Below are positions 1 through 64,000 of a DNA stretch of 64,000 bases, one piece after another. The DNA is taken from contig JAHWKU010000005.1 in assembly GCA_019347715.1 (NCBI GenBank), positions 1 to 64,000 on the forward strand, read 5' to 3'. The notes below the pieces were generated by a model. That model did no database searches and was not told the origin of the DNA. It saw only the letters and a program-made list of their open reading frames with translations. Origin of the DNA: Actinomycetota bacterium. GTDB taxonomy: Bacteria; Actinomycetota; CADDZG01; JAHWKV01. Both the position numbers and the translations under genes were made by a program. Numbering within the stretch: position 1 is the stretch's first letter; every line of letters begins with the position of its first letter.

Positions 1-940
1 CGAGAAATGCGGGGATGGCAAAGGGAGTGAAGCGGTCAAGCAGATCCTTGCCTGCACCTGGCCGCTTCGCGATGATCGCCAGCACGATGATTCCCCCCGC
101 CCACATGCCGGCAGCGATCAGATGCACCGCGTCGGTCGTTATCCCGACGATGGCGGGACGGACAGCGGCGGCGTGTCCCGCAGCGGCTAACGCGATCAAG
201 GAGAGAGTCAGGTTGATCGCCGTCGCCAAAAGCCATGGTGTGAACGCGAGCGCGGCTGCCTCGAAGCCGATACGGAGCAGCCGCGCGAGTCCCGGAAGCG
301 TGCGCAGGAACTCCGGCACCTGGGATGCGTCGGTTGACGCGAGCATGGCCTCACCCCCGACCACTCCGATCCCCGCAACCAGTGCTACCGACAAAGGCAC
401 GCGCAAGCTCGCCACGACGAGGTCGAGCTGGGGCTTCCGTCGGGCGAGGGCGGTCAGGAGGATCACTCCTACCGCCACGAGCAGCCCTGCGTACTCAAGT
501 GCGCGAAGTGCAGCGAGCGCGAGCTCACCCCGTCGCGGTGACAGCGTCGTCTCCGCCTGGTGGCCAGGCTTTACTCCGACGCCGAATTGGAACCGACCCT
601 GGAGCGAGTGCCCATCTACCGGGCTGACCGTCTTCCACTCCACCAGGTAGATCCCCGGAATGTTCGTCGTCAGCCGAATCTCGACCTTTCGTTCCGAGCT
701 CGGCCCGCCCTCGTAGCGGCGTCCATCCGGGGCAACCACCACGGCCTTCGAGAGGTTCTGGATAAGGGACTCTGAGAATGTGAGGCGCACGACACCGGGA
801 GCCGCGGAGAGTTCCTCGCCCGCCGCGGGGGTGGAGGAGACGATCGCCGCATGGCCTTGGGCCGCACCGGCCGAGGCAAACATCAAGGCCCCGACGAGAG
901 CCGCCACGAGGATGCCGTCTACGATCCTTCGTCCTTTCAC
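1..940 (-). CDS. CopC-CopD fusion copper resistance protein (3' end outside window)
   Basis: Translation from the GTG at 940 gives a signal segment ending near SAGAAQG, then a CopC domain. That domain starts GHAAIVSSTP and carries the hallmark VSPVDGHSLQG near residue 110; the two histidines are the expected Cu(II) ligands. Then come several membrane segments of CopD type, and the frame is still open at base 1. CopC domains hold copper outside the membrane and CopD domains are thought to pass it across. It is the last visible gene of a minus-strand copper/redox operon, 10 bases after the cupredoxin gene. The frame is clean; only the C-terminal membrane part is missing because the window ends. 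The family assignment is firm; the direction of copper movement is not visible. Confidence 0.88.
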   Translation of the reverse strand, partial: MKGRRIVDGILVAALVGALMFASAGAAQGHAAIVSSTPAAGEELSAAPGVVRLTFSESLIQNLSKAVVVAPDGRRYEGGPSSERKVEIRLTTNIPGIYLVEWKTVSPVDGHSLQGRFQFGVGVKPGHQAETTLSPRRGELALAALRALEYAGLLVAVGVILLTALARRKPQLDLVVASLRVPLSVALVAGIGVVGGEAMLASTDASQVPEFLRTLPGLARLLRIGFEAAALAFTPWLLATAINLTLSLIALAAAGHAAAVRPAIVGITTDAVHLIAAGMWAGGIIVLAIIAKRPGAGKDLLDRFTPFAIPAFL

Positions 941-950
941 GCGCTCTCGA

Positions 951-1598
951 TCATTCGACGATCAAGGTCGCGCGCATGCCGGCCTCCTCGTGGCCGGGGA
1001 CCGAGCAGATCACGGTGAAGCTTCCTGATCGATCCGCCGTCAATGCCCCGGACGCGCGACGGCCACCTTCTGTCTCGATCTGAAAGTCGAGCTTCTCGAT
1101 GGTAAGGGTGTGAAACGCTTCGCCCCGATTGTCCAGGACGAGGTTTACGGTCTCCCCACGCTTCACCTTGATCTCGCGTGGAGCGAATAGAAACTCCTTT
1201 GCGGTGATTACAACTTCAGAAGCGCCTGGGGAAGGCTCGGGTGCAGTCAGGTCGGTTCGGCCTCGCATCATCGAATCCATCCCTCCGTTCATCATCCCGC
1301 CCATACCGCCCATCATGTTTCGCATGGGCCCCTTTCCCATTGACGAGAAGGCGAATACGAGGACTCCGATCAGACCGATCGCGATCAGGATGACTGCGGG
1401 TACCCACGCGGCTCCCGCCCTCGAAGGACCCAGAGCCGCGAGCCGTTGTTTGTACTCCTCCACGTCGATGTCGCCCGAGGCCAGCCTGTGACTCAATACC
1501 GCGTGCGCCGACCTTTTCCCGCTAGCAAAGGTTGCGACGGCTAGTCCAACCCCGGCAGCCAGGATGAGGATAGATAACAGAAGAATCACGAAGCCCAC
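951..1598 (-). CDS. Membrane-anchored cupredoxin with SHOCT-like and Met-rich segments
   Basis: This 215-residue protein starts at a GTG three bases after the preceding gene. Order: an N-terminal membrane helix (1-25), a short SHOCT-like segment (RLASGDIDVEEYKQRL), a second helix (about 66-85), a methionine-rich linker (about 88-112, at least eight Met) and a C-terminal cupredoxin. The type-1 copper ligands are visible: His in AFHTLTI and Cys, His and Met in CSVPGHEEAGM. The family carries electrons or buffers copper at the outer membrane face. The Met-rich linker is the kind of sequence that binds Cu(I), which fits its place between a thioredoxin and CopC-CopD. The SHOCT part is a weak match. 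Confidence 0.85.
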   Translation of the reverse strand: MGFVILLLSILILAAGVGLAVATFASGKRSAHAVLSHRLASGDIDVEEYKQRLAALGPSRAGAAWVPAVILIAIGLIGVLVFAFSSMGKGPMRNMMGGMGGMMNGGMDSMMRGRTDLTAPEPSPGASEVVITAKEFLFAPREIKVKRGETVNLVLDNRGEAFHTLTIEKLDFQIETEGGRRASGALTADRSGSFTVICSVPGHEEAGMRATLIVE

Positions 1599-1601
1599 GT
1601 T

Positions 1602-2246
1602 CTAGCCTCCCTTCTTCGATCTTTCGAGCAGGGCCCGGATCTGGCTCTCGAGGACTGCAGGGGAGATGGCTCCGAGGATCTTGGTGGCTCCGCGGTTGCC
1701 GATCTCCTTGCCCGCCCCGACTGAGACGAACTTCCACTGATGGTCGATGAAGAATGTTTCGGGAAGACCGCGTACCCCGAACTGGTTCCATAACTCGAGT
1801 TCGGTGTCCCGAACGCTCGGGAAGGTGATACCGAACTCTTCGACGAATGCTGTGGCGTCTTGCTCGAGATCCTGCACGTTGACGCCTACGAATCGGATTC
1901 CCTCGGCACGATACTTGCGCCATTTTTCCTCGAGGGTCGGTGCCTCCTCCTTGCACGGGATGCACCAACTCGCCCAGAAGTTCACGACCACCGGGGATCC
2001 TTTGAGCTCGGCACTAGTGAGCTTCTCTTTGGATCCGAGCACCGGAAGCTCGAACTCAGGCGCGCTCTTGCCGACGAGTTCCTGCGGGCTCGATCCAAGC
2101 AGTCCTACCGCGAGGAAGGCAACGAACAAAGATGGGACGACCAAGAACGTCAACGTACGAAGCCAAAACAACCATCGCGACCGCTGCTCCGGCTCTTGCT
2201 GAGCTGGTTCGTTGCTCAGCGGCTGGATTTCGCCCCGGGTGTCCAA
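1602..2246 (-). CDS. TlpA/ResA-type membrane-anchored thioredoxin
   Basis: A 214-residue protein with one N-terminal membrane helix (about 25-50), then a thioredoxin fold of the AhpC/TSA-Redoxin type with the motif NFWASWCIPCKEE; the two Cys form the redox pair. The cis-proline loop is seen as GLPETFF. Such proteins reduce disulfides outside the membrane, often for cytochrome c or copper-protein assembly. The start is a TTG at 2246 with GGAGG about six bases upstream; it overlaps the end of the upstream gene by 31 bases. Its place beside a cupredoxin and CopC-CopD suggests it keeps copper-ligand cysteines reduced (inference). No ccm or res cytochrome genes lie nearby. Confidence 0.85.
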   Translation of the reverse strand: MDTRGEIQPLSNEPAQQEPEQRSRWLFWLRTLTFLVVPSLFVAFLAVGLLGSSPQELVGKSAPEFELPVLGSKEKLTSAELKGSPVVVNFWASWCIPCKEEAPTLEEKWRKYRAEGIRFVGVNVQDLEQDATAFVEEFGITFPSVRDTELELWNQFGVRGLPETFFIDHQWKFVSVGAGKEIGNRGATKILGAISPAVLESQIRALLERSKKGG

Positions 2247-3166
2247 CTCTTGCCTCCGTCATGACTAACGAACACGCTCACCCGTTCTCCGTCATGCCGC
2301 CCGGCATACATGAGATCCGCTTCACTCGCCGCCATCTCCACTATCTGGACTCCTTCGGGGAGGTCGAGGGGCTTCCATGTCCCACCCTCGTTGATGCTGA
2401 TCACCGCTCCCCTCTGCACGGAGGCGATGATCGTCTTTGGATCTGTGGGACTCCAGCTGATCCACCTCGCCCCTTGCCCACCGCCGAGATCCGTCCATGT
2501 TCGACCGCCGTCGCGACTCTCGACCACACCTGCCGCCATGTCCGGGGCGAGGATGTGATCCACGTCGCCCGGATCGACCAGGATCCGACCCATGAATGAC
2601 TGTCCTCTTTGACGGCTGCGGACGTCCCATGTCTTGCGTCCATCGGACGAGGCGAAAAAACCTGCCTGGGGTGACGCGGCATAGACGACACCGCCGCCTC
2701 CCCCGAGCGCGTGGATGTCGGTCGCCGGGAGACCTTCGTTGTCCTGACGAAATGTCTTCCCGCCATCGGTGGAGACGCTGATCCCCGGATGGCCGCCGAC
2801 CAGAATCTCGCTCTCAGGGAACGCCCAGCCCATGGCATCGGCGTTTCGTAGAGAAGCGATTTCGCGCCACGTCTTTGCTCCGTCGATGGAGACCGAGACC
2901 GCGGAGTGGCCCCCTGCGAAGAGCCGTTCTGCGTTTTGGGGGTCGACGACCATCGAGTGGAAGTCGCTACCGGTGAGTGCGGTCGAGGCTGCGCCTTCTG
3001 GCGCTTTCGAACGGGTGGCAACAAACACGATGACGCCTATTGCAACCAGGGCACTAAGGCCTACCGCCCAGCGCTGCCTTGATCTTCGACGCGCCGCTGC
3101 TCGCCTTCGGGCCGCCGCCTGTTTGCTCTTGCCTGAGGCACGTTGCTTGGGCCGGACCTTAGCCAT
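2216..3166 (-). CDS. Asp-box (BNR) repeat beta-propeller protein, membrane anchored
   Basis: A 316-residue protein with a very basic N-terminus (1-32), a membrane helix (about 33-50) and a propeller-like body with six Asp-box repeats of the form SxDGGxTW (for example SIDGAKTW, STDGGKTF, SRDGGRTW, SHDGGKSW). These loops are structural in sialidases, photosystem II assembly factor Ycf48 and sortilin-like proteins, so the repeats do not show an enzymatic activity. Similar genes, often annotated as F510_1955-type glycosylhydrolases, occur near copper and cupredoxin genes; that link is from memory. The ATG at 3166 overlaps the stop of a 28-codon ORF by 8 bases, suggesting coupled translation. Function unknown; a scaffold for an outer-face metalloprotein is plausible. 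Confidence 0.8.
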   Translation of the reverse strand: MAKVRPKQRASGKSKQAAARRRAAARRRSRQRWAVGLSALVAIGVIVFVATRSKAPEGAASTALTGSDFHSMVVDPQNAERLFAGGHSAVSVSIDGAKTWREIASLRNADAMGWAFPESEILVGGHPGISVSTDGGKTFRQDNEGLPATDIHALGGGGGVVYAASPQAGFFASSDGRKTWDVRSRQRGQSFMGRILVDPGDVDHILAPDMAAGVVESRDGGRTWTDLGGGQGARWISWSPTDPKTIIASVQRGAVISINEGGTWKPLDLPEGVQIVEMAASEADLMYAGRHDGERVSVFVSHDGGKSWTPGAKSSR

Positions 3167-3245
3167 CGGAGGTCGCTACCTCCTTCTCATCGCGAAGCGG
3201 AACCAAACAGGCAATGGCCGGGAGATAGATAAGTAAGGTTTTCAT
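3159..3245 (-). CDS. Possible 28-residue membrane peptide
   Basis: The frame encodes MKTLLIYLPAIACLVPLRDE and ends in a charged tail of eight more residues. It has GGAG five bases before its ATG, and its stop overlaps the start of the propeller gene (ATGGCTAA). The hydrophobic first half could span or tether to the membrane. It may be a real small protein or simply a coupling leader that feeds ribosomes to the next start. I do not recognise a family. Support is only the ribosome site, the overlap and the position inside the operon. Confidence 0.4.
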   Translation of the reverse strand: MKTLLIYLPAIACLVPLRDEKEVATSDG

Positions 3246-3297
3246 TGGAACTCCGATTCTGTTTGAGATTGTGGCGCGCGGTGCGCGATCGAGAGGG

Positions 3298-3558
3298 TTA
3301 AAGCGCGCGCGGAGGTCTAAGAAGGTCGCTAACGACCAAGATGGCAAGCCTAGGCGTGGAGGAAGGCGCTAACCGTCCAACTATCGTTAGCGCGAAGGCG
3401 ACCATCACGGAAAGGACTGCGAAGCAAATCGAGAACATCATTGGCGAGTGTGCAGGCGGACAGGAAGGGCACGTCATCATGGCACCACCGCCCATCGCGA
3501 GAGGGAGCCCCGCCAGCGCAAGCAGAACCAGGAGCCCGATCGCCACTGACTTTGTCAT
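3298..3558 (-). CDS. Small membrane protein with a Cys/His/Met-rich loop
   Basis: An 86-residue protein with two predicted membrane helices (about 4-25 and 40-62). Between them is a short loop with MMTCPSCPPAHSPMM: two Cys, one His and four Met close together. Such a set of soft ligands suits copper or another thiophilic metal, and the gene opens an operon of copper-related genes. No named family recognised. The ATG at 3558 has no obvious ribosome site; an inverted repeat sits four bases upstream, so the message may be leaderless or very short-leadered. Metal binding is inference from residue content and neighbours. Confidence 0.6.
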   Translation of the reverse strand: MTKSVAIGLLVLLALAGLPLAMGGGAMMTCPSCPPAHSPMMFSICFAVLSVMVAFALTIVGRLAPSSTPRLAILVVSDLLRPPRAL

Positions 3559-3562
3559 TGGT

Positions 3563-3580
3563 TTGAGACTACTGTCTCAA
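3563..3580. promoter_or_regulatory. Perfect inverted repeat before the copper operon
   Basis: TTGAGAC-TACT-GTCTCAA: perfect 7-base arms with a 4-base centre, ending four bases before the first ATG of the minus-strand copper/redox operon. Position and symmetry suit a repressor operator. It is not a clear CsoR or CopY box, so the regulator is unknown. Confidence 0.5.
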
Positions 3581-3797
3581 CGGGGCCTATGCCAGCGAAC
3601 ACCACGGCAAAGATTGACGGCAGATTATTATCGTAATGTGCCTGACCTAGGTGATTTGAGCGCGACTGAGCAAGGTTCGATGTCGGACCTTGCTGTCGAA
3701 GCATCTCCCGATAACGGGGAGCAAACTGCGACATAGGTACCGAGAACAGTGGGCGACAGACGTACCGAGACTGCACACGGAGTACGACAAAATTTTG

Positions 3798-3870
3798 TGG
3801 GCCCTGGAGGATTCGAACCTCCGGCCAATGGATTATGAGTCCACTGCTCTAACCGCTGAGCTAAGGGCCC
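3798..3870 (-). tRNA. tRNA-Ile2 (anticodon CAT, lysidine type)
   Basis: The minus strand folds into a complete cloverleaf: acceptor GGGCCC paired with GGGCCC, D-arm TTAGCTCAGCGGTTAGAGC, anticodon loop CTCATAA, T-arm GGAGG-TTCGAAT-CCTCC, discriminator A. The anticodon is CAT, but the body closely resembles known tRNA-Ile2 genes (such as E. coli ileX) rather than initiator or elongator Met. It would therefore read AUA after TilS converts C34 to lysidine. CCA is not encoded; the bases after the discriminator are CAA. A short AT-rich palindrome (ACAAAATTTTGT) follows directly. Confidence 0.9.
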
Positions 3871-3901
3871 TTTTCTAGATGATAGGGCACCCGAGAAGGC
3901 C

Positions 3902-4330
3902 TTAACTCGTAGGCGAGTCACGCCCATTGGTTGGTAGATCGCGTACATCTGGAAAGACCTGCGGCCCGTCCCAGTAGCGATTGGGCAACGAAGCGAGTCT
4001 CCACATCCACTCCAAAAGGATCTGCACGCCCATTCGTGGAAACAACAGCCAGAAAACCTCCCTGGTCTTGTAACCAACTCGGGAAGCCACGGGGGCCATG
4101 CTGAGCAGGTAAACAGCAATTGCCAGGAACAGTGGAAGGACTATCCCGCCGGTTAGAACAGATGCGAAGACGAAAACTGCAATTGGGAGACCAAGCAATG
4201 CCATCAGGTAAACGGAAAACAAGAGATAAACGCCGTGGCGTGCCTGCTTGTTGACCACAAGATAGATGCCCGGAATCGTAAGCCAGCCAAAAATCACTGC
4301 GATAAAAATCCACCAGCCCGGCTCGATCAT
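3902..4330 (-). CDS. Hypothetical small integral membrane protein
   Basis: A 142-residue protein with an initial helix (about 7-27), a pair of strongly hydrophobic segments (about 35-80) and a hydrophilic C-terminal tail with amphipathic aromatic content (WLLFPRMG, LLEWMWRL). No family motif recognised. It lies between tRNA-Ile2 and an SDR gene, 11 bases after the SDR stop, so it could be the tail of the same minus-strand transcript. Codon use and hydrophobic pattern look genuine. Nothing in the sequence shows its role. Confidence 0.6.
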   Translation of the reverse strand: MIEPGWWIFIAVIFGWLTIPGIYLVVNKQARHGVYLLFSVYLMALLGLPIAVFVFASVLTGGIVLPLFLAIAVYLLSMAPVASRVGYKTREVFWLLFPRMGVQILLEWMWRLASLPNRYWDGPQVFPDVRDLPTNGRDSPTS

Positions 4331-4341
4331 GAAGTCAGCGC

Positions 4342-5217
4342 CTAGTTTCCCGACCTTTCACCGAAGAGTCTTCGCTGCGATTGCAGCGCTTCAGACGCCC
4401 GCTCTATATAGCTTTCTGGATCGGCCCATTTGATCTGGGCAAACTGCAGAACCTCGGGGTGAGGAAGGATAAGAAAGCGATTCTCCAGGACGCCGCTGAC
4501 AATAGCTTCTCCTACCTGCTCGGGCGGAATGCCGGAGTTCCGCAGCATCTCCCTGCCGAAGGCTCTTGCTGAGCTTTCATCCATTCCGATATCAGGATCA
4601 ACAGTGATGCGTCCTCGCTCGGTTATGTCGGTATTCACCCAAAGAGGACAGACAACCGAGATCCCGATTCCAGTGCCGTGGAGCGTGACGGCCAGAGACT
4701 CCGCCAACCCGTAAACCGCGAACTTAGTAAGTGAGTAGGCTGAGAGGGCCGGAGCCCCCAGTATCCCCGCCGCAGATGCGACATGGACAAGGTACCCGCT
4801 CCCCTTCTCACGAAAATACGGAAGAGCAGCCCGCACCGCGTAGACGTGCGGCCAAACGTTTACGTCGACGATCCATCGCCAATCCTCGATCGGAACCGCC
4901 TCTGCAGGACCAGCGACCGAGACTCCCGCATTGCTAACCACGATGTCCAGACCGTTCATCTCGGAAATCGCGCTTTCGATCATCGCGGTCACTTCTTGCT
5001 CTTTCGTCACGTCGAGCACCTTCGAGCCGACTCCAAATCCGCGCTCCTCAAGTTCGGCTCGGGTCTTCTCCAAGCCGACCTCGTCTATGTCGGTGACGAA
5101 AACTTGGGCCCCCTGTTCGCCAAACGCGAAAGCGGTGGCGCGCCCGATCCCGTGGGCGGCGCCGGTGATGAGAGCTGTCCTGCCCTTTAGATCCACACTC
5201 TTATCGGGAAGTGGCAT
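4342..5217 (-). CDS. Short-chain dehydrogenase/reductase (classical SDR)
   Basis: A Rossmann-fold NAD(P)-dependent oxidoreductase of about 291 residues. Visible motifs: TGAAHGIG for the cofactor, NAG in SNAGVSVAG, catalytic Ser in VASAAG, and YSLTK for the Tyr and Lys. I chose the ATG at 5217 rather than an upstream one at 5289 because the fold starts ten residues later (DLKGRTALITG) and the shorter form overlaps the hydrolase gene by only 17 bases. Next to an alpha/beta hydrolase and an F420-type oxidoreductase it is probably part of a small catabolic set for a lipid or terpenoid-like substrate (inference). The substrate cannot be read from sequence. Confidence 0.85.
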   Translation of the reverse strand: MPLPDKSVDLKGRTALITGAAHGIGRATAFAFGEQGAQVFVTDIDEVGLEKTRAELEERGFGVGSKVLDVTKEQEVTAMIESAISEMNGLDIVVSNAGVSVAGPAEAVPIEDWRWIVDVNVWPHVYAVRAALPYFREKGSGYLVHVASAAGILGAPALSAYSLTKFAVYGLAESLAVTLHGTGIGISVVCPLWVNTDITERGRITVDPDIGMDESSARAFGREMLRNSGIPPEQVGEAIVSGVLENRFLILPHPEVLQFAQIKWADPESYIERASEALQSQRRLFGERSGN

Positions 5218-6040
5218 GCACCGGGAGGAACCGGTTGATCGCCTGGACGGTCTCAGCTGGGGCTTCCAACGGAACGAAGTGGCCGACACCTTCCAGCTCG
5301 ATTAGCTCGGCCCCCGGAATACGCGAGCTGATCCTCTTTCCATTCTCGAACGGAACCAGGGGATCGGCATTCCCGTGAATCACGAGCGTTGGCACGTTCA
5401 AACTTTCGAGACGCTCCCATGCAGCGAACCTCGTGATCGCAGCCCATTGCCGCGCGAATGAGGCTGAGTCTGAGCCCTTCTCCATCCGCACCTTCGCCAT
5501 CGCTTTGATCAATCCTGGATTATCTTTGGTGAAATCAGGGCCCATGAGTTTGCCAAGGAAACTTGCCAGGTCAGTGAGCGGGTCGCCGGTTCGGGACCCA
5601 AACATTTCGCTCAAGACCTCTGCGTCAGGGGGGACGGCAGCTGGCTGACCTGGACCGGTTGCGATCAGGACCAACTTTTCAACCAGCTCCGGATGATTGA
5701 GGACCAATTCTTGGGCGATCATGCCTCCCATGGATATGCCGAGCAGATAGGTCCGATCGACTCCCACCCGATCCAAAACGGCAACGGCGTCTTCGGCCAT
5801 GTCGGAGATGTCGTAGTCAATCCCATCACATGGCGAGGAGTTTCCGCAGTCTCGGTTGTCGACGACGATCGCTCGGTACCCCTGAGACGCGAATATCGAG
5901 GGCAAAATGTTCCAGCTCTCGGCCGGAGTCCCAAGCCCGGTAATCATCAACAGAGGTAGGCCTTCGCCAATATCCCAATAAGCAATTCGAATTCCGTCCC
6001 GTTCGATGTGAGCGTGCTCGATCTCAGCAAGAGGTTTCAT
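5201..6040 (-). CDS. Alpha/beta hydrolase
   Basis: A 279-residue alpha/beta-hydrolase fold protein. The nucleophile elbow is GISMGG (Ser about residue 113), the oxyanion region is near MITGLGTP, the acid is likely Asp in HGNADPLVP, and the base is His in GVGHFVPLE. The family includes esterases, lactonases and C-C hydrolases; the residues do not say which. It lies in a tight minus-strand group with an SDR and an F420-type oxidoreductase, which suggests a shared degradation route. The length is normal. Confidence 0.85.
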   Translation of the reverse strand: MKPLAEIEHAHIERDGIRIAYWDIGEGLPLLMITGLGTPAESWNILPSIFASQGYRAIVVDNRDCGNSSPCDGIDYDISDMAEDAVAVLDRVGVDRTYLLGISMGGMIAQELVLNHPELVEKLVLIATGPGQPAAVPPDAEVLSEMFGSRTGDPLTDLASFLGKLMGPDFTKDNPGLIKAMAKVRMEKGSDSASFARQWAAITRFAAWERLESLNVPTLVIHGNADPLVPFENGKRISSRIPGAELIELEGVGHFVPLEAPAETVQAINRFLPVHATSR

Positions 6041-6074
6041 ACGTTTGCCATCACCCTTCCCAGAACTTGAATGC

Positions 6075-7112
6075 TCAATTAACGATGTCCTTCATTGTCT
6101 CGAGGATCTTTACCCTGTCTTCGTGGGTCCCTGCGGCGGGATTCACAATCAAAGTCGTTACGCCGGCGGCCTCGTAGCGCTTGGCCCGATCGGCTATTCG
6201 CTCGGGCGGACCGATCAAAGCTGTGGCGTCGATGAGCTCTTCGGGAACGGCCTGATAGGCGCCAAACCTGTCCCCCGAGAGATACAGGTCCTGCACTTCT
6301 TTATATGCGTCTTCGAACCCGTAGCGCGTCGCGAGGGCGCCATAGAAGTTCGCTTTGCGCGAACCCATTCCCCCCAGGTAGAGCCCGTAAAGCGGACGGG
6401 CGTTGTCGTAGCAGACGCTCAGGTCTTCTCCGATCGAGACCAGCGCGTTTGGGGCGATCTCGATCTCATCTATCTTTCGGCCCCCGCGCTCCGCTCCGTT
6501 TTCTAGCGACGGCATAAAGAGGTCCATATGATCCGGAGAGAAGAAGGCCGGCAGCCAGCCATCGGCGATCTCTCCCGTCAGCTCGACGTTTTTGGGACCG
6601 ATGGCTGCTAGATAAATAGGTATCTCGTTGCGCAACGGATGGATGATCAGTTTCAAAGCCTTGCCTTGCGAATCTGGAACCGGCAACTGATAAATCTCTC
6701 CGTCATAGGTGAGAGGACCTTCTCTCTTGAGGATCTCTCGGACGATCTCGACGTACTCGCGGGTGCGCTGCAGAGGTTTCGTGTAGGGCAAGCCGTACCA
6801 ACCCTCCACAACCTGGGGGCCGGATAGCCCAAGGCCGAGGATCATGCGTCCGCCGGAAAGCGCGTCCAGAGTGGCCGCGGTCATCGCTGTCATGGCTGGC
6901 GCTCTCGCCGTCATCTGCAGGATTCCAGAGGCAAGCCCAATCTTCTTCGTGTGAACGGCGAACCAGGTTAGGACTGTGACTGCGTCGCTTCCGTAAGCCT
7001 CGGCTACCCATACGGAGTGATAACCCAGTCGGTCGGCTTCCTTTACCAGCGCGAGCTGATCGTCTGGGGTCATACCTGCGCCCCAATAGCCGACTCCGAG
7101 TGAAAGCTTCAT
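6075..7112 (-). CDS. F420-type luciferase-like (LLM class) oxidoreductase
   Basis: A 345-residue TIM-barrel protein of the bacterial luciferase-like monooxygenase family. Typical features are the N-terminal LGVGYWGAG, the GYHSVWVAEAYGSDA helix-strand and RMILGLGLSGPQVVEGWYG. In actinobacteria most members with this pattern bind coenzyme F420 and do two-electron redox on small molecules or sugar phosphates. F420 use is inferred from family, not proved by a residue here. It is the first gene of the group with the hydrolase and SDR, and follows the truncated ABC gene by 17 bases. A second LLM protein is at 44442-45410. Confidence 0.85.
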   Translation of the reverse strand: MKLSLGVGYWGAGMTPDDQLALVKEADRLGYHSVWVAEAYGSDAVTVLTWFAVHTKKIGLASGILQMTARAPAMTAMTAATLDALSGGRMILGLGLSGPQVVEGWYGLPYTKPLQRTREYVEIVREILKREGPLTYDGEIYQLPVPDSQGKALKLIIHPLRNEIPIYLAAIGPKNVELTGEIADGWLPAFFSPDHMDLFMPSLENGAERGGRKIDEIEIAPNALVSIGEDLSVCYDNARPLYGLYLGGMGSRKANFYGALATRYGFEDAYKEVQDLYLSGDRFGAYQAVPEELIDATALIGPPERIADRAKRYEAAGVTTLIVNPAAGTHEDRVKILETMKDIVN

Positions 7113-7129
7113 CGGGCGTAAGCCTAAAC

Positions 7130-8647
7130 CTAGGGCTCCAGCAGCGGAGTCTCTGTCAGAGCCTCCATGGAGCCGGCTCTCTCGAATTGTGTTCGATAGA
7201 GCTCGCCGTAGTTGCGGAGAGTGTCGTGGAACATGTGAGCATCCTGGGTAACGACTCCGATCGCTGCCCGCAGGCTGTCAAGAGTCAGGTCCTTTACGTC
7301 ATGACCATCGATGCGCACGATCCCGCTCGAAGCTTCGTACAGCCGGGGCACCAGTGAAGTGATGGTTGTCTTTCCCGCCCCCGAGGGCCCAACCAGAGCC
7401 ACCATCTTTCCCGGCTCGATCGTGAAGGAGACGTCCTGCAACACCCAGTTCTGCTCGCGGTCGCGCAACTCGACACCTGGAAGCTCGAGAGACTGGATAG
7501 ACACTTCCGAAGCCGTCGGGTATCGAAACGAGACTTGCTCGAATTCCACCTTCCCCTTGGCGCCGACCAGTTCGTGGGCCTCCGGCCTGTCGGCGATGCC
7601 GATCGGGAAGTCGAGAACTTCGAAAACTCGATCGAATGCGACCATCCCGGTCATGACTTCCACGCGGATGTTCGAGAGCATCGTGATCGGCATGTAGATC
7701 CCGGTGAGGTATTGGATCATCGCAACGAGCGTCCCCACTTCCATCCCACCGGTGATGACGGAGATACCCCCCCTCCAATAAATGAGAACGGTTCCAACTC
7801 CGGCCACGAGGCTGAAGAGAACGAAGAAAATCCGTCCGTATACGGCGGACTTGATACCTATATCTCTGACATGTCCCGCCTTTTCAGAGAACTGATCCCT
7901 CTCGAGATGGCGGTTGCCGAACAGCTTCACCAGAAGGGCCCCGCCCACCTGGAATCGCTCTGTCATCTGCGAAGCCATCGCAGCGTTGTTCTCCTGCTGT
8001 CGTCTCATGAGCCGCTGCAGGACCTTGCCCATCCGTCGCGTCGGAGCGAGAAATATAGGCACCAGTGCAAGTGCCATCAGGGTGATCTTCCACGTTTCGC
8101 CTGACTCACTGCGCAGCGTAAGCATTCCCAAGATGGCAAACCCAATGCTCAAAACGATGCCAACCAGGCCCGTAGTAGTTTCGGTGATCGCCCGTTGAGC
8201 ACCTACAACGTCGCTTTGGAGCCTGCTGATCAGGGCACCAGTTTGCGTTCTCGTGAAAAAAGCGATGGGCATGCTCTGAACGTAGTCGAACAGCGCGACC
8301 CTGAGATCGAAGATGATCCCCTCGCCGATACGGGATCCAGCCCAGCGAGAAAGGACCTGCGTTCCAGATCTCGCCACCAGGACGCCCAGAAACAGCAGAC
8401 ACAGGATCCCGAGCAACCTGGTGTTCTGTTTCAGGATAGCGTCGTTGATGATCCACTCGGAGAACTTGGGGGGCATGAAGGTCTCCAGGAACGATGCAAT
8501 CACGGTGAAAAACAGGAGAACCACCAAGGTCCCCCGATAGGGCTTCGCGAACTTGAGGACTCTCTTGAGCAGTCCCGGCGAGAGCTGGACCTGATCGAGG
8601 TCGAGACCCTGTCCTCGAAGCATCCTCCATTGCCCATGCATACCCAT
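7130..8647 (-). pseudogene. ABC exporter subunit missing the second half of its ATPase domain
   Basis: The first 390 residues form a normal ABC exporter membrane domain. The ATPase domain then starts correctly with Walker A GPSGAGKT and Q-loop VVTQDAHMFHDTLR. The next residues, YGELYRTQFERAG, match the very end of such proteins, where LYxELYRTQF is common. About 130 residues are absent: the signature LSGGQ, Walker B, D-loop and H-loop. The frame stays open across the junction (about 7207-7216), so this looks like an in-frame internal deletion, real or an assembly collapse. I place the start at the ATG at 8647, 61 bases from the divergent gene. The product could not hydrolyse ATP by itself, so I call it a likely pseudogene. 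Confidence 0.75.
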
Positions 8648-8708
8648 GGCCAAGAGATTAACCGTCACTTCCAGGGACGACGTTAACGAGTGATATAAAC
8701 ACCCCCCC

Positions 8709-10106
8709 ATGAGAAGCAAGGCCAGGCCCATTCGAGTTGCCGCCGCGGTGATTTCTGGCTTCTTGATGTCCTTTAGCCTCTACTTGCCGGCTTCCGCTGC
8801 CGCCGCCCTGTCTGCCGAGATCGTTTCCTGGCAGGTGATCGGCTTGGATTCGAATGCGCCCACCACTTCGCCTCCTGAGTTGTTCTTGGTCCAAGCCCAG
8901 GTCACCAACACCGGAGATGCTCCCGCGACCAACGTGACGTCAACTCTAGCCATGAGCGCTCCGGACTGCGGCGGTGCCCCCTGCATAACGTTGGTCTCTT
9001 CGGACACGTACACGATTGGGACCTTGGCCCCTGGGGAAACTCGGGATGCATTTTGGACGGTGAGGATAGCCAGAACTGCGGCAGCATTCGACACCACGAC
9101 TCCCATCACGGTCACGGCCCAGGCAGATGGTCTGGCCCCGGTCACCGCGACACAGGTATCCCGCGATCCCCCTCCGTGCGGCACCGATCCAACCGGAGCA
9201 AGCGTGCTTTACGTCGAGAGACTGATCTCACAAGCAAGAAACAACGTTCTTTCCTACTCGGTGTCTCCCGGGGTTCAGCTGCCCGACGGCACATGGGAAG
9301 TAGTACAGGGTTCCGATTTCACCGTAACGGTGCTGGCTCACACCGCCACCATGTATTCCGAAGTTTCGGTTCCGGCAGTAGTGGACCCCTCCGGAGCGAT
9401 CACTCCTCAATCGGTGAACTTCACTTACACCCTGGGAACTGCCGCCGACGATGACATTTACACGCTCGACGCAGGGGGAGAGGTGACGGCTCAGTACAAC
9501 TATCGTGCGGCCTCGCTCGGTGAGGTGAGGCTGTCCCAGCTCATATACGACTGTTCGGGAAACTCCTTTCACTACAACTCCGACTACCTCGTGGACTTCA
9601 TCACCATTCGCGTCGTTGCTCCACCGGTCCTGAATCCTCAGCCGAACGTAACCTTGGCGAAGAGTTCCTCACCTTCAGGGACAGTCGATCCTGGAGAGAA
9701 GGTGACGTTCACGATCTCGTACGCCAACAGCGGCCCAGGACCTGCAACCGGTTTCGTGATCAGCGACCAGATCGACCCCAATCTGACCAACATCCAACCG
9801 GGGCCCGGCGGCGCCTACGACCCTTCCGCTCGAACGATCACGTGGATGATCGGCACGATCGATTCGCAAAGCTCGGGATCGGTATCGTTCACGGCGTTCG
9901 TAGATGACTTCGCGGGAGGAAAGACCATCCGAAATGTTGCAGTGGCCGACGCCGATCAGTTCGACCCGGTCTCATCCGGAGAAGTGCTGCTGACGATTCC
10001 GGAGACCACGCCGGTGACCGGAGTTCCCGCCGGCCTGCTGGCAATCTTGGGTTGGAGCCTGATCGGGGCCGGAGAGGTCCTTAACAGGAAGAGGATTGGG
10101 ATCTAG
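8709..10106 (+). CDS. DUF11-type secreted surface protein with C-terminal anchor
   Basis: A 465-residue exported protein. It has a signal peptide (to about residue 31, ending PASAAAA), repeated beta-sandwich segments rich in Thr, Ser and Val, and a DUF11-type repeat near 315-425 (VTFTISYANSGPGPAT, then LTNIQPGPG). A C-terminal helix AGLLAILGWSLIGAGEVL is followed by a short basic tail. That layout (repeats, helix, positive tail) fits a wall or membrane surface protein; no LPxTG is present, though VTGVPAG sits just before the helix. Four Cys in the middle (APDCGGAPC, PPPCG, IYDCSG) could make disulfides. It is divergent from the truncated ABC gene and overlaps the convergent MaoC gene by 4 bases. 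Adhesion is a guess. Confidence 0.75.
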   Translation: MRSKARPIRVAAAVISGFLMSFSLYLPASAAAALSAEIVSWQVIGLDSNAPTTSPPELFLVQAQVTNTGDAPATNVTSTLAMSAPDCGGAPCITLVSSDTYTIGTLAPGETRDAFWTVRIARTAAAFDTTTPITVTAQADGLAPVTATQVSRDPPPCGTDPTGASVLYVERLISQARNNVLSYSVSPGVQLPDGTWEVVQGSDFTVTVLAHTATMYSEVSVPAVVDPSGAITPQSVNFTYTLGTAADDDIYTLDAGGEVTAQYNYRAASLGEVRLSQLIYDCSGNSFHYNSDYLVDFITIRVVAPPVLNPQPNVTLAKSSSPSGTVDPGEKVTFTISYANSGPGPATGFVISDQIDPNLTNIQPGPGGAYDPSARTITWMIGTIDSQSSGSVSFTAFVDDFAGGKTIRNVAVADADQFDPVSSGEVLLTIPETTPVTGVPAGLLAILGWSLIGAGEVLNRKRIGI

Positions 10107-10564
10107 AAATAGGTTCTGCTGATCCACTGCGCGACGCAGGCCGGTTTCTCCTGACCGTCGATCTCGAATTCGATGTCGTAGGTCGATTGGATGCCGTTGG
10201 GCTCGACTTCTTTAGCCTCGGAAAGCGTGACGTGCATCCGGACCTTGCTTCCAACCGGAACAGGATTGGTGAAGCGCACCTTGTTCAGCCCGTAGTTGAT
10301 CCCCATCCTGGCCCCCTCGACCGCGATTACGTCCTTCATCAAGCTAGGACCCAATGACAGCGTGAGGAAGCCATGGGCGATTGGCCCGCCAAAGGGCCCC
10401 TGCTTGGCTTTCTCTACATCGACATGGATCCATTGGTGGTCGTCCGTGGCATCGGCGAACAGGTTGATTCGGTCCTGCGTGATTTCGACCCAGTCCGATG
10501 TGCCGAGCTTCTCCCCTACTTTGGAAGTGATGTCTTCGCGGCTCTTGAACGTTGTCTGCGCCAT
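10103..10564 (-). CDS. MaoC-like enoyl-CoA hydratase (hot-dog fold)
   Basis: A 153-residue single hot-dog protein with the hydratase-2 motif: FADATDDHQWIHVD followed by GPFGGPIAHGFLTLS. Asp and His here form the catalytic pair that adds water to trans-2-enoyl-CoA. The end VAQWISRTYF is typical of short MaoC proteins. It sits directly downstream of the thiolase gene (16 bases), so the two probably act in one beta-oxidation or related acyl-CoA route. It has normal length and no anomalies. The preferred acyl chain cannot be told. Confidence 0.88.
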   Translation of the reverse strand: MAQTTFKSREDITSKVGEKLGTSDWVEITQDRINLFADATDDHQWIHVDVEKAKQGPFGGPIAHGFLTLSLGPSLMKDVIAVEGARMGINYGLNKVRFTNPVPVGSKVRMHVTLSEAKEVEPNGIQSTYDIEFEIDGQEKPACVAQWISRTYF

Positions 10565-10580
10565 CTCATCCTCCTCAGTT

Positions 10581-11789
10581 CTACCTGATGCGTTCCACGA
10601 TCATGGCCATACCCTGACCGCCTCCGACACACATGGTTTCGAGACCTATCGTGCGGTCGAGAGTTTCGAGGTCGTTCATCAGCGTATTCATGATTCGAGC
10701 GCCGGTCATGCCGAACGGATGTCCAAGAGAGATAGCGCCCCCATGAGGATTGAGCTTGTCGGAGAAGGGGTCAACCCCGATCTCACGGCAGACCGGCAAG
10801 ACTTGCGCGGCGAAAGCCTCGTTCAGCTCGACCACGTCGATGTCGTCGATCGTCATGCCGGCCCTGTCCAGACATTTGCGAACCGCCTCGATGGGGCCTA
10901 CCCCCATGATCTCTGGGGCAAGAGCACTGACGGCACTGGCGATGATGCGCACCCGTGGCTCAAATCCGAGCGACCTGGCCTTCTTCTCCTCCATCACCAA
11001 AACGGCTGCGGCCCCGTCGTTCAGCGGACAGGAGTTGCCTGCAGTCACTTTCCCGTCCGGTCGAAATACCGGTTGGAGTGACGCCAGCTTTTCGTAGGTG
11101 GATTCGGGTCGCGGCCCGTCGTCGTGTTCGATAAGTGTCGAGTCCGTCCCTTCCTCGATCACCGCACGTTCTTCCTGCATCTTGACCGGTACCGGCGTGA
11201 TCTCTCGGGTAAAGAATCCGTCTTTCTGAGCCGAGACCGAACGCTCCTGCGATTGCTGGGCGAACCGATCCATGTCTTCGCGCGAAACGTCAAATTGTTC
11301 TGCGACATTCTCCGCAGTCATCCCCATGGATATGTAGAGGTCGGCGATGGTATCCCCTTCCAAGAGAGGTGAAAGCCGCGGGTTCAGGACCGAGAGGTCA
11401 TCGCGAGGAACTACCCCTACCCGGCTAGAGGATTCGACACCTGCAGAGATGAATGTGTCGCCTTCACCAGCCTTAATGGCGTGAAACGCCATACGTATCG
11501 TCTGAAGGCTGGAAGCGCAAAATCGGTTGACCGTGGTTCCCGGAACCGAAAAGGGCATGCCCGCCAGTAGAACTGCGGCGCGCCCAACGTTGAAGCCCGA
11601 TTCTCCGTGAGGAAGGCCACAGCCACACATGACATCCACGACACTTTCAGGCTCGACGGCAGGGACCTTTTCCATCAACTTTCTCAGTACAAAGCCGGTC
11701 AGATCGTCCGGCCTCACATCTTTGAGAGATCCCTTGCCGGCACGTCCGATCGGGCTTCGAGTTCCCTCAACGATCACGGCTTCAGCCAC
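10581..11789 (-). CDS. Thiolase (acetyl-CoA C-acyltransferase)
   Basis: About 402 residues with all thiolase landmarks: nucleophilic Cys in VNRFCASSLQT, the VVELNEAFAAQ block, the catalytic His in GGAISLGHPFGMTGAR, and the second Cys in CVGGGQGMAM near the C-terminus. I start at the GTG at 11789 because AAAGGAGG lies about six bases upstream and the protein then begins VAEAVIVEGTRSPIG, as usual for the family; the ATG at 11843 would add an 18-residue extension. It cleaves 3-ketoacyl-CoA to acetyl-CoA and a shortened acyl-CoA. It forms a two-gene unit with the MaoC hydratase. Confidence 0.92.
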   Translation of the reverse strand: MAEAVIVEGTRSPIGRAGKGSLKDVRPDDLTGFVLRKLMEKVPAVEPESVVDVMCGCGLPHGESGFNVGRAAVLLAGMPFSVPGTTVNRFCASSLQTIRMAFHAIKAGEGDTFISAGVESSSRVGVVPRDDLSVLNPRLSPLLEGDTIADLYISMGMTAENVAEQFDVSREDMDRFAQQSQERSVSAQKDGFFTREITPVPVKMQEERAVIEEGTDSTLIEHDDGPRPESTYEKLASLQPVFRPDGKVTAGNSCPLNDGAAAVLVMEEKKARSLGFEPRVRIIASAVSALAPEIMGVGPIEAVRKCLDRAGMTIDDIDVVELNEAFAAQVLPVCREIGVDPFSDKLNPHGGAISLGHPFGMTGARIMNTLMNDLETLDRTIGLETMCVGGGQGMAMIVERIR

Positions 11790-11872
11790 GATGCCTCCTT
11801 TGATCAAAGGCTCAATTAAGGCGAGCATACCTCCGTAAAACATTGATAGCCCAAACCGGTAGTCTTGGCTCG

Positions 11873-12301
11873 ATGGCTAAATCGAAGACCCCTCAGCAGG
11901 AAACCGGGAAACCCGATCGCCCGCTTGATGCAGAAAAGCTGCTTCGGCTGGCAAGCCTGACCAAGGCCGTGCTCGACGAAGCAAGATCGATGGATCCGGA
12001 AAAGACTCCATCTGAAGAGATGGCCGCGCTATACAGAAGGGTTTCGGGACAGCTCGCCCAATCGATCCCGAACGCGCTTGCCGACGAGCTGGAGGAGCTG
12101 GATCTCGACGCTGCTTTCCCCGACGGAGCCTCACCTCAAGAAATCAGACTCGCGTACTCGGGGTTGATCGGCTGGCTGCAGGGTCTCTTCCAGGGGCTTT
12201 CGGCAGCGATGCAGGTTCAGAGCCTTACGAAAGAACTGGATCAGCTCGAAAAAGGCGGAGACTCCCAGGAGGACCAGGAAGCCAAGGGGCGGTACCTGTA
12301 G
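11873..12301 (+). CDS. bpa: Bacterial proteasome activator (Bpa/PafE family)
   Basis: A 142-residue mostly helical protein. The segment IRLAYSGLIGWLQGLFQGLS (about 91-110) matches the most conserved stretch of the Bpa/PafE (DUF2587) family. The C-terminus is GRYL, close to the GQYL tail with penultimate Tyr by which Mpa and Bpa dock on the 20S proteasome. The family forms dodecameric rings that open the proteasome gate without ATP to degrade unfolded or special clients. The start is the ATG at 11873 (MAKSKTP); an in-frame ATG at 11843 would overlap the divergent thiolase region. Its stop abuts the ATG of the AAA gene, so the three genes 11873-15651 form one operon. The proteasome genes themselves are not in this window. 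Confidence 0.85.
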   Translation: MAKSKTPQQETGKPDRPLDAEKLLRLASLTKAVLDEARSMDPEKTPSEEMAALYRRVSGQLAQSIPNALADELEELDLDAAFPDGASPQEIRLAYSGLIGWLQGLFQGLSAAMQVQSLTKELDQLEKGGDSQEDQEAKGRYL

Positions 12302-13708
12302 ATGTCACGAACGGCCAAACCGGCCACCGTCGGTCAGCTCCGTTCTTCCGGCTACCAGGACATGACGGTGAAGCAGGAGCTAAGAAAGAACCTGCTGAAA
12401 AAGTTAAACGCCGGGGAGAGGCTGTTCGATTCCATCATCGGCTACGAAGAATCGGTAATACCCACTCTCGAAAGAGGGATCCTCGCAGGCCATGACCTGA
12501 TCCTTCTCGGCGAGAGGGGCCAAGCAAAGACCAGGCTCATACGGCATCTCGTTGACCTCCTTGACGACGAGATCCCCGTGATGACCGGATGCGAGATCAA
12601 CGACCACCCGTACCGTCCCATCTGCGGAGCGTGCCGGGCGCTTATCGTCGAGAGGGGCGAAGAGGCACCCATCGAATGGATAGGCCGCGACTCGAGGTTC
12701 GCAGAAAAACTCGCAACTCCCGACACTTCGGTGGCCGACCTCATCGGGGACGTCGATCCCATGAGGATCGCCGAGGGGCGCTATCTCGGTGACGAGCTGA
12801 CCATCCACCACGGGCTTATTCCGAGAACGAACCGCGGTGTCTTTTCGATCAACGAGCTGCCCGACCTCCCGGAGAGGATTCAGGTTTCCCTTCTTAACAT
12901 CCTCGAGGAGCGCGACGTTCAGATTCGTGGATACAAGATCCGGCTTCCTTTGGATTTGATGCTGGTGGCAAGCGCCAACCCCGAGGACTATACCCACCGC
13001 GGAAGGATCATCTCCCCGTTAAAGGATCGCTTTGGTACCCAGGTCCGCACGCACTATCCGTACGAGATCACAGAAGAGATCGCGATCATGGATCAAGAGG
13101 CGTCGGCTCCCCCCGAAGACATTCAGGTGTACGTGCCCCTTTTTCTAAAGGAGGTGATCGCTGAGTTCACGCAGCAACTTCGGCTGTCGCCTCAAGTGAA
13201 CCAGCGAAGCGGCGTCTCGGTTCGCTACTCGATCGGCAACCTCGAGACCATGGTTGCCAGCGCCGTGCGACGGTCGGCGATTGCTGGTGAAAGCAGGGCC
13301 ATCCCACGGCCGGTCGACCTATGGGCTTTCGTCGAATCGTCTATGGGCCGGGTCGAATTCGAGACGATGGAAGAAGGAAGAGAGGACTGGATCCTCGAGA
13401 ATTCTCTGAAGCGATCGATGGCAGAGGTATATCGCCGAAGGCTCGGGGGCGAAAACCTGGGTCCCCTCATCCAAATGTTCGATGAGGGCTTGAACGTAGA
13501 AACCACGGAAAGCCTTGGCGCCGCCAACTTCATGGCTCAATTCCCTAACGTGCCGGGGCTCGGCAGAATCATGCAGCGCCTCGACCTCACCGAGGAGAGC
13601 GAGGAGGCGGCAGCCAGCGCATTGGAGTTCGCGCTCGAAGGGCTGCACCTGATGAAGCGGCTGAACAAAGATGCCACAGGCCGCGGCTGGAGGTTCGGAG
13701 CTAAGTAG
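12302..13708 (+). CDS. MoxR/Mg-chelatase-like AAA+ ATPase
   Basis: A 468-residue AAA+ protein: Walker A GERGQAKT (70-77), a Walker-B-like segment FSINELPDLP (181-190) with Asn in place of the usual Asp but the Glu kept, and sensor-1 ASANPEDYTHRG (224-234). The NEL form is, as far as I recall, usual in the actinobacterial Mg-chelatase-like group that includes mycobacterial Rv0958. Cys97, Cys108 and Cys111 with His102 could bind zinc. Such ATPases remodel or insert cofactors into target proteins with a VWA partner, which is encoded next. The ATG follows the bpa stop with no gap, and the stop TAG overlaps the next GTG. It is probably not a chlorophyll enzyme: no BchH- or BchD-like gene is near. 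Confidence 0.88.
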   Translation: MSRTAKPATVGQLRSSGYQDMTVKQELRKNLLKKLNAGERLFDSIIGYEESVIPTLERGILAGHDLILLGERGQAKTRLIRHLVDLLDDEIPVMTGCEINDHPYRPICGACRALIVERGEEAPIEWIGRDSRFAEKLATPDTSVADLIGDVDPMRIAEGRYLGDELTIHHGLIPRTNRGVFSINELPDLPERIQVSLLNILEERDVQIRGYKIRLPLDLMLVASANPEDYTHRGRIISPLKDRFGTQVRTHYPYEITEEIAIMDQEASAPPEDIQVYVPLFLKEVIAEFTQQLRLSPQVNQRSGVSVRYSIGNLETMVASAVRRSAIAGESRAIPRPVDLWAFVESSMGRVEFETMEEGREDWILENSLKRSMAEVYRRRLGGENLGPLIQMFDEGLNVETTESLGAANFMAQFPNVPGLGRIMQRLDLTEESEEAAASALEFALEGLHLMKRLNKDATGRGWRFGAK

Positions 13709-15651
13709 TGAAGTCTCGATACTCCCGGTGGGACGGCTCGCAGGATCCTTTTTCGGGCGAACTCGACATCGGCGAAGTCATCGACGAGATCTCCGACGAT
13801 CTGCTGGCCGGGATGTCTCCCAACTCTGCTCTGCGCCGCCTGATGCAGCAAGGGATGAGAGGGATGCAGGGCCTGCAAGACCTTCTCGAACGTATCCGTC
13901 AAAACCGCAGAAGGATGGCTCAGGCTTTGAACCTCGAGGGCCCCCTTTCGGAGATAAAGGAAAAGCTCGACGAGATTCTCTCTTTGGAACGCGGGGCGTT
14001 GTCCGAAATGGATTCAGAGGACGCTCGAATGCGGGAAACCAATCTCGACATGCTCCCAGCGGAACCGGCACAGATGGTGAAAGAGCTATCGAACTATCGA
14101 TTCGTTTCGCCGGAGGCACAGGAGAAGTTCGACCAGCTCGTGAAGGAGATTCAACAGCAGGTCCTCGACTCGATGTTCGGTCAGATGGCCGGGGCCATGC
14201 AGAACATGACCCCCGATCAAGTTGCCCGCATGCGGGAGATGCTCGCCGAGCTAAACGAAATGATTCGGAAGAAAGAGGCGGGCGAGCCGTACGACTTTCC
14301 CGGTTTCATGGCCCGCTATGGTGATTTCTTTCCCGAAAATCCTCGCACCCTGGAAGAACTTCTGGAAGCCCTTGGTCGTCGGATGGCTGCGATGAGCCGG
14401 TTACTCGCAAGCCTCAGTCCCGAACAGCGAAGAGAGCTCGAGGAGATGGCTCAGGCCGTGATGAACGATCTCGACATCGCATTCCAGATGGACCAGCTCA
14501 ACCAAGAGCTGAGAGACCTAATGCCCCATTTACCTTGGGATCAGCAGACCTTCGGCTGGGGCGAAGAGCCGATGGAACTATCGGAGGCACTCGGAGCCAT
14601 CGAGCAGATGAGCGATTTCGAAGAGCTGGAGCAATCGCTTCAAGGTGACTATGCCGGAGCGTCCATCGACGACGTCGACGAGGAAAAACTGCGGAGGGCT
14701 CTCGACGAATCTGCGGTCCGCGACCTACGGCGCTTGAAGCAGGTGGAGAAAGCACTCGAGGACGCCGGAATGCTCGTCAATAACAAGGGGCAAATGGAAC
14801 TGACCGCACGGGGCGCAAGACGGATCGGAGAGAGAGCTCTGGTAAAGATGTTCGAAGAGCTCAAGAAAGAACGCACAGGTTCACATCAGTCGCGCGACGC
14901 CGGTGGTCTCATGGAACCAACCGGCGCAACTCTGCCCTGGAATTACGGAGACGTGGGGGAATTCGCGGTGCAAAAGACAGTCTTCAACGCCATCACCCGC
15001 GGGGAGCGCTCCCCCTCGCAAACCGGCGTCAAATTGAAGGCGGAAGACTTCGAGCTAATCGAGGCCGAGACCCGAACCCGAACCGCGACCGCGCTTCTTC
15101 TCGACCTCTCATTTTCAATGCCGCTAAGAGGTCATTGGATCCCGGCTAAGCGAATGGCTCTTGCCCTGCATGCGCTAATCGAAGGCAAGTATCCGCAGGA
15201 TTACCTCTACCTCATAGGTTTCAGCAATCTCGCCCGCAAACTCGAACCCCGGGATCTGACCGCTACCGGCCCCCTCGATCGCGTATACGGCACGAACATG
15301 GAGCACGCCTTCTTACTGGCGCGCCGTCTGCTCTCCGAACATCCGAGGGCAACCAAGCAGGTCATCATGGTGACCGACGGCGAACCGACGGCTCACTTGA
15401 CCAACGATCCATACGAACCGGCCTTCTTCTCATGGCCGCCGGTTCCCGAAACCATCCATAAGACTCTTGCCGAAGCGATCCGGCTGGCGAGCGCAGACGT
15501 GACCCTAAATATCTTCATGCTCGAAGACTCACCGGGCCTGGTGAGATTCATGGAACAGCTGGCGCAGCGAACCGGGGGACGAATCTTTCAGATGACCGAC
15601 AACGAGGTCGGCCGTTACATCATCCGCGACTACGTCCGCCGCCACCGCTAG
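13708..15651 (+). CDS. VWA-domain partner of the AAA+ ATPase
   Basis: A 647-residue protein starting at a GTG that overlaps the previous stop (TAGTG). Residues 1-440 are charged and helical, rich in Met, Gln, Glu and Asp (for example GMRGMQGLQDLLERIRQ). The C-terminal third is a von Willebrand A domain with MIDAS motif LLDLSFSMP (about 464-472) and MVTDGEPTAH (about 553). MoxR- or ChlI-type ATPases act with such VWA proteins as substrate adaptors, as in Rv0958/Rv0959-type pairs. The end overlaps the convergent acyl-CoA dehydrogenase gene by 32 bases. With bpa upstream, a role in presenting folded or damaged proteins to the proteasome is possible but unproved. Confidence 0.87.
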   Translation: MKSRYSRWDGSQDPFSGELDIGEVIDEISDDLLAGMSPNSALRRLMQQGMRGMQGLQDLLERIRQNRRRMAQALNLEGPLSEIKEKLDEILSLERGALSEMDSEDARMRETNLDMLPAEPAQMVKELSNYRFVSPEAQEKFDQLVKEIQQQVLDSMFGQMAGAMQNMTPDQVARMREMLAELNEMIRKKEAGEPYDFPGFMARYGDFFPENPRTLEELLEALGRRMAAMSRLLASLSPEQRRELEEMAQAVMNDLDIAFQMDQLNQELRDLMPHLPWDQQTFGWGEEPMELSEALGAIEQMSDFEELEQSLQGDYAGASIDDVDEEKLRRALDESAVRDLRRLKQVEKALEDAGMLVNNKGQMELTARGARRIGERALVKMFEELKKERTGSHQSRDAGGLMEPTGATLPWNYGDVGEFAVQKTVFNAITRGERSPSQTGVKLKAEDFELIEAETRTRTATALLLDLSFSMPLRGHWIPAKRMALALHALIEGKYPQDYLYLIGFSNLARKLEPRDLTATGPLDRVYGTNMEHAFLLARRLLSEHPRATKQVIMVTDGEPTAHLTNDPYEPAFFSWPPVPETIHKTLAEAIRLASADVTLNIFMLEDSPGLVRFMEQLAQRTGGRIFQMTDNEVGRYIIRDYVRRHR

Positions 15652-16657
15652 CCGCCTCAGAGCGGTCGGAGGTGGTGAGGGTGAGCGCTCTCTCTCGATG
15701 GAATGCGACGTCCCCGAGAAGTGCAGCGTTCATCGTTGCCCTCTTGAAATAAAGATGGGCCTCATGCTCCCAGGTGAACCCGATGCCGCCGTGCAGCTGG
15801 ATGCTCTGGCCCGTTACCCATGGAGCTGCATCAGATACATACGCCTTGGCTACGGACGCCGATAGAGCAGCATCGTCGGCGCCGGATTGGTTGGCCCACG
15901 CGGCGTAGTAGGCCGCCGACCGAGATGCCTCTGTCTTCAACAACATGTCTGCGAGGCGATGCTTGATCGACTGGAACGACCCGATAGGCCTTCCGAACTG
16001 CGTCCTCACCTTCACGTAATCGAGAACCATGTCGAGGCTCTTCTGCATCCCTCCCACCATTTCTGCACACAAGATCGCAGTAGCGGCGTCTACTACCGAC
16101 TCGACGGCATGGACGTCTCCCAAGTCCTCTCCCGCCTGCTCGGAGAACTCGACACTTGCCGCCCGGCGAGTGCCGTCGATGGTCTCCAGGGGCTTCACTT
16201 CTACGTCCGAGCCACCTATCAGTCGCACCCTTCCATTGACGGTAACCAGAAACGAGTCAGCGAGATGGCCGTCGATGACGAACTCGGGATCGATGACGAA
16301 TGCAACCTTTTTGCCTCCATCGAGGACCGCCGACGCCTCGTCGTTGGCCCCCAGGGCCAGCAGCGCTGGAATCGAGATGCAAGCGTTGGTGAAGAACGCA
16401 CCGGGAGCGGCGTAATAACCAAGCTGTTCCAGGAGCACGGCCTGCTCGACGAGCCCCATCCCCAGCCCACCCTTATCTTCGGGTACGGCAAGCGCCAGCC
16501 ACCCCAGGTCGGCCATCTTCTTGTAAAGCTCGGGAGAGTCCCCGTCCTGCCCGTCGAAGGCTGCAAACACAACTTCTTTCGTCGACTCCTTGGAGAGAAA
16601 ATCTGCGGCAGCCTTCTGAAGCTGGATCTGATCTTCGTTGGGCCTGAAATCCATCAT
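15620..16657 (-). CDS. Acyl-CoA dehydrogenase, smaller subunit type
   Basis: A 345-residue FAD-dependent acyl-CoA dehydrogenase. Marks: RTQFGRPIGSFQSIKH (FAD and tetramer region) and QLHGGIGFTWEHEAHLYFKR near the C-terminus. It is shorter than its partner, and its ATG overlaps the partner stop by four bases (ATGA). In actinobacteria such paired FadE genes often encode alpha2beta2 enzymes for branched or sterol side-chain acyl-CoAs; assignment to that type is inference from the pair. No clear catalytic Glu is visible in this subunit, as expected when one partner carries the active site. Confidence 0.87.
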   Translation of the reverse strand: MMDFRPNEDQIQLQKAAADFLSKESTKEVVFAAFDGQDGDSPELYKKMADLGWLALAVPEDKGGLGMGLVEQAVLLEQLGYYAAPGAFFTNACISIPALLALGANDEASAVLDGGKKVAFVIDPEFVIDGHLADSFLVTVNGRVRLIGGSDVEVKPLETIDGTRRAASVEFSEQAGEDLGDVHAVESVVDAATAILCAEMVGGMQKSLDMVLDYVKVRTQFGRPIGSFQSIKHRLADMLLKTEASRSAAYYAAWANQSGADDAALSASVAKAYVSDAAPWVTGQSIQLHGGIGFTWEHEAHLYFKRATMNAALLGDVAFHRERALTLTTSDRSEAASGGGGRSRG

Positions 16658-17865
16658 CGCTCCCCCGCCTTCTCTGTCTTGGTATCGCCCCGGGGTTCCT
16701 TTGGGAGACCAAGGACGCGCTCGGCGATGATGTTTCTCTGGATTTCAGAAGTTCCGGCGTAGATAGTCCCGGCCCTCGCAAAGAGATACTCCCTTACCCA
16801 CCTTTGGGAATCGATGTTTCCGGATTCATCGGTCGTGACGCGGCCCAAGGGACCGAGGATGTCCATCGCATCCTCCGTGAATGATTTGTGCCACTCGCTC
16901 CAAAAGATCTTGTTGATCGAGGCCTCGGGGCCGGGCGATCCACCGTGGACAAGGGCAGATATGGCCCTAAGTGTGGTGTAGCGATAGACCTCGATCTCCA
17001 CGAGCCACTTGCCAATCTTGTTGCGAGACAGAGGATCATCGAACGCGGTCCATCCGTTGCGTCGTACCTGCTGGGCATCGCCGATCAAATCGAGCACGGA
17101 GTTGCGAAGCCTTACCGATTGAGCCAGGCCCCCGGCCCCGCGCTCGAACCCGAGCGTCGTCATGGCTATCCGCCAGCCGTCGTTTTGCTCCCCAACCAGA
17201 TTCGCTTTGGGAACCCGCACGTCGCTGAAGAAGACTTCGGCAAACAGAGAATCACCCGTGATCTCCTTCAAAGGGCGAGCCTCTACCCCGGGCGAATGCA
17301 TATCGACCAGCAGATATGAGATCCCCTGGTGCTTGGGGGCCGAAGGATCGGTACGCACCAGCGCGAACATCCAGTCTGCGTACTTCCCGTAGGAAGTCCA
17401 GATCTTCTGTCCGTTCAATACGTACTCGTCTCCATCCAACTCCGCCCTGGTCTGGATGGCAGCCAGGTCGCTTCCGGCGTTCGGCTCGGAGAATCCCTGA
17501 CACCAAATTTCTTCTGCGGATAGGACCTTCTTCAGGTAGCGCTGCTTCTGCTCGTCGTTGCCGTGCGCCATTAGCGTTGGACCAAGAAGCCCGACCCCAA
17601 GGCTGTTCACGAGAAGTGGAGCGCGCGCCCTGGTGTATTCCTCGTTATAAATGACTGTCTGGAGCAGCGATGCCCCCCTGCCCCCGAATTCTTCAGGCCA
17701 GTGGATCGCAACCCAGCCATCCTCAGCTAGCTTTTTCTGCCACTGCCTTCTGGCCTCGAAGTTGGCGGTCTCGTCCTCGGGCAAATCCTTGGGTGCGTTC
17801 GCCTCCAGGTATTTGCGAACCTCTGCTCGGAACGCCTTGTCTTCTTCGGTCCAGCTGAGATCCAT
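16654..17865 (-). CDS. Acyl-CoA dehydrogenase, larger subunit type
   Basis: A 403-residue acyl-CoA dehydrogenase with CQGFSEPNAGSDLAAIQTRA (substrate and flavin loop), IWTSYGKYADWMFALVRTD and the C-terminal YAGTSEIQRNIIAERVLGLP, where FAD and CoA bind. It introduces a trans-2 double bond in acyl-CoA and passes electrons to ETF. It is the upstream member of the pair with 15620-16657. Downstream of an SDR of the 3-hydroxyacyl-CoA type, and near thiolase and MaoC genes, it fits a dispersed acyl-CoA degradation set. Length and motifs are normal; the start is an ATG at 17865. Confidence 0.9.
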   Translation of the reverse strand: MDLSWTEEDKAFRAEVRKYLEANAPKDLPEDETANFEARRQWQKKLAEDGWVAIHWPEEFGGRGASLLQTVIYNEEYTRARAPLLVNSLGVGLLGPTLMAHGNDEQKQRYLKKVLSAEEIWCQGFSEPNAGSDLAAIQTRAELDGDEYVLNGQKIWTSYGKYADWMFALVRTDPSAPKHQGISYLLVDMHSPGVEARPLKEITGDSLFAEVFFSDVRVPKANLVGEQNDGWRIAMTTLGFERGAGGLAQSVRLRNSVLDLIGDAQQVRRNGWTAFDDPLSRNKIGKWLVEIEVYRYTTLRAISALVHGGSPGPEASINKIFWSEWHKSFTEDAMDILGPLGRVTTDESGNIDSQRWVREYLFARAGTIYAGTSEIQRNIIAERVLGLPKEPRGDTKTEKAGER

Positions 17866-17932
17866 GTCTCGCTCCCCTTCCTACGCAGCAGAAGATGATT
17901 CTATTGCGTACTTTCTCCCGGCAACTCTTCGG

Positions 17933-18868
17933 TCAGCTTTGCCGAAGGGATGTCTCTCCCGCGGCAAGGCGTGCCGACATTGGGTCGGGCTCAATCTGCT
18001 TTCCGGGCACGAGCTCCTCGATGGCGTCAATCAGTTCAGCCGGTTCCCAGGTCTCGTCCTTTCGGATCACCTTTGAAGGAACCCATCCCTGAAGAAGTGA
18101 GATCGAGCCACCCTGGACTCCAAAGACCTGGCCCGTGATCCCCGCCGCGTCGTCCGTCGCGAGATAGGCCACGATGGGGGCAATGTTCTCCGGACCGAAC
18201 GGGTCGAATCCCTCATCTGGGGCTGCAATCTCTCCGAAAGCCTGTTGTGTCATGCGGGTACGCGCCGATGGGGAGATGGCGTTGACCGTCACTCCGTATC
18301 GCTTTAGCTCTTGGGCTGCGATCACCGTGAAGGAGGCGATCCCGGCCTTGGCCGCTCCATAGTTCGACTGACCTACATTCCCGTAGAGCCCCGATGGAGA
18401 GGAAGTGTTGATGATTCGTCCCCGGACATCCTCACCGGCCTTGGAAAGCTCTCGCCAGTAGGCTGCTGCGTGCTTCGCGCAATTGAAAGTTCCCTTGAGA
18501 TGGACCGCCATCACAGCGTCCCACTCCTCTTCGCTCATGTTAACGAGCATTCGGTCCCGAAGAATCCCTGCGTTGTTGACGACGATGTCGAGGCGGCCGA
18601 ACTTCTCGATCGCACTACGAATCATCTTCTCTGTGTCGGCAAATGAAGTGACGTTGGTGTAATCGGGTGCCGAGGTTCCACCGAGTTTCTCTATCTCTTC
18701 AACAACCTGTTCCGCAGGACTCTGATCCGAGCCCTCCCCTGAGGTCGATGCGCCCACGTCGTTCACGAGGATGGTGGCACCTTCGGAGGCCATCAGCAGG
18801 GCCTCCTCTCGGCCGATCCCGCGACCGGCCCCGGTCACGATCGCTACTTTTCCGTCGAGAAGACCCAT
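17933..18868 (-). CDS. SDR similar to the 3-hydroxyacyl-CoA dehydrogenase part of MFE-2
   Basis: A 311-residue classical SDR: TGAGRGIGREEA for NAD, NNAGILRDRM, Ser in INTSSPSGLYGNVGQ and YGAAK for Tyr and Lys. The NDVGAS stretch and NNAGILRDR are typical of peroxisomal multifunctional enzyme 2-like SDRs, which oxidise 3-hydroxyacyl-CoA. The ATG at 18868 has GGAGGT eight bases upstream. The C-terminal 60 residues extend beyond the core fold. Just upstream of the FadE pair, it likely works in the same acyl-CoA route. Exact substrate unknown. Confidence 0.85.
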   Translation of the reverse strand: MGLLDGKVAIVTGAGRGIGREEALLMASEGATILVNDVGASTSGEGSDQSPAEQVVEEIEKLGGTSAPDYTNVTSFADTEKMIRSAIEKFGRLDIVVNNAGILRDRMLVNMSEEEWDAVMAVHLKGTFNCAKHAAAYWRELSKAGEDVRGRIINTSSPSGLYGNVGQSNYGAAKAGIASFTVIAAQELKRYGVTVNAISPSARTRMTQQAFGEIAAPDEGFDPFGPENIAPIVAYLATDDAAGITGQVFGVQGGSISLLQGWVPSKVIRKDETWEPAELIDAIEELVPGKQIEPDPMSARLAAGETSLRQS

Positions 18869-18898
18869 GGGCTACCTCCAGTGTCGTGGGGCGCGAGC

Positions 18899-19513
18899 CT
18901 AGGAAAGTGAACGGTGTTTTGCCAAGAAGTCGTTTAGAGCCTGCCGAAGAAGCGCCGCTTCGGTTTCCCCCCGCTTGGAGGCAAGACTCGAGAGTTTGCC
19001 GAGCTGAGCTCTGGTGTAATAGTTCGACTTGAGGACCATTTTGTCCTCGACCCAGATTGCAGCCCGGGCGCGGCCCTCTCGCTTCGCGCGCTCCAGAGCC
19101 TCATCGGCTGCCTTCAACAGATCGCGTGGCTCCTCAACGTGGTGCGGATAGCTAGCGATCCCAAATGACATATTGATCGGGACCTTTCGTTTGCCTACCC
19201 GTAACCCGGTTTCCTGCAGCTTGCGACGAACTTCCTCTGCCTTCATGAGAGCCTCTTCGGGTCCAAGCGCCGGCAGCGCCCAAAAGTAAGCGTCTCCTGC
19301 CATCCTTTCGAAAAACGCTCCATCAGAAGATGCCTTCTCCAGAGTCTCTGTGGTGACTTTCAAAAGACGATCCCCGGTTTCGTAGCCATGACTGTCGTTG
19401 AGCTCTTTGAAGTGGTCGACGTCCGCCAGGACCAGGGACAGAGGTGGCTCGTCCGTGAGTGACTCGAGACGCCGGGTGAACTTATCGGCGGAGAAAGAAA
19501 ATGGTATCGGCAT
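18899..19513 (-). CDS. Degenerate GGDEF domain fused to a ribbon-helix-helix domain
   Basis: A 204-residue protein with two parts. Residues 20-150 have the GGDEF fold: LVLADVDHFKELND keeps the first metal Asp, but the signature is AGDAY (72-76) in place of GGDEF, so the catalytic acid is Ala and cyclase activity is unlikely. Residues 160-200 (LKSNYYTRAQLGKL, then ETEAALLRQALNDFL) look like a CopG/Arc-type ribbon-helix-helix DNA-binding unit. A nucleotide-sensing repressor is a natural reading. GGAGG stands six bases before the ATG, and a perfect palindrome lies 22 bases upstream, where an autoregulator would bind. GTP or c-di-GMP binding cannot be judged from sequence. Confidence 0.75.
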   Translation of the reverse strand: MPIPFSFSADKFTRRLESLTDEPPLSLVLADVDHFKELNDSHGYETGDRLLKVTTETLEKASSDGAFFERMAGDAYFWALPALGPEEALMKAEEVRRKLQETGLRVGKRKVPINMSFGIASYPHHVEEPRDLLKAADEALERAKREGRARAAIWVEDKMVLKSNYYTRAQLGKLSSLASKRGETEAALLRQALNDFLAKHRSLS

Positions 19514-19534
19514 ATGGCCTCCGGGGTGATCGTG

Positions 19535-19557
19535 TATATATACTACCAGTATATATA
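19535..19557. promoter_or_regulatory. Perfect 10+10 palindrome between the GGDEF-RHH gene and the exporter operon
   Basis: TATATATACT-ACC-AGTATATATA: two exact 10-base arms with a 3-base centre. It is 22 bases before the GGDEF-RHH ATG and 76 bases before the divergent ABC exporter start, the only very AT-rich island nearby. Ribbon-helix-helix repressors bind such symmetric sites, so it is a candidate operator for both directions. Confidence 0.6.
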
Positions 19558-19632
19558 TGTAAAGAGCAATACCCCTGAAGACGTAGAGCTCGCCCGCACA
19601 ATCGGCCTAGAGGCCTCATTTAGGATCAAACG

Positions 19633-21405
19633 ATGACCCGCGGCTCCCTCGGAAGGCTCCTGCGCTTCTATTTCAAAGCGCCGAAACCGATCGCGATTGC
19701 AGGCATCGGCGCGATGACCGCCGTGGGTATGCAGCTGATCTATCCCCTTCTGATCGGCCGCGTGGTCGACCAGGCTATCCGGGGCAGTCGCCCCGACCTT
19801 TTACTTCCCCTGGTTGGACTGATCCTGTTAACCGCCGTCATCAAGGGCATTGGGGTTGCAACCAGGAAGAGATTTGCGGGAATTGCCGCGATCGGTGCCG
19901 AGGCCAGGCTTCGCCATCAGCTCTATGAGCACCTTCAAGGACTAGACATCGCATATCACGAGGAGGTTCCGACGGGGCAATTGATGTCCCGAGCCTCGTC
20001 AGACCTGCAAGCCTGCCGGGACTTCCTCTCGATGATTCCTATCTCTTCTGGTATGAGCGTTCTGCTGGTATCGATCTCGGTCATTCTGTTCGGCAAGGAT
20101 CCGGCCCTGGCAGCCGTCACTCTCGCTGGGTTTCCCCTCATGGCCTACGCAGCTGCACGGCTGACTGCCAAGCTCCATCCAATCGTTTATCTCACTCAGC
20201 AGTACCTCGGCGAGCTAACGGAAACCGTGGAAGAAACGGTCGGTGGAATCCGGGTAGTGAAGGCCTTTGGCAGAGAGGAACTTCAAGTCGGAAAGCTGCA
20301 GGAAGACGCGGAGAACGTCAAGGAACAGGCCACGGCGCAAATCCGCATCCGTGCGATTCTGCTGCCCCTATTCGAACTCTTCCCGGCCCTCGGTCTCGCT
20401 CTGGTCCTGTGGTTCGGAGGGATCCGGGTGATCAACGGCGCGATCACTCCGGGAGACTTTGTGGCGTTCTTCGTCTACGTGACGCATCTGCAATGGCCCG
20501 TCAGGATGATCGGCTGGGTGGCGAGCGACTCACAAAAGGCATCAACATCGTCTGGCCGCATCTTCGAGGTGCTGGATAGACGCCCGGGCATCGAGGACCG
20601 ACCCAACTCCCGCCCGATCCGCATCGAACGTGGAGAGATCCGGTTCGAAGAAGTCAGCTATCGCTTCCCGACTGGAAGGAAGGTTGTGGATAGCTTCGAT
20701 CTCACCATTCCTTCCGGTGGATCGGTAGCATTCGTGGGGCCGACAGGCTGCGGGAAGACAACGCTGCTGAGGCTCGTCCTGCGCTTCCTCGAGCCTACCG
20801 AGGGGCGAATGTTGATCGACCACGAGGACATCGGGACGGTCACTCTCGAGTCTCTTCGGAATCAGATCGGAACCGTATTCGAAGAGAGCTTTCTCTTCTC
20901 GGACAGCATCCGCGGCAACATCGCCTTCGGACGGCCGGACGCGGCGGAAGACGAGATCGTGACCGCTGCGGTGCTAGCGCAGGCTCACGGCTTCATAAGC
21001 GACCTGCGCGACGGATACGAAACAACCGTTGGCGAGCAGGGCTACACGCTGTCCGGAGGCCAGAGGCAGCGGATCGCTATCGCCAGAGCGATTCTCATGG
21101 ACCCGAGTATCCTGCTTCTCGACGATGCAACATCGGCCGTCGATCCCAGCGTCGAGGCGGAGATCCGCCGGGGTCTCTCGGAGGCGATGAAGGGACGCAC
21201 AACATTAATCGTCGCCAGGCGCCCTGGGAGCGCGGCGCTGGCCGATCAGGTCATCTATATGGAGGACGGAAGGATCGTGGACTCAGGAACGCACGACGAG
21301 CTCTGGGACCGTCTCCCCTCTTATAGAGAGACGTTGGTCGGTCTCACCGAGGTTCCAGCTGGTGCGCTTGACAATCTCGGCGCAGTGAGGAGGCCCAGTC
21401 TCTAA
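19633..21405 (+). CDS. ABC exporter half-transporter, degenerate-site subunit
   Basis: A 590-residue fusion of a six-helix ABC exporter membrane domain and an ATPase domain. Walker A GPTGCGKTT and signature LSGGQRQR are intact. Catalytic positions are altered: the Q-loop Gln is Glu (GTVFEESFLF), the Walker B acid pair is DD rather than DE (LLLDDATSAVD), and the H-loop His is Arg (VARRPGS). These losses pair exactly with the changed signature of the next gene, as in heterodimeric exporters with one dead and one live ATP site. The stop overlaps the next ATG (TAATG). Substrate unknown; family members export drugs, lipids or peptides. First gene of the 19633-29673 run. Confidence 0.9.
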   Translation: MTRGSLGRLLRFYFKAPKPIAIAGIGAMTAVGMQLIYPLLIGRVVDQAIRGSRPDLLLPLVGLILLTAVIKGIGVATRKRFAGIAAIGAEARLRHQLYEHLQGLDIAYHEEVPTGQLMSRASSDLQACRDFLSMIPISSGMSVLLVSISVILFGKDPALAAVTLAGFPLMAYAAARLTAKLHPIVYLTQQYLGELTETVEETVGGIRVVKAFGREELQVGKLQEDAENVKEQATAQIRIRAILLPLFELFPALGLALVLWFGGIRVINGAITPGDFVAFFVYVTHLQWPVRMIGWVASDSQKASTSSGRIFEVLDRRPGIEDRPNSRPIRIERGEIRFEEVSYRFPTGRKVVDSFDLTIPSGGSVAFVGPTGCGKTTLLRLVLRFLEPTEGRMLIDHEDIGTVTLESLRNQIGTVFEESFLFSDSIRGNIAFGRPDAAEDEIVTAAVLAQAHGFISDLRDGYETTVGEQGYTLSGGQRQRIAIARAILMDPSILLLDDATSAVDPSVEAEIRRGLSEAMKGRTTLIVARRPGSAALADQVIYMEDGRIVDSGTHDELWDRLPSYRETLVGLTEVPAGALDNLGAVRRPSL

Positions 21406-23246
21406 TGGCAAGAAGGAGCACGAGCGTAGCCATGATGGGCCTCGGGGTCGTCGCAGAGGAAAAAGCACCGCGCCTTGGCATGAGAGAGATGCGTCTGCTG
21501 ATCCCGTACCTTCGGCCTTACCTCAAGGGGGCGATCGCATCCGGCATCCTGCTGATCGTCGCTACCCTCATGAAGCTCGTTGGCCCCGTATTCCTTCGCT
21601 TTGCAATCGACCAGGGCATCGGCACCGAAAACACGCCCGGCGACATATCGCGCCTCAATCTCTTTGGGGGGCTGTTCATTGTCGCTGCCCTGATCGGTTT
21701 TGTGACGCTGCGGTGGTCGACCTCGCTTATGGGCCGCGTCGGTGAAACCGCACTAAGGGATCTGCGCATCTCTTCCTTCAAACACCTGGCCGGCTTGTCG
21801 TTGGGCTTCTTCGAAAGAGAACGTTCCGGACGGCTGATCGCACGCATCACCAGCGACATCGAGGCAGTGGAACGGCTGGTCACAGAAAGCCTCGTGCGAA
21901 TTGGCACCGAAGTCCTCTTCATGGTTGGGGCGGCAATCGTCCTCTTCTTCCTCGATTACCGTCTGGCTCTTGCAGCGATGACCGTCCTGCCGCTGATGGT
22001 GATCGCGACGTTCTTCTTCAGACGCGCTTCGGAGCGAACTTACTCTGCCGTGAGGGAGCGAGTTGCCTCGGTTCTGTCCTTTATTCAGGAAACCCTGGCA
22101 GGGGTTCACGTCGTGCAGGCATTTGCTACTCAAAGAGCCCGCTCCATGCGCTTTAGGGAAGTGAATGAAGACTGGGCGGAGGCGAACGTCGATGCCTTCA
22201 AACTGGAGGCGTATTACTTCCCGGTGATGGAGTTCCTATCGATCCTTGGGACCGGGATCGTTTTGGTTTACGGGGGCTCGCTTGTGCTCGAAGGAGACCC
22301 GACCATGACGTTCGGCGTGCTTGCCGCCTTCATCGTCTTCCTTTCCCAATTCTTCGACCCCATCCACCATCTGTCAGAGCTTTACGCCAGGTTCCAGGCA
22401 GCGCTGGCCGGCTTGGCCCGAGTTGCCCAGCTCCTCGAAAGCAAGCCCGACATAGTTGACCGGCCCGGTGCCAGCGCCATCACGCAAACGGCCGGAGGCT
22501 TGACTCTCAACAAAGTTTCTTTCTCCTATCGGCCGGGGGGTGCCCTGGCTCTTGAAAACGTTTCTCTGGAGATAGCTCCGGGAGAAGTTGTCGCACTTGT
22601 CGGTCCAACCGGAGCAGGTAAATCCACGATCGTGAAGCTCCTGGCACGTTTTTACGATCCCTCCAAAGGCGAGATTCTTCTCGACGGCACCGATCTGCGC
22701 GATATAAGAATCGCGTCACTGAGGGATCGGATGGCCCTGATCCCCCAGGAGGGGGTTTTATTTGCAGGAACGGTGCGTGACAACATCCGCTTCGGCAACC
22801 CCAATGCAACCGATGAGGAGATCGAGGAGGTCTGCCGGCGAATCCTCATCGATGACTTCATCAAGTCTCTTCCCGAGGGTTATGAGACGGCGGTTCGTGA
22901 AAGAGGATCGCGGCTGGCTGCCGGCGAAAAACAGCTGATCGCACTGGCTCGGGCTCTGATCGCCAAACCAGACATCATCTTGCTCGACGAAGCAACTTCC
23001 TCTCTCGACTCGGCGACCGAAGCCAGAGTCGAAGGAGCGTTTCGGCACGCCCTGCAGGGCTGCACATCAGTCATCATTGCCCACCGTCTCTCTACGGTCT
23101 TTCACGCCGATCGCACATGCGTGGTGGATGATGGGCGCATCACCGAGATGGGGACGCACGACAACCTGGTTGCCCGTGGAGGAAAGTACGCCGCCCTCTA
23201 CAGCTCATGGCTGGCAGGGGGGCTCCCCGAAACCTCCAGCGCCTGA
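21405..23246 (+). CDS. ABC exporter half-transporter, catalytic-site subunit
   Basis: A 613-residue ABC exporter subunit. It has six membrane helices in the first 340 residues, then Walker A GPTGAGKST (about 400), Q-loop LIPQEGVLF, Walker B with catalytic Glu (LLDEATSSLD) and H-loop IIAHRLST. Its signature is changed from LSGGQ to LAAGE (about 503). Together with the previous subunit this leaves one full ATP site, made by this Walker A/B and the partner's LSGGQ. That complementarity is strong evidence for a heterodimer. It is followed after 12 bases by the LarA-like gene. Confidence 0.92.
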   Translation: MARRSTSVAMMGLGVVAEEKAPRLGMREMRLLIPYLRPYLKGAIASGILLIVATLMKLVGPVFLRFAIDQGIGTENTPGDISRLNLFGGLFIVAALIGFVTLRWSTSLMGRVGETALRDLRISSFKHLAGLSLGFFERERSGRLIARITSDIEAVERLVTESLVRIGTEVLFMVGAAIVLFFLDYRLALAAMTVLPLMVIATFFFRRASERTYSAVRERVASVLSFIQETLAGVHVVQAFATQRARSMRFREVNEDWAEANVDAFKLEAYYFPVMEFLSILGTGIVLVYGGSLVLEGDPTMTFGVLAAFIVFLSQFFDPIHHLSELYARFQAALAGLARVAQLLESKPDIVDRPGASAITQTAGGLTLNKVSFSYRPGGALALENVSLEIAPGEVVALVGPTGAGKSTIVKLLARFYDPSKGEILLDGTDLRDIRIASLRDRMALIPQEGVLFAGTVRDNIRFGNPNATDEEIEEVCRRILIDDFIKSLPEGYETAVRERGSRLAAGEKQLIALARALIAKPDIILLDEATSSLDSATEARVEGAFRHALQGCTSVIIAHRLSTVFHADRTCVVDDGRITEMGTHDNLVARGGKYAALYSSWLAGGLPETSSA

Positions 23247-23258
23247 TAAAAAGGGCGC

Positions 23259-24641
23259 GTGATCGAGGAGATCGTTTTCGGGGACCGCTGGGTAAGGGCG
23301 GAGCTTCCCGACGATATGGTTGTCGTTCCGCCCGGGGTCTCCATCCCCCTCGATCCTGTAGAAGATATTGGGGCCGCTGTGCGAGCGGCTTTAGATCAGC
23401 CGCTCGACTTACCTCCTTTAAGGGAGGTAGCAAAGAGCAGGAGTCGCATCCTGATCGCTTTCGATGACCCAACCGTCCCCTGCTACGCCCCCGTCTGGGC
23501 GGAGGCGCTTAGGGAAATACTGAAGGATCTGAGCGCTGCTGGGGTTCGAGAAGATAACGTCTGGTTGCTCTGCGCCAACGCTTTGCACCGACAGTTCACC
23601 TTCGACGAGCTTCGCCGCTTGATCGGCGAGGAAATCGCCGACAGGTTCCAGGACCGGCTCACATGCCACGACGCCGAGGATTCCGACGGCATGGTCTCAA
23701 TGGGACAGACTGCCGGCGGCTTCCACGTGGATCTGAATAGAAGAGTCGAAGATTCTGATCTCGTCATCTATCTGAACTGCTCTACCACCCGCGGGTTCAG
23801 CGGCGGCTGGAAGTCGATCTGTGTTGGATTGTCGTCGTACCGGTCTATCGCCCACCATCACGATCCCGAGACCATGAGCATGTCTCTGTCTAGAAATCTC
23901 ATGCACGAGATCCTGGACGAGATGGGTGAGCTGGTCATAGCTACCCTCGGCGAGGATCGTTTCTTCAAGATCGAGACCGTTCTATCGAACCCACTACAGG
24001 TGGCGAAGGTATTCACAGGAACGGTGGGGGCCACGCGCCGTGCAGCCCTGGAGGTCAATCGCGCTCATATGACCAATCGGCGCGAGATGATCGAGGAGAA
24101 GACCGACATTGTCCTCTACGGCGTTCCCGACTGGAGCCCATACGCGGCTTACAGTTACACCAACCCCATCCTGACCATGATCTCAACAGGACTGGGATAT
24201 CTCGGAGGGATGATCGAAGCATTGGGGAAGCCAGGATGCACCGCTATCCTCGCCACCCCTTGCCCAGATCGCTGGGACGAGGAGCGACACCCCTCCTACC
24301 GTGAAGTCTGGGAGCGAGTCCTCCCGGAAACCAAAGACCCTTTCGAGGCCAAGCAACGTTTCGAAGAAGAGTTCGCAACTCGGAGCGAGTACGTGGACAA
24401 ATATCGCAACGGTTTCGGATTCCACGGCTCCCACGGGATCATGGCGCTCTATCCCCTGAAGCGGTTACGGCACTCCTCGCGGGTGATCGTTGCGGGGGCA
24501 GAGGACCCGCACATCGTCCAGCATGCCGGCTTCACTCATTGCAGCACGGTTGAAGACGCGATTTCAGAAGCCAAGTCCGAACAAGGAAACGGTGCGACCA
24601 CGGCATTCGTCCGCTATCCCCCGGCAATGAGCCGCCAGTGA
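23259..24641 (+). CDS. LarA-like (lactate racemase superfamily) protein
   Basis: A 460-residue protein resembling nickel-pincer LarA racemases/epimerases. Recognisable parts: ALHRQF (His110, equivalent of the GtHR His), RGFSGGWKS (Lys185, the pincer-anchoring Lys) and AHHHDP (His199-201). Differences: the usual DxTRP block is DPTVP, losing the Arg, and the His usually four residues before the GFSGG Gly appears to be Ser. These alignments are by eye. LarA acts on 2-hydroxyacids and needs LarB, LarC and LarE for its cofactor; none is in the window. GTG start at 23259; the end overlaps the next gene by four bases (GTGA). Its substrate may be tied to the glutamyl/5-oxoproline enzymes that follow. 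Confidence 0.75.
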   Translation: MIEEIVFGDRWVRAELPDDMVVVPPGVSIPLDPVEDIGAAVRAALDQPLDLPPLREVAKSRSRILIAFDDPTVPCYAPVWAEALREILKDLSAAGVREDNVWLLCANALHRQFTFDELRRLIGEEIADRFQDRLTCHDAEDSDGMVSMGQTAGGFHVDLNRRVEDSDLVIYLNCSTTRGFSGGWKSICVGLSSYRSIAHHHDPETMSMSLSRNLMHEILDEMGELVIATLGEDRFFKIETVLSNPLQVAKVFTGTVGATRRAALEVNRAHMTNRREMIEEKTDIVLYGVPDWSPYAAYSYTNPILTMISTGLGYLGGMIEALGKPGCTAILATPCPDRWDEERHPSYREVWERVLPETKDPFEAKQRFEEEFATRSEYVDKYRNGFGFHGSHGIMALYPLKRLRHSSRVIVAGAEDPHIVQHAGFTHCSTVEDAISEAKSEQGNGATTAFVRYPPAMSRQ

Positions 24642-25942
24642 CGCGCCCCGCATACGTTTTTCCGAATGCAGCGGTCGCCTCTCCTCACTATCTCGCCACT
24701 GCCGAAGGCTTGAGGGTCCTGATGGATGGAGGCAACGCCGTCGATGCCGCCGTCGCAACAAACCTCGTCCTATCCGTCGTCTGTCCCCACTTATGCGGAG
24801 CAGGCGGTGACCTGTTCGCCATCGTCTACGCCGAAGAGAAGATCCACGGCCTCAACTCGAGCGGGCGTCTTCCTCGTGCGGCACAACTTCCGCCGGATGG
24901 CCAAGTCCCCCAGCGCGGGATCGGATCGGCCACCGTTCCCGGAGCGGTGGCTGGATGGCTGGCTCTTCTAGAGAAGTTTGGGTCGATGCCGGTGAAGGAA
25001 CTCTCCCGTTCTGCGATCCGCTACGCCCGCGAAGGCTTCTTCCCATCTCCAAGTCTGGCGGGGGGCATCGAGCGATCCAGGGGACTACTCGGTGACGATC
25101 CCGAATTCAGGAGGATCTTTCTCTCGGGTGGCAGGATCACCAATCCCGAGCTGGCAGAGACGCTCGAGGACCTGGACGGCTTTTATGACGGCAAGGTGGC
25201 GCAGAACGCTCCACCTCCCTTTACTCCAGAAGACTTTGCCGAACACGAGGCGCTTTGGGTAGAGCCGATGCATGCCGGGTTCCAGGACGTCGAGGTGTAC
25301 GAGATGCCTCCAAACAGCCGGGGACATCTCGTCCTAGAGGCGTTACAGATCCTCGAACCATTGGACGGATTATCCGAAGACGACCCCGAGTTTCATCTTC
25401 GTTTGATGCGAGCGATCGAGTCTGCGGCTCATCTAGATGGAGACACGGTCTATCTGTGCACGCAGGACAGCAGCGGCATGGCAGTGAGCATCAACGAAAG
25501 CAACTTCATGGGGTTCGGATCGGGTGTCGTCATCCCCGAGACCGGGGTTCACCTTCACAACCGGGGCGCATATCACACCGCCGAAAGCTATAAGGGCGGG
25601 GAACGTCCCATCCACACCCTGTCACCCGCTATGGCCATGAAAGACGGGCGGCCGAAGCTCATCTTCGGGACGATGGGCGGCGAAGCGCAGATCCAGATTC
25701 ACATGCAGCTACTGGCGCGGATCTTCGTTCTCGGGCAAGACCCTGCAGAAGCGGTATCCGCGCCCAGGTGGGTCAAGCACGGCCGGGGGGAGCTAATGGT
25801 CGAAGAAGGACTCCCCGACATCGGCGGACAAGTCGTGCCGCGATCAGATCAGGCAGGCCACGCGCACGTCATCCTAAGGACGGACGAGGGACTTGCTGCC
25901 GCTTCCGATCCTCGCTGCGACGGTCTGGCCGCAGGATACTGA
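24638..25942 (+). CDS. Gamma-glutamyltransferase-family protein, short form
   Basis: A 434-residue Ntn-hydrolase of the GGT family. Visible: DGGNAVDAAVAT, GSATVPGAVAGW, the processing site with nucleophilic Thr270 in LDGDTVYLC, GFGSGVV, and FGTMGGEAQIQ. GGT is made as a proenzyme cut before the Thr; it transfers or hydrolyses gamma-glutamyl groups. The protein lacks roughly 50-60 residues usually found between the MRAIESA-type helix and the Thr, and several loops are short (434 against about 530). No clear signal peptide, so it may be cytoplasmic like YwrD-type members. GTG start overlaps the LarA-like stop; the end overlaps pxpA by one base. Confidence 0.85.
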   Translation: MTRPAYVFPNAAVASPHYLATAEGLRVLMDGGNAVDAAVATNLVLSVVCPHLCGAGGDLFAIVYAEEKIHGLNSSGRLPRAAQLPPDGQVPQRGIGSATVPGAVAGWLALLEKFGSMPVKELSRSAIRYAREGFFPSPSLAGGIERSRGLLGDDPEFRRIFLSGGRITNPELAETLEDLDGFYDGKVAQNAPPPFTPEDFAEHEALWVEPMHAGFQDVEVYEMPPNSRGHLVLEALQILEPLDGLSEDDPEFHLRLMRAIESAAHLDGDTVYLCTQDSSGMAVSINESNFMGFGSGVVIPETGVHLHNRGAYHTAESYKGGERPIHTLSPAMAMKDGRPKLIFGTMGGEAQIQIHMQLLARIFVLGQDPAEAVSAPRWVKHGRGELMVEEGLPDIGGQVVPRSDQAGHAHVILRTDEGLAAASDPRCDGLAAGY

Positions 25943-26628
25943 TGCCCAAGATCGACCTGAACGCCGATCTCGGTGAAGGTATTGCCGACCACCTGGACCT
26001 GGAGCTTTTGGATCTCATCACCTCAGCCAATGTGGCGTGCGGGGGCCACGCCGGCGACGAAGCCACGATGACCAAAACGGTGAGAGGAGCCAAGGCCAGA
26101 GGTGTGAGGATCGGAGCTCACCCTTCATATCCCGACCGTGTGAACTTCGGGCGCAGAAGCCTCCCAATGGGTATCGAGGCCATTCGGACCTCAGTTGAAG
26201 ACCAGGTGAGGACTCTAATGAAGATCGCAGAAGAGGAGGCGGCACCAGTCATTTACATCAAACCTCACGGTGCGCTCTATAACGACGCTTCGCTGGACTC
26301 GGATCTCGCCGGTGTCGTGTTGTCGATGGCGAAAGAAATGGGGCTCATGACGATGCTGCTGGCGGGATCACCCATGGCAGATCGAGAGCCATCGGTGATT
26401 CGCGAGGGATTCCTCGATAGAAGCTACATGCCGGACGGTTCATTGGTACCGCGAAGCGAGCCCGGCGCTCTCCTTACAGATCCGGAGAAGGTGAGTCAGC
26501 AAGCTCTCCTCATAGCTCCAAGGGTGGACTCGTTGTGCATTCATTCGGATACACCAAACGCCGTAACCCTTTTGAAGCACGCAGTAGATGCGCTCGAGAA
26601 CGAGGGTTACGAAATTACCGCGTCGTAA
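25942..26628 (+). CDS. pxpA: 5-oxoprolinase subunit PxpA (LamB/YcsF family)
   Basis: A 228-residue LamB/YcsF protein: DLNADLGEG at the N-terminus, TSANVACGGHAGD, IGAHPSYPD, KPHGALYN and the end CIHSDTPNAV. PxpA with PxpB and PxpC hydrolyses 5-oxoproline to glutamate using ATP. I chose the ATG at 25942, which overlaps the GGT stop (TGATG); an open frame reaches back to 25768 but that part is not PxpA-like. Slightly shorter than the usual 245-255 residues. A GGT product or spontaneous cyclisation of glutamyl compounds would supply its substrate. Confidence 0.93.
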   Translation: MPKIDLNADLGEGIADHLDLELLDLITSANVACGGHAGDEATMTKTVRGAKARGVRIGAHPSYPDRVNFGRRSLPMGIEAIRTSVEDQVRTLMKIAEEEAAPVIYIKPHGALYNDASLDSDLAGVVLSMAKEMGLMTMLLAGSPMADREPSVIREGFLDRSYMPDGSLVPRSEPGALLTDPEKVSQQALLIAPRVDSLCIHSDTPNAVTLLKHAVDALENEGYEITAS

Positions 26629-26630
26629 AG

Positions 26631-27227
26631 TTGGCACCCCAGCTCTCTGCTATTGAATGGATGGGAGACAGAGGTCTCCTCATTCGCTTCGAAGGAGACC
26701 CTTCTAGCGAGCTAACCGCATACCTGGTCGGTATGGCGGCGAAGATCGCTGCGCAGGCCGGGGTTATCGACGCCGCTCCAGGGCATCGCACGGTGCTCGT
26801 AGAGGGCTCTACCGAAACGCTCATGGAAGTTGCCTCCAAACTAGAGGACATGGGACCGGCGATCACGCCATATCGAGGAAAGATTCATGAAGTCCCCGTC
26901 CGATACGACGGCCCGGATCTGTCATGGATATGCGAGCACCTCGAGCTTGAGACGGAAGAAATCATCTCCCTGCATTCTCGTTTCGCGTTTGACGTGCATC
27001 TCATCGGATCTCCAGGCTTTATCTATCTTTCCGAAGTTGACGAGAGGATCGCGCTTCCCCGGCTCGATGAGCCCCGCATGTCTGTGCCTGCTGGGGCCGT
27101 CGGGATAGGAGGCCGGCAGACCGGCATCTACGGAAAGAGCCGGCCCGGTGGCTGGCGGCTGCTCGGAACCGCTTCGAACATCCCCGACGTCGTGCCGGGT
27201 GACAAGGTGCTGTTCAAACCAGCATGA
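26631..27227 (+). CDS. pxpB: 5-oxoprolinase subunit PxpB (KipI-like)
   Basis: About 198 residues with the PxpB/KipI fold: near-start GDRGLLIRFEG, HEVPVRYDGPDL, DVHLIGSPGFIYL, then PAGAVGIGGRQTGIY and GGWRLLGTA. The last two blocks are the cyclophilin-like core typical of the family. The start is uncertain: TTG at 26631 leaves two bases after the pxpA stop, while the first in-frame ATG at 26661 falls inside the opening strand; I prefer the TTG. The end overlaps pxpC by four bases. It acts with PxpA and PxpC in ATP-driven 5-oxoproline cleavage. Confidence 0.9.
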   Translation: MAPQLSAIEWMGDRGLLIRFEGDPSSELTAYLVGMAAKIAAQAGVIDAAPGHRTVLVEGSTETLMEVASKLEDMGPAITPYRGKIHEVPVRYDGPDLSWICEHLELETEEIISLHSRFAFDVHLIGSPGFIYLSEVDERIALPRLDEPRMSVPAGAVGIGGRQTGIYGKSRPGGWRLLGTASNIPDVVPGDKVLFKPA

Positions 27228-28024
27228 ATGCTTCCCTGAAGATCATCCGTCCGGCCGTGGCCACCTCCATTCAGGATCAAGGACGGTTCGGAAGCAGAGC
27301 CGCGGGATTCTCACGTTCGGGTGCGATGGATCCGGCCTCGCTGGAAACCGCCAACCTTCTTGCCGGGGCAGCAGCAGATTCCGCCGGACTGGAGCTTGGC
27401 CCGGGACCTTTCGAGGTGGAGATCCAAAGGACATGCCTGATTGCCTTTGGTGGCGCCATACGAGACGGAGCTCCGTGGTGGGAGACGATCGAGGCAAGAG
27501 CAGGGATGAAGTTCAGTTTGTCCGGACCTCTCGACGGCAATTGGAGCTATCTCTCGATCGGCGGGGGCGTGGCCGCACAAGTGATCCATGGGAGTCGCTC
27601 GACGAACCTGCGCGAGGGCATTGGTAATCCGATCACTACAGGCGACCTGATCTCGCCAGCGGCGGATCCGCGAACACCGGCCCCGGCCGGGCCTCCGCCG
27701 ATGAAGGGCCCGGTTCGGATCTTCGGAAGCCTTCCCGGAGAGTGGCGAGTGAGCAACCGCATCGACCGCATGGGGTACCAACTGGAGGGCAGCATGCTGG
27801 CTTCAGGACCCGGCGCAGAATGGAGCGAGCCCGTCCTTCCGGGGTGCATCCAGCTCTATCCCTCGGGGTTGCCGGTGGTACTGATGGCGGAAGGCTCGAC
27901 GGTAGGCGGATATCGCGTGGTGGCGGTGGTTCATTCCGCGGACCTCAGGCTCATCTCACAGAGCCGGCCCGGAGAACGCGTCGATTTCATTGAAGATGAC
28001 AGTCTGCCGAAGCTCACCTCATGA
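27224..28024 (+). CDS. pxpC: 5-oxoprolinase subunit PxpC (KipA-like)
   Basis: A 266-residue protein of the biotin-dependent-carboxylase-like (KipA/PxpC) family. It starts with IIRPAVATSIQDQGRFG, then GAMDPASLETANLL, ELGPGPFEVE and, near the end, GYRVVAVVHSADLRLISQ. The gene overlaps pxpB and the next gene by four bases each, so translation is coupled. It is about 30-60 residues shorter than many homologues, as are its operon partners. With PxpA and PxpB it makes 5-oxoprolinase. Confidence 0.9.
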   Translation: MNASLKIIRPAVATSIQDQGRFGSRAAGFSRSGAMDPASLETANLLAGAAADSAGLELGPGPFEVEIQRTCLIAFGGAIRDGAPWWETIEARAGMKFSLSGPLDGNWSYLSIGGGVAAQVIHGSRSTNLREGIGNPITTGDLISPAADPRTPAPAGPPPMKGPVRIFGSLPGEWRVSNRIDRMGYQLEGSMLASGPGAEWSEPVLPGCIQLYPSGLPVVLMAEGSTVGGYRVVAVVHSADLRLISQSRPGERVDFIEDDSLPKLTS

Positions 28025-29673
28025 AACAGAGAATTCGAAACGCGCTGCCACTAATCGCTTTTGCGCTGGTTCTGCTGATCCTGGGTGCAGCTTCCGTCTT
28101 CCTCATCGATCGCTCACTGGTTGGATCGGCCCAACCTCTAATAGACGAGCGGGTCGCATCCGCCAGGATGGCTGCCTCAACAGCATCGATTTGGTTCGGT
28201 ACCTACCGAAGCGAGGCCGAGGAGTTCGCGCGTGCCATCGAGCCCTGGACCGGCTCGCCGGGAGAAGCCGCTGGTATCCGCCCGAGGCTCGACGCAGAAC
28301 TCGCGCGCCGGGATCTATTCGATCGAGGGGCCTTGATCCTGTCCCCATCATCGCTCTCTGTCGTAGCGGCTCCCACCTCGAGAGCGGCTGAAGCCGGCGC
28401 ACCAAGAAGGCTTCCCCATCTCGAACAAGCGGCGCGCGGGAAGACCATCGTCTCCGGCCTGTTCGAAGATCCATTCGATCGCGTTCCGCAGTTCGGCATC
28501 GGCATGCCTCTGAGAAATGGGGAACGCGTCACGGGAGTCCTTTCGCTTTTCACCTCTCCTCAGAAATTGATCGATCTGGCGAAGCAGATCCAAACGGGCG
28601 AGAGTGCCATCTACCTGATCGGCCCGAACTCAGGTGAGATCACCGTCGAAACACCGGCCAATCTGATCCAAACTGTTACTGCCGACAGCAGCGAACCTGC
28701 GGAAGAGGCCATGGCAGCGGGCGAGCCCGGATTCCACCAATATCAGGGCGAGGCTGGGGTGCCCAAAAGCGCGGCCTACTCTCCTATCAACGGAAGCGAC
28801 GGCTGGTTGCTGCTGGTGGTCGAAGACACCGCTCGCTTTTTGCCCCATACAGCTAGACCGCTCTCGAGATTGACCTCTCCAGGCCCGACGAGGACAGCTG
28901 CGCTGGCGTCGGCAATCATGGTACTGATCGTCATCCTGACCGGATCCGTGACCCTCCGAAGGTTGCGTTCTGCACAGCGCGAAGCGGACCGCGCCAAAAG
29001 AGGATTCCTCGCGATAACCGGCCACGAGCTGAGAACGCCGCTTACTTCGATACGCGGTTTCGCGCAGCTTCTGCAAACACGCTGGGAGAGGATGAATGAA
29101 GAGCAGCGCGCCGACATGATCACCACGATTGCTCGTCAGGCCCGCAATCTCGAACATCTGGTGGAACGACTCTTGGCGGGAGCTCAGATAGAGGCCGGAT
29201 ACAGCCCGAGTCCCAACGTCCGTCCGATCGATGCAGTTGCTCCAATTCAGCAGGCGATCGAACATCACGGCTCTCTCAATCCTCTCCACGAGATGGAGGT
29301 CGCCCTGCAGACGCCGCTCATGGTCCAGGGAGATCCCAAAGCCCTCGAGCAGGTCATGAACCACATCCTCGAGAACGCCATCAAGTACTCACCGGACGGG
29401 GGCCATGTGTGGGTTACGGGCCGCAGAAACGGCCGCTGGGTCGAGGTGGTGGTCGAGGATGAGGGGATCGGCCTTCCCTCCGACACCAAGGCCATCTTCG
29501 AGAAATTCGCTCAGGCGGAGGAGGTCGACACCAGGACCTACGACGAAGGAGGAGTCGGCCTCGGGCTCTTCATCGCCAGGCACTATTTGTCTCAGATGGG
29601 CGGGAAAATACGGGCGGAACGACGCATTCCAAAGGGCGCGCGCATAGTGATTGAACTTCGATCCTCCGAGTAG
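28021..29673 (+). CDS. Membrane sensor histidine kinase
   Basis: A 550-residue kinase. It has a first membrane helix (about 8-30), a 260-residue extracytoplasmic region that looks cache-like, a second helix (about 296-320), then HisKA with phospho-acceptor His335 in TGHELRTPLTS. The ATPase domain shows N-box NHILENAIKYS, DEGIGLPS and GGVGLGLFIARH. Family role: autophosphorylation on sensing an outside signal. No response regulator is visible in the window, so its partner is elsewhere. The ATG overlaps the pxpC stop by four bases, tying it to the 5-oxoproline operon; it could sense a related compound (inference). Confidence 0.9.
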   Translation: MKQRIRNALPLIAFALVLLILGAASVFLIDRSLVGSAQPLIDERVASARMAASTASIWFGTYRSEAEEFARAIEPWTGSPGEAAGIRPRLDAELARRDLFDRGALILSPSSLSVVAAPTSRAAEAGAPRRLPHLEQAARGKTIVSGLFEDPFDRVPQFGIGMPLRNGERVTGVLSLFTSPQKLIDLAKQIQTGESAIYLIGPNSGEITVETPANLIQTVTADSSEPAEEAMAAGEPGFHQYQGEAGVPKSAAYSPINGSDGWLLLVVEDTARFLPHTARPLSRLTSPGPTRTAALASAIMVLIVILTGSVTLRRLRSAQREADRAKRGFLAITGHELRTPLTSIRGFAQLLQTRWERMNEEQRADMITTIARQARNLEHLVERLLAGAQIEAGYSPSPNVRPIDAVAPIQQAIEHHGSLNPLHEMEVALQTPLMVQGDPKALEQVMNHILENAIKYSPDGGHVWVTGRRNGRWVEVVVEDEGIGLPSDTKAIFEKFAQAEEVDTRTYDEGGVGLGLFIARHYLSQMGGKIRAERRIPKGARIVIELRSSE

Positions 29674-29891
29674 CCGCGTCCGCCCTTTTCTCCGGTCCCG
29701 CAGCCACCCCCAAACCCGCACTGACCAGCACTTTTACTCTCATTTCCTCCTAGTACTAGCCCGTTATGACCATTCAAATGACACCTAAGGGCTATGCAGG
29801 GCAACGCCGATCGCGACGACACAATAATCACGAATTGCCACGGGGCGTGGCCAGATGGACAGGGTCTCGCCCACACCGTAGGGAGGTAACA
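29674..29891 (+). other. Gene-free 218-base leader before the WxL-like gene
   Basis: No convincing coding sequence. It holds a hairpin GCCACG-GGG-CGTGGC (29837-29851) and a strong ribosome site GGGAGGTAAC just before the ATG at 29892. Part of it (ATGCAGGGCAACGCC, about 29794-29808) is weakly like the start of a GEMM-I riboswitch, but I cannot complete that fold. Promoter not assigned. Confidence 0.35.
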
Positions 29892-30416
29892 ATGAAGAAG
29901 AGAATTGCTTCGTGGATGGCGGTCCTGATGATATTCACCCTCATCGGGGGGGCCGCGCACGCCGAAGAGACCACAACCACAGTCGAGGCCGGGGTCACTA
30001 ACGTGACAGGCATCCGTTACATACAGGCAGCTCCGGCACTGGTACTCAGTCCCCTCAGCGGGAACTTCGCAGGCCCAATGGCTGTAACCGTAGAAGAGGT
30101 CGCAGCCAGCGGGTCGAAATGGAGACTAACTGCCCAGGCAGGGCCGTTTATCAGTGGGGCCAATCAAATCGGGGCAAACAGCCTCACGCTCGCCGCCAGC
30201 ACGGTCGCCCAGACCCTGGGTGGAGGATCGGCAGGAAACCAGGGATCGGGAACAATGGACACAACGAGGACCCTCTACGAAGTGACCGGACAAGATCCAG
30301 CACTGGCATACAGCGGTCTATATGTTTCTTCCAGCCCGCTTACACTTAAGGTGCCGAATGGAACGCCACTTGGAACCTACACCTCCACGGTTACCATCAC
30401 ACTTTCGACCTTCTAA
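29892..30416 (+). CDS. Secreted WxL-like domain protein
   Basis: A 174-residue exported protein: signal peptide (MKKRIASWMAVLM... to AHAEE, about 26 residues), then one beta-rich domain. The KWRLTAQAGPF segment has the Trp-x-Leu signature and resembles the central part of WxL domains, which in Gram-positive bacteria bind peptidoglycan or partner surface proteins. The next gene encodes the matching WxL-interacting type. Start from the ATG at 29892, with GGGAGG seven bases upstream; the frame runs further back to 29766 without support. No enzyme motif. The WxL match is by eye and partial. Confidence 0.65.
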   Translation: MKKRIASWMAVLMIFTLIGGAAHAEETTTTVEAGVTNVTGIRYIQAAPALVLSPLSGNFAGPMAVTVEEVAASGSKWRLTAQAGPFISGANQIGANSLTLAASTVAQTLGGGSAGNQGSGTMDTTRTLYEVTGQDPALAYSGLYVSSSPLTLKVPNGTPLGTYTSTVTITLSTF

Positions 30417-31842
30417 GCTGAAGAAAACTAGCCTGAGCGTCGCTGCCCTCGTGGCAGCGACGCTTATGCTTGTTCCTCTCGCGGTCCTTGCCCAAGAGGT
30501 ACCTTCTGCATCGCTCAGCCCAGCCGACTCGAAACCTCACGATCCGGACGGTGGAAACTCATTCTTCCTGGAGATCGCACCGGGCGAGGTGGGCACGGGC
30601 CGGGCGCGATTAGTAAACCCGTCTGACTCTCCATTGAACATCAAGCTCTACATCCGGGACGTCGCTTACACCGACGATGCCGCCCCAGAAATAGTCGATG
30701 GCGAGCAAACCGATGTGGGCGCATGGGCGAGCTTCAATGAGCAGGAGATCACCCTGGCTGGAAGAGAGCAGCGAATCGTCGAGTTCTCCATTACTCCCCC
30801 CCAGGGAGCGGAACCCGGGGATCACATTGGTGCGGTAGTCGCCGAATCTGAACCTTCGGGAGGTTCTATTCGGGTGGTCCGCAGGACTGCGGTACGCATT
30901 TTCGTCACGATCCCCGGCGATGCAAGAAGAAGCTTTGAGATCAGCTCCGTCAGGTCCGATCTCGATTCGTTTCTCTTTCCAGACAATGTGACAGCTGAAG
31001 TGCGTCTGGAGAACACAGGACGAATTCGGTTACGTCCTTCTCTCAGCATCGGCAGCGAGCAAGCTTCGGGGTCGGAGGTGCTCCTGTCTCGAACCAGCGA
31101 GTTGTACTCCGCCGAACTAAACATCCCTTGGTACGGGGGTCTGATACGTATGCCCGTTGTTGCAACCGCAGACCAGGGACTCACCCGCCGAGTGAATCAC
31201 TCGAAGTTCGTCATCCCGTGGGGACTGATCATCCTGCTTGCGACGGCGGCCGGGGCGATCTTTCTGCTGAAGAAATACTGGTGGGACAAAAGGGTGAGCC
31301 GGGTAGCGTCTCTGCAGGCAGATCTACGTCGTATCGAAGCACTGGTGGCGCGTCGGCCGGGATTGGAGCCCGGCGAGGTTCCAGACATCGATGACGAACA
31401 GGAGGAGATGCATGCAATCCTCGCCGGGATCAAGAGAGCGAGGCGCACGGGATCACAGCCATCTCTTGGACGACTGGCGCTGGCGCTTCACGAGACGACT
31501 GGAGACGCCCTCGAATATCTCGTTGAGGCCCTCGAGAAAGCAGAAGGACCGGCCCGAGAAGACCTGCTCGCAGCTGCGAGTTCTTACGGACCGGCGGCTC
31601 TTGCTAATGAAAAGGGGGTCTCCCGCCTCGAGACCGAGACAGCTACTGAATTGATGCTTCGGGCTTCGGGGGCCGAACCGAAACCCAACGGCTCATCAAT
31701 GCCCAAGAAACCGACTGTCAAAAAGACGCCCAAGAAGCCAAGGGCCAAAAGTGACCCCAAGCCGCGGAAGAAACAGTCACCTCAGCGAAGCAGTCGCAAA
31801 AAGACCCAGCGCATCCGTCCCGACCGGCGCAGCCCCAAATGA
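30358..31842 (+). CDS. WxL-interacting (DUF916-like) membrane protein with a basic tail
   Basis: About 494 residues: signal region (LSVAALVAATLMLVPLAVLAQE), two beta-sandwich domains like DUF916/DUF3324 of WxL-interacting proteins (FFLEIAPGEVGTGRARLVNP, then FEISSVRSD), a membrane helix (VIPWGLIILLATAAGAIFLL), and a cytoplasmic region of about 180 residues. The last 45 residues are mostly Lys, Arg, Pro and Ser, unusual for this family. Start unsure: the ATG at 30358 has AAGGTG six bases upstream but overlaps the WxL gene by 59 bases; a non-ATG start nearer 30418 would suit the signal peptide. The tail could bind nucleic acid or acidic partners (inference). Confidence 0.7.
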   Translation: MERHLEPTPPRLPSHFRPSKLKKTSLSVAALVAATLMLVPLAVLAQEVPSASLSPADSKPHDPDGGNSFFLEIAPGEVGTGRARLVNPSDSPLNIKLYIRDVAYTDDAAPEIVDGEQTDVGAWASFNEQEITLAGREQRIVEFSITPPQGAEPGDHIGAVVAESEPSGGSIRVVRRTAVRIFVTIPGDARRSFEISSVRSDLDSFLFPDNVTAEVRLENTGRIRLRPSLSIGSEQASGSEVLLSRTSELYSAELNIPWYGGLIRMPVVATADQGLTRRVNHSKFVIPWGLIILLATAAGAIFLLKKYWWDKRVSRVASLQADLRRIEALVARRPGLEPGEVPDIDDEQEEMHAILAGIKRARRTGSQPSLGRLALALHETTGDALEYLVEALEKAEGPAREDLLAAASSYGPAALANEKGVSRLETETATELMLRASGAEPKPNGSSMPKKPTVKKTPKKPRAKSDPKPRKKQSPQRSSRKKTQRIRPDRRSPK

Positions 31843-31917
31843 AGGAACGTTCACTCGGATCGTGATCATGGACTCGCGCATGAGCGCGCGGATCGTGAGG
31901 AAGCTATCCGGTCCCGG

Positions 31918-33699
31918 TCACGAGGCCTCAGAGCCCACGTCTAACGCCCGGCACAGAGTCTCTACCGCCTCCTTCAGATCTGCGGTCAATACCCCCGTGG
32001 TTGCGACCGGGGGCAAAGAGCCTTCGCGAATCTCCAGCTCGTTTCTAAGCTCTTCCAAGGCCTCGACCTCGCTAGAAGGAACCAGAACTCCAGTTTCTGC
32101 CCTCAAGGCGTCGGCCCAAGCCAGGATCTCGACGGCCTCGTTGCGATTTGTCAACGCCGCAAGGACGGCAGCTCCCTCCTCCAGAGCGGAGAAGGCGTAG
32201 TAGCGCTGACCAGCGTCGGACATTAGCCTCGCGCCTCGAGCTATTACGGCCGCGGCCCCCTCCGGATCCGATCTCGACCTCTTGATCCGAGATAGTGCTA
32301 TCAGCGACTCGCTGAACACCGGCAACTGCCAGTAGATATCCGTTATCTGCTCTATCTCTTGATACTTTTGCTCGGCTTCATCGAGTTTTCCTTCCATCTC
32401 TAGCAGCCTGGCCTCATTGATGGTCAAAGTAGTCACCTCCCAGGGCTCGTCACGTTCTCGCGCAAGTTCCCGAGCCTCTTCGAGCGAGACGCGAGCTCTT
32501 TCGAATTGGCCAGCGCGCGCAAGCGTCCGACACTGGACGGCCAGGGTCCGGATGAGGAGCGGAGTCCCGATGCGCCTCAGCGTTTCCACAGCCTCGTTTG
32601 ATGCCTGGACCGCCAGGGCGAGCTGCCCTTCTGCTTGCAATACGTTGATCAAGTTCAGGTACGCCCAATGTGAGCCAGGAGATCCCACACGGCGTCCGAT
32701 CTCCACGGCCCGCTCCGCATGAAGACGAGCTTCCGCGTACTGACCGAGTTCTGCCGATGACCACGCCGCGTAACATAGAGCCGAGACCAGCAGATCCGGG
32801 CTCGGCGTTTGCTGAGCGAAGGCCAGCGCCTCCAGGGCCACCCTGTACGCCTCCCTTGGCTCTGCCGCGAATAGCAACGTCTCCGCGCGGCCCATGTGCC
32901 CCCAGAGCTGAGCAGTTCTACTTCCCAATTCATCGAACACCTGCTGGGCTTCCTCGTTGTAGCGGAGCGCGAGGTCCATTTGTCCGGCTCCCCGAGCCAC
33001 TAATGCTAGGTGCGCGAGTATGGAAGAGGTCATGGGCTTGTCCCCGATGCGTCGCGCCAGTGCGAGAGCTTCCTCGACCCTCTTTCGCCCAAGCTCGCCG
33101 CCCTGGCTCAGACTGAACAATCCCTCGAAATAGGAAGAGTGGGCGATGAGCGACTCATCGTCGAGTTCCCTTGCGATCTCTAAAGCCTTCTGAACTTCCT
33201 CCAGTGCAGACGCGTAGTTGCCTTCTACATATCCGCAATGGACAACAGCCATCAGCGCAGAGAACTCTGCGCGCCGATCGCCGCTCTTCCTGGCAAGTAG
33301 GAGCGCTTCTTCGGCGGCCTCTTGAGCCCGCTCATCCTCTCCAAGAGAGAGTCGCAATCCAGAGAGCGATGCCAAGCCTTTCGCTCGATCCACCTGGGTG
33401 GTTCCTTCAAGATCGAGGGCGGCAGCCAAACGTTCTGCCCCTTCCTCGGCTAACCACCTGCTCTCCCAGAAGAAACTGAGATCGATAGCCATGGTTAGTG
33501 CTTCCGGACGCCCGTCGGCAATCGCTCGATCCAAGGCGGCGTTCAAGTCATCGATGGCCGAGTCCAGCTTATTCAACCACTCCGCAGCGTCGGGTTTGTG
33601 ATATCTAGAGGCAGCGGTTGCCGCCAGCTGGGAGAAGTACTGGAAGTGCTTGTCCGCCAACCAGCTGATCTCGTCGTCCGTCCTGGTACTGGTTGTCAT
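31918..33699 (-). CDS. TPR-repeat protein, likely partner of the cyclase-ATPase
   Basis: A 593-residue all-helical protein of tandem TPR repeats (units such as GDRRAEFSALMAVVHCGYVEG, LARRIGDKPMTSSILAHLALVA). In many actinobacterial regulators the NB-ARC ATPase and the TPR part are in one chain; here the upstream gene carries cyclase and ATPase but not this TPR array, so the two products may form the complete regulator. ATG at 33699 with GAGGAGG six bases upstream; 58 bases separate the genes. No DNA-binding domain is visible. The TPR fold is clear; the partnership is inferred from order. Confidence 0.78.
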   Translation of the reverse strand: MTTSTRTDDEISWLADKHFQYFSQLAATAASRYHKPDAAEWLNKLDSAIDDLNAALDRAIADGRPEALTMAIDLSFFWESRWLAEEGAERLAAALDLEGTTQVDRAKGLASLSGLRLSLGEDERAQEAAEEALLLARKSGDRRAEFSALMAVVHCGYVEGNYASALEEVQKALEIARELDDESLIAHSSYFEGLFSLSQGGELGRKRVEEALALARRIGDKPMTSSILAHLALVARGAGQMDLALRYNEEAQQVFDELGSRTAQLWGHMGRAETLLFAAEPREAYRVALEALAFAQQTPSPDLLVSALCYAAWSSAELGQYAEARLHAERAVEIGRRVGSPGSHWAYLNLINVLQAEGQLALAVQASNEAVETLRRIGTPLLIRTLAVQCRTLARAGQFERARVSLEEARELARERDEPWEVTTLTINEARLLEMEGKLDEAEQKYQEIEQITDIYWQLPVFSESLIALSRIKRSRSDPEGAAAVIARGARLMSDAGQRYYAFSALEEGAAVLAALTNRNEAVEILAWADALRAETGVLVPSSEVEALEELRNELEIREGSLPPVATTGVLTADLKEAVETLCRALDVGSEAS

Positions 33700-33757
33700 T
33701 GTGCCTCCTCAGCAGTCGGTTCAAGACAGAGGCGTGATTTCGAAAGGCACGATGTGA

Positions 33758-36025
33758 TCAAGACAAGGTCCATTCGATTTTTGGCACGGCGGGCGGTTCG
33801 TACGAACAAAACGTGCCGGTTTTCATGGATTGAGAGAGGAGATGCCCGACGGCCCGGTCGTGCGCCCCAATGCGCGCGATCGCAGTCCGTATTGCTTTCG
33901 TCGCCGCCAATCGCGCCCTCTCGGCGTTCGAGCCCGTCTTTCTGGATCGTCCCGCCAGCCCCAGAGCTTCCGAGAGGTGATCGGTTATCTGCTGCATCTC
34001 CGTTTCCGCGAGAGAGCGCCGCTCGACATCGTTGTTTTCCTCCGCCTCTCGCACCTCTTCGGCTAGCTCTTCGAGACGTCTTCTGAGTTGATCCCGAGCC
34101 CGGCTGTCCAAGCTCTCCATGCCCGATCCGGTGTCCAGAGCCATGCCTTCAGGAGGCTTAGCCTCCGAGGATGCGATCCCCATCAGGTCGAGAGCATGAA
34201 TCTCCGATCCTGGGTTTTGCAGGAGTCTCAGCAGCAGCGGGAAACCCCTGCTGTGCTTGAGACGCGCTTCCGCTCCCGGTTCGCCGACAGCCCAGACCTC
34301 TCCTTCTTGCTGGAACCGGTAGCGGAGCACGCCTGTACCCGTCGGCGCTTCCGTAGTTCCCGACGCATCGTGCAGTTTTTCTGTCGCATACGCCTTGATG
34401 CTGTCCAGCATCCGGAAACTGGTTTCTCTCTCAGAACGCACCGGTAGCAGCAACGACTTCTCGACGAGCCCCGACAGTAAGTCGGGCACCGCCTTGGGCG
34501 GCAACCCTCTCTCCGCACAAACTTCACGTGCAGCTTCGGATGTGAAGTTGCCGGCCATGAAAGTCAGCCGTCTCAGTAGGAGTCTCTCTGGATCGCTCAA
34601 CAGGGCATAGCTCCAGTCGATCGCTGCCCTCAGTGTTCGATGTCGGTCGGCACCTGTTCGCGAACCAACTCCTATCTCTAAGGGACTCACGTGAAGCTGA
34701 TCGAGTATCTCCCTCGGGGACATCGAACCCACTCGCGATGCAGCCAGTTCGATAGCAAGTGGGATTCCGTCAAGTGCCTTGCAGAGAGCTTGTATCTCCT
34801 GGATATCCTGAGGGGTAGTGGGTAGGGACGGGTCGCGCGTCAGTGCCCGTTCGATGAACATCTCCACTGCCTCTGACCGCTCGCCACCCGGACTGGAGGT
34901 CTCGAGTGGGCGGAGAGGGTAGAGCGCTTCTCCAGGTACGGCGAGAGCTTGGCGGCTGGTCGCGAGAACGGTAAGGGCAGGACATGAGCTCAATAACTGA
35001 TGCACGAATGAAGCGCATTCGTCGACCACGTGCTCGCAGTTGTCGATTAGAAGCATCGTCTGGGCGGCGCCCACGCTGCGTGCGATTTGCTCTGTCGGCG
35101 TGCCCTTCTCCGACTCTTCTCCTTGGGGGCCTCCGATCCCAAGACTGCGCGCGACCGTCGAAGGCACAAGCGTCGGATCCGAGACTGTCGTGAGTTCTGC
35201 CGACCACACCCCATCGGGGTATAGCTCGAGACAACGACTTGCCACTTGGTGCGCCAGGCGGGTCTTCCCCACTCCTCCGAATCCTGTGATCGTCACAAGC
35301 CTGCTCGCCCGCAATAGCTCCATCACGCGTTTCAAGTCCTCGTGGCGCCCGACGAGGTTGGTGAGCTGAATCGGCAGGTTGTTCGGGACAGTGTCCAGAC
35401 TGCGGGGGGGCCGAAAGGGGCCCGGAGTATCTCTCAGTCGCAATTCGAATAAGTGCACTTGATCCCCTAGGTCCTTCAGCCGATGTCGGCCGATATCCTC
35501 GAGCACCGCTCCTTCCGGCAGGGCGCTTACTAGGGAAGCAGTCGTCTGGGAGACAAGGATCTGGCCCCCGTTCGCTGCATCGCATATCCGTCTGGCCTGA
35601 TGGATGGTGAGACCTATATAGCCGTCGTCGGTAACAACAACTTCCCCAGTGTGGATCCCGAAACGCACCGGCAGCGAAGGGATCTCTTGCTCCAAGTTCC
35701 CCCGGGCCTCTTCAGCGGCGGCAAGAGCGTCGCTGGCCCTCTCGAAGGAAACGAAGAACGAGTCTCCCTCGTGTCCGACAGTGAGGCCAGAGTGGGCGGC
35801 TACGGCCAAGCGGATAATTCGCCGGTGCTCCTCCAGCTTTAGCCGATAAGCCTCTTGCGATACCTGGGCTATCCGGGTCGAGCCGACGATGTCCGTGAAA
35901 AGGAAGGTGACGGTGCCACGGGGAAGGTCGGCGGCGGTCCAAGCAGGCGGCTGCATGCCGTTCATCTTCGCATCAGCCTCAAGCCAGTCCAAAGCGTGGT
36001 CCTGCTCCTGTGAAATTAGTCTCAC
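33758..36025 (-). CDS. Class III cyclase domain plus NB-ARC ATPase regulator
   Basis: A 755-residue regulator. Residues 38-200: class III nucleotidyl cyclase fold with metal Asp45 (FTDIVGST) and Asp88 (HEGDSFF) and Arg145/146 (HQARRICDAA); the usual Asn near that Arg is His, so activity is unsure. Residues about 220-500: NB-ARC-type ATPase with P-loop GFGGVGKT (248-255), LLIDNCEHV, LATSRQAL, and a winged-helix segment (SYALLSDPERLLLRRL). The last 150 residues (RRRLEELAEEVREAEENND, then GTFCSY) are an actinobacterial C-terminal helical domain. GTG start at 36025 with AGGGAAGC upstream. Signal and targets unknown. Confidence 0.82.
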   Translation of the reverse strand: MRLISQEQDHALDWLEADAKMNGMQPPAWTAADLPRGTVTFLFTDIVGSTRIAQVSQEAYRLKLEEHRRIIRLAVAAHSGLTVGHEGDSFFVSFERASDALAAAEEARGNLEQEIPSLPVRFGIHTGEVVVTDDGYIGLTIHQARRICDAANGGQILVSQTTASLVSALPEGAVLEDIGRHRLKDLGDQVHLFELRLRDTPGPFRPPRSLDTVPNNLPIQLTNLVGRHEDLKRVMELLRASRLVTITGFGGVGKTRLAHQVASRCLELYPDGVWSAELTTVSDPTLVPSTVARSLGIGGPQGEESEKGTPTEQIARSVGAAQTMLLIDNCEHVVDECASFVHQLLSSCPALTVLATSRQALAVPGEALYPLRPLETSSPGGERSEAVEMFIERALTRDPSLPTTPQDIQEIQALCKALDGIPLAIELAASRVGSMSPREILDQLHVSPLEIGVGSRTGADRHRTLRAAIDWSYALLSDPERLLLRRLTFMAGNFTSEAAREVCAERGLPPKAVPDLLSGLVEKSLLLPVRSERETSFRMLDSIKAYATEKLHDASGTTEAPTGTGVLRYRFQQEGEVWAVGEPGAEARLKHSRGFPLLLRLLQNPGSEIHALDLMGIASSEAKPPEGMALDTGSGMESLDSRARDQLRRRLEELAEEVREAEENNDVERRSLAETEMQQITDHLSEALGLAGRSRKTGSNAERARLAATKAIRTAIARIGAHDRAVGHLLSQSMKTGTFCSYEPPAVPKIEWTLS

Positions 36026-36136
36026 TCGCTTCCCTTATGTCTCCGTCCAAGGCGTTACCGAAGTAGGCACAATGTGCCGGGCCGCGGGCGCAAGGGAATA
36101 AGCATGGGAATTTCGGGCATATGCGGCCAGTCGCAG

Positions 36137-36212
36137 TGGCTCCGGGGGTGGGACTCGAACCCACAACCTATTGATTAACAGTCAACCGCGCTGCCAATTG
36201 CGCCACCCCGGA
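36137..36212 (-). tRNA. tRNA-Asn (anticodon GTT), CCA encoded
   Basis: The minus strand gives acceptor TCCGGGG/CCCCGGA, D-arm GCGCAATTGGCAGCGC, anticodon loop CTGTTAA (GTT), variable region and T-arm GTGGG-TTCGAGT-CCCAC, discriminator G, then genomic CCA (36137-36139). It is a complete cloverleaf. It differs from the tRNA-Ile2 gene of this window, which has no encoded CCA. Confidence 0.93.
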
Positions 36213-36304
36213 AGGGCAATCGAGGATAACACCGGCCCTCAGTTCGCCTGGGGTTGAGTCTAGGAGGTGGCGGGCATAATCTGACCAATCAACAAGGAGG
36301 AAGC

Positions 36305-36589
36305 ATGGGCGCGTTCAAAAGAGGTGCGATGGTGGGATTCGCGGCAGGATACGTTCTCGGATCGAAGGCGGGACGGGAACGCTACGAGCAGATCCGCCGC
36401 AACTGGCAGAAGATTCAATCGACTGCCGGATATCAAAAGCTCGCTGGGAAAGCAGAAGCGGCGGTCGGTCTTGGGATTGAGCGGGGGAAGCTGATGATGC
36501 TCGACGGGGTGGAGAAAGCGACCGGAGCAGCCAAGGACAAGATCAGGGGACGTACGAGAGCCAGTCATCTAAGATCGACATTTAATTAG
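36305..36589 (+). CDS. YtxH-like small membrane-associated protein
   Basis: A 94-residue protein: short basic start, a Gly-rich helix (GAMVGFAAGYVLGSKAG, about 6-22) and a long charged amphipathic helix with a final basic end (KDKIRGRTRASH). This layout matches YtxH-type proteins, some linked to stress in Firmicutes, none well understood. Start at the ATG 36305, preceded by AAGGAGG; the frame runs back to 36254 without a ribosome site. It stands alone just before the tungstate operon. Function unknown. Confidence 0.75.
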   Translation: MGAFKRGAMVGFAAGYVLGSKAGRERYEQIRRNWQKIQSTAGYQKLAGKAEAAVGLGIERGKLMMLDGVEKATGAAKDKIRGRTRASHLRSTFN

Positions 36590-36597
36590 TTGCGCAA
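36590..36597. promoter_or_regulatory. Short palindrome before the ArsR-TOBE regulator
   Basis: TTGCGCAA, directly after the YtxH-like stop and 19 bases before the regulator ATG, followed by a related half (ACGTTGA). ArsR-family proteins often bind such TTGC...GCAA sites, so it may be the autoregulatory operator. An eight-base palindrome alone is weak evidence. The regulator has no clear ribosome site. Confidence 0.3.
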
Positions 36598-36616
36598 ACG
36601 TTGATAGACTCGTCGG

Positions 36617-37102
36617 ATGCGACCCGACGAGCTGTTCACTCTTCTGGGTGACCCAACCCGGTTCCGAATCTTCGAATACATCTCTTCGCGCAACGAGGGC
36701 TGCGCCGCGGGAAAAGTAGCCAAAGGATTGCGCCTCAATGCTCCCGCGGTCTCCCAGCACTTAAAGATCCTGAGGGATGGCGGGCTCCTGCAGAGCGAAC
36801 GCATGGGTCGCCAAATCGTTTATTCACTTCATCCGACCGCTCGCAGCAAGATCGGCGACTCTGTCGGCCATCTCGGAGGAAAGTCCGGGCGGAAGAAGGG
36901 CCGTCTTTCCGCCCGCAACCGCCTGCTCGGGAAAGTCACCAAGATCGAGCGGGACGCCGTGACGTCGGCAGTCACGCTCGACATAGGCGGCCAAAAGGTG
37001 CAGGCGGTGATCACTACCGACGCCCTCGATGATCTAGGGCTCGCGCTGGGAGACCCCGCCTACGCTGTTGTTAAAGCGACCGAAGTAATGCTGATGACGT
37101 GA
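36617..37102 (+). CDS. ArsR-type winged-helix regulator with C-terminal TOBE domain
   Basis: A 161-residue two-domain regulator. Residues 1-80: winged helix of ArsR/SmtB type (LGDPTRFRIFEYISS, then NAPAVSQHLKILRDGGLL). Residues about 92-160: a TOBE (molbindin-like) domain (LLGKVTKIERDAVTSAV, then LGLALGDPAYAVVKATEVML), which binds molybdate or tungstate in ModE and transporter proteins. Classic ModE has a LysR-like helix-turn-helix, so this is another design for an oxyanion sensor. Its stop overlaps the GTG of tupA, making it the first gene of the tungstate operon and its likely local regulator. No metal-binding Cys of typical ArsR sensors is present. Confidence 0.85.
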   Translation: MRPDELFTLLGDPTRFRIFEYISSRNEGCAAGKVAKGLRLNAPAVSQHLKILRDGGLLQSERMGRQIVYSLHPTARSKIGDSVGHLGGKSGRKKGRLSARNRLLGKVTKIERDAVTSAVTLDIGGQKVQAVITTDALDDLGLALGDPAYAVVKATEVMLMT

Positions 37103-37920
37103 GGAAGTGGATAGCCCTCACGCTTCTTCTCTCGGGCTGCGGTTCTGCAGACACCGTGCCGCCGACGAGCTTCGTGGTGGCATCGACGACCAGCACCCAG
37201 GACTCGGGCTTCCTCGACGGTATGGCTCCTGAATTCGAGAAGGCCAACCCCGGACTGAGCCCCAAGGTGATCGCAGTGGGAAGCGGGGAGGCAATGGAGC
37301 TTGGGCGCCGGGGAGACGCGGACGTGCTCCTGGCTCACTCCCCCAAGGACGAAGAGATGTTTATGCAGGAAGGAAAGGGGATCCTCCGAGACCCAGTGAT
37401 GTCGAATGACTTCGTGATCGCCGGCCCGGCATCAGATACGGCTGCCATCGGGGATGCAACGGACGCAGCCGGCGCCTTGCTGCGCATCGCGCAGTCTAGA
37501 AAGCTATTCGTCTCGAGAGGTGACGAATCTGGAACGCATATCCGCGAGATCGAACTTTGGGCCGAGACTGGAGTCACTCCTCGCGGGACTTGGTATCTCG
37601 AGTCCGGTCAGGGCATGGCGGAAAGTCTGATGATCGCTTCGGAAAAGGCCGCATATGTCCTCACGGACTCGGCCACCTTCACGGTGATGGAAGGAAAACT
37701 CAAAATCATCAGGCTGTTCGCCGGAGACCCTCTCCTGGTCAATCGATACAGCGTCATCCCGGTGACAAACGCCAGGAGGCAACAGGCTGCCCTTGATTTC
37801 GCTCGCTGGCTCACCGGCCCCCTCGGGCAGGAATTCATACGCAACTTCGGAAGGAAAGAGCACGGGGTGTCGCTATTCGTTCCTGCGTCAGAGCACGCCG
37901 ACTCGGCCGGAGAATCATGA
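37099..37920 (+). CDS. tupA: Tungstate ABC transporter substrate-binding lipoprotein
   Basis: A 273-residue lipoprotein: signal with lipobox LLSGC, then ASTTSTQDSGFLD, the hallmark oxyanion-binding start of TupA proteins, RGDADVLLAHSP, SRGDESGTH and GQGMAESL. TupA binds tungstate outside the membrane and hands it to TupB/TupC. GTG start overlaps the regulator stop; the end overlaps tupB by four bases (ATGA). TupA prefers tungstate over molybdate; the preference is inherited from the family and not provable here. Confidence 0.92.
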   Translation: MRKWIALTLLLSGCGSADTVPPTSFVVASTTSTQDSGFLDGMAPEFEKANPGLSPKVIAVGSGEAMELGRRGDADVLLAHSPKDEEMFMQEGKGILRDPVMSNDFVIAGPASDTAAIGDATDAAGALLRIAQSRKLFVSRGDESGTHIREIELWAETGVTPRGTWYLESGQGMAESLMIASEKAAYVLTDSATFTVMEGKLKIIRLFAGDPLLVNRYSVIPVTNARRQQAALDFARWLTGPLGQEFIRNFGRKEHGVSLFVPASEHADSAGES

Positions 37921-38621
37921 TCCCCCAATCGATCACCGACGCCATCGAGTTGCTGACTTCAGGTGATCCTTACACATACTCCGTCATCTGGCTGTCGCTC
38001 AAGGTAGCGTTTTTCTCTCTTCTGATCGCGACCATCATCGGCCTTCCTATCGGGGTGATACTCGGTATGACTCGTTTCGCGGGCCGGATCGGTTTTCTAA
38101 TCATCGTGAATGCCGCAATGGGATTGCCACCGGTTGTCGCAGGCTTGCTGGTCTTCATGGTGCTGCGTAACGAGGGTGCCCTCGGCCCCCTGGACATGCT
38201 GTTCACGCCGGGGGCCATGGTCATAGCTCAGGTGCCCCTCGCGATGCCTCTGATCGCAGGAGTGACCATGGCTGCGATCTCGACGGTGGGGAGGCCGATC
38301 AGGTTGCAGGCCAGAGCGCTTGGCGCGTCACGCATCCAGGAAGCCATGATGTTGATGAGGGAGAAGAGGGCGTCTCTCGTCGGGGCCTGCATCGTCGGAT
38401 TCGGCGCAACGATCTCAGAAGTTGGAGCCATTCTCATCACCGGAGGCAACCTGCTCGTCGGGGGGCGCAACTACACCAGAACCATGACGACAGCGATAGT
38501 TCTCGAGACGCGCTTGGGGAACTTCTCACGCGCCCTGGCCTTCGCGCTCATCCTTCTGTTGATCATTGTGTTCGTGAATATCTTTCTTACGAGGGCGCAA
38601 ATAACGCGCTTCGAGACATGA
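37917..38621 (+). CDS. tupB: Tungstate ABC transporter permease
   Basis: A 234-residue permease with five to six hydrophobic segments, and the coupling region near ARALGASRIQEAMMLMREKRASLVGA, which carries the usual Gly of the EAA loop. Further family features are MGLPPVVAGLLVF and FGATISEVGAILITGG. It forms the channel for the oxyanion. Overlaps with tupA and tupC are four bases each, so the three are translated together. Confidence 0.92.
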   Translation: MIPQSITDAIELLTSGDPYTYSVIWLSLKVAFFSLLIATIIGLPIGVILGMTRFAGRIGFLIIVNAAMGLPPVVAGLLVFMVLRNEGALGPLDMLFTPGAMVIAQVPLAMPLIAGVTMAAISTVGRPIRLQARALGASRIQEAMMLMREKRASLVGACIVGFGATISEVGAILITGGNLLVGGRNYTRTMTTAIVLETRLGNFSRALAFALILLLIIVFVNIFLTRAQITRFET

Positions 38622-39697
38622 GTGAACCAGCCCTGCGGGCATCAGGCATAAGGCGGATCTATCGAGACACCATGTCCCTCGAAGTCGATGAGCTTTCGAT
38701 CTCTGCAGGTGAGGTTCTGTGCCTGTTGGGCTCGTCGGGAGCCGGGAAATCGACCCTGCTTCGGATCCTGGGTCTGCTGGAGAGAGCGGACGGAGGCGAG
38801 GTCGTGATCGGGGGGAAAAGGGCAGACCCCACCAACCTGGAAGCCCGCCGGCAGGTCTCCGCGGCCATGCAAAACGTCGTGATGTTCAAGGGAACCGTCG
38901 ACGACAACGTCCGTTACGGCCTCAAGGTAAGGGGAGTTCCAAAAAGGGATGCCGTCCATGCAGTGACTCAGGCACTTCAGCTCCTGGAACTCGAGAACCT
39001 CAGTGAACGGCGGGTTGGCGGTCTTTCCGGTGGAGAAGCGCAAAGGGTTGCGCTGGCTAGATCCATCGCCGTTGACACTGAAGTCCTTCTCGTGGACGAA
39101 CCGCTGGCTCAGGTTGATGAACCATTGCGAGAGCGGCTGGCTTCCAGGCTGAAGCAGCACATCCGCGATCGGATGGTCGCAACTTTGTGGGTGACTCACG
39201 ATAGGTCCGAAGCCCTCGCTCTTGGAGACCGCATCGCGGTCATCGAGGATGGGAAGCTCCTTCAGACCGGCATTCCTATGAACGTGTTCTCGCGCCCTGC
39301 CGACGAGCGGGTCGCACGGCTCGTTGGCACCGAGAACATCCAGCAGGGGGTAGTGACCGCTAACGAGCGCGGACTCGCATCGGTAAAGGTGGGGGACACG
39401 GTTTTCGAAGCGTCATCGAACGTTTCCGCCGGCAGTGATGTTCTCTTGCTGGTTCGACCCGAGGAGATTGCCATGGCCACCAGCGAACCGCAGTATTCGA
39501 GTCCTCGCAATCGGCTCCGTGGCAGGGTCTCTGACGCCGTTGTCCAAGGGGCCTTGACCAAGATCTACGTCGAAGCGGAGATCCCCCTGGTGGCTGTAGT
39601 TACCTCGCCCACCTACAGAGATATGGAGCTGCGGCCCGGCACAACGGTCTGGGCCAGCTTTAAAGCCACTTCGGTACATCTGATTCGCCGAACCTGA
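38618..39697 (+). CDS. tupC: Tungstate ABC transporter ATP-binding protein with TOBE domain
   Basis: A 359-residue ATPase: Walker A GSSGAGKS, signature LSGGEAQRVALARS, Walker B EVLLVDEPLAQVD (with Q rather than the usual S after L) and H-loop WVTHDR. Residues 290-359 form a TOBE domain (NRLRGRVSDAVVQGALT, then WASFKATSVHLI), so both ends of the operon carry oxyanion-binding domains; in related ATPases such domains inhibit transport when the oxyanion is plentiful. It powers TupB. Last gene of the operon; two hairpins follow. Confidence 0.92.
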   Translation: MSEPALRASGIRRIYRDTMSLEVDELSISAGEVLCLLGSSGAGKSTLLRILGLLERADGGEVVIGGKRADPTNLEARRQVSAAMQNVVMFKGTVDDNVRYGLKVRGVPKRDAVHAVTQALQLLELENLSERRVGGLSGGEAQRVALARSIAVDTEVLLVDEPLAQVDEPLRERLASRLKQHIRDRMVATLWVTHDRSEALALGDRIAVIEDGKLLQTGIPMNVFSRPADERVARLVGTENIQQGVVTANERGLASVKVGDTVFEASSNVSAGSDVLLLVRPEEIAMATSEPQYSSPRNRLRGRVSDAVVQGALTKIYVEAEIPLVAVVTSPTYRDMELRPGTTVWASFKATSVHLIRRT

Positions 39698-39705
39698 TAT
39701 CTATG

Positions 39706-39757
39706 GAGTCCGACCGGACTCATCTCTGGGCCGCTGTCAGCAACCCGGTTCACCGGG
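39706..39757 (+). terminator. Two hairpins after tupC, possible terminator
   Basis: GAGTCC-GACC-GGACTC (39706-39721) and CCCGG-TTCA-CCGGG (39744-39757), starting 8 bases after the tupC stop in the 212-base convergent gap before rpoD. No T-tract follows, as is common in high-GC actinobacteria. Nothing else is recognised in 39758-39909. Confidence 0.45.
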
Positions 39758-39909
39758 ATGACCGCAGCACCCCTTCATCCTCACAGAGGCTTTCCATCGA
39801 TTCCGTACGAACTTCGACCACTTTTCCTTCGAGCTCATGTGAGGCTGATCGAGATTCGTGAAGAAACTTCGGACGTAGCCTGCTGGACCACGATGGGGAT
39901 GCCGGTCAC

Positions 39910-41121
39910 TCACTCCAGATAGTCCCTCAGCTTCTGCGACCGTGACGGATGCCTCAGTTTCGAGAGCGTCTTGGACTCGATCTGGCGGATGCGTTCTCTG
40001 GTTACCCCGAATTCTTTGCCGACCTCCTCTAGCGTTCGAGGGGTCCCGTCATGCAGACCGAATCGAAGCTGGATGACCTTTTTCTCTCTCTCCGACAGGG
40101 TATGCAGGACTGATTCGAGCTGCTCCTGGAGAAGAATGAACGACGCTGCGTCCAGAGGAATTATGGCGTCGGAGTCTTCAATAAAGTCTCCGAGTGCAGA
40201 GTCTTCTTCTTCACCGATCGGTGTCTCGAGGGAGACAGGCTCCATCGAAACCTTCTGGATCTCTCTGACCTTCTCGGGAGTCATCTCCATCTGATTGGCG
40301 ATCTCATCTGCGGTCGGCTCTCGGTTCAAGTCCTGCATCAGCTGTCGCTGGATCCTGACGAGCTTGTTGATGGTCTCCACCATATGCACGGGGATTCGGA
40401 TGGTCCGCGCTTGATCCGCAATAGCTCTGGTGATGGCCTGACGAATCCACCAGGTAGCGTATGTGGAGAACTTGAATCCTTTGGTGTAATCGAACTTCTC
40501 GACGGCTCGGATCAGGCCGAGATTGCCCTCTTGTATCAGGTCCAGGAAGAGCATTCCCCGCCCGACGTAGCGCTTTGCTATCGACACCACCAACCGAAGG
40601 TTGGCGCTGACCAGCTTTTCTTTCGCCTGGCGCCCGTCATAGCCGATCCGCCTGCAGATCTCCCTAGCTTTATCCTGGGAAAGCTTCCCGGCCCCCACTT
40701 CGAGGCGAGACCTGACGGCGAGCTTCTTGATGCGCTCTGGATCGAACTTGTTGGGCCTCTCGAGCATCTCCTCGGCCCAAAGGCCGGCTTCGATCCGCAT
40801 GGCAAGATCGACTTCATTCTCTGCCGTCAGAAGGGGGACCTTGCCGATCTCCTTGAGATACATACGAACCGGATCGTTGGTGGGGGCCTTCAGCAGTTCC
40901 GCATCCCTGCGGATGTCGACTTCTTCCGTCTCAGCAGTCGGATCCTGTTCGACCACCTCGATGCCCTCTTCAGCGATCAGCGTGTAGACGCTGTCCACCT
41001 GTTCGGCAGAAAGATCGAGGTTCCCAAGGGAGTCCGCAATCTCATCGGCGGTAAGCCAGCCCTTCTCTTTGCCCCTTCCGAGGAGATCCTTTACTTCGTC
41101 GACGTGAGAGTCCTTTGACAT
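39910..41121 (-). CDS. rpoD: Primary sigma factor RpoD/SigA
   Basis: A 403-residue group 1 sigma-70: region 1.2 ([17 protein letters not shown]), region 2 ([34 protein letters not shown] in part; [15 protein letters not shown] for -10 recognition) and region 4 ([34 protein letters not shown] for -35). It directs RNA polymerase to housekeeping promoters. Start at the ATG 41121 with a GGTAGGGGC stretch upstream; an in-frame start at 41139 would overlap dnaG. It follows dnaG by four bases, the order often seen in bacteria. Region 1.1 is short. Confidence 0.96.
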
Positions 41122-41125
41122 GCCC

Positions 41126-42880
41126 CTACCTTTCGTCAAACTTTCGGCGTTCGGCCTCTAGGTTCATCAGGTGCTGGAACAATTCGTCGTATCTCTTGCT
41201 ATCGGCCTGTGGATCGAGACGGTCGAGTGTTTCGCGAACCTGCTTGATCTGTCGATTGATCCGGAACTCCTCGAGCCTCAGAAAAACCTCTTCGGGATCC
41301 TTCGTGAGGATGGGTGACAACGCAATCTCTGCCGCCATCCTCCTCGATTCTTCGTCGGGAAGCCTGGTCATGATCGAACCAGAGTCCCCTTCTCGCGATG
41401 CCCCTTCCATGAGCGCTCTAAAGAGTACCTTGTGTTGAGGCTGCGTGAAGTGGCTCTCATTGAGCCACTCAGATGCTTGCTCCAAATACGACGGTGAGTC
41501 GATCAAGATGGCGAGCGCCTCCCTCTCGACCTTCACATGTCCCGGCACTCTTATGGTTTGGGCGACCTGAGGGTTTCTGCCGGTAGATTGAGCAAGTTCT
41601 GACAACTCTCTTTGCACGAGATCGGCTTCCACTCCGATCCTTCTCGCCACCCAGAAGGCATGTTCGCCGCGGGCGACACGGTTGGTCTCTTGCGAAAGGA
41701 TCTCTGCGGCCGCTCGAACTGCCTTGCCTTTTGCGTCCGCCGTATCGAGTCTGACTCGCGAGAGCTCGGCCTCGAGAACGAATCGGATGAGAGGCCTGGC
41801 ATCTTCCAGAATGAGCCTTACGGTCTCGGCCCCCTCAGTAAGTGCAACGTCTGCAGGATCCTTTCCTGCGGGGATAGGAGCGACCAAGACCTCGAGTCCA
41901 TATCGCGCATCTATCCCAAAGCCCCTTTCGGCGGCGAGCTTTCCTGCAGCATCGGCGTCAAAGGCAAGGATGACCCGGTCGCAGAAACGCTTGATCAGCG
42001 CGAAGTGATCCTCCCCCAGGGCGGTGCCGCAAGTTGCCACCGAGTTGGTGACTCCTACCTTGTGCAGAGCAATCACGTCGGTATAACCCTCGGTAACGAC
42101 CGCGAAACCTCCTCGAACCATCTCGGCTTTGGCTTTGTCCAGCCCGTAAAGCAATTTGGATTTCCGGTAGATCGAAGTTTCCGGAGAGTTGAGGTACTTC
42201 GGCATCTCATCTCCGAGGGCCCTTGCGCCGAAACCAACCACCTGCCCGGACACATCCCAGATGGGGAACATCACCCGGCCTCGAAAGCGATCCCTATGCT
42301 CGCCTGATTCGGTGACGAGAGCCAGACCGGCCTCGACAATTTCCTTGCCCGAGAACTTTCTCTCCAGGAGCTTGCGATACAGGGTGTCTCGTCCTGCAGG
42401 GGAATAGCCGATCCCCCACGTCTTTGCGTCCTCGCTATTGAAACCGCGTTCTTCCAGATGCTTGCGGGCCCCGGTCGCTTCGGAAGACCCCATCAACAAT
42501 TCGGAGAACTCAGTAGCAGCAACCTTATTGACTTCGAGGATCCTTCGACGCATCCCGGTTGCAGCGGGATCCTTTCCTTCGAAACGAAGGGTCATCCCAA
42601 CGCGGTCTGCCAGTCTTTGGGCCGCTTCCGTGAACGTGAGTCCTTCCGTCCTCTCCATGAAGGTGAAGACGTCGCCACCGACACCGCAACCGAAACAGTG
42701 GAAAAGATTCTTGGTTGGATCGACCGTAAACGACGGAGTCTTTTCCTGATGGAAGGGACACAGTCCCTTGAAGATCCGGCCGGCTTTTCTCAGCTGGGTT
42801 TGACCGCCGATGATGTCGACGATATCGCTGCGCTCTCGTAGCTGTTCGATATCCTCGTCGGGGATGCGGCCTTGTGCCAC
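41126..42880 (-). CDS. dnaG: DNA primase
   Basis: A 584-residue DnaG: N-terminal zinc finger with CPFH and CFGC (about 41-66), RNA polymerase domain with TOPRIM motifs ([13 protein letters not shown] for the catalytic Glu and [13 protein letters not shown] for the Asp pair), and a C-terminal helicase-binding region. It makes RNA primers for Okazaki fragments with DnaB helicase. Upstream of rpoD and 96 bases downstream of dgt, a common actinobacterial order. Length is normal. Confidence 0.96.
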
Positions 42881-42976
42881 AGCTTGCTACCTTCCTCCGG
42901 ACGCGACCGGCCAAATCACAACGAGGGGAAGTTCGAGCGAGATTACCACTGCGGCATCACGGGTGGACGTGGCCAT

Positions 42977-43987
42977 TCAGGTGATAGCTCCTGCCTTGGT
43001 CAGGCGCAGATGTTCTCTGACCGCGAACCGGTCGGTCATGCCCGCGATGTAATCCACCATCAGTGTTTCCTCGTCGTTTTCCCCTTCGACTTCCCTGATG
43101 TCGCGCGGCAGCTCTTCTGGATTCCGGTGGTAGTAATCGAGCAATGCCGTCAAGAGCTTGCGGACCCGGTCCTGCTCCTCCCGGACTTCCGGCCGGTTAT
43201 AGACCCTTTCGAAAAGGAACTCTCTGGTCTCGATCAGAACGTCGAAGACTTCCGCTCCCATCCCGATCTGCGCCGAACTGGCCGATGCATCGAGCAAAGA
43301 AGTGACCATGGTATCGATCCGCTGGGAGGATGAAGTTCCGAGAATCGACATGGTTTCTGCAGGCAGATCCTGCTCGTGAAGGACCCCTGCTCTCAAGGCA
43401 TCGTCGATGTCGTGATTGATGTAAGCGATGCGATCGGCATACCTGGCAACCTGGCCCTCGAGGGTCCCCGGAAGAGCCATGCTCCAGGTGTGGTTCAGGA
43501 TCCCGTCGCGTACCTCCCAGGTAAGGTTCAGACCCCGCTTGTCGCCCCTCTTTTCGAGTTGCTCGACTATTCGAAGCGACTGCTCGTTGTGTTTGAACGG
43601 ACGATGCAGAAAGTCGGAGATGACCTCTTCGCCAAGGTGACCGAAAGGTGTATGCCCCAGATCGTGGCCGAGACAAATGGCCTCTACGAGATCCTCGTTC
43701 AGTCTCAAAGCCCTTGCGATCGAGCGCGCAACCTGGGTGACCTCGAGGGTATGCGTGAGCCGTACCCTGTAGTGGTCGTGCTCCGGGGCCAGGAAGACCT
43801 GGGTCTTGTGACCGAGCCTGCGAAATGCCTTCGAATGCAAGATCCGATCTCTGTCCCGTTGAAAGGCGGTTCGATATGAATGAGGGGGCTCCGCTTCCTC
43901 CCTTCCCTTCGAAGTAGCAGAGAGTGTGGCGTCCTGGGATAGGACGGTTCTCTCGACTTCTTCGATCCGCTCTCTAATGGTGGTCAT
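42977..43987 (-). CDS. dgt: Deoxyguanosinetriphosphate triphosphohydrolase-like protein
   Basis: A 336-residue HD-domain protein: FRRLGHKTQVF, the HD ligands HTLEVTQV and LGHDLGHTPFGHLGE, YADRIAYINHDIDDA, and GMTDRFAV near the end. The family hydrolyses dNTPs to deoxynucleoside and triphosphate, and the dgt-dnaG link fits a role in nucleotide balance at replication. ATG start at 43987, divergent from the DUF4870 gene. The 42881-42976 gap to dnaG holds nothing I recognise. Confidence 0.92.
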   Translation of the reverse strand: MTTIRERIEEVERTVLSQDATLSATSKGREEAEPPHSYRTAFQRDRDRILHSKAFRRLGHKTQVFLAPEHDHYRVRLTHTLEVTQVARSIARALRLNEDLVEAICLGHDLGHTPFGHLGEEVISDFLHRPFKHNEQSLRIVEQLEKRGDKRGLNLTWEVRDGILNHTWSMALPGTLEGQVARYADRIAYINHDIDDALRAGVLHEQDLPAETMSILGTSSSQRIDTMVTSLLDASASSAQIGMGAEVFDVLIETREFLFERVYNRPEVREEQDRVRKLLTALLDYYHRNPEELPRDIREVEGENDEETLMVDYIAGMTDRFAVREHLRLTKAGAIT

Positions 43988-44055
43988 CGTGACCTATGCT
44001 ACCGGCGGGTGCCGACACTGCCGGCCTCATCAATGAAGGCAGGAGGTTGATCGAT

Positions 44056-44445
44056 ATGGCGAGCGGACCGCAACCAACGGGAGAACCCGAAGAGCTGCCG
44101 GGAAGCGGCGATCAGGATGCCAGAACCTGGGCGACTCTCACCCATCTTTCGACCCTTGCCGGATACGTGACGGCGGTTGGATTCATCGTCGGTCCACTCG
44201 TCATGTGGCTTCTCAGGAAGGATCAGTGGGAGTTCGTCGACGACCAGGGGAAGGAATCCCTTAACTTCAACATCAGTTTCTTTATCTATGCGGTCGTCAG
44301 TGCGATCCTCGTTTTCATTCTCATCGGGATAGTGCTTCTGGTCGCTCTGGTCATGCTTCATCTTGCATTGACCATTGTGGCTGCGGTCAATGCAAGCAAT
44401 GGGGTTCGCTACCGGTATCCGATGATCATCCGATTCGTTCAGTGA
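44056..44445 (+). CDS. DUF4870-family membrane protein
   Basis: A 129-residue protein: a polar N-terminus (1-30), then ATLTHLSTLAGYVTAVGFIVGP and WLLRKDQWEFVDDQGKESLNF, the DUF4870 (Tic20-like) signature, and two further membrane helices. I start at the ATG 44056, preceded by AGGAGG nine bases upstream, not at 43996 as an open frame would allow. Function of the family is unknown. Its stop overlaps the next GTG (GTGA). Confidence 0.82.
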   Translation: MASGPQPTGEPEELPGSGDQDARTWATLTHLSTLAGYVTAVGFIVGPLVMWLLRKDQWEFVDDQGKESLNFNISFFIYAVVSAILVFILIGIVLLVALVMLHLALTIVAAVNASNGVRYRYPMIIRFVQ

Positions 44446-45410
44446 CCCGTCTCGCCACCTTCCTCGAACCGGGAAAGTCTTTCTCGGAGGGCATCGATCG
44501 GTTAAAGCTTGCCGAGTCACTTGGATACGACAGCGTTTGGGTGACCCAGGTGGGCGGAAGGGAGGCCACCGTTACCGCGTCCGCTTATGCAACGGAAACC
44601 TCCCGGATCAAGATCGGAACAGGTGTGCTGCCGTTATACCCACGCACTCCTGTGGTGATGGCCCAGACGGCGGCCACCATCGATGAGATCTCTGATGGGA
44701 GGTTCATTCTCGGCGTAGGCACCTCCCACCGGATCACGATCGAAAACTGGCACGACATGGAGCTGAAACGTCCGCTCAGAGCGGTGAGGGAGTATGTCGA
44801 GGCTGTCCGGGCAATCCTCAAAGGAGAGATGTACTCCGGCGAGATATACAAAACGGCCTTTCAGTTCATGCGGTACGAGCCGGTCCGCCGGGACCTGCCG
44901 ATCTACATCTCCTGTCTCTCCCCCCGCATGTGCACTCTGGCCGGCGAGGTAGCCGACGGAGCCGTCCTTTGGATGTGCGCGCCTGCCTACATCGAGAAAG
45001 TCATCGTCCCTGCTATTCACAAAGGACGCGAGAAGGCAGGCAAATCGATGGAGGATTTCGAGATCGTAGCGGCCGTCCCGGTTTCCATTACCGAGGATTC
45101 CGCAGAAGGCAGGAACATGTTCCGGAGGGTTGGCACCGTTTACTGGTCACTGCCGTTCTACCGGGCAGCCATCGAGGGGGCAGGCTATGCCGACGCCATC
45201 AAGGCATTCGATGCGGGGGGGCCGAGCGCGATCCCAGACGAAGCCGTCGATGATTTCGCCGGCATAGGAGATCTTTCGGCGGCGGAGCGGGCCGTTGCGT
45301 CGTACCGCAACGCCGGAGTGACCGCCCCTGCTGTATCTGGGCTTCCCCACCATCCCGGAGCGGCCGGAATGGATGACGTTTTGAAGGCCCTCGCTCCAAG
45401 CTCCTCCTGA
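44442..45410 (+). CDS. F420-type luciferase-like (LLM class) oxidoreductase
   Basis: A 322-residue TIM-barrel LLM protein: LAESLGYDSVWVTQ, YPRTPVVMAQTAATIDEISDGRFILGVG and THxRI-like TSHRITIENW. As with the copy at 6075-7112, F420 use is inferred from family patterns. It is coupled to the DUF4870 gene by a GTGA overlap and is followed by the arsenic operon promoter region. Possible substrates include hydroxylated lipids or cofactors; nothing in the sequence selects one. Confidence 0.85.
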   Translation: MTRLATFLEPGKSFSEGIDRLKLAESLGYDSVWVTQVGGREATVTASAYATETSRIKIGTGVLPLYPRTPVVMAQTAATIDEISDGRFILGVGTSHRITIENWHDMELKRPLRAVREYVEAVRAILKGEMYSGEIYKTAFQFMRYEPVRRDLPIYISCLSPRMCTLAGEVADGAVLWMCAPAYIEKVIVPAIHKGREKAGKSMEDFEIVAAVPVSITEDSAEGRNMFRRVGTVYWSLPFYRAAIEGAGYADAIKAFDAGGPSAIPDEAVDDFAGIGDLSAAERAVASYRNAGVTAPAVSGLPHHPGAAGMDDVLKALAPSSS

Positions 45411-45414
45411 CCTT

Positions 45415-45464
45415 CATTGACAGATATCGATTTAGTCTTTACCGTTCATCGACGTTTATCAATG
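45415..45464 (+). promoter_or_regulatory. Two facing ArsR-like operator sites
   Basis: CATTGACAGATATCGAT (45415-45431) and, inverted, CATTGATAAACGTCGAT (complement of 45448-45464) share 13 of 17 bases. Each resembles ATTGA-N6-TCGAT-type ArsR sites. They end 11 bases before the arsR GTG, so they likely mediate repression relieved by arsenite. Confidence 0.7.
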
Positions 45465-45475
45465 AAAGGAAAATC

Positions 45476-45820
45476 GTGACCTCACTGCCGGCAAGGTGCT
45501 GTGCCCCAATCGCGGCCGGGCGGCTCGATGACAGTCAGGCCCAGGCAACCGCAGAGGTGTTCAAAGCACTGGCAGACGCGCATCGCGTGAAAATCCTCAA
45601 CCTTCTCGCCAACAGCCGGGAACCGGTATGCGTTTGCGACATCACCGATTCCATGGAGTTGTCTCAGCCAACCGTGAGCTTCCACTTGAAGAAACTCGTG
45701 TCGGCCGGTCTTCTCAATCGCGAAGAGAGAGGGACTTGGTCTTATTACTCGATCGATGGCGATGCTCTGAAGGACTTGGATCGGATATTTCAGACCAAAG
45801 AAAGGACCAGGACGAGATGA
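45476..45820 (+). CDS. arsR: Arsenic-responsive repressor ArsR
   Basis: A 114-residue ArsR/SmtB regulator: VFKALADAHRVKILNLLAN, the metal-binding PVCVCDITD (two Cys in the recognition helix region), and LSQPTVSFHLKKLVSAGLL. An extra CC at residues 8-9 could add a third ligand. Without As(III) it binds its promoter; metal binding releases it. GTG start at 45476 with AAAGGA upstream; the stop overlaps the arsM ATG by four bases. Two facing operator-like sites stand before it. Confidence 0.92.
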   Translation: MTSLPARCCAPIAAGRLDDSQAQATAEVFKALADAHRVKILNLLANSREPVCVCDITDSMELSQPTVSFHLKKLVSAGLLNREERGTWSYYSIDGDALKDLDRIFQTKERTRTR

Positions 45821-46539
45821 GCGATTTGAGAGAACAGGTACGCGATCGCTACGCCCAGGCGGCCGGGCAGGCTTCCGGAGGCTGCTGCGATGAAGGCTGC
45901 GGCTGCGGGGAGAGTTTCGGATCGCAGCTCTATGAGATTGGGGAAAAGGCTCTGCTTCCGGATGCTGCCGTTATGGCGAGCCTGGGCTGCGGAAACCCAA
46001 CCGCAGTGGCAGAGCTGAAAGAAGGAGAGACGGTGCTGGACCTTGGATCGGGTGGTGGCATCGATGTGATCCTTTCCGCCAAGCGGGTTGGGCCAATCGG
46101 CAAGGCCTACGGCCTCGACATGACCGACGAGATGCTGGCTCTGGCTGAACGCAACACAACTGAGGCCGAAGTAGAAAACGTCGAGTTCTTGAAGGGCTAT
46201 ATAGAGGAGATTCCTCTTCCGCACTCGAGCGTCGACGTGGTGATATCCAACTGCGTGATCAATCTATCCACCGACAAAGCCGCCGTGATGGCAGAGATAT
46301 TCAGGGTGCTTAGGCCTGGTGGCCGAGTTGCAGTCAGTGACGTCGTCTCATCGAACGAGCTGACCCCTTCCGAGAGGGCGGAGCGGGGAAGCTATGTTGG
46401 CTGTATCGCGGGGGCCCTGTCCTTTGACGAGTACGAGAATCACTTACAAGACGCCGGCTTTCAATCGATAGCCCTCGAACCAACCCATGAGGTAGCACCC
46501 GGAATGTTCTCCGCGGTGGTTAGGGCAACGAAGCCCTAG
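45817..46539 (+). CDS. arsM: Arsenite S-adenosylmethionine methyltransferase
   Basis: A 240-residue class I methyltransferase of the ArsM family: N-terminal [14 protein letters not shown] site [12 protein letters not shown], and the As-binding Cys in SNCVINL and [15 protein letters not shown] is another family block. It methylates As(III) to methylarsenicals. Start at the ATG 45817, which overlaps the arsR stop. Together the two genes form a minimal arsenic-inducible detoxification operon. The stop lies five bases from the convergent ppdK stop. Confidence 0.93.
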
Positions 46540-46544
46540 CTTGC

Positions 46545-49229
46545 CTAGCGGGAGTCGGAACCGCCGAGTCCCTTCTCTTTCAGAGCAGCATGTGCCGCGG
46601 CAAGCCGTGCCACCGGGACCCTGAAGGGAGAACAGCTCACATAGTCGAGTCCGGTGGCATGACAGAACTCAACCGACGATGGGTCTCCACCATGCTCTCC
46701 GCAGATACCGACCTTGAGACCCGGACGGGCTTTGCGGCCTTCCTTGGTTGCGATCTGCACGAGTCGTCCGACGCCGGGCTGATCGAGGGACTCGAACGGA
46801 TTTACTTTCAGAACTCCCCTTTCCAAATATGTCGGCAGGAATTTTCCCTCGATGTCGTCTCGAGAGAATCCGAAAGCTGTCTGGGTTAGGTCGTTTGTGC
46901 CGAAGGAAAAGAACTCTGCCCCCTCGGCGATCTCAGCTGCAACCAGAGCAGCCCTGGGAAGCTCGATCATCGTCCCGATCAAGTAATCGATCTTCTGGCC
47001 ACGGCTCTCGAGAACTTCTTCAATCACCTGCTCGGCCTCTTCGCGCATGAGATCGAACTCTTCGCGCACCGCAACCAGAGGGATCATGATCTCGATGACA
47101 GGCTTCTTGCCCTTTTCCTTTACGTCGCATGCAGCTTCCATGATCGCTCTTACTTGCATCTGATAGAGACCTGGCTTCACAATCCCGAGGCGAACACCCC
47201 TCATGCCTAGCATGGGGTTCGACTCCTCCAGACGGGTGACGCTTCCAAGCAGCTCCTGCTTGGTCGTGATCTCTTTCTGAAGGCTTGCCCTCTCCTCGCC
47301 GGACGCGCCGATCGACTCGAACTCGAGTCTTTGGATTTCGAGTTCAAGCTCTTTGGAAGAAGGCAGGAACTCGTGAAGAGGCGGGTCGAGGAGCCGGATG
47401 GTGACGGGCAGCCGGTTCATGGCTTCGAAGATCCCTGCGAAATCCAGCCGCTGAACTTCAAGTAACTCATCCAGCGCGGCTTTCTCTTCGTCCTCGGTGT
47501 CTGCCAGGATCATCCGCTGGACGATTGGCAACCGGCTGCCGAGAAACATGTGCTCGGTTCGCGCAAGGCCGATACCCTCCGCTCCGAACTGTCTGCCTTT
47601 CGCGGCGTCCTCCGGAGTATCCGCGTTGGCCCTGACCTTGAGGCGGCGAGTCTCATCTGCCCACTTGAGGATCGTCTGCAGACCCCCGGAGATCTTGGGT
47701 TCAATCAACGGAACCTCACCGAGCACTACCTCACCTGTCGTCCCATTGATGGAGATGACCTCGCCCTCTTTGACAGTCGCCTTCCCGGCGGTGAACTGAC
47801 GCTTGGTTAGGTCGATCTTGAGACTCTCGGCCCCGCAAACGCATGGGATGCCTGCGCCTCGCGCCACCACCGCCGCGTGCGAGGTCTTGCCTCCCCTGGA
47901 TGTGAGGATGCCCTGGGATGCGTACATTCCGCCAACGTCGTCCGGCTCAGTCATGGGACGAACCAGCACCACCTTTTCTCCGGAAGCTGCCATCACTTCG
48001 GCCCTTTTGGCATCGAACACTGCCTTACCGACCGCAGCCCCGGGTGAGGCGTTCAAGCCGGTCGCTATCACGTCGACCGTTCCTTTGGGATCGAATTGAG
48101 GATGTAGAAGCTGGTCCAGACTTCCCGGATCGACCCGCAAGACTGCCTCTTGCCTGGAGATCAGTCTCTCCTTGTTGAGATCGACTGCGATCTTCACGGC
48201 CGCGGCTGCGGTACGTTTCCCGATGCGAGTCTGGAGCATCCAGAGCGTGCCCTTCTCGACAGTGAACTCGATGTCGTTCATGTCCCGGTAATGCCTCTCG
48301 AGCTTCGACATGATCTTGGTGAGCTCGCGGTAACTCTTGTCGTCTCGTCTCTTTAGCTCGTCGAGTGAAAGAGGGGTACGGGCGCCGGATACGACATCCT
48401 CACCCTGCGCATTCGGGAGGTATTCAGCGAGATATTTCTTGGCTCCCGTCGAAGCGTCCCTGGTGAAGGCAACCCCCGTGCCGGAGTCTTCGCCGAGGTT
48501 GCCGAAGACCATCGCTTGGATGTTCACCGCCGTACCGAGATCGTCCGAAATCTTGTTCTGCCTGCGATAGATGCGGGCTCTCTCCCCGTTCCAGCTCTTG
48601 AATACCGCCTCGATGGCCATCTCAAGCTGGGCGATTGGGTCGTCTGGAAACGTGGTGCCGGTGTGTTTCCGAACCAGCCTCTTGTACGAGGAGATCAGTT
48701 TTTTCAAATCGGCGACCTTTAGTCTCGAGTCGTCTTTGACCCTGGCCGCTTTCTTCGCCTTTTCGAGCACTTCTTCGAAATGTTCGCCTGGAATCCCCAT
48801 AACGATCTTGGCGAACATTTGGATGAAGCGGCGGTAGGAGTCGTTAGCGAAGCGCTCGCTTCTCGTCTGATGGGCCAGGCCCTTTACGGCCTTATCGTTC
48901 ATGCCGAGATTGAGCACCGTATCCATCATTCCCGGCATGGAGAACTTGGCCCCTGAGCGAACCGACACGAGCAAAGGATTCTTGGGATCGCCGAGAGACT
49001 TCTCCATCTTCTTTTCGAGAATCCGCAGATGTTTGGTGACTTCGTCCATCAGCCCTGATGGGAACGCGCCGGTCCTCATGTACTCGCGGCAGGCCGTTGT
49101 CGTGATCGTAAAACCTGGAGGAACGGGCAGGCCAAGATTCGTCATCTCCGCCAGGTTCGCCCCCTTGCCACCCAGCAAATCTTTGCGATCCCTGTTTCCC
49201 TGCTCGAAGTCGTATACGTATTTCTTCAT
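46545..49229 (-). CDS. ppdK: Pyruvate, phosphate dikinase
   Basis: An 894-residue PPDK: N-terminal ATP-grasp region (LLGGKGANLAEMT), phospho-His domain with LTSRGGKTSHAAVVARG (catalytic His) and C-terminal PEP/pyruvate TIM barrel ending with GICGEHGGDPSSVEF and DYVSCSPFRVPVAR (catalytic Cys). It interconverts pyruvate, ATP and Pi with PEP, AMP and PPi, either for gluconeogenesis or glycolysis. The ATG at 49229 has AAGGAGC upstream and overlaps the ycaQ-like stop (ATGA). Length is typical. Confidence 0.96.
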   Translation of the reverse strand: MKKYVYDFEQGNRDRKDLLGGKGANLAEMTNLGLPVPPGFTITTTACREYMRTGAFPSGLMDEVTKHLRILEKKMEKSLGDPKNPLLVSVRSGAKFSMPGMMDTVLNLGMNDKAVKGLAHQTRSERFANDSYRRFIQMFAKIVMGIPGEHFEEVLEKAKKAARVKDDSRLKVADLKKLISSYKRLVRKHTGTTFPDDPIAQLEMAIEAVFKSWNGERARIYRRQNKISDDLGTAVNIQAMVFGNLGEDSGTGVAFTRDASTGAKKYLAEYLPNAQGEDVVSGARTPLSLDELKRRDDKSYRELTKIMSKLERHYRDMNDIEFTVEKGTLWMLQTRIGKRTAAAAVKIAVDLNKERLISRQEAVLRVDPGSLDQLLHPQFDPKGTVDVIATGLNASPGAAVGKAVFDAKRAEVMAASGEKVVLVRPMTEPDDVGGMYASQGILTSRGGKTSHAAVVARGAGIPCVCGAESLKIDLTKRQFTAGKATVKEGEVISINGTTGEVVLGEVPLIEPKISGGLQTILKWADETRRLKVRANADTPEDAAKGRQFGAEGIGLARTEHMFLGSRLPIVQRMILADTEDEEKAALDELLEVQRLDFAGIFEAMNRLPVTIRLLDPPLHEFLPSSKELELEIQRLEFESIGASGEERASLQKEITTKQELLGSVTRLEESNPMLGMRGVRLGIVKPGLYQMQVRAIMEAACDVKEKGKKPVIEIMIPLVAVREEFDLMREEAEQVIEEVLESRGQKIDYLIGTMIELPRAALVAAEIAEGAEFFSFGTNDLTQTAFGFSRDDIEGKFLPTYLERGVLKVNPFESLDQPGVGRLVQIATKEGRKARPGLKVGICGEHGGDPSSVEFCHATGLDYVSCSPFRVPVARLAAAHAALKEKGLGGSDSR

Positions 49230-50470
49230 CCAAGCTCCTTAGCCACTCGGGCCGTCCTTCGGTTCGATTGATGCGAGCGTATCTCACGATTAAGACCACG
49301 AGTAAGAGCGGCGTCTCCTCGCGCCTCTACGACGATGCGTTCCAATTCCAGCCACTCCGCCATCTCTTTGAGGGCGGAGGCCAGCCTGGAGGCGACCTGA
49401 GCAGATTTGTGAGGAGGTTCGAGGTAAGCGCTTTTGACCAGTAATGAAGAGACCTTGCGGTCAGCCTTCAGGTCGACTCGCGCCGCCAGGCGGTCCCCCA
49501 TCAGAAAGGGAAGGACGTAGTAGCCGTGGATGCGTTTGCTAGCAGGGACGTAAATCTCGATCCGGTAGAAGAAATCGAACAGCCGCTCCGTCCGTTCACG
49601 GAACCAAATTAGAGAGTCGAATGGAGACACGAAAGTGTCCCGAGAAGCCTCGGATGGGAGTACGAACCGGCGCGGCAGATAAGCCGGGTCCTTCCAGCCC
49701 TCGACATCAGCCGGCCGCAGGTCTTCGGCTTCGACCAGCTCTGCGATAAGGGGTCTGGAGCCGGTGAGTGGAAGCCTGAAGTAATCGGCCAGGTCCTTGG
49801 CGGTGGCTATCCCAAGACAATGCGAAGCCAGCTTGAGCAATTCCTTGCGAGAACCATCGGGATCTGGGGGCGATGTCTTCAACAGTTCTGCAGGAATCAC
49901 GCGCTCCGGCAGGTCGTAGTAGCGCTCGAAATTTGGGCCACGCCGGCTTACCGCCAGTCTGCCCGCGGAAAACAGAAGCTCCAGAGCCATCTTCCCTTCC
50001 GACCACCCCCACCATGCTCCGGCTCTTTCTCCCCGATCGCTGAGCGTCGAGATGCTCTGCTCGCCGCGCTCAGAGATCTCGCTCGTTATCCGTCGGAATA
50101 GATCGGTACGTGTCGACCGCGGGCGAACGTACTTTTCGTAGAACTCCTCCATGCGCCATCGCAGCAATGGATAGTGTTTCATCGGAACGTACGAGGCCAT
50201 GTGACCCCAGTATTCGAATAGCTCTCGCTTTTTAAAGGCTTTCTCGCCAAGGAGATCTCTTCGGTATGGACCGAGCCGCGAGAAGAACGGGAGTTGGTGA
50301 GCGCGCGCGAGAACGTTCACAGAATCGATTTGAACCACACCGACGCGCTTGAAGACTCGCCTTAGAGCGCGCATATCCGGGGCCCCCTTGGGAAGAGGAT
50401 CGGTGAATCCCTGGGCCCCCAGTGCGATCAGCCGCGCCTGCTCGCGGGTGATGGAGTTTCTAGAGCTCAA
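49226..50470 (-). CDS. YcaQ/AlkZ-like DNA glycosylase
   Basis: A 414-residue HTH_42 (YcaQ) protein. The Q-x-D catalytic motif appears in [19 protein letters not shown]; further YcaQ blocks are [38 protein letters not shown] and [26 protein letters not shown]. Known members remove alkylated bases or unhook interstrand crosslinks. Starts at a TTG (50470) that overlaps glyS by 11 bases; another start is possible. Downstream of glyS and just before ppdK. Confidence 0.87.
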
Positions 50471-51785
50471 GTTTTTTGGCGATAACCGGCGTCAGTTCGG
50501 CGATAGGCACCCGCTCTTGCTGCATGGAGTCACGATCGCGGATCGTCACAGCTTGGTCCTCGAGAGAATCGAAGTCGAAGGTCACACACCATGGGGTTCC
50601 GATTTCGTCTTGACGCCGGTAGCGCCGGCCGACCGCCCCTGCATCGTCGTAATCGATCACGAAATCGCTGCGCAGCGTTTGTGCGATCTCCTTCGCTCTC
50701 GGCACCAAATCCTCGTGGCGGGACAAAGGAAGTACTGCAACTTTGTATGGGGCAAGGTGAGGATGAAGCTTCAAAACAGTTCGCTTCTCCATCTTGCCGG
50801 AGGCAGTGGGTGCCTCATCCTCTGTGAACGCATCGATCAAGAAGGCGAACATCGCGCGGTTGAGGCCGACCGCAGGTTCGATCACGTAAGGAACGTACCT
50901 CTCCTCGGAATCCTGGTCGTAGTAAGAGAGATCCTGTCCTGAGGCCTCCGAGTGCTTCTTCAGGTCGTAGTCGGTTCTATTGGCGATGCCCTCTAATTCG
51001 CCCCAGCCCCAGGGGAACTCATACTCGATGTCAACGGTTCTTTTCGAGTAGTGAGACAGCTCATCGCCGGCATGCTCGCGCAAGCGCATCCTCTCCGGCG
51101 TCATGCCCAGGTCGGTGAACCACTTCATGCGGTAGTCGATCCAATATTGATGCCACTGTTCGTCTGTTCCGGGTTCACAGAAGAACTCCATCTCCATGAC
51201 CTCGAATTCCCTTGTCCGGAAGATGGCATTGCCGGGCGTGATCTCGTTGCGAAAGACTTTGCCCTGCTGAGCGATCCCGAATGGGATCTTCTTGCGGGCT
51301 ACCGACTGGACTGCCTGGAAATCGACGAACATGCCCTGGGCGGTTTCGGGGCGAAGCCACAGCAGAGCGCTCTCCTCTTCCACCGGTCCGTGAAACGTCT
51401 TGAACATGGTGTTGAAGTTGCGCGAATCGGTGAACTCTTTGCCTCCACAGTGAGGACAAGCTCCTTCGAGGTCGTCTTCTCGATACCGCCGGTGGCAGCT
51501 GAGACACTCAACGAGGGGATCGTTGAAATTCTCGACGTGTCCGGATGCCTCCCAGGTCCTTGGATGCATGAGGATCGCCGAATCGAGGCCGACCACATCC
51601 TCCCGAAGCTGGACCATGGCCCGCCACCAGGCGCGCATCACGTTCGACTTCAGCTCGACTCCTATGGGCCCGTAGTCCCACGTGGCACGAAGCCCGCCGT
51701 AGATCTCGGAGGACTGAAAAACGATCCCTCGCCTCTTACAGAGGTTCATGATCGTGTCGATGGAAACTGTCTTGCTGGGGGTCAT
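50460..51785 (-). CDS. glyS: Glycyl-tRNA synthetase, dimeric class II
   Basis: A 441-residue GlyRS: class II motif 1 region [17 protein letters not shown], zinc site (CLSC, CPHC), motif 2 ([23 protein letters not shown] in part), motif 3 ([12 protein letters not shown]), and anticodon-binding domain ([13 protein letters not shown]). Slightly shorter than eukaryotic-type homologues, as usual in actinobacteria. It charges tRNA-Gly. ATG start 51785, 35 bases from a divergent CorC-like gene; the end overlaps the next gene. Confidence 0.96.
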
Positions 51786-51820
51786 GAGAAGGTAATCTTA
51801 CCGGCGGTGTCCCCTATCCG

Positions 51821-53122
51821 ATGATCGCCTGGAGACTCATCGCCGTCCTTGCATTGGTCGGTGCGAATGGTTTCTTCGTAGCCGCCGAGTTTGGCTTGGT
51901 GGCCGTCAGGCGCACTCGGATTCAAGAGCTCGTGGAACAGGGAAGCCGCCGGGCGGTCAGCACTCAGAAGGCCCTGAGAGAGCTCAACCTGATGCTCTCC
52001 GGCTGCCAGCTCGGCATAACTTTCTCCAGCCTCGGCCTCGGCTGGATCGGCGAACCCGCGATAGCGAGCCTGATAGAGGGGTGGTTCGACCACCTTCCTT
52101 CGCCGCTGGATGTAGTTGCGACCCACGGCGTTGCCATCACCATTGCCTTTACGCTCATCACATTCCTCCACGTTGTTCTCGGCGAGCTGGTCCCAAAGAA
52201 CTGGGCAATCGCTGTTCCCGAGACGGTCGCGTTATTGATCGCGACTCCAATGCGCGCATTCAGCTACGTCTTTCGGCCGGTCATTTGGCTCTTCAATGAA
52301 GCAGCCAACCTTATCCTCAGAACCTTTGGGGTCGAACCCAAGCTGGAGATAGGGGCCATCCATACGCCGGACGAACTCGCCATCATCATCGAAGAGTCCA
52401 GGCGAGGAGGAGCAATTCAATCGGCTCACAGCATGATTCTTGCCAAAACACTCGAGTTTCCTGAGAAGCGCGCGGTCGAGGCCATGGTGCCTCGCGTTTC
52501 GGTGAGCGCGGTAGCCCAAGATGCGAAGCTCGAGGACGTCCTCGAGCTGGCAAGCCGGACCGGCTTCTCGAGGTTCGCGGTCTACAAGGAGCGGCCAGAT
52601 GAGTTCATCGGAGTCGTGCACCTAAAGGATGTCATCGGTCCCAGCCAGAGATCCGGCGACTTCACCGTGAAAGAAGTGACCAGGCAGGCGCTCGTGATTC
52701 TGGAATCGCTTCCTCTCGAAGACGTCCTGGTTCAGATGCAGAGAAAACGAAACCAATTCGCAATCGTGGTTGATGAATTCGGATCCACCTCCGGGATCGT
52801 GACGATGGAAGACATCATCGAGGAGATACTCGGCGAGATTCGCGACGAGTACGACATCAGAGAGTTCGACATCAAGCCTGTCGAGGGTGGATTTCGGGTG
52901 CCGGGAACGATGCGTCCGGACGAACTCCTCGAGGCAACCGGATGCAACCTGCCCGAAGGCGAATACGAGACCGTCGCAGGCTTCATCCTTGAAAAGCTCG
53001 GCAGGCTCGCCCGGAGAGGTGATGAAGTTGCGATCGATAGCTGGAAGCTCAGAGTCGCCAACGTCAGACGCAGGAGAATAGTTTCGGTGGATGTTCAGCT
53101 TCCCTCGGAGAAGACCGCCTGA
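51821..53122 (+). CDS. CNNM/CorC-type membrane transporter-like protein
   Basis: A 433-residue CNNM/CBS/CorC protein: N-terminal CNNM domain (about 1-175) with several helices (GANGFFVAAEFGLVAVRR, then ISSxGLGW-like FSSLGLGWIGEPA), a CBS pair (about 200-335, VPRVSVSAV and GSTSGIVTMEDIIEEILGEI) and a C-terminal CorC_HlyC domain (GGFRVPGTMRPDELLE). The family is linked to Mg/Co efflux and has been misnamed hemolysin. Paralogue of 57795-59054. Its tail overlaps the convergent permease gene by 28 bases. Confidence 0.87.
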   Translation: MIAWRLIAVLALVGANGFFVAAEFGLVAVRRTRIQELVEQGSRRAVSTQKALRELNLMLSGCQLGITFSSLGLGWIGEPAIASLIEGWFDHLPSPLDVVATHGVAITIAFTLITFLHVVLGELVPKNWAIAVPETVALLIATPMRAFSYVFRPVIWLFNEAANLILRTFGVEPKLEIGAIHTPDELAIIIEESRRGGAIQSAHSMILAKTLEFPEKRAVEAMVPRVSVSAVAQDAKLEDVLELASRTGFSRFAVYKERPDEFIGVVHLKDVIGPSQRSGDFTVKEVTRQALVILESLPLEDVLVQMQRKRNQFAIVVDEFGSTSGIVTMEDIIEEILGEIRDEYDIREFDIKPVEGGFRVPGTMRPDELLEATGCNLPEGEYETVAGFILEKLGRLARRGDEVAIDSWKLRVANVRRRRIVSVDVQLPSEKTA

Positions 53123-55143
53123 GGATCCTGATCCACAGCCGGCTTGACCGGCTTCGCGTTCCGAAGCAGCAACACCACCCCTATGACGAGCGATAGCCCG
53201 CCAACTGCAATCAAAATCGGCTGGCGCGCCATGGCCTCCACCCATTCAACACGGGCCGCCAGGACCCCAAAAGCATTGTTGGTCGCGTGGGCAAGCATGC
53301 CAAGAAAGATAGAGCCGGTTCTCAACACGACAATCGCAAGAACCGCTCCGAGAATCGCCGCCGGCACTATGCGGTAAGGACCGATGTCCATGTGGAAGAG
53401 GCCAAAGAGCAATGAACTGCCAAGCACGGCCCCAGCCGCAGTGGTGGTCGAGCGCAGCCCCGACAGAATGATCCCCCTAAAGCAAACTTCCTCGGCGACA
53501 GCCGGAAGGATGGCTATCATCAAGACCAGACCGGCGGTAGAAACTCCTGCAAACCCCTGCGTGAAGATCCTCTCGAACTCTTGCAGATAGGGAAGTGCCT
53601 CCGGAAAGAAAGCCGCCTGGATGGCGTTAGCCAGGACGCCAAGCGTCCACAAGCCTGCGGCCACCAGTACGCCGCCAAGCAATCCCCGGCCTCGAGGAAG
53701 TCGCAGAAAGAACGTCTTCGTTGGATCGTAGCGGCCGAGCTTCAGCCAAAGGATCGCTGGAGCAAGAAGGAACAGAACCTGGATCATCACGGTGGCATAA
53801 GGAAGAGACAGTCTCCCCGCCAGCAATCCGCTTCCATAAAAGACGGCCACAAGAAGAACGAGTCCGAACAGGACCGCGCTCCGCCCGGATGGCACCGCTG
53901 CGCCGAGCCTTCTTCCGATCACGTCCTTCCACGGTTTCTCCCCGCCCAACAGCACCTGCTCGGTGTCAAAGACCCTTGCGGCCAGGATGATTGCCATGCC
54001 CGCGTAGACGGCGTTCGAGATGAACGCGAGAAGGATCAATGGGTTGCCCGCAGTCCCCTTCATCACGTCTCTGATGGCAAGAGCCACGTTCACGAGAGGA
54101 ATCAGGGCTGTGGTCCTGGACAATTCCGTGTTGCTCATCGAGAGGACTCCAGGAATGAAGATCAATAAAACCAGTGGCCCCATATAGGTCTGAGCCTCTT
54201 TGTAGGTCCTGGCAAAGACACCGATCGTCAGAAGGATGGACGCCATGATGAGCGCAACTGGGAGCAACAGCACGAACACCACCAGGAAGGTCTGTGGACC
54301 AAGCGAAAGAGAGGCGGCCCCTCCCTCGACGCTGGTGAGAGCTCTGCCGATGGCGAACCGCATCGACAGAAGGTTGACGACCGCGCTTATGACGGCCACC
54401 AGGACCACCACGCCGAACTTTCCGGTCACTATCTCCATCGATCTCACGGGCGCGGTGAGAAGGGTTTGCATGGTTCCTCTCTCCTTCTCCCCTGCGGTGA
54501 GATCGATCGCCGGGTACATCGCGCCAAACGTCACTGTTGAGAGAAGGATGAAGACGACGAAACGTCCGAAGACATCTCCAGCGCGCTCTTTAGGGGTCGC
54601 CAGATCCCGGTCTTCGACGGCAACCGGCACGGCGAGACCCTCCGGAAGATCCCTTGTCTCCACGCGCGCCGCGCGGAGATCCTCATTCAGCTCCTCTAGA
54701 ACGGCCGCCGCTTCGGAGAAAGTTCGGTCGCTAAGGGGCGATACCTGCCGGTAGAAGAGGGTGAGGGTAACCGTCTCCTCCATGCCGAATTCCTCGTCCG
54801 ATCCAGCTTCCGCCAGGACTATCAGGTCACTTTCGCCGCGACGCAGCCGGTCCGAAGCAAGCTGGGTGTCGGCGGGAACGTCTGCGTGGCGCGTTGAGGA
54901 TCGCGCTCTCAGTTCGGAATCCAGCGCCGTCCTCACCGGCTGAGGAACCGGCCCCCAGTATTCGATCTTCGGGCGCTCCGCTCTCAGCCGCGCCTCGTCT
55001 CCCGCAAAGACACTGCCCATCAGCAGGAAAAGGGCCGGGTACAGCAGAAGGGGGAGCACGATCATCGCGAACAATGTGCGACGGTCGCGAAGAGTCTCCT
55101 TAAGCTCCTTTTTGAAGATCGAGATCGCCACTGCGGGTCTCAT
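53095..55143 (-). CDS. NatB-type ABC permease fused to a CPBP intramembrane protease
   Basis: A 682-residue fusion. Residues 1-410 are an ABC-2/NatB-type permease: start IFKKELKETLRDRRTLFAMI, large extracellular loop, helices around GAMYPAIDLTAGEKERGTMQTLL. Residues about 440-670 are a CPBP (CAAX-like) protease: EEVCFRGI (EExxxR-type acid pair and Arg), FGLFHMDIG and HATNNAFG for the metal-binding His. The fusion is known as a domain order in some bacteria; what the protease acts on is not known. It follows its ATPase gene by two bases. Likely roles are Na+ or peptide export with self-immunity (inference). Confidence 0.87.
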   Translation of the reverse strand: MRPAVAISIFKKELKETLRDRRTLFAMIVLPLLLYPALFLLMGSVFAGDEARLRAERPKIEYWGPVPQPVRTALDSELRARSSTRHADVPADTQLASDRLRRGESDLIVLAEAGSDEEFGMEETVTLTLFYRQVSPLSDRTFSEAAAVLEELNEDLRAARVETRDLPEGLAVPVAVEDRDLATPKERAGDVFGRFVVFILLSTVTFGAMYPAIDLTAGEKERGTMQTLLTAPVRSMEIVTGKFGVVVLVAVISAVVNLLSMRFAIGRALTSVEGGAASLSLGPQTFLVVFVLLLPVALIMASILLTIGVFARTYKEAQTYMGPLVLLIFIPGVLSMSNTELSRTTALIPLVNVALAIRDVMKGTAGNPLILLAFISNAVYAGMAIILAARVFDTEQVLLGGEKPWKDVIGRRLGAAVPSGRSAVLFGLVLLVAVFYGSGLLAGRLSLPYATVMIQVLFLLAPAILWLKLGRYDPTKTFFLRLPRGRGLLGGVLVAAGLWTLGVLANAIQAAFFPEALPYLQEFERIFTQGFAGVSTAGLVLMIAILPAVAEEVCFRGIILSGLRSTTTAAGAVLGSSLLFGLFHMDIGPYRIVPAAILGAVLAIVVLRTGSIFLGMLAHATNNAFGVLAARVEWVEAMARQPILIAVGGLSLVIGVVLLLRNAKPVKPAVDQDPQAVFSEGS

Positions 55144-55145
55144 TG

Positions 55146-55880
55146 CTACTTTGTCTCCGTCTTATCGACCGCTTTCAAGAACGCCTCGGTCAATCCTGTG
55201 GCCCCGGCTCTGGCGCAGACCTCTCCAACTGATCCCTCATCCATGATCCTGCCGTCGTGGAGCATTACCACTCGGTCGCACATGACCTCGGCCTCTCCCA
55301 TGATGTGAGTGGAAAAGAGCACCGCCTTCCCGCTCTCGCGGGCCTGAGAGATGGCGTCCAAAACGAATCGCCCCGTAACCACGTCCAACGAGCTGGTCGG
55401 CTCGTCGAGGATCAGGGCGGGAGGGTCATGCAGAAACGCCCTCGCCAAGTTCGCTTTCTGTTTCTGGCCGCTGGATAAGGTTCCGCATCGCTGATCGATG
55501 AAGTCGCTCATGAGGAGGCTGGCTTCGAGGATCTCCGTCCGGCTTGCTATCTCATCTCTGGCCATCCCATGTAGATTGCCGAAAAATGCGAGCACTTCCC
55601 TTGGAGTGAGCCTTTGGTAAAGGGCGGTCTCTCCCGAGAGGAAACCGAGACGTTCCTTTACCGCAAAACTGTTGGCGGTTGAGTCGAATCCCGCAACTCT
55701 CGCGTTCCCTGAGCTCGGGGTGAGGATTCCGGCGATCATCCGAAGGATGGTGGTCTTGCCCGCACCGTTGGGACCGAGTATTCCCACCACTTCGCCTGCA
55801 CTTACTCCAAAGGTGATGTCGTGGGCGGCCGTGAGATTGCCGTAAGTCTTCGATAGACCTTCTGCCTCGATCAGAACCAA
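55146..55880 (-). CDS. NatA-type ABC ATP-binding protein
   Basis: A 244-residue ABC ATPase: Walker A GPNGAGKT, Q-loop-like FLSGETALYQRLTPREVL, signature LSSGQKQKANLARA, Walker B ALILDEPTSSLD and H-loop FSTHIM. It drives the permease-protease encoded next. The variant signature LSSGQ is normal for this group. Upstream of it, after 31 bases, lies the end of recO. Confidence 0.92.
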   Translation of the reverse strand: MVLIEAEGLSKTYGNLTAAHDITFGVSAGEVVGILGPNGAGKTTILRMIAGILTPSSGNARVAGFDSTANSFAVKERLGFLSGETALYQRLTPREVLAFFGNLHGMARDEIASRTEILEASLLMSDFIDQRCGTLSSGQKQKANLARAFLHDPPALILDEPTSSLDVVTGRFVLDAISQARESGKAVLFSTHIMGEAEVMCDRVVMLHDGRIMDEGSVGEVCARAGATGLTEAFLKAVDKTETK

Positions 55881-55911
55881 GCCGCTTCCTTCCAGCGATC
55901 AGCAGTATTAC

Positions 55912-56634
55912 TTATTGTTCGACCACTAGGACATCGGCGGCGGCGGCAGACTTGAGTCGTCTTTCCAGATGATATTCAGCGTAGAACCGAGCAAGTCGGA
56001 CGGCGATCCCCGTCGTTTCTTTATCTGTCTCCATCCAAGCGCCTTGGATCATCAGATCATTCAGGAGCTGCAGCATTCCACTCCCCACTTCTTCGGCATC
56101 GATCGCCCGGCACCGGTCACAGACCGCGCCGCCCTGGGGAGGTGAAAACCAGGAGGCCTGAGAACCGCACTCTGCGCACCTATCCAATGAAGGTGCGAAC
56201 CCGGCCATCCCCGACAGTCTCAAGAGAAAACCTCCAACGACAAGCGGGGACTTAGTGGAAGAAAGAGAGTGCAGCGCATCGGTCAGCATGGTGTAGAGAC
56301 GGGGGGTGGGTTCCTTCTCCTGGACCACTCTGTCGACTGCCTCCAGCATGACCTGGCCCATCGCGAAGCGTTCCAGATCTTCCCTTACCCCTCGAAAGGG
56401 CTCGATCACCTCGACCTGAGTGACGGTGTCAAGTCCCGATCTTCCTTGCCAGAGGACCAATGAGACCTGGCTAAAAGGCTCCATTCGTCCTCCGAACCGG
56501 CTCTTGGTCTTGCGAACTCCCTTGGCCACGGCTCGGATCTTGCCGTTGGCCCGCCCAAAGAAAGTGACGATGCGATCCGCTTCGCCGAGTCGCATGGTGC
56601 GCAAAACGATGGCTTCGTCTTTGTAAAGGCTCAC
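55912..56634 (-). CDS. recO: DNA repair protein RecO
   Basis: A 240-residue RecO: N-terminal OB domain (SLYKDEAIVLRTMRLGEADRIV), helical middle, and zinc ligands CAEC and CDRC in the C-terminal part. It anneals DNA and loads RecA with RecR. GTG start at 56634. It belongs to the era-recO order common in actinobacteria; a small cold-shock-like gene lies between them here. Confidence 0.93.
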   Translation of the reverse strand: MSLYKDEAIVLRTMRLGEADRIVTFFGRANGKIRAVAKGVRKTKSRFGGRMEPFSQVSLVLWQGRSGLDTVTQVEVIEPFRGVREDLERFAMGQVMLEAVDRVVQEKEPTPRLYTMLTDALHSLSSTKSPLVVGGFLLRLSGMAGFAPSLDRCAECGSQASWFSPPQGGAVCDRCRAIDAEEVGSGMLQLLNDLMIQGAWMETDKETTGIAVRLARFYAEYHLERRLKSAAAADVLVVEQ

Positions 56635-56676
56635 GCCCTCAACTATAGGGAGAGCGCTTCCCCTTACCCTGGATTG

Positions 56677-56886
56677 TCAGGCGAGGCCGATCCTCAGGTT
56701 TCGGACTTTTTTGACGCCGTCTTCATCCATAAGGTCGAAAGTAACTCGCTGACCGGTACGGAAGAATCTGAACATTCCCGTGTCCATGGCGACGGTATCG
56801 ATCTCCCACTCGGTCTCGCCATCGTCGCTGACGATTACACCGGTTCGATCGTTCACGTCATATTCCTTGATTGAGCCTTGCGGCAT
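56677..56886 (-). CDS. Small cold-shock-like (OB fold) protein
   Basis: A 69-residue single OB-fold protein with a cold-shock layout: GSIKEYDVNDRTGVIVSDDG, then RTGQRVTFDLMDE. The usual RNP1 KGFGFI is replaced by RTGVIV, so nucleic-acid binding may be weak or altered. It lies between era and recO, ten bases after the upstream gene end, and is likely co-transcribed. Family match is by eye. Confidence 0.72.
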   Translation of the reverse strand: MPQGSIKEYDVNDRTGVIVSDDGETEWEIDTVAMDTGMFRFFRTGQRVTFDLMDEDGVKKVRNLRIGLA

Positions 56887-56895
56887 TGCTCCTCC

Positions 56896-57795
56896 TCAGT
56901 ACCCCAACCGATCGAGCAGCTGCTGCCTCCGCTGCCAGTTTGGCTCCACTTTCACTCGCAGATCGAGAAACACTCTGCTTCCCAGAAGCGCTTCGATCTC
57001 CTTGCGAGCCCTGGTTCCTATCTCTTTTAGCATCTTACCGCCGTTGCCTATGACGATACCTTTTTGCGACGAACGCTCAACGAAGACGTTCGCGTGGATG
57101 TCGATGAGATCCGATTCTTCTCGTGGCCCCATTTCGTCAACGATCACAGCCACCGAATGAGGAAGTTCCTCTCGGGTCAGTTCGATGACCTTCTCCCTTA
57201 CCAATTCTGCTACGACCAAAGCCTCCGGCTGATCCGTCACCGCATCGCTCGGGTAGTACATCGGCCCTTCAGGAAGAAGATCGACTACCCCTGTCACCAG
57301 ATCGGACAGTCCCGTACCGAGAGTTGCGGATGTGGTCAAAACGTCGTGCCACGATCCCATGCCTCGAGCTTCCTCGATCTTTTGCATTAACTGGGGTGGG
57401 GACGTCCGGTCCGCTTTGTTGATGACGCAGATCACCGGAGTCTGCAGTCTTTCCAGCTCAGTCGAGATAAATGCATCTCCCTTTCCAAAGCCCTCAGAAG
57501 CATCAAGCACGAAGACAACAACATCCACCTCGGAGTAAGTCCTCCTCACGACTGCATTCAGCCTCTGACCCAGAGGTGTCTTTGGCTTGTGTAGTCCAGG
57601 CGTGTCGATGAAGATTACCTGGGCGGATTCCAAGTTGAGGATGCCTCGGATCGCGTTGCGAGTGGTTTGTGGCTTATTGCTCATGATCGCGACCTTGCTG
57701 CCTACAAGCCTGTTCAACAGGGTCGACTTGCCTACGTTCGGCCGGCCGACGATTGAGGCGAAGCCGGACTTGAATCCTTGCGGGACCTCCTGCAC
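56896..57795 (-). CDS. era: GTPase Era
   Basis: A 299-residue Era: G1 GRPNVGKSTLLNRLVG, G3 DTPGLHKP, G4 NKAD, and C-terminal KH domain (EGPMYYPSDAVTDQPE, then IVIGNGGKMLKEIGTRAR). It helps mature the 30S subunit by binding 16S rRNA. The GTG start overlaps the corC-like stop (TAGTG). It is part of the phoH-ybeY-corC-era group, which joins rRNA maturation genes. Confidence 0.96.
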   Translation of the reverse strand: MQEVPQGFKSGFASIVGRPNVGKSTLLNRLVGSKVAIMSNKPQTTRNAIRGILNLESAQVIFIDTPGLHKPKTPLGQRLNAVVRRTYSEVDVVVFVLDASEGFGKGDAFISTELERLQTPVICVINKADRTSPPQLMQKIEEARGMGSWHDVLTTSATLGTGLSDLVTGVVDLLPEGPMYYPSDAVTDQPEALVVAELVREKVIELTREELPHSVAVIVDEMGPREESDLIDIHANVFVERSSQKGIVIGNGGKMLKEIGTRARKEIEALLGSRVFLDLRVKVEPNWQRRQQLLDRLGY

Positions 57796-59054
57796 TACTT
57801 GAGTGCCGAGTGATGAACGAGAACCTTGGCGATCCGCCGGCCCTTGGTCTCCTCGACCTCGAAGCGAATGGCATCCACGGCCACCTCATCCCCCTCATTC
57901 GCCACCCGGCCCAAGATGGCCCCGATCAAGCCCCCAACGGAGTCCCACTCTTCGTGGGGGAGACTTGCCGTGAGCAGATCATTCAATTCGTCGATCCCAA
58001 GTCTGGCGTCGACGCGCAAAGTAGTTGGATCGATCTCCTCGACAATTGGTTCCTCCCGGTCGTATTCATCGGAGATTTCGCCCACCAACTCTTCGAGGAG
58101 ATCCTCCAAAGTCACGAGACCCGATACCTGACCGTATTCGTCCACAACGACCATCATGTGGGTTTTCTTCTCACGCATTTCCCGAAGAAGTTCCGTGACC
58201 TTTTTCGATTCCGGGACGAAGTGGGTCTCACGGGCCACATCCTTTGCAGTTTTTGCCTTCGAGCTGCCGTTTCGACTCTTCTTAACCAGATCTTTCAGGT
58301 AGATAGTCCCGACGACGTTGTCGATCTCCCCATCGATCACCGGCATTCTCGAGTATGGGGACCCCAACATGGTGTCGAGAGCATCCTTGAAACGCGTATT
58401 GGCCTCCAGGCAAACCATGTCGGGGCGAGGAACCATGACTTCCCTTACGACGGTATCGCCGAACTCAAAGATCGAGTGAATCATTTCTCGCTCGGAAGGT
58501 TCGATCACGTCCTCCGACTGGGCAACATCAATGATCGACTTGATCTCTTCCTCAGAAGTAATGGGCCCCCGCGGCACTCCCCTGCCGGGCAGCAGGAAGA
58601 GAAAGAGACGGTTGATCCTCACCATGGCAATCGATAGCGGAAGCAGCGCTTTACCCAGGTAAAAAACCGGTCTCGCCGATATCAGCATCACTTGGTCAGG
58701 GCGTTCCAGTATCCATGTCCTCGGAGCAAGCTCGACCAGGTGAAACAGCACAAAAGTCAGAACCAATATTGCGAAGACCTCGGCAAAGACGACACCCTCC
58801 CTCACCATCAGGGCAGTGATCAGAACCATGGCCGTCACCCGGGAGATCAACATCACCAGAAGTGAAGCGGTCAGGTATGGCCGCGGGTTTTCGGCGATTG
58901 CAACGAGCAGCTTCCCCCTCTTGGGATGTTCGTGCTCTAGGCGTAGCGCTCTGGCTATCGTCAGTCGCGAAATGGCGTTGACCCAGGCGGAAGTGAGAAA
59001 CGAAGCGAACAAGAAAGCCGCGGCGATGGAGATCTGAACGATGTTCGCTCTCAT
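57795..59054 (-). CDS. CNNM/CorC-type protein of the ybeY-era cluster
   Basis: A 419-residue CNNM/CBS/CorC protein: DUF21 membrane part (about 1-170), CBS pair (VPRPDMVCLEANTRF, then GQVSGLVTLEDLLEELVGEI), and CorC_HlyC end (LRVDARLGIDELNDLL). This member is the usual neighbour of ybeY and era; family roles are Mg/Co transport or its regulation. The start overlaps ybeY by four bases. Paralogue of 51821-53122. Confidence 0.9.
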   Translation of the reverse strand: MRANIVQISIAAAFLFASFLTSAWVNAISRLTIARALRLEHEHPKRGKLLVAIAENPRPYLTASLLVMLISRVTAMVLITALMVREGVVFAEVFAILVLTFVLFHLVELAPRTWILERPDQVMLISARPVFYLGKALLPLSIAMVRINRLFLFLLPGRGVPRGPITSEEEIKSIIDVAQSEDVIEPSEREMIHSIFEFGDTVVREVMVPRPDMVCLEANTRFKDALDTMLGSPYSRMPVIDGEIDNVVGTIYLKDLVKKSRNGSSKAKTAKDVARETHFVPESKKVTELLREMREKKTHMMVVVDEYGQVSGLVTLEDLLEELVGEISDEYDREEPIVEEIDPTTLRVDARLGIDELNDLLTASLPHEEWDSVGGLIGAILGRVANEGDEVAVDAIRFEVEETKGRRIAKVLVHHSALK

Positions 59055-59530
59055 TTTGCCCGAGCCCCCTCGCGGCCGGTGTGACGCTTTTCCCGCCCCC
59101 TCATGACCTGGGCAGATTCCTCGGTGTCGTGATCGAAGCCGAGAAGATGAAGGATGCCGTGAGCGACCAATAGGTCAATCTCGGAGTCGATGCCCTCGGT
59201 CGCCTGCAAGGCTGCGACCTCAGGACAAACGATCACCTCTCCAATCAGAAATGGAGGGTCATCTCCCGGCTGCACCCCTCCGGCAATGAGGCCGTCGATA
59301 GAAAAGGAAAGGACGTCCGTAGGTCCGCACTCGTCTCGATATTGCGAGTTCATCTCCGACATCTTCTGCGCGTCGACGAACACTATCGAGAGTTCACCGG
59401 TGGCCCCTTCCGCGACGGCCGTCCTGCGGGCAACATCCTCGACATGCGGAATGTCGATGACAACATCCTGCAAATCGAGAACAGATACTTCGAGGTCCTC
59501 GGGTCTTACAGAAGCGGAATCGGATTCCAT
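59051..59530 (-). CDS. ybeY: Endoribonuclease YbeY
   Basis: A 159-residue YbeY: the zinc motif HGILHLLGFDHDTEE (three His) and the family block SIVFVDAQKMSEMNSQYRDECGPTDVLSF in part. It works in 16S rRNA 3' end maturation and ribosome quality control, fitting next to era and phoH. Normal length. It starts 3 bases after phoH. Confidence 0.95.
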   Translation of the reverse strand: MESDSASVRPEDLEVSVLDLQDVVIDIPHVEDVARRTAVAEGATGELSIVFVDAQKMSEMNSQYRDECGPTDVLSFSIDGLIAGGVQPGDDPPFLIGEVIVCPEVAALQATEGIDSEIDLLVAHGILHLLGFDHDTEESAQVMRGREKRHTGREGARAK

Positions 59531-59533
59531 ATT

Positions 59534-60532
59534 CTAAGAGCGCACAGGTGGAATGGAGGCCTCGGCTCCCTCCGTCACGGGTCTTTCTGCGAAACGACGA
59601 TAAGCCTCAACTATCTGCATGACGATCTTGTGACGGACGACATCCTCAGAATGCAGATACGAGAACGCGACTCCGTTGATGTCTTTCAATATCTCCTGCA
59701 CCAACACCAGACCTGACTTTTGCCCTTGGGGGAGGTCGATCTGGGTGATGTCACCGGTGACGACTGCTCTAGATCCGAATCCAAGACGAGTCAAAAACAT
59801 CTTCATCTGTTCGGCCGTGGTGTTCTGAGCCTCGTCCAGAATGATGAACGAATCGTTAAGGGAGCGGCCACGCATGAAAGCAAGGGGCGCCACCTCTATG
59901 GTCCCGCGCTCCATGGCCCGGTCGTGAGCTTCGGGCTCGAGCATCTCGTAAAGAGCGTCGTATAGCGGCTTCAAGTAAGGGTCTACTTTGGCGGCTATGT
60001 CTCCAGGCAAGAAGCCGAGCCGTTCGCCGGCTTCTACCGCCGGGCGCGTAAGGACAATCCTTCTGACCAGCTTCTCCTGAAGAGCATGGATGGCAGAGGC
60101 CACCGCGAGGTAGGTCTTTCCGGTTCCAGCTGGACCTATCCCAAACACGATCGTGTTGTTTCGGATGGCATCGATGTATCTGCCCTGGCCGACGGTTTTG
60201 GGCCTGATCGACTTCGCCCGTGTCGTTAGAACCGCGTCGGTCAAAACCTTGGAGGGGCGGCCGGTTCCTCCTTTCACCATGTCGATCGAGCGGCCAACCG
60301 AATCTGCCGTTAGCACGTGCCCCTGATCTAGCAACTGGATCAGCTCTTCGAACAGGTGGGCAACCCGTTCAGCCTCGACGGGGTCGCCGGTGATCGTGAT
60401 CTCGTTGCCCCTGACCAGGATGCTGGTGTTGAACCCTTCCTCGATCAGCTTGAGGAGTTCGTCTCGGCTTCCGAAGAGGCTGACCATGGCACGCTCTCCG
60501 GGTACCAGGATCTTTACCTTGGTTTCGTTCAC
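59534..60532 (-). CDS. phoH: PhoH-family ATPase
   Basis: A 332-residue PhoH: an N-terminal KH-like region (NTSILVRGNEITITGDPVEAERV), Walker A GPAGTGKTYLAVA, Walker B FIILDEAQNTT and RAVVTGDITQIDLP. Role in RNA metabolism with YbeY. It has a GTG start, and a gap of 116 bases follows before the bldD-like gene, which may hold its promoter. Confidence 0.95.
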   Translation of the reverse strand: MNETKVKILVPGERAMVSLFGSRDELLKLIEEGFNTSILVRGNEITITGDPVEAERVAHLFEELIQLLDQGHVLTADSVGRSIDMVKGGTGRPSKVLTDAVLTTRAKSIRPKTVGQGRYIDAIRNNTIVFGIGPAGTGKTYLAVASAIHALQEKLVRRIVLTRPAVEAGERLGFLPGDIAAKVDPYLKPLYDALYEMLEPEAHDRAMERGTIEVAPLAFMRGRSLNDSFIILDEAQNTTAEQMKMFLTRLGFGSRAVVTGDITQIDLPQGQKSGLVLVQEILKDINGVAFSYLHSEDVVRHKIVMQIVEAYRRFAERPVTEGAEASIPPVRS

Positions 60533-60648
60533 TATGTGGTGTTTCTGCCCACCTTCATCGCCACGAGAATAGCCGAATCTGATCGCAGGTAGTGAAAGTG
60601 ACTCTTAGGGGGCCTAGCAGTGGTTTCGCTCTAACAGATCAGGACTGC

Positions 60649-61146
60649 TCAGCTCAAAACCGCAGCTTTGAGCCCAAGGTTTTCGATTCTCCCAAAAAGA
60701 GATTCTGGGGTGAGATCGAGAACGCTCGCGATGGCCCGGAGATCATCGCTTCTTATCGTGAGGATCTTCCCGTTGAAGTCACCGCGCTGCATCTGGACGG
60801 TGTTCAGATATCGCAGCAGAACCGTCTTTTCGGGAGCGTCTACTACCTGCAGACGCTGAAGGTCGATACGGATCTTTTCAGGGATCTGAATCTGTAGCTC
60901 TTTGGTGTCTTCATCCTCGAGGTCCTTCGGTAAAAGATGGTCGACCGGAACCCCATAAAAAATGGCGAGACGCTGAAGTCTCGGCACTGAAATACTTCTC
61001 TCTCCACGCTCGTAAGCCCCGAGCACCGAAGCCTTGAACTCCTTTGTCGATGCCGTCTCGACGTCGTTTAAGGAGAGTCCCTTCTGTAGACGGATGTTAC
61101 GCAGTCGCTCGCCCACCTTGACGGCGTAACTCAAGTCGTAAGACAT
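60649..61146 (-). CDS. bldD: BldD-like master regulator with c-di-GMP-binding motif
   Basis: A 165-residue regulator. Residues 8-75: XRE helix-turn-helix (VGERLRNIRLQKGLSLNDVE, YERGERSISVPRLQRLA). Residues 88-160: BldD C-terminal domain, with R121-G-D123, eight residues, then R132-S-D-D135, the same spacing as the RGD-x8-RQDD c-di-GMP site known from Streptomyces BldD. There, four c-di-GMP molecules link two BldD C-domains. A BldD-box-like site lies 77 bases upstream. Similarity to BldD is strong by eye; what it controls here is unknown. Confidence 0.85.
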   Translation of the reverse strand: MSYDLSYAVKVGERLRNIRLQKGLSLNDVETASTKEFKASVLGAYERGERSISVPRLQRLAIFYGVPVDHLLPKDLEDEDTKELQIQIPEKIRIDLQRLQVVDAPEKTVLLRYLNTVQMQRGDFNGKILTIRSDDLRAIASVLDLTPESLFGRIENLGLKAAVLS

Positions 61147-61222
61147 CTCTTACCCCCAACCTACTAGTCACCGAGGCTACCACAGAGGGTGGCAACCTCC
61201 CGCTCCTTGCGCCCCCAAATTT

Positions 61223-61235
61223 TCACTTAGCGTGA
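61223..61235 (-). promoter_or_regulatory. BldD-box-like site upstream of the bldD-like gene
   Basis: On the minus strand TCACGCTAAGTGA: TCAC-N5-GTGA. It fits the Streptomyces BldD box NTNACNC(A/T)GNGTNAN except for one core base (A for G). Being 77 bases before the ATG, it suits self-control, as BldD does in Streptomyces. One site only, found by eye. Confidence 0.5.
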
Positions 61236-61331
61236 GCAATCGTACGTGAACGATGGGGTATCTGTAAACCCATGTTTTCCTTTTGGGTCCGATCTTCGCC
61301 TAAATAACTTGGATTTCCGTGGTTTGAGGCC

Positions 61332-62078
61332 TCACAGCCAGTCGAACTGGTACATGAGGGCAGCGATCAACACGACCGCGGCCGTCTCGGTTCGAAGGAC
61401 GTTGTCTCCCAGCTTGACCTGCTTGGCCCCTGCCTTCTCGAAAGCCAAGGTCTCACTTTGGGTGAGCCCCCCTTCTGGGCCGACGATCCCAACTACAGAT
61501 GCAGGATGCGTTCCTTTCAATGAGTCCTTGAGGGCAGCGGCGCTTGTTGCGTCGGCCAGCAGAGATAGCTCGTAGGAAGAGGAAGTCTCGGCGGCCCCCT
61601 CGAGGTCGAGGGGGCCGCTGATTCGAGGAAGCCACGCCCGGCGTGACTGCTTGGCGGCTTCCCTGCCGATTGTCTGCCATCTGGCCTTCGCCTTCGATCT
61701 TCGATCTTCGTTCCACTCGGGCACACTCCTCTCGGAGATGAAGATCCCAAGGGTGTCGATGCCCATCTCGACGAGTTTCTGAATTACGAAATCGATCTTG
61801 GTTCCCTTAGCCAGTCCTTGAAGTACGGCCAGATTAGGTTTCGGTTTCTCGGTGAAGGTTTCCTCGATGATTTCGCCTTCGGTCTTCTTCGCTGATGCCG
61901 TAGTCAATTCCACCAGCCAAACCCTGCCCATTCCATCGGAAACGTGGATGCGATCGCCCGGCCTCGCACGGCGCACTCTCGCGAGATGAGCCGCATCCAC
62001 ATCTCTCAGTCCGACTCGGCTTCCTTGGATATCTGATGCTTCAACGAAAAAGAATGGGTCGTGAGTCGGCCTTCTCAC
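61332..62078 (-). CDS. rsmE: 16S rRNA m3U1498 methyltransferase
   Basis: A 248-residue RsmE: N-terminal PUA-like part ([21 protein letters not shown]), and SPOUT C-domain with [14 protein letters not shown] and [20 protein letters not shown], the knot and SAM-binding loops. It methylates U1498 of 16S rRNA. Its start overlaps dnaJ by four bases, the usual order in bacteria. Confidence 0.95.
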
Positions 62079-63169
62079 GACTTGAAGGCGCTGCGGATCT
62101 TTTCGAAGAAACCGGTCTCCTCAGAGACCTTCTCGCCGCGTGACTTGGCGAACTCGCGAAGCATCGTCTTTTGATCCTCATTCAACTTGGTGGGGATCTC
62201 CACTCCTACTTCAACGAGGAGGTCACCCCGCCCTGCACGCATAAAGTGCGGCACACCCTTCCCCTTGATTCTCAGAATGTTGCCCGGTTGGGAACCGGCA
62301 GGGATCTCGAGATCCACCGGGCCTTCGAGTGTGTCGAGCTCAAGCATCGATCCGAGTGCTGCCTGAGTAAACGAAACTGTGACGCCTGCAAGCAGATCAT
62401 CGCCCTGGCGAGTGAACCTGGGGTCCGGCTTCACCCTCACGGCCACGTATAGGTCTCCCGAGTCTGCCCCGCGGCTTCCCGCCTCGCCGCGTCCGGATAG
62501 ACGGAACTGCGTTCCGTCTTCCACTCCGGCAGGGACCTCGATGGGGACTTCATCCAGACGCTCGAGCCTTCCTTCGCCGTTGCACTCGCCGCACGGGTCG
62601 AGAATCTCTTGACCGGCGCCGCGGCACTGTGGGCAGGTATACGAAGTCATCAGATTCCCAAAGACGCTTCTGGTCACCTGGCGCACGGCGCCGGTGCCAT
62701 CGCATCGCGAACAAGTGGAAGGAGAAGTCCCCGGCTCGGCTCCCGACCCGCTGCACTTCTCGCAAGTCTGGAGCCTTGGAATCGTTACCGTCTTGTTGGT
62801 GCCCCTGATCACATCGTCGAGTTCAACTTCGAGCTCGATCCCAAGGTCGCTGCCTCGATGCGCGGCCCGCCCCCGCCCTCGGGAGAAGCCCATGGGGTCG
62901 TCTCCGAAGAAGGAACGGAAGATGTCGAATGGATCAAAGCCTCCCGAGGGAACCCGCGCGGTCCCAAACATGTCGTAGTCCCGCCGCTTAACTGGATCGG
63001 AAAGAACCGAGTACGCCTCGGCGATCTCCTTGAACTTTCTCTCAGCGTCAGGATCGTCGGGATTCGCGTCCGGATGGTATTGACGCGCGAGCTGACGGTA
63101 GGCCTTCTTTATCTCGTCTTGAGCCGCCTCCCTGGAGACGCCGAGCAGTTCGTAGTAGTCGCGGTCCAT
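62075..63169 (-). CDS. dnaJ: Chaperone DnaJ
   Basis: A 364-residue type I DnaJ: J-domain with HPD ([10 protein letters not shown]), Gly/Phe-rich linker ([16 protein letters not shown]), four zinc repeats ([32 protein letters not shown]) and C-terminal substrate domains. It hands clients to DnaK, which is not in the window. Five bases after hrcA. Confidence 0.97.
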
Positions 63170-63174
63170 CTCGT

Positions 63175-64000
63175 TCAGTCCTCGCTCGGATCCAATAGGT
63201 GCGAAAGCGCGCGGGCTACCGACTCGACCGCTGAGATCGTGTGGGGATAGTCCATCCGGGTCGGTCCTACGACGCCGACCGTGCCGGTCCGGTCCGAGCC
63301 GGCGTCATAAGGCGTGAAGATGACCGCGCACGCACGCAGATGTTCGATCGGAACTTCGTCTCCGATATAAACCAGCATCGCGCCGGCCGCCCTCACCGAC
63401 TCGAGGAGGCTGGAGAGAAGCGGCGGTTTCTCCAGTGCTTCGATCACTTCGTGAGCGGTTGATAGGTCTGCGAACTTATCCGGCGAGAGAATATTTGCCG
63501 TCCCTCCGCGGTAGATCCTTTCTTCGACATCTGAGGTAAGGATCTTTTCGAGCGCTCCCGCGAAAAGCCCTGCATCCTTGGCAGATATGCCCTTTGCGTT
63601 CCGCATAGTGGCGGCCAGGTCCTGAAATGCAATGCCATCGAGTTTCTCGTTCAACTTTCGGGATATCTCTTCCAGCCAAGTCGCCGTTCGATCGGTCGGG
63701 AACTCCACAACTCCCTGCCTGACGATCCCGGTGTCTGCGATCAGAAGAAGTGTGGCCCGCCGAGCGCTTCTGCGAAGCAGTTCCAGCCTGGTCAGTTTGT
63801 TCTTACGAGCGGGAGGCGCAACCACCACCGCCGTTGCTTCGGTCACTTCCGAAAGAACATGGGAAGTGGCGTCCAGTGCATCCTCGAGGCCCCCGAACTC
63901 TCCGCGGCTGACGACAGCAATCGCCTTCTGTTCCTCGCGCGTCAGCTCGGGCCAGGTCGATCCAGGCCAGTTGTCTATGAACCACCGATACCCGAGATCG
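63175..64000 (-). CDS. hrcA: Heat-shock repressor HrcA (5' part outside window)
   Basis: The frame is open through the window edge; read from 63999 it starts [13 protein letters not shown], which is the end of the HrcA winged-helix part (PTxxGYRxxVD), followed by [26 protein letters not shown] and the GAF-like core to [24 protein letters not shown]. An internal start at 63846 would miss the DNA-binding half. HrcA represses heat-shock genes at CIRCE sites; no CIRCE was seen in the window. It precedes dnaJ, as usual. Confidence 0.93.

Follow-up and report, generated by a model that had tools for sequence, protein, structure and literature searches.

Three genes encoding Bpa, an AAA+ ATPase and a VWA protein were identified on the forward strand in the window, which means the whole 64,000-nucleotide stretch of DNA that was analysed. 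The features are given below with their evidence.

11873..12301, + strand: divergent Bpa (PF10759) of 142 aa with the tail GRYL (ORF from ATG 11873 to TAG 12301, PF10759, match to solved Bpa)
12287..12301, + strand: codons of the C-terminal proteasome-docking tail (G-R-Y-L and stop), with Tyr-Leu in 7/7 Bpas of the order
12302..13708, + strand: ChlI/MoxR-like AAA+ ATPase of 468 aa (ORF, Pfam, ChlI match, motifs)
13708..15651, + strand: VWA protein of 647 aa, with a long N-terminal part that is mostly helical, followed by a C-terminal VWA domain whose MIDAS is intact (ORF, motifs, fold)

The ATG of the AAA+ gene (12302) begins at the base directly after the TAG of bpa, and the GTG start of the VWA gene overlaps the AAA+ stop codon (TAG, 13706-13708) by one base. 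The abutting and overlapping genes described in the first-pass annotation were borne out by these ORF coordinates (12301/12302 and the shared G at 13708), and one tight operon of Bpa, AAA+ and VWA was confirmed, from which the three genes would probably be co-transcribed. The possibility that the trio is an anti-phage defence system was rejected, since the PADLOC matches were weak and generic.

The first product scored 50.3 bits with PF10759 (cut-off 29.5), and solved chains of M. tuberculosis Bpa matched its residues 10-128 with an E value of about 2e-9. Its C-terminus reads A-K-G-R-Y-L. The earlier assignment to Bpa therefore stood, with the family score above the cut-off and the GRYL end, but the protein is not an ordinary orthologue; judged by its sequence, it is a member of a divergent clade and not a canonical Bpa. 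All 7/7 members of this clade retained the Tyr-Leu docking tail, and in 7/7 of them the residues H131, F138 and R145 of M. tuberculosis Bpa were changed to Q, Q and a residue other than R (Q107, Q114 and E in the operonic Bpa). These client-contact residues are no strictly defining feature, as Q at position 131 also occurred in 11/70 canonical Bpas. The Q/Q change was also present in three non-operonic members of the clade and in most of the f47 sister group, thus it is not tied to the operon. A second, canonical-type Bpa was found in 2/4 operon-bearing genomes, as expected if the operonic copy were specialised. The low-confidence single-chain AlphaFold model of Bpa (3 sequences) has four helices with a mean pLDDT of 68, and no solved Bpa was matched by it.

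The proteasome genes on which the first-pass interpretation depended are present in the genome. Family searches for prcA/prcB and pup found all of them, together with Arc/Mpa, two Pup_ligase-family genes (Dop and PafA) and PafBC-type genes, and the Pup-proteasome locus of this genome is complete. In addition, the tail-binding residues R26 and K52 of PrcA are conserved. This conservation, and the Tyr-Leu kept in the whole clade, speak against an operonic Bpa that has left proteasome service to work for the AAA/VWA pair as a ring-shaped adaptor or co-chaperone. The divergent sequence, the altered inner-surface residues and the tails of some clade members, which are EGYL rather than GQYL, would agree with such a role, but the Gln of the GQYL tail is reportedly dispensable (PMC12288473), and we consider this explanation very unlikely.

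For the AAA+ protein, the Pfam scores were 36.7 bits with AAA_5 (cut-off 22) and 30.6 bits with Mg_chelatase (cut-off 20.3), with a weak match to Sigma54_activat. It was rejected as a true member of the MoxR family since AAA_3 (21.6 vs 27 bits) and bpMoxR (23.9 vs 27 bits) stayed under their cut-offs. Walker A (GERGQAKT), Walker B with Asn-Glu (N184 E185) and sensor 1 (N226) were found, and the Walker A, Walker B and sensor motifs were invariant across 15 sequences. The VWA protein scored 23.7 bits with VWA_2, under the cut-off of 27, and its MIDAS (DLSFS, GT and TDG) was complete and invariant in ten relatives. Its AlphaFold model (10 sequences) was of low confidence, with fold matches to Rpn10 and NorD that were read just as a VWA domain and not as a sign of a proteasome receptor. 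No docking tail was found on either the AAA+ or the VWA protein.

The closest solved relative of the AAA+ is ChlI (E 3.6e-11), and Rv0958 of M. tuberculosis has been treated as a magnesium chelatase (PMC10774309), which would fit a magnesium or cobalt chelatase I/D pair with Bpa as an incidental neighbour. However, the catalytic subunit CobN/ChlH was not found in this 90%-complete genome, the NCBIfam chelatase models gave only about 42-44 bits where 467-779 would be required, and the VWA protein does not have the AAA domain of ChlD. A chelatase is thus largely refuted and has hardly any probability left.

Counted across actinobacterial genomes, the bpa-AAA-VWA adjacency occurred in four genomes covering both families of the order, hence it is not unique to this one. 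In the three further genomes the genes follow one another in the same order on the same strand, and 0 to about 56 bp separate Bpa from AAA. Among the 57 ORFs of the window, only the trio, two other ORFs and one ABC gene, which the other genomes of the family also carry, were shared within about 19 kb. Chance adjacency was rejected because the trio recurs while almost all flanking genes differ. The tight spacing kept in two families despite decayed flanks favours a functional coupling of Bpa with the AAA+/VWA pair. It counts against co-regulation without contact, in which all three proteins would serve the same stress or quality-control response and their genes would simply be transcribed together in this order of bacteria, with Bpa acting alone and the AAA/VWA pair remodelling a target of its own. 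On the other hand, the adjacency is limited to one order, that is to genomes of common ancestry, and is absent or lost within it: G124 has both genes separated though its genus otherwise carries the operon. Bpa and this AAA+ occurred together in 58 of the sampled genomes, and in 54 of these, G124 included, the genes lie apart. This distribution weakens the coupling and agrees with co-regulation, as does the canonical Bpa of M. tuberculosis, which works without partners (PMC11953334). In other families the genes between AAA and VWA vary: family f9 has a small membrane protein there, and elsewhere the genes are different ones. Neither a recurring third partner nor a second proteasome-tailed protein was seen near AAA/VWA in those families, in a clustering partly spoiled by antisense ORFs.

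In Actinomycetota, the AAA+ was present in 61/92 Pup-positive and 2/106 Pup-negative genomes. The odds ratio for its association with Pup was 102, compared with 12 for an unrelated control gene (MaoC), which indicated that lifestyle and ancestry inflate the co-occurrence. The excess over the control argues against co-regulation without contact. The AAA+ was also carried by 22 non-actinobacterial genomes without Pup, thus its basic job is independent of the Pup system, and the AAA/VWA pair is widespread both without an adjoining Bpa and without Pup, as co-regulation would have it. Taken with both sides of this evidence, co-regulation is almost as probable as the account that we favour.

Bpa was found without the AAA+ in 24/82 genomes, so Bpa has no general need of it. 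The same count opposes the idea that Bpa, or its interface with the 20S, is itself the target of the AAA/VWA pair, which would assemble, release or gate the activator with no client preparation. A 2025 review treats the regulation of activator-20S association as something of which nothing is known (PMC12288473), and such pairs typically activate a partner complex (PMC13036017, PMC9976466). Even so, an action on the activator itself seems rather improbable.

We tentatively prefer, at a little short of an even chance, a reading in which the three genes form a single transcription unit and link a specialised, divergent Bpa with an AAA+/VWA remodelling pair. Such a functional coupling is plausible: the Pup-proteasome locus of this genome is complete and its PrcA residues are conserved, the clade retains the docking tail yet switched the client-contact residues, and the AAA+ tracks Pup while related AAA/VWA pairs remodel target proteins (PMC13036017, PMC9976466). 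It is weakened because the AAA+ exists without Pup, because the control gene also associates with Pup, and because the client-residue change also occurs outside the operon. In the coupled system, the AAA+ ring and the VWA protein would behave like NorQ-NorD, and the VWA protein would hold a client complex by its MIDAS while ATP hydrolysis remodels it. The Bpa variant would dock on the 20S proteasome through its Tyr-Leu tail, and clients that are loosened by AAA+/VWA, or that fail remodelling, could pass to the proteasome via Bpa in a Pup-free way. The scheme presumes that the proteins touch each other and that clients change hands, and the nature of these clients is presumed as well.

The first-pass interpretation was a relay in which VWA selects, AAA+ unfolds and Bpa delivers. 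Its premises held, as the adjacency is not unique and proteasome genes are present, but the relay itself is unsupported, since the AAA+ and VWA proteins have no docking tail, the AAA+ is widespread without Pup, and NorQD is described as acting otherwise. The divergence of this Bpa was not visible to the first-pass annotation. In this best-studied AAA/VWA pair, a finger of the VWA protein sits in the AAA+ pore and the VWA linker is twisted and stretched, and the available part of the report does not mention unfolding of the client (PMC13036017). The unfolding step is doubtful. A bolder version of the coupling would be an entry to the proteasome that is driven by ATP but needs no Pup: the AAA+/VWA machine would be physically joined to a specialised Bpa ring, which receives whatever is dislodged. 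In that case the widespread AAA/VWA pair of the Rv0958 type would belong, unnoticed, to the proteasome system of actinobacteria, also where it lies away from bpa. We regard this version as unlikely.

Bpa gives access to the bacterial proteasome without ATP, and few of its clients are known. Its discovery paper called the gene neighbourhood seemingly unconnected to proteasomal function (PMC4254994), and keyword searches of the literature gave no link of Bpa to an AAA/VWA pair, which agrees with the first-pass remark that the operon was not known to have been described. In this small group of uncultured actinobacteria, the conserved operon link suggests that Bpa and AAA+/VWA work together, and an operon of a Bpa variant with an ATP-driven remodelling pair offers a concrete, testable partner of Bpa. 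The co-distribution of the AAA+ with Pup across Actinomycetota makes the idea testable in a laboratory species such as M. smegmatis, and client choice can be approached specifically through the Q/Q switch at the client-contact positions.

Among known systems, NorQ-NorD, CbbQ-CbbO and RavA-ViaA likewise consist of an AAA+ plus a separate protein in which a helical N-terminal part precedes a C-terminal VWA domain carrying a MIDAS, and the VWA domain of NorD was among the best fold matches of the predicted VWA model. Unlike in these three pairs, the sequence of the operonic AAA+ lies closer to ChlI than to MoxR, and its Walker B has Asn-Glu; unlike in NorQ-NorD and CbbQ-CbbO, no respiratory or Rubisco target gene lies next to it. 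The MoxR-vWA-beta-propeller ternary systems (bpMoxR, PF20030) also encode a MoxR-like AAA+ together with a VWA protein, whereas this operon has no beta-propeller gene and its bpMoxR score is too low. Mg-chelatase ChlI/ChlD and cobaltochelatase resemble the operonic pair in that ChlI is the nearest solved structure of the AAA+, but differ in the ChlH/CobN subunit, not found here, in the equivalog scores, far too low here, and in the AAA domain, which this VWA protein lacks.

Rv0958/MSMEG_5512 of mycobacteria, likened to the operonic AAA+ by its annotation, has been described as a magnesium chelatase that contains a sigma-54 interaction domain (PMC7092591). This annotation resembles the weak Sigma54_activat and the Mg_chelatase matches of the operonic AAA+, while the locus number Rv0958 is far from bpa (Rv3780), unlike the arrangement here. 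The VWA gene Rv0959 presumably comes after Rv0958 in M. tuberculosis. Bpa/PafE (Rv3780) of M. tuberculosis has the same Pfam family, core helix (W-L-x-G-L-F) and C-terminal Tyr-Leu docking tail as the operonic Bpa; it has H131/F138/R145 and the tail GQYL, whereas the operonic protein has Q/Q/not R, the tail GRYL and the AAA/VWA neighbours.

The three open reading frames, which the first-pass annotation had read as a Bpa, a MoxR/Mg-chelatase-like AAA+ protein and a VWA protein in one operon, were confirmed:

11873-12301, forward strand: Bpa, from ATG to TAG, with the C-terminal end GRYL
12302-13708, forward strand: AAA+ protein, starting with zero gap after Bpa
13708-15651, forward strand: VWA protein, with a GTG start overlapping the AAA+ stop by one base

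Bpa scored 50.3 bits in Pfam (cut-off 29.5), and the AAA+ protein matched both AAA_5 (36.7 bits, cut-off 22) and Mg_chelatase (30.6 bits, cut-off 20.3). The VWA protein reached a sub-threshold 23.7 bits for VWA_2 (cut-off 27), and was assigned because its MIDAS was also intact and invariant among ten relatives. Lipid-catabolism genes on the opposite strand flank the operon, with thiolase and MaoC upstream and two acyl-CoA dehydrogenases downstream. An ABC transporter gene (7130-8731, reverse strand) breaks off halfway through its ATPase domain, where it runs into a luciferase-like (F420-type) ORF; its counterpart in relatives encodes about 640 aa and divergently adjoins bpa, and what the window holds is probably either a remnant left by truncation or the product of a rearrangement.

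The same genome (2.43 Mb assembly, 90% complete) holds prcA, prcB and pup, all on contig C52, together with Arc/Mpa (C-terminal GQYL), Dop, PafA, a DUF3866 gene and two PafBC-type WYL regulators. Its Pup ends in KGGQ. In the Pup-proteasome locus the DUF3866 gene (L035:12244-13320) has pafA on one side and the PafBC-type genes on the other. PrcA conserved R26 and K52, which in M. tuberculosis hold the two C-terminal residues of the activator (PMC11953334).

The Bpas of the order, four operonic and three not, formed one clade (support 99/95) in a tree of 87 Bpa sequences, far from the canonical family and sister to a divergent group of families f47 and f51, the deep order of this tree being unsure because of few columns and long branches. 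Two operon-bearing genomes (G092 and G178) carried a second Bpa, which fell among the canonical sequences of the tree. All seven Bpas of the order ended in Tyr-Leu, as GRYL in the window, GQYL in G092 and G178, and EGYL in G157 and the three genomes with a non-operonic copy (G124, G198 and G199); the Gln of the activator tail is dispensable (review PMC12288473). The positions of the M. tuberculosis substrate-binding residues H131, F138 and R145 (PMC11953334) were occupied in all seven by Q, Q and a residue other than R, while among 70 scored canonical Bpas the M. tuberculosis residue was kept in 58 for H131, in 53 for F138 and in 55 for R145. As judged from these residues, the Bpa of this clade has a retained docking end and an altered client surface. 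The three non-operonic members have the change too, which makes it a trait of the clade rather than of the operon. That the operonic Bpa has left the proteasome would fit the altered client positions and fits poorly with the kept tail and the conserved PrcA residues; we consider it very improbable. Two near-alike, strongly divergent Bpa copies in family f44 (L081 and L082) had a TAG within the matched stretch and, in the frame read, no tail of the usual kind; they are possibly decaying paralogues.

Among 198 Actinomycetota genomes, Bpa was found in 82, the AAA+ gene in 63 and both in 58. Adjacency, which had been proposed for counting, recurred beyond the window genome (four genomes in total, including G092, G157 and G178), and in the other 54 of the 58 the two genes were on different contigs or far apart, as judged from their coordinates and from a profile search. 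The four genomes span both families of the order and share common ancestry, therefore they are not four independent events. All eight genomes of the order were examined: besides the four, G124 had Bpa and AAA+ apart, G198 and G199 (incomplete assemblies, 64% and 81%) had only Bpa, adjoining an ABC gene, and G103 had neither. No further Bpa-AAA-VWA case was found among the 24 genomes examined in the class. Between operon-bearing genomes the trio proteins are about 45-75% identical, and apart from the trio the only ones of the 57 window ORFs to recur within about 19 kb were an ABC gene transcribed divergently and, in G157, two others; the keeping together of the trio at such identity, while few other ORFs recur nearby, argues for selection. 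Plain co-regulation of the three genes is a serious alternative with somewhat less than an even chance. The best-supported reading, itself short of an even chance and only slightly more probable, joins an AAA+/VWA remodeller functionally to a specialised, still dockable Bpa; the mechanism proposed for it is an inference with moderate support.

The AAA+ gene was present in 61 of 92 Pup-positive and 2 of 106 Pup-negative Actinomycetota genomes (odds ratio 102), spread over 21 families which all had Pup and Bpa. Part of this signal reflects ancestry and lifestyle, since the unrelated control MaoC from the same window also associated with Pup (43 of 92 against 7 of 106, odds ratio 12). Within Pup-positive genomes, Bpa occurred in 57 of 61 with the AAA+ gene and 23 of 31 without it (p = 0.014, uncorrected for phylogeny). 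This Rv0958-type AAA+ tracks the Pup system far outside the operon-bearing order. It was also found in Chloroflexota, Planctomycetota, Bacteroidota and others; a search for Pup found it in none of 22 non-actinobacterial genomes bearing this AAA+, so the basic job of the pair needs no Pup system. The sole Pup match in that genome set was Nocardiopsis, an actinobacterium. That the AAA/VWA pair controls Bpa or the 20S is unlikely, 24 of the 82 Bpa-bearing Actinomycetota genomes having no such AAA+, though a 2025 review, by which nothing is known on the regulation of activator association with the 20S (PMC12288473), leaves room for it.

At most actinobacterial loci read, a VWA gene was beside or near the AAA+ gene. 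In family f9 (L170, L171, L173, L174, L178) the two were separated by a gene for a small, conserved, hydrophobic (membrane) protein, about 123-139 aa long, and in f47 and f51 (L166, L168, L175), the families in which the sister group of the divergent Bpa occurs, no VWA gene adjoined the AAA+ gene within the DNA read. Walker A, sensor 1 and other ATPase motifs were present; in Walker B (12845-12880) Asn-Glu replaced Asp-Glu, invariantly in 15 sequences from several phyla (AAA+ alignment A3). A Cys cluster between the Walker motifs (C97, C108 and C111; 12590-12636), kept by many but not all relatives in this alignment, is a possible metal site.

The discovery paper of Bpa described its gene neighbourhood as seemingly unconnected to proteasomal function (PMC4254994). 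The earlier remark that the operon had not been described holds for the open-access literature searched, where no report of it or of any Bpa-AAA/VWA link was found. The gene context of the divergent Bpa is real, conserved in a narrow lineage and undescribed in that literature.

ChlI is the closest solved relative of the AAA+ protein, which scored far under the NCBIfam chelatase cut-offs and also under the MoxR-type Pfam cut-offs. A role as metal chelatase is very unlikely, because neither CobN nor ChlH was found in the 90%-complete window genome; a mycobacterial protein apparently of this type carries a chelatase annotation (PMC10774309, PMC7092591). The nearest well-studied analogue of the pair is NorQD, in which a finger of the VWA protein enters the AAA+ pore, its linker is twisted and stretched as ATP is hydrolysed, and the MIDAS serves the target (PMC13036017, PMC9976466). 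By this analogy, the unfolding or extraction first ascribed to the AAA+ protein would give way to loosening or opening of a target complex by the pair, and Bpa would then deliver to the 20S the protein that had been loosened or had failed.
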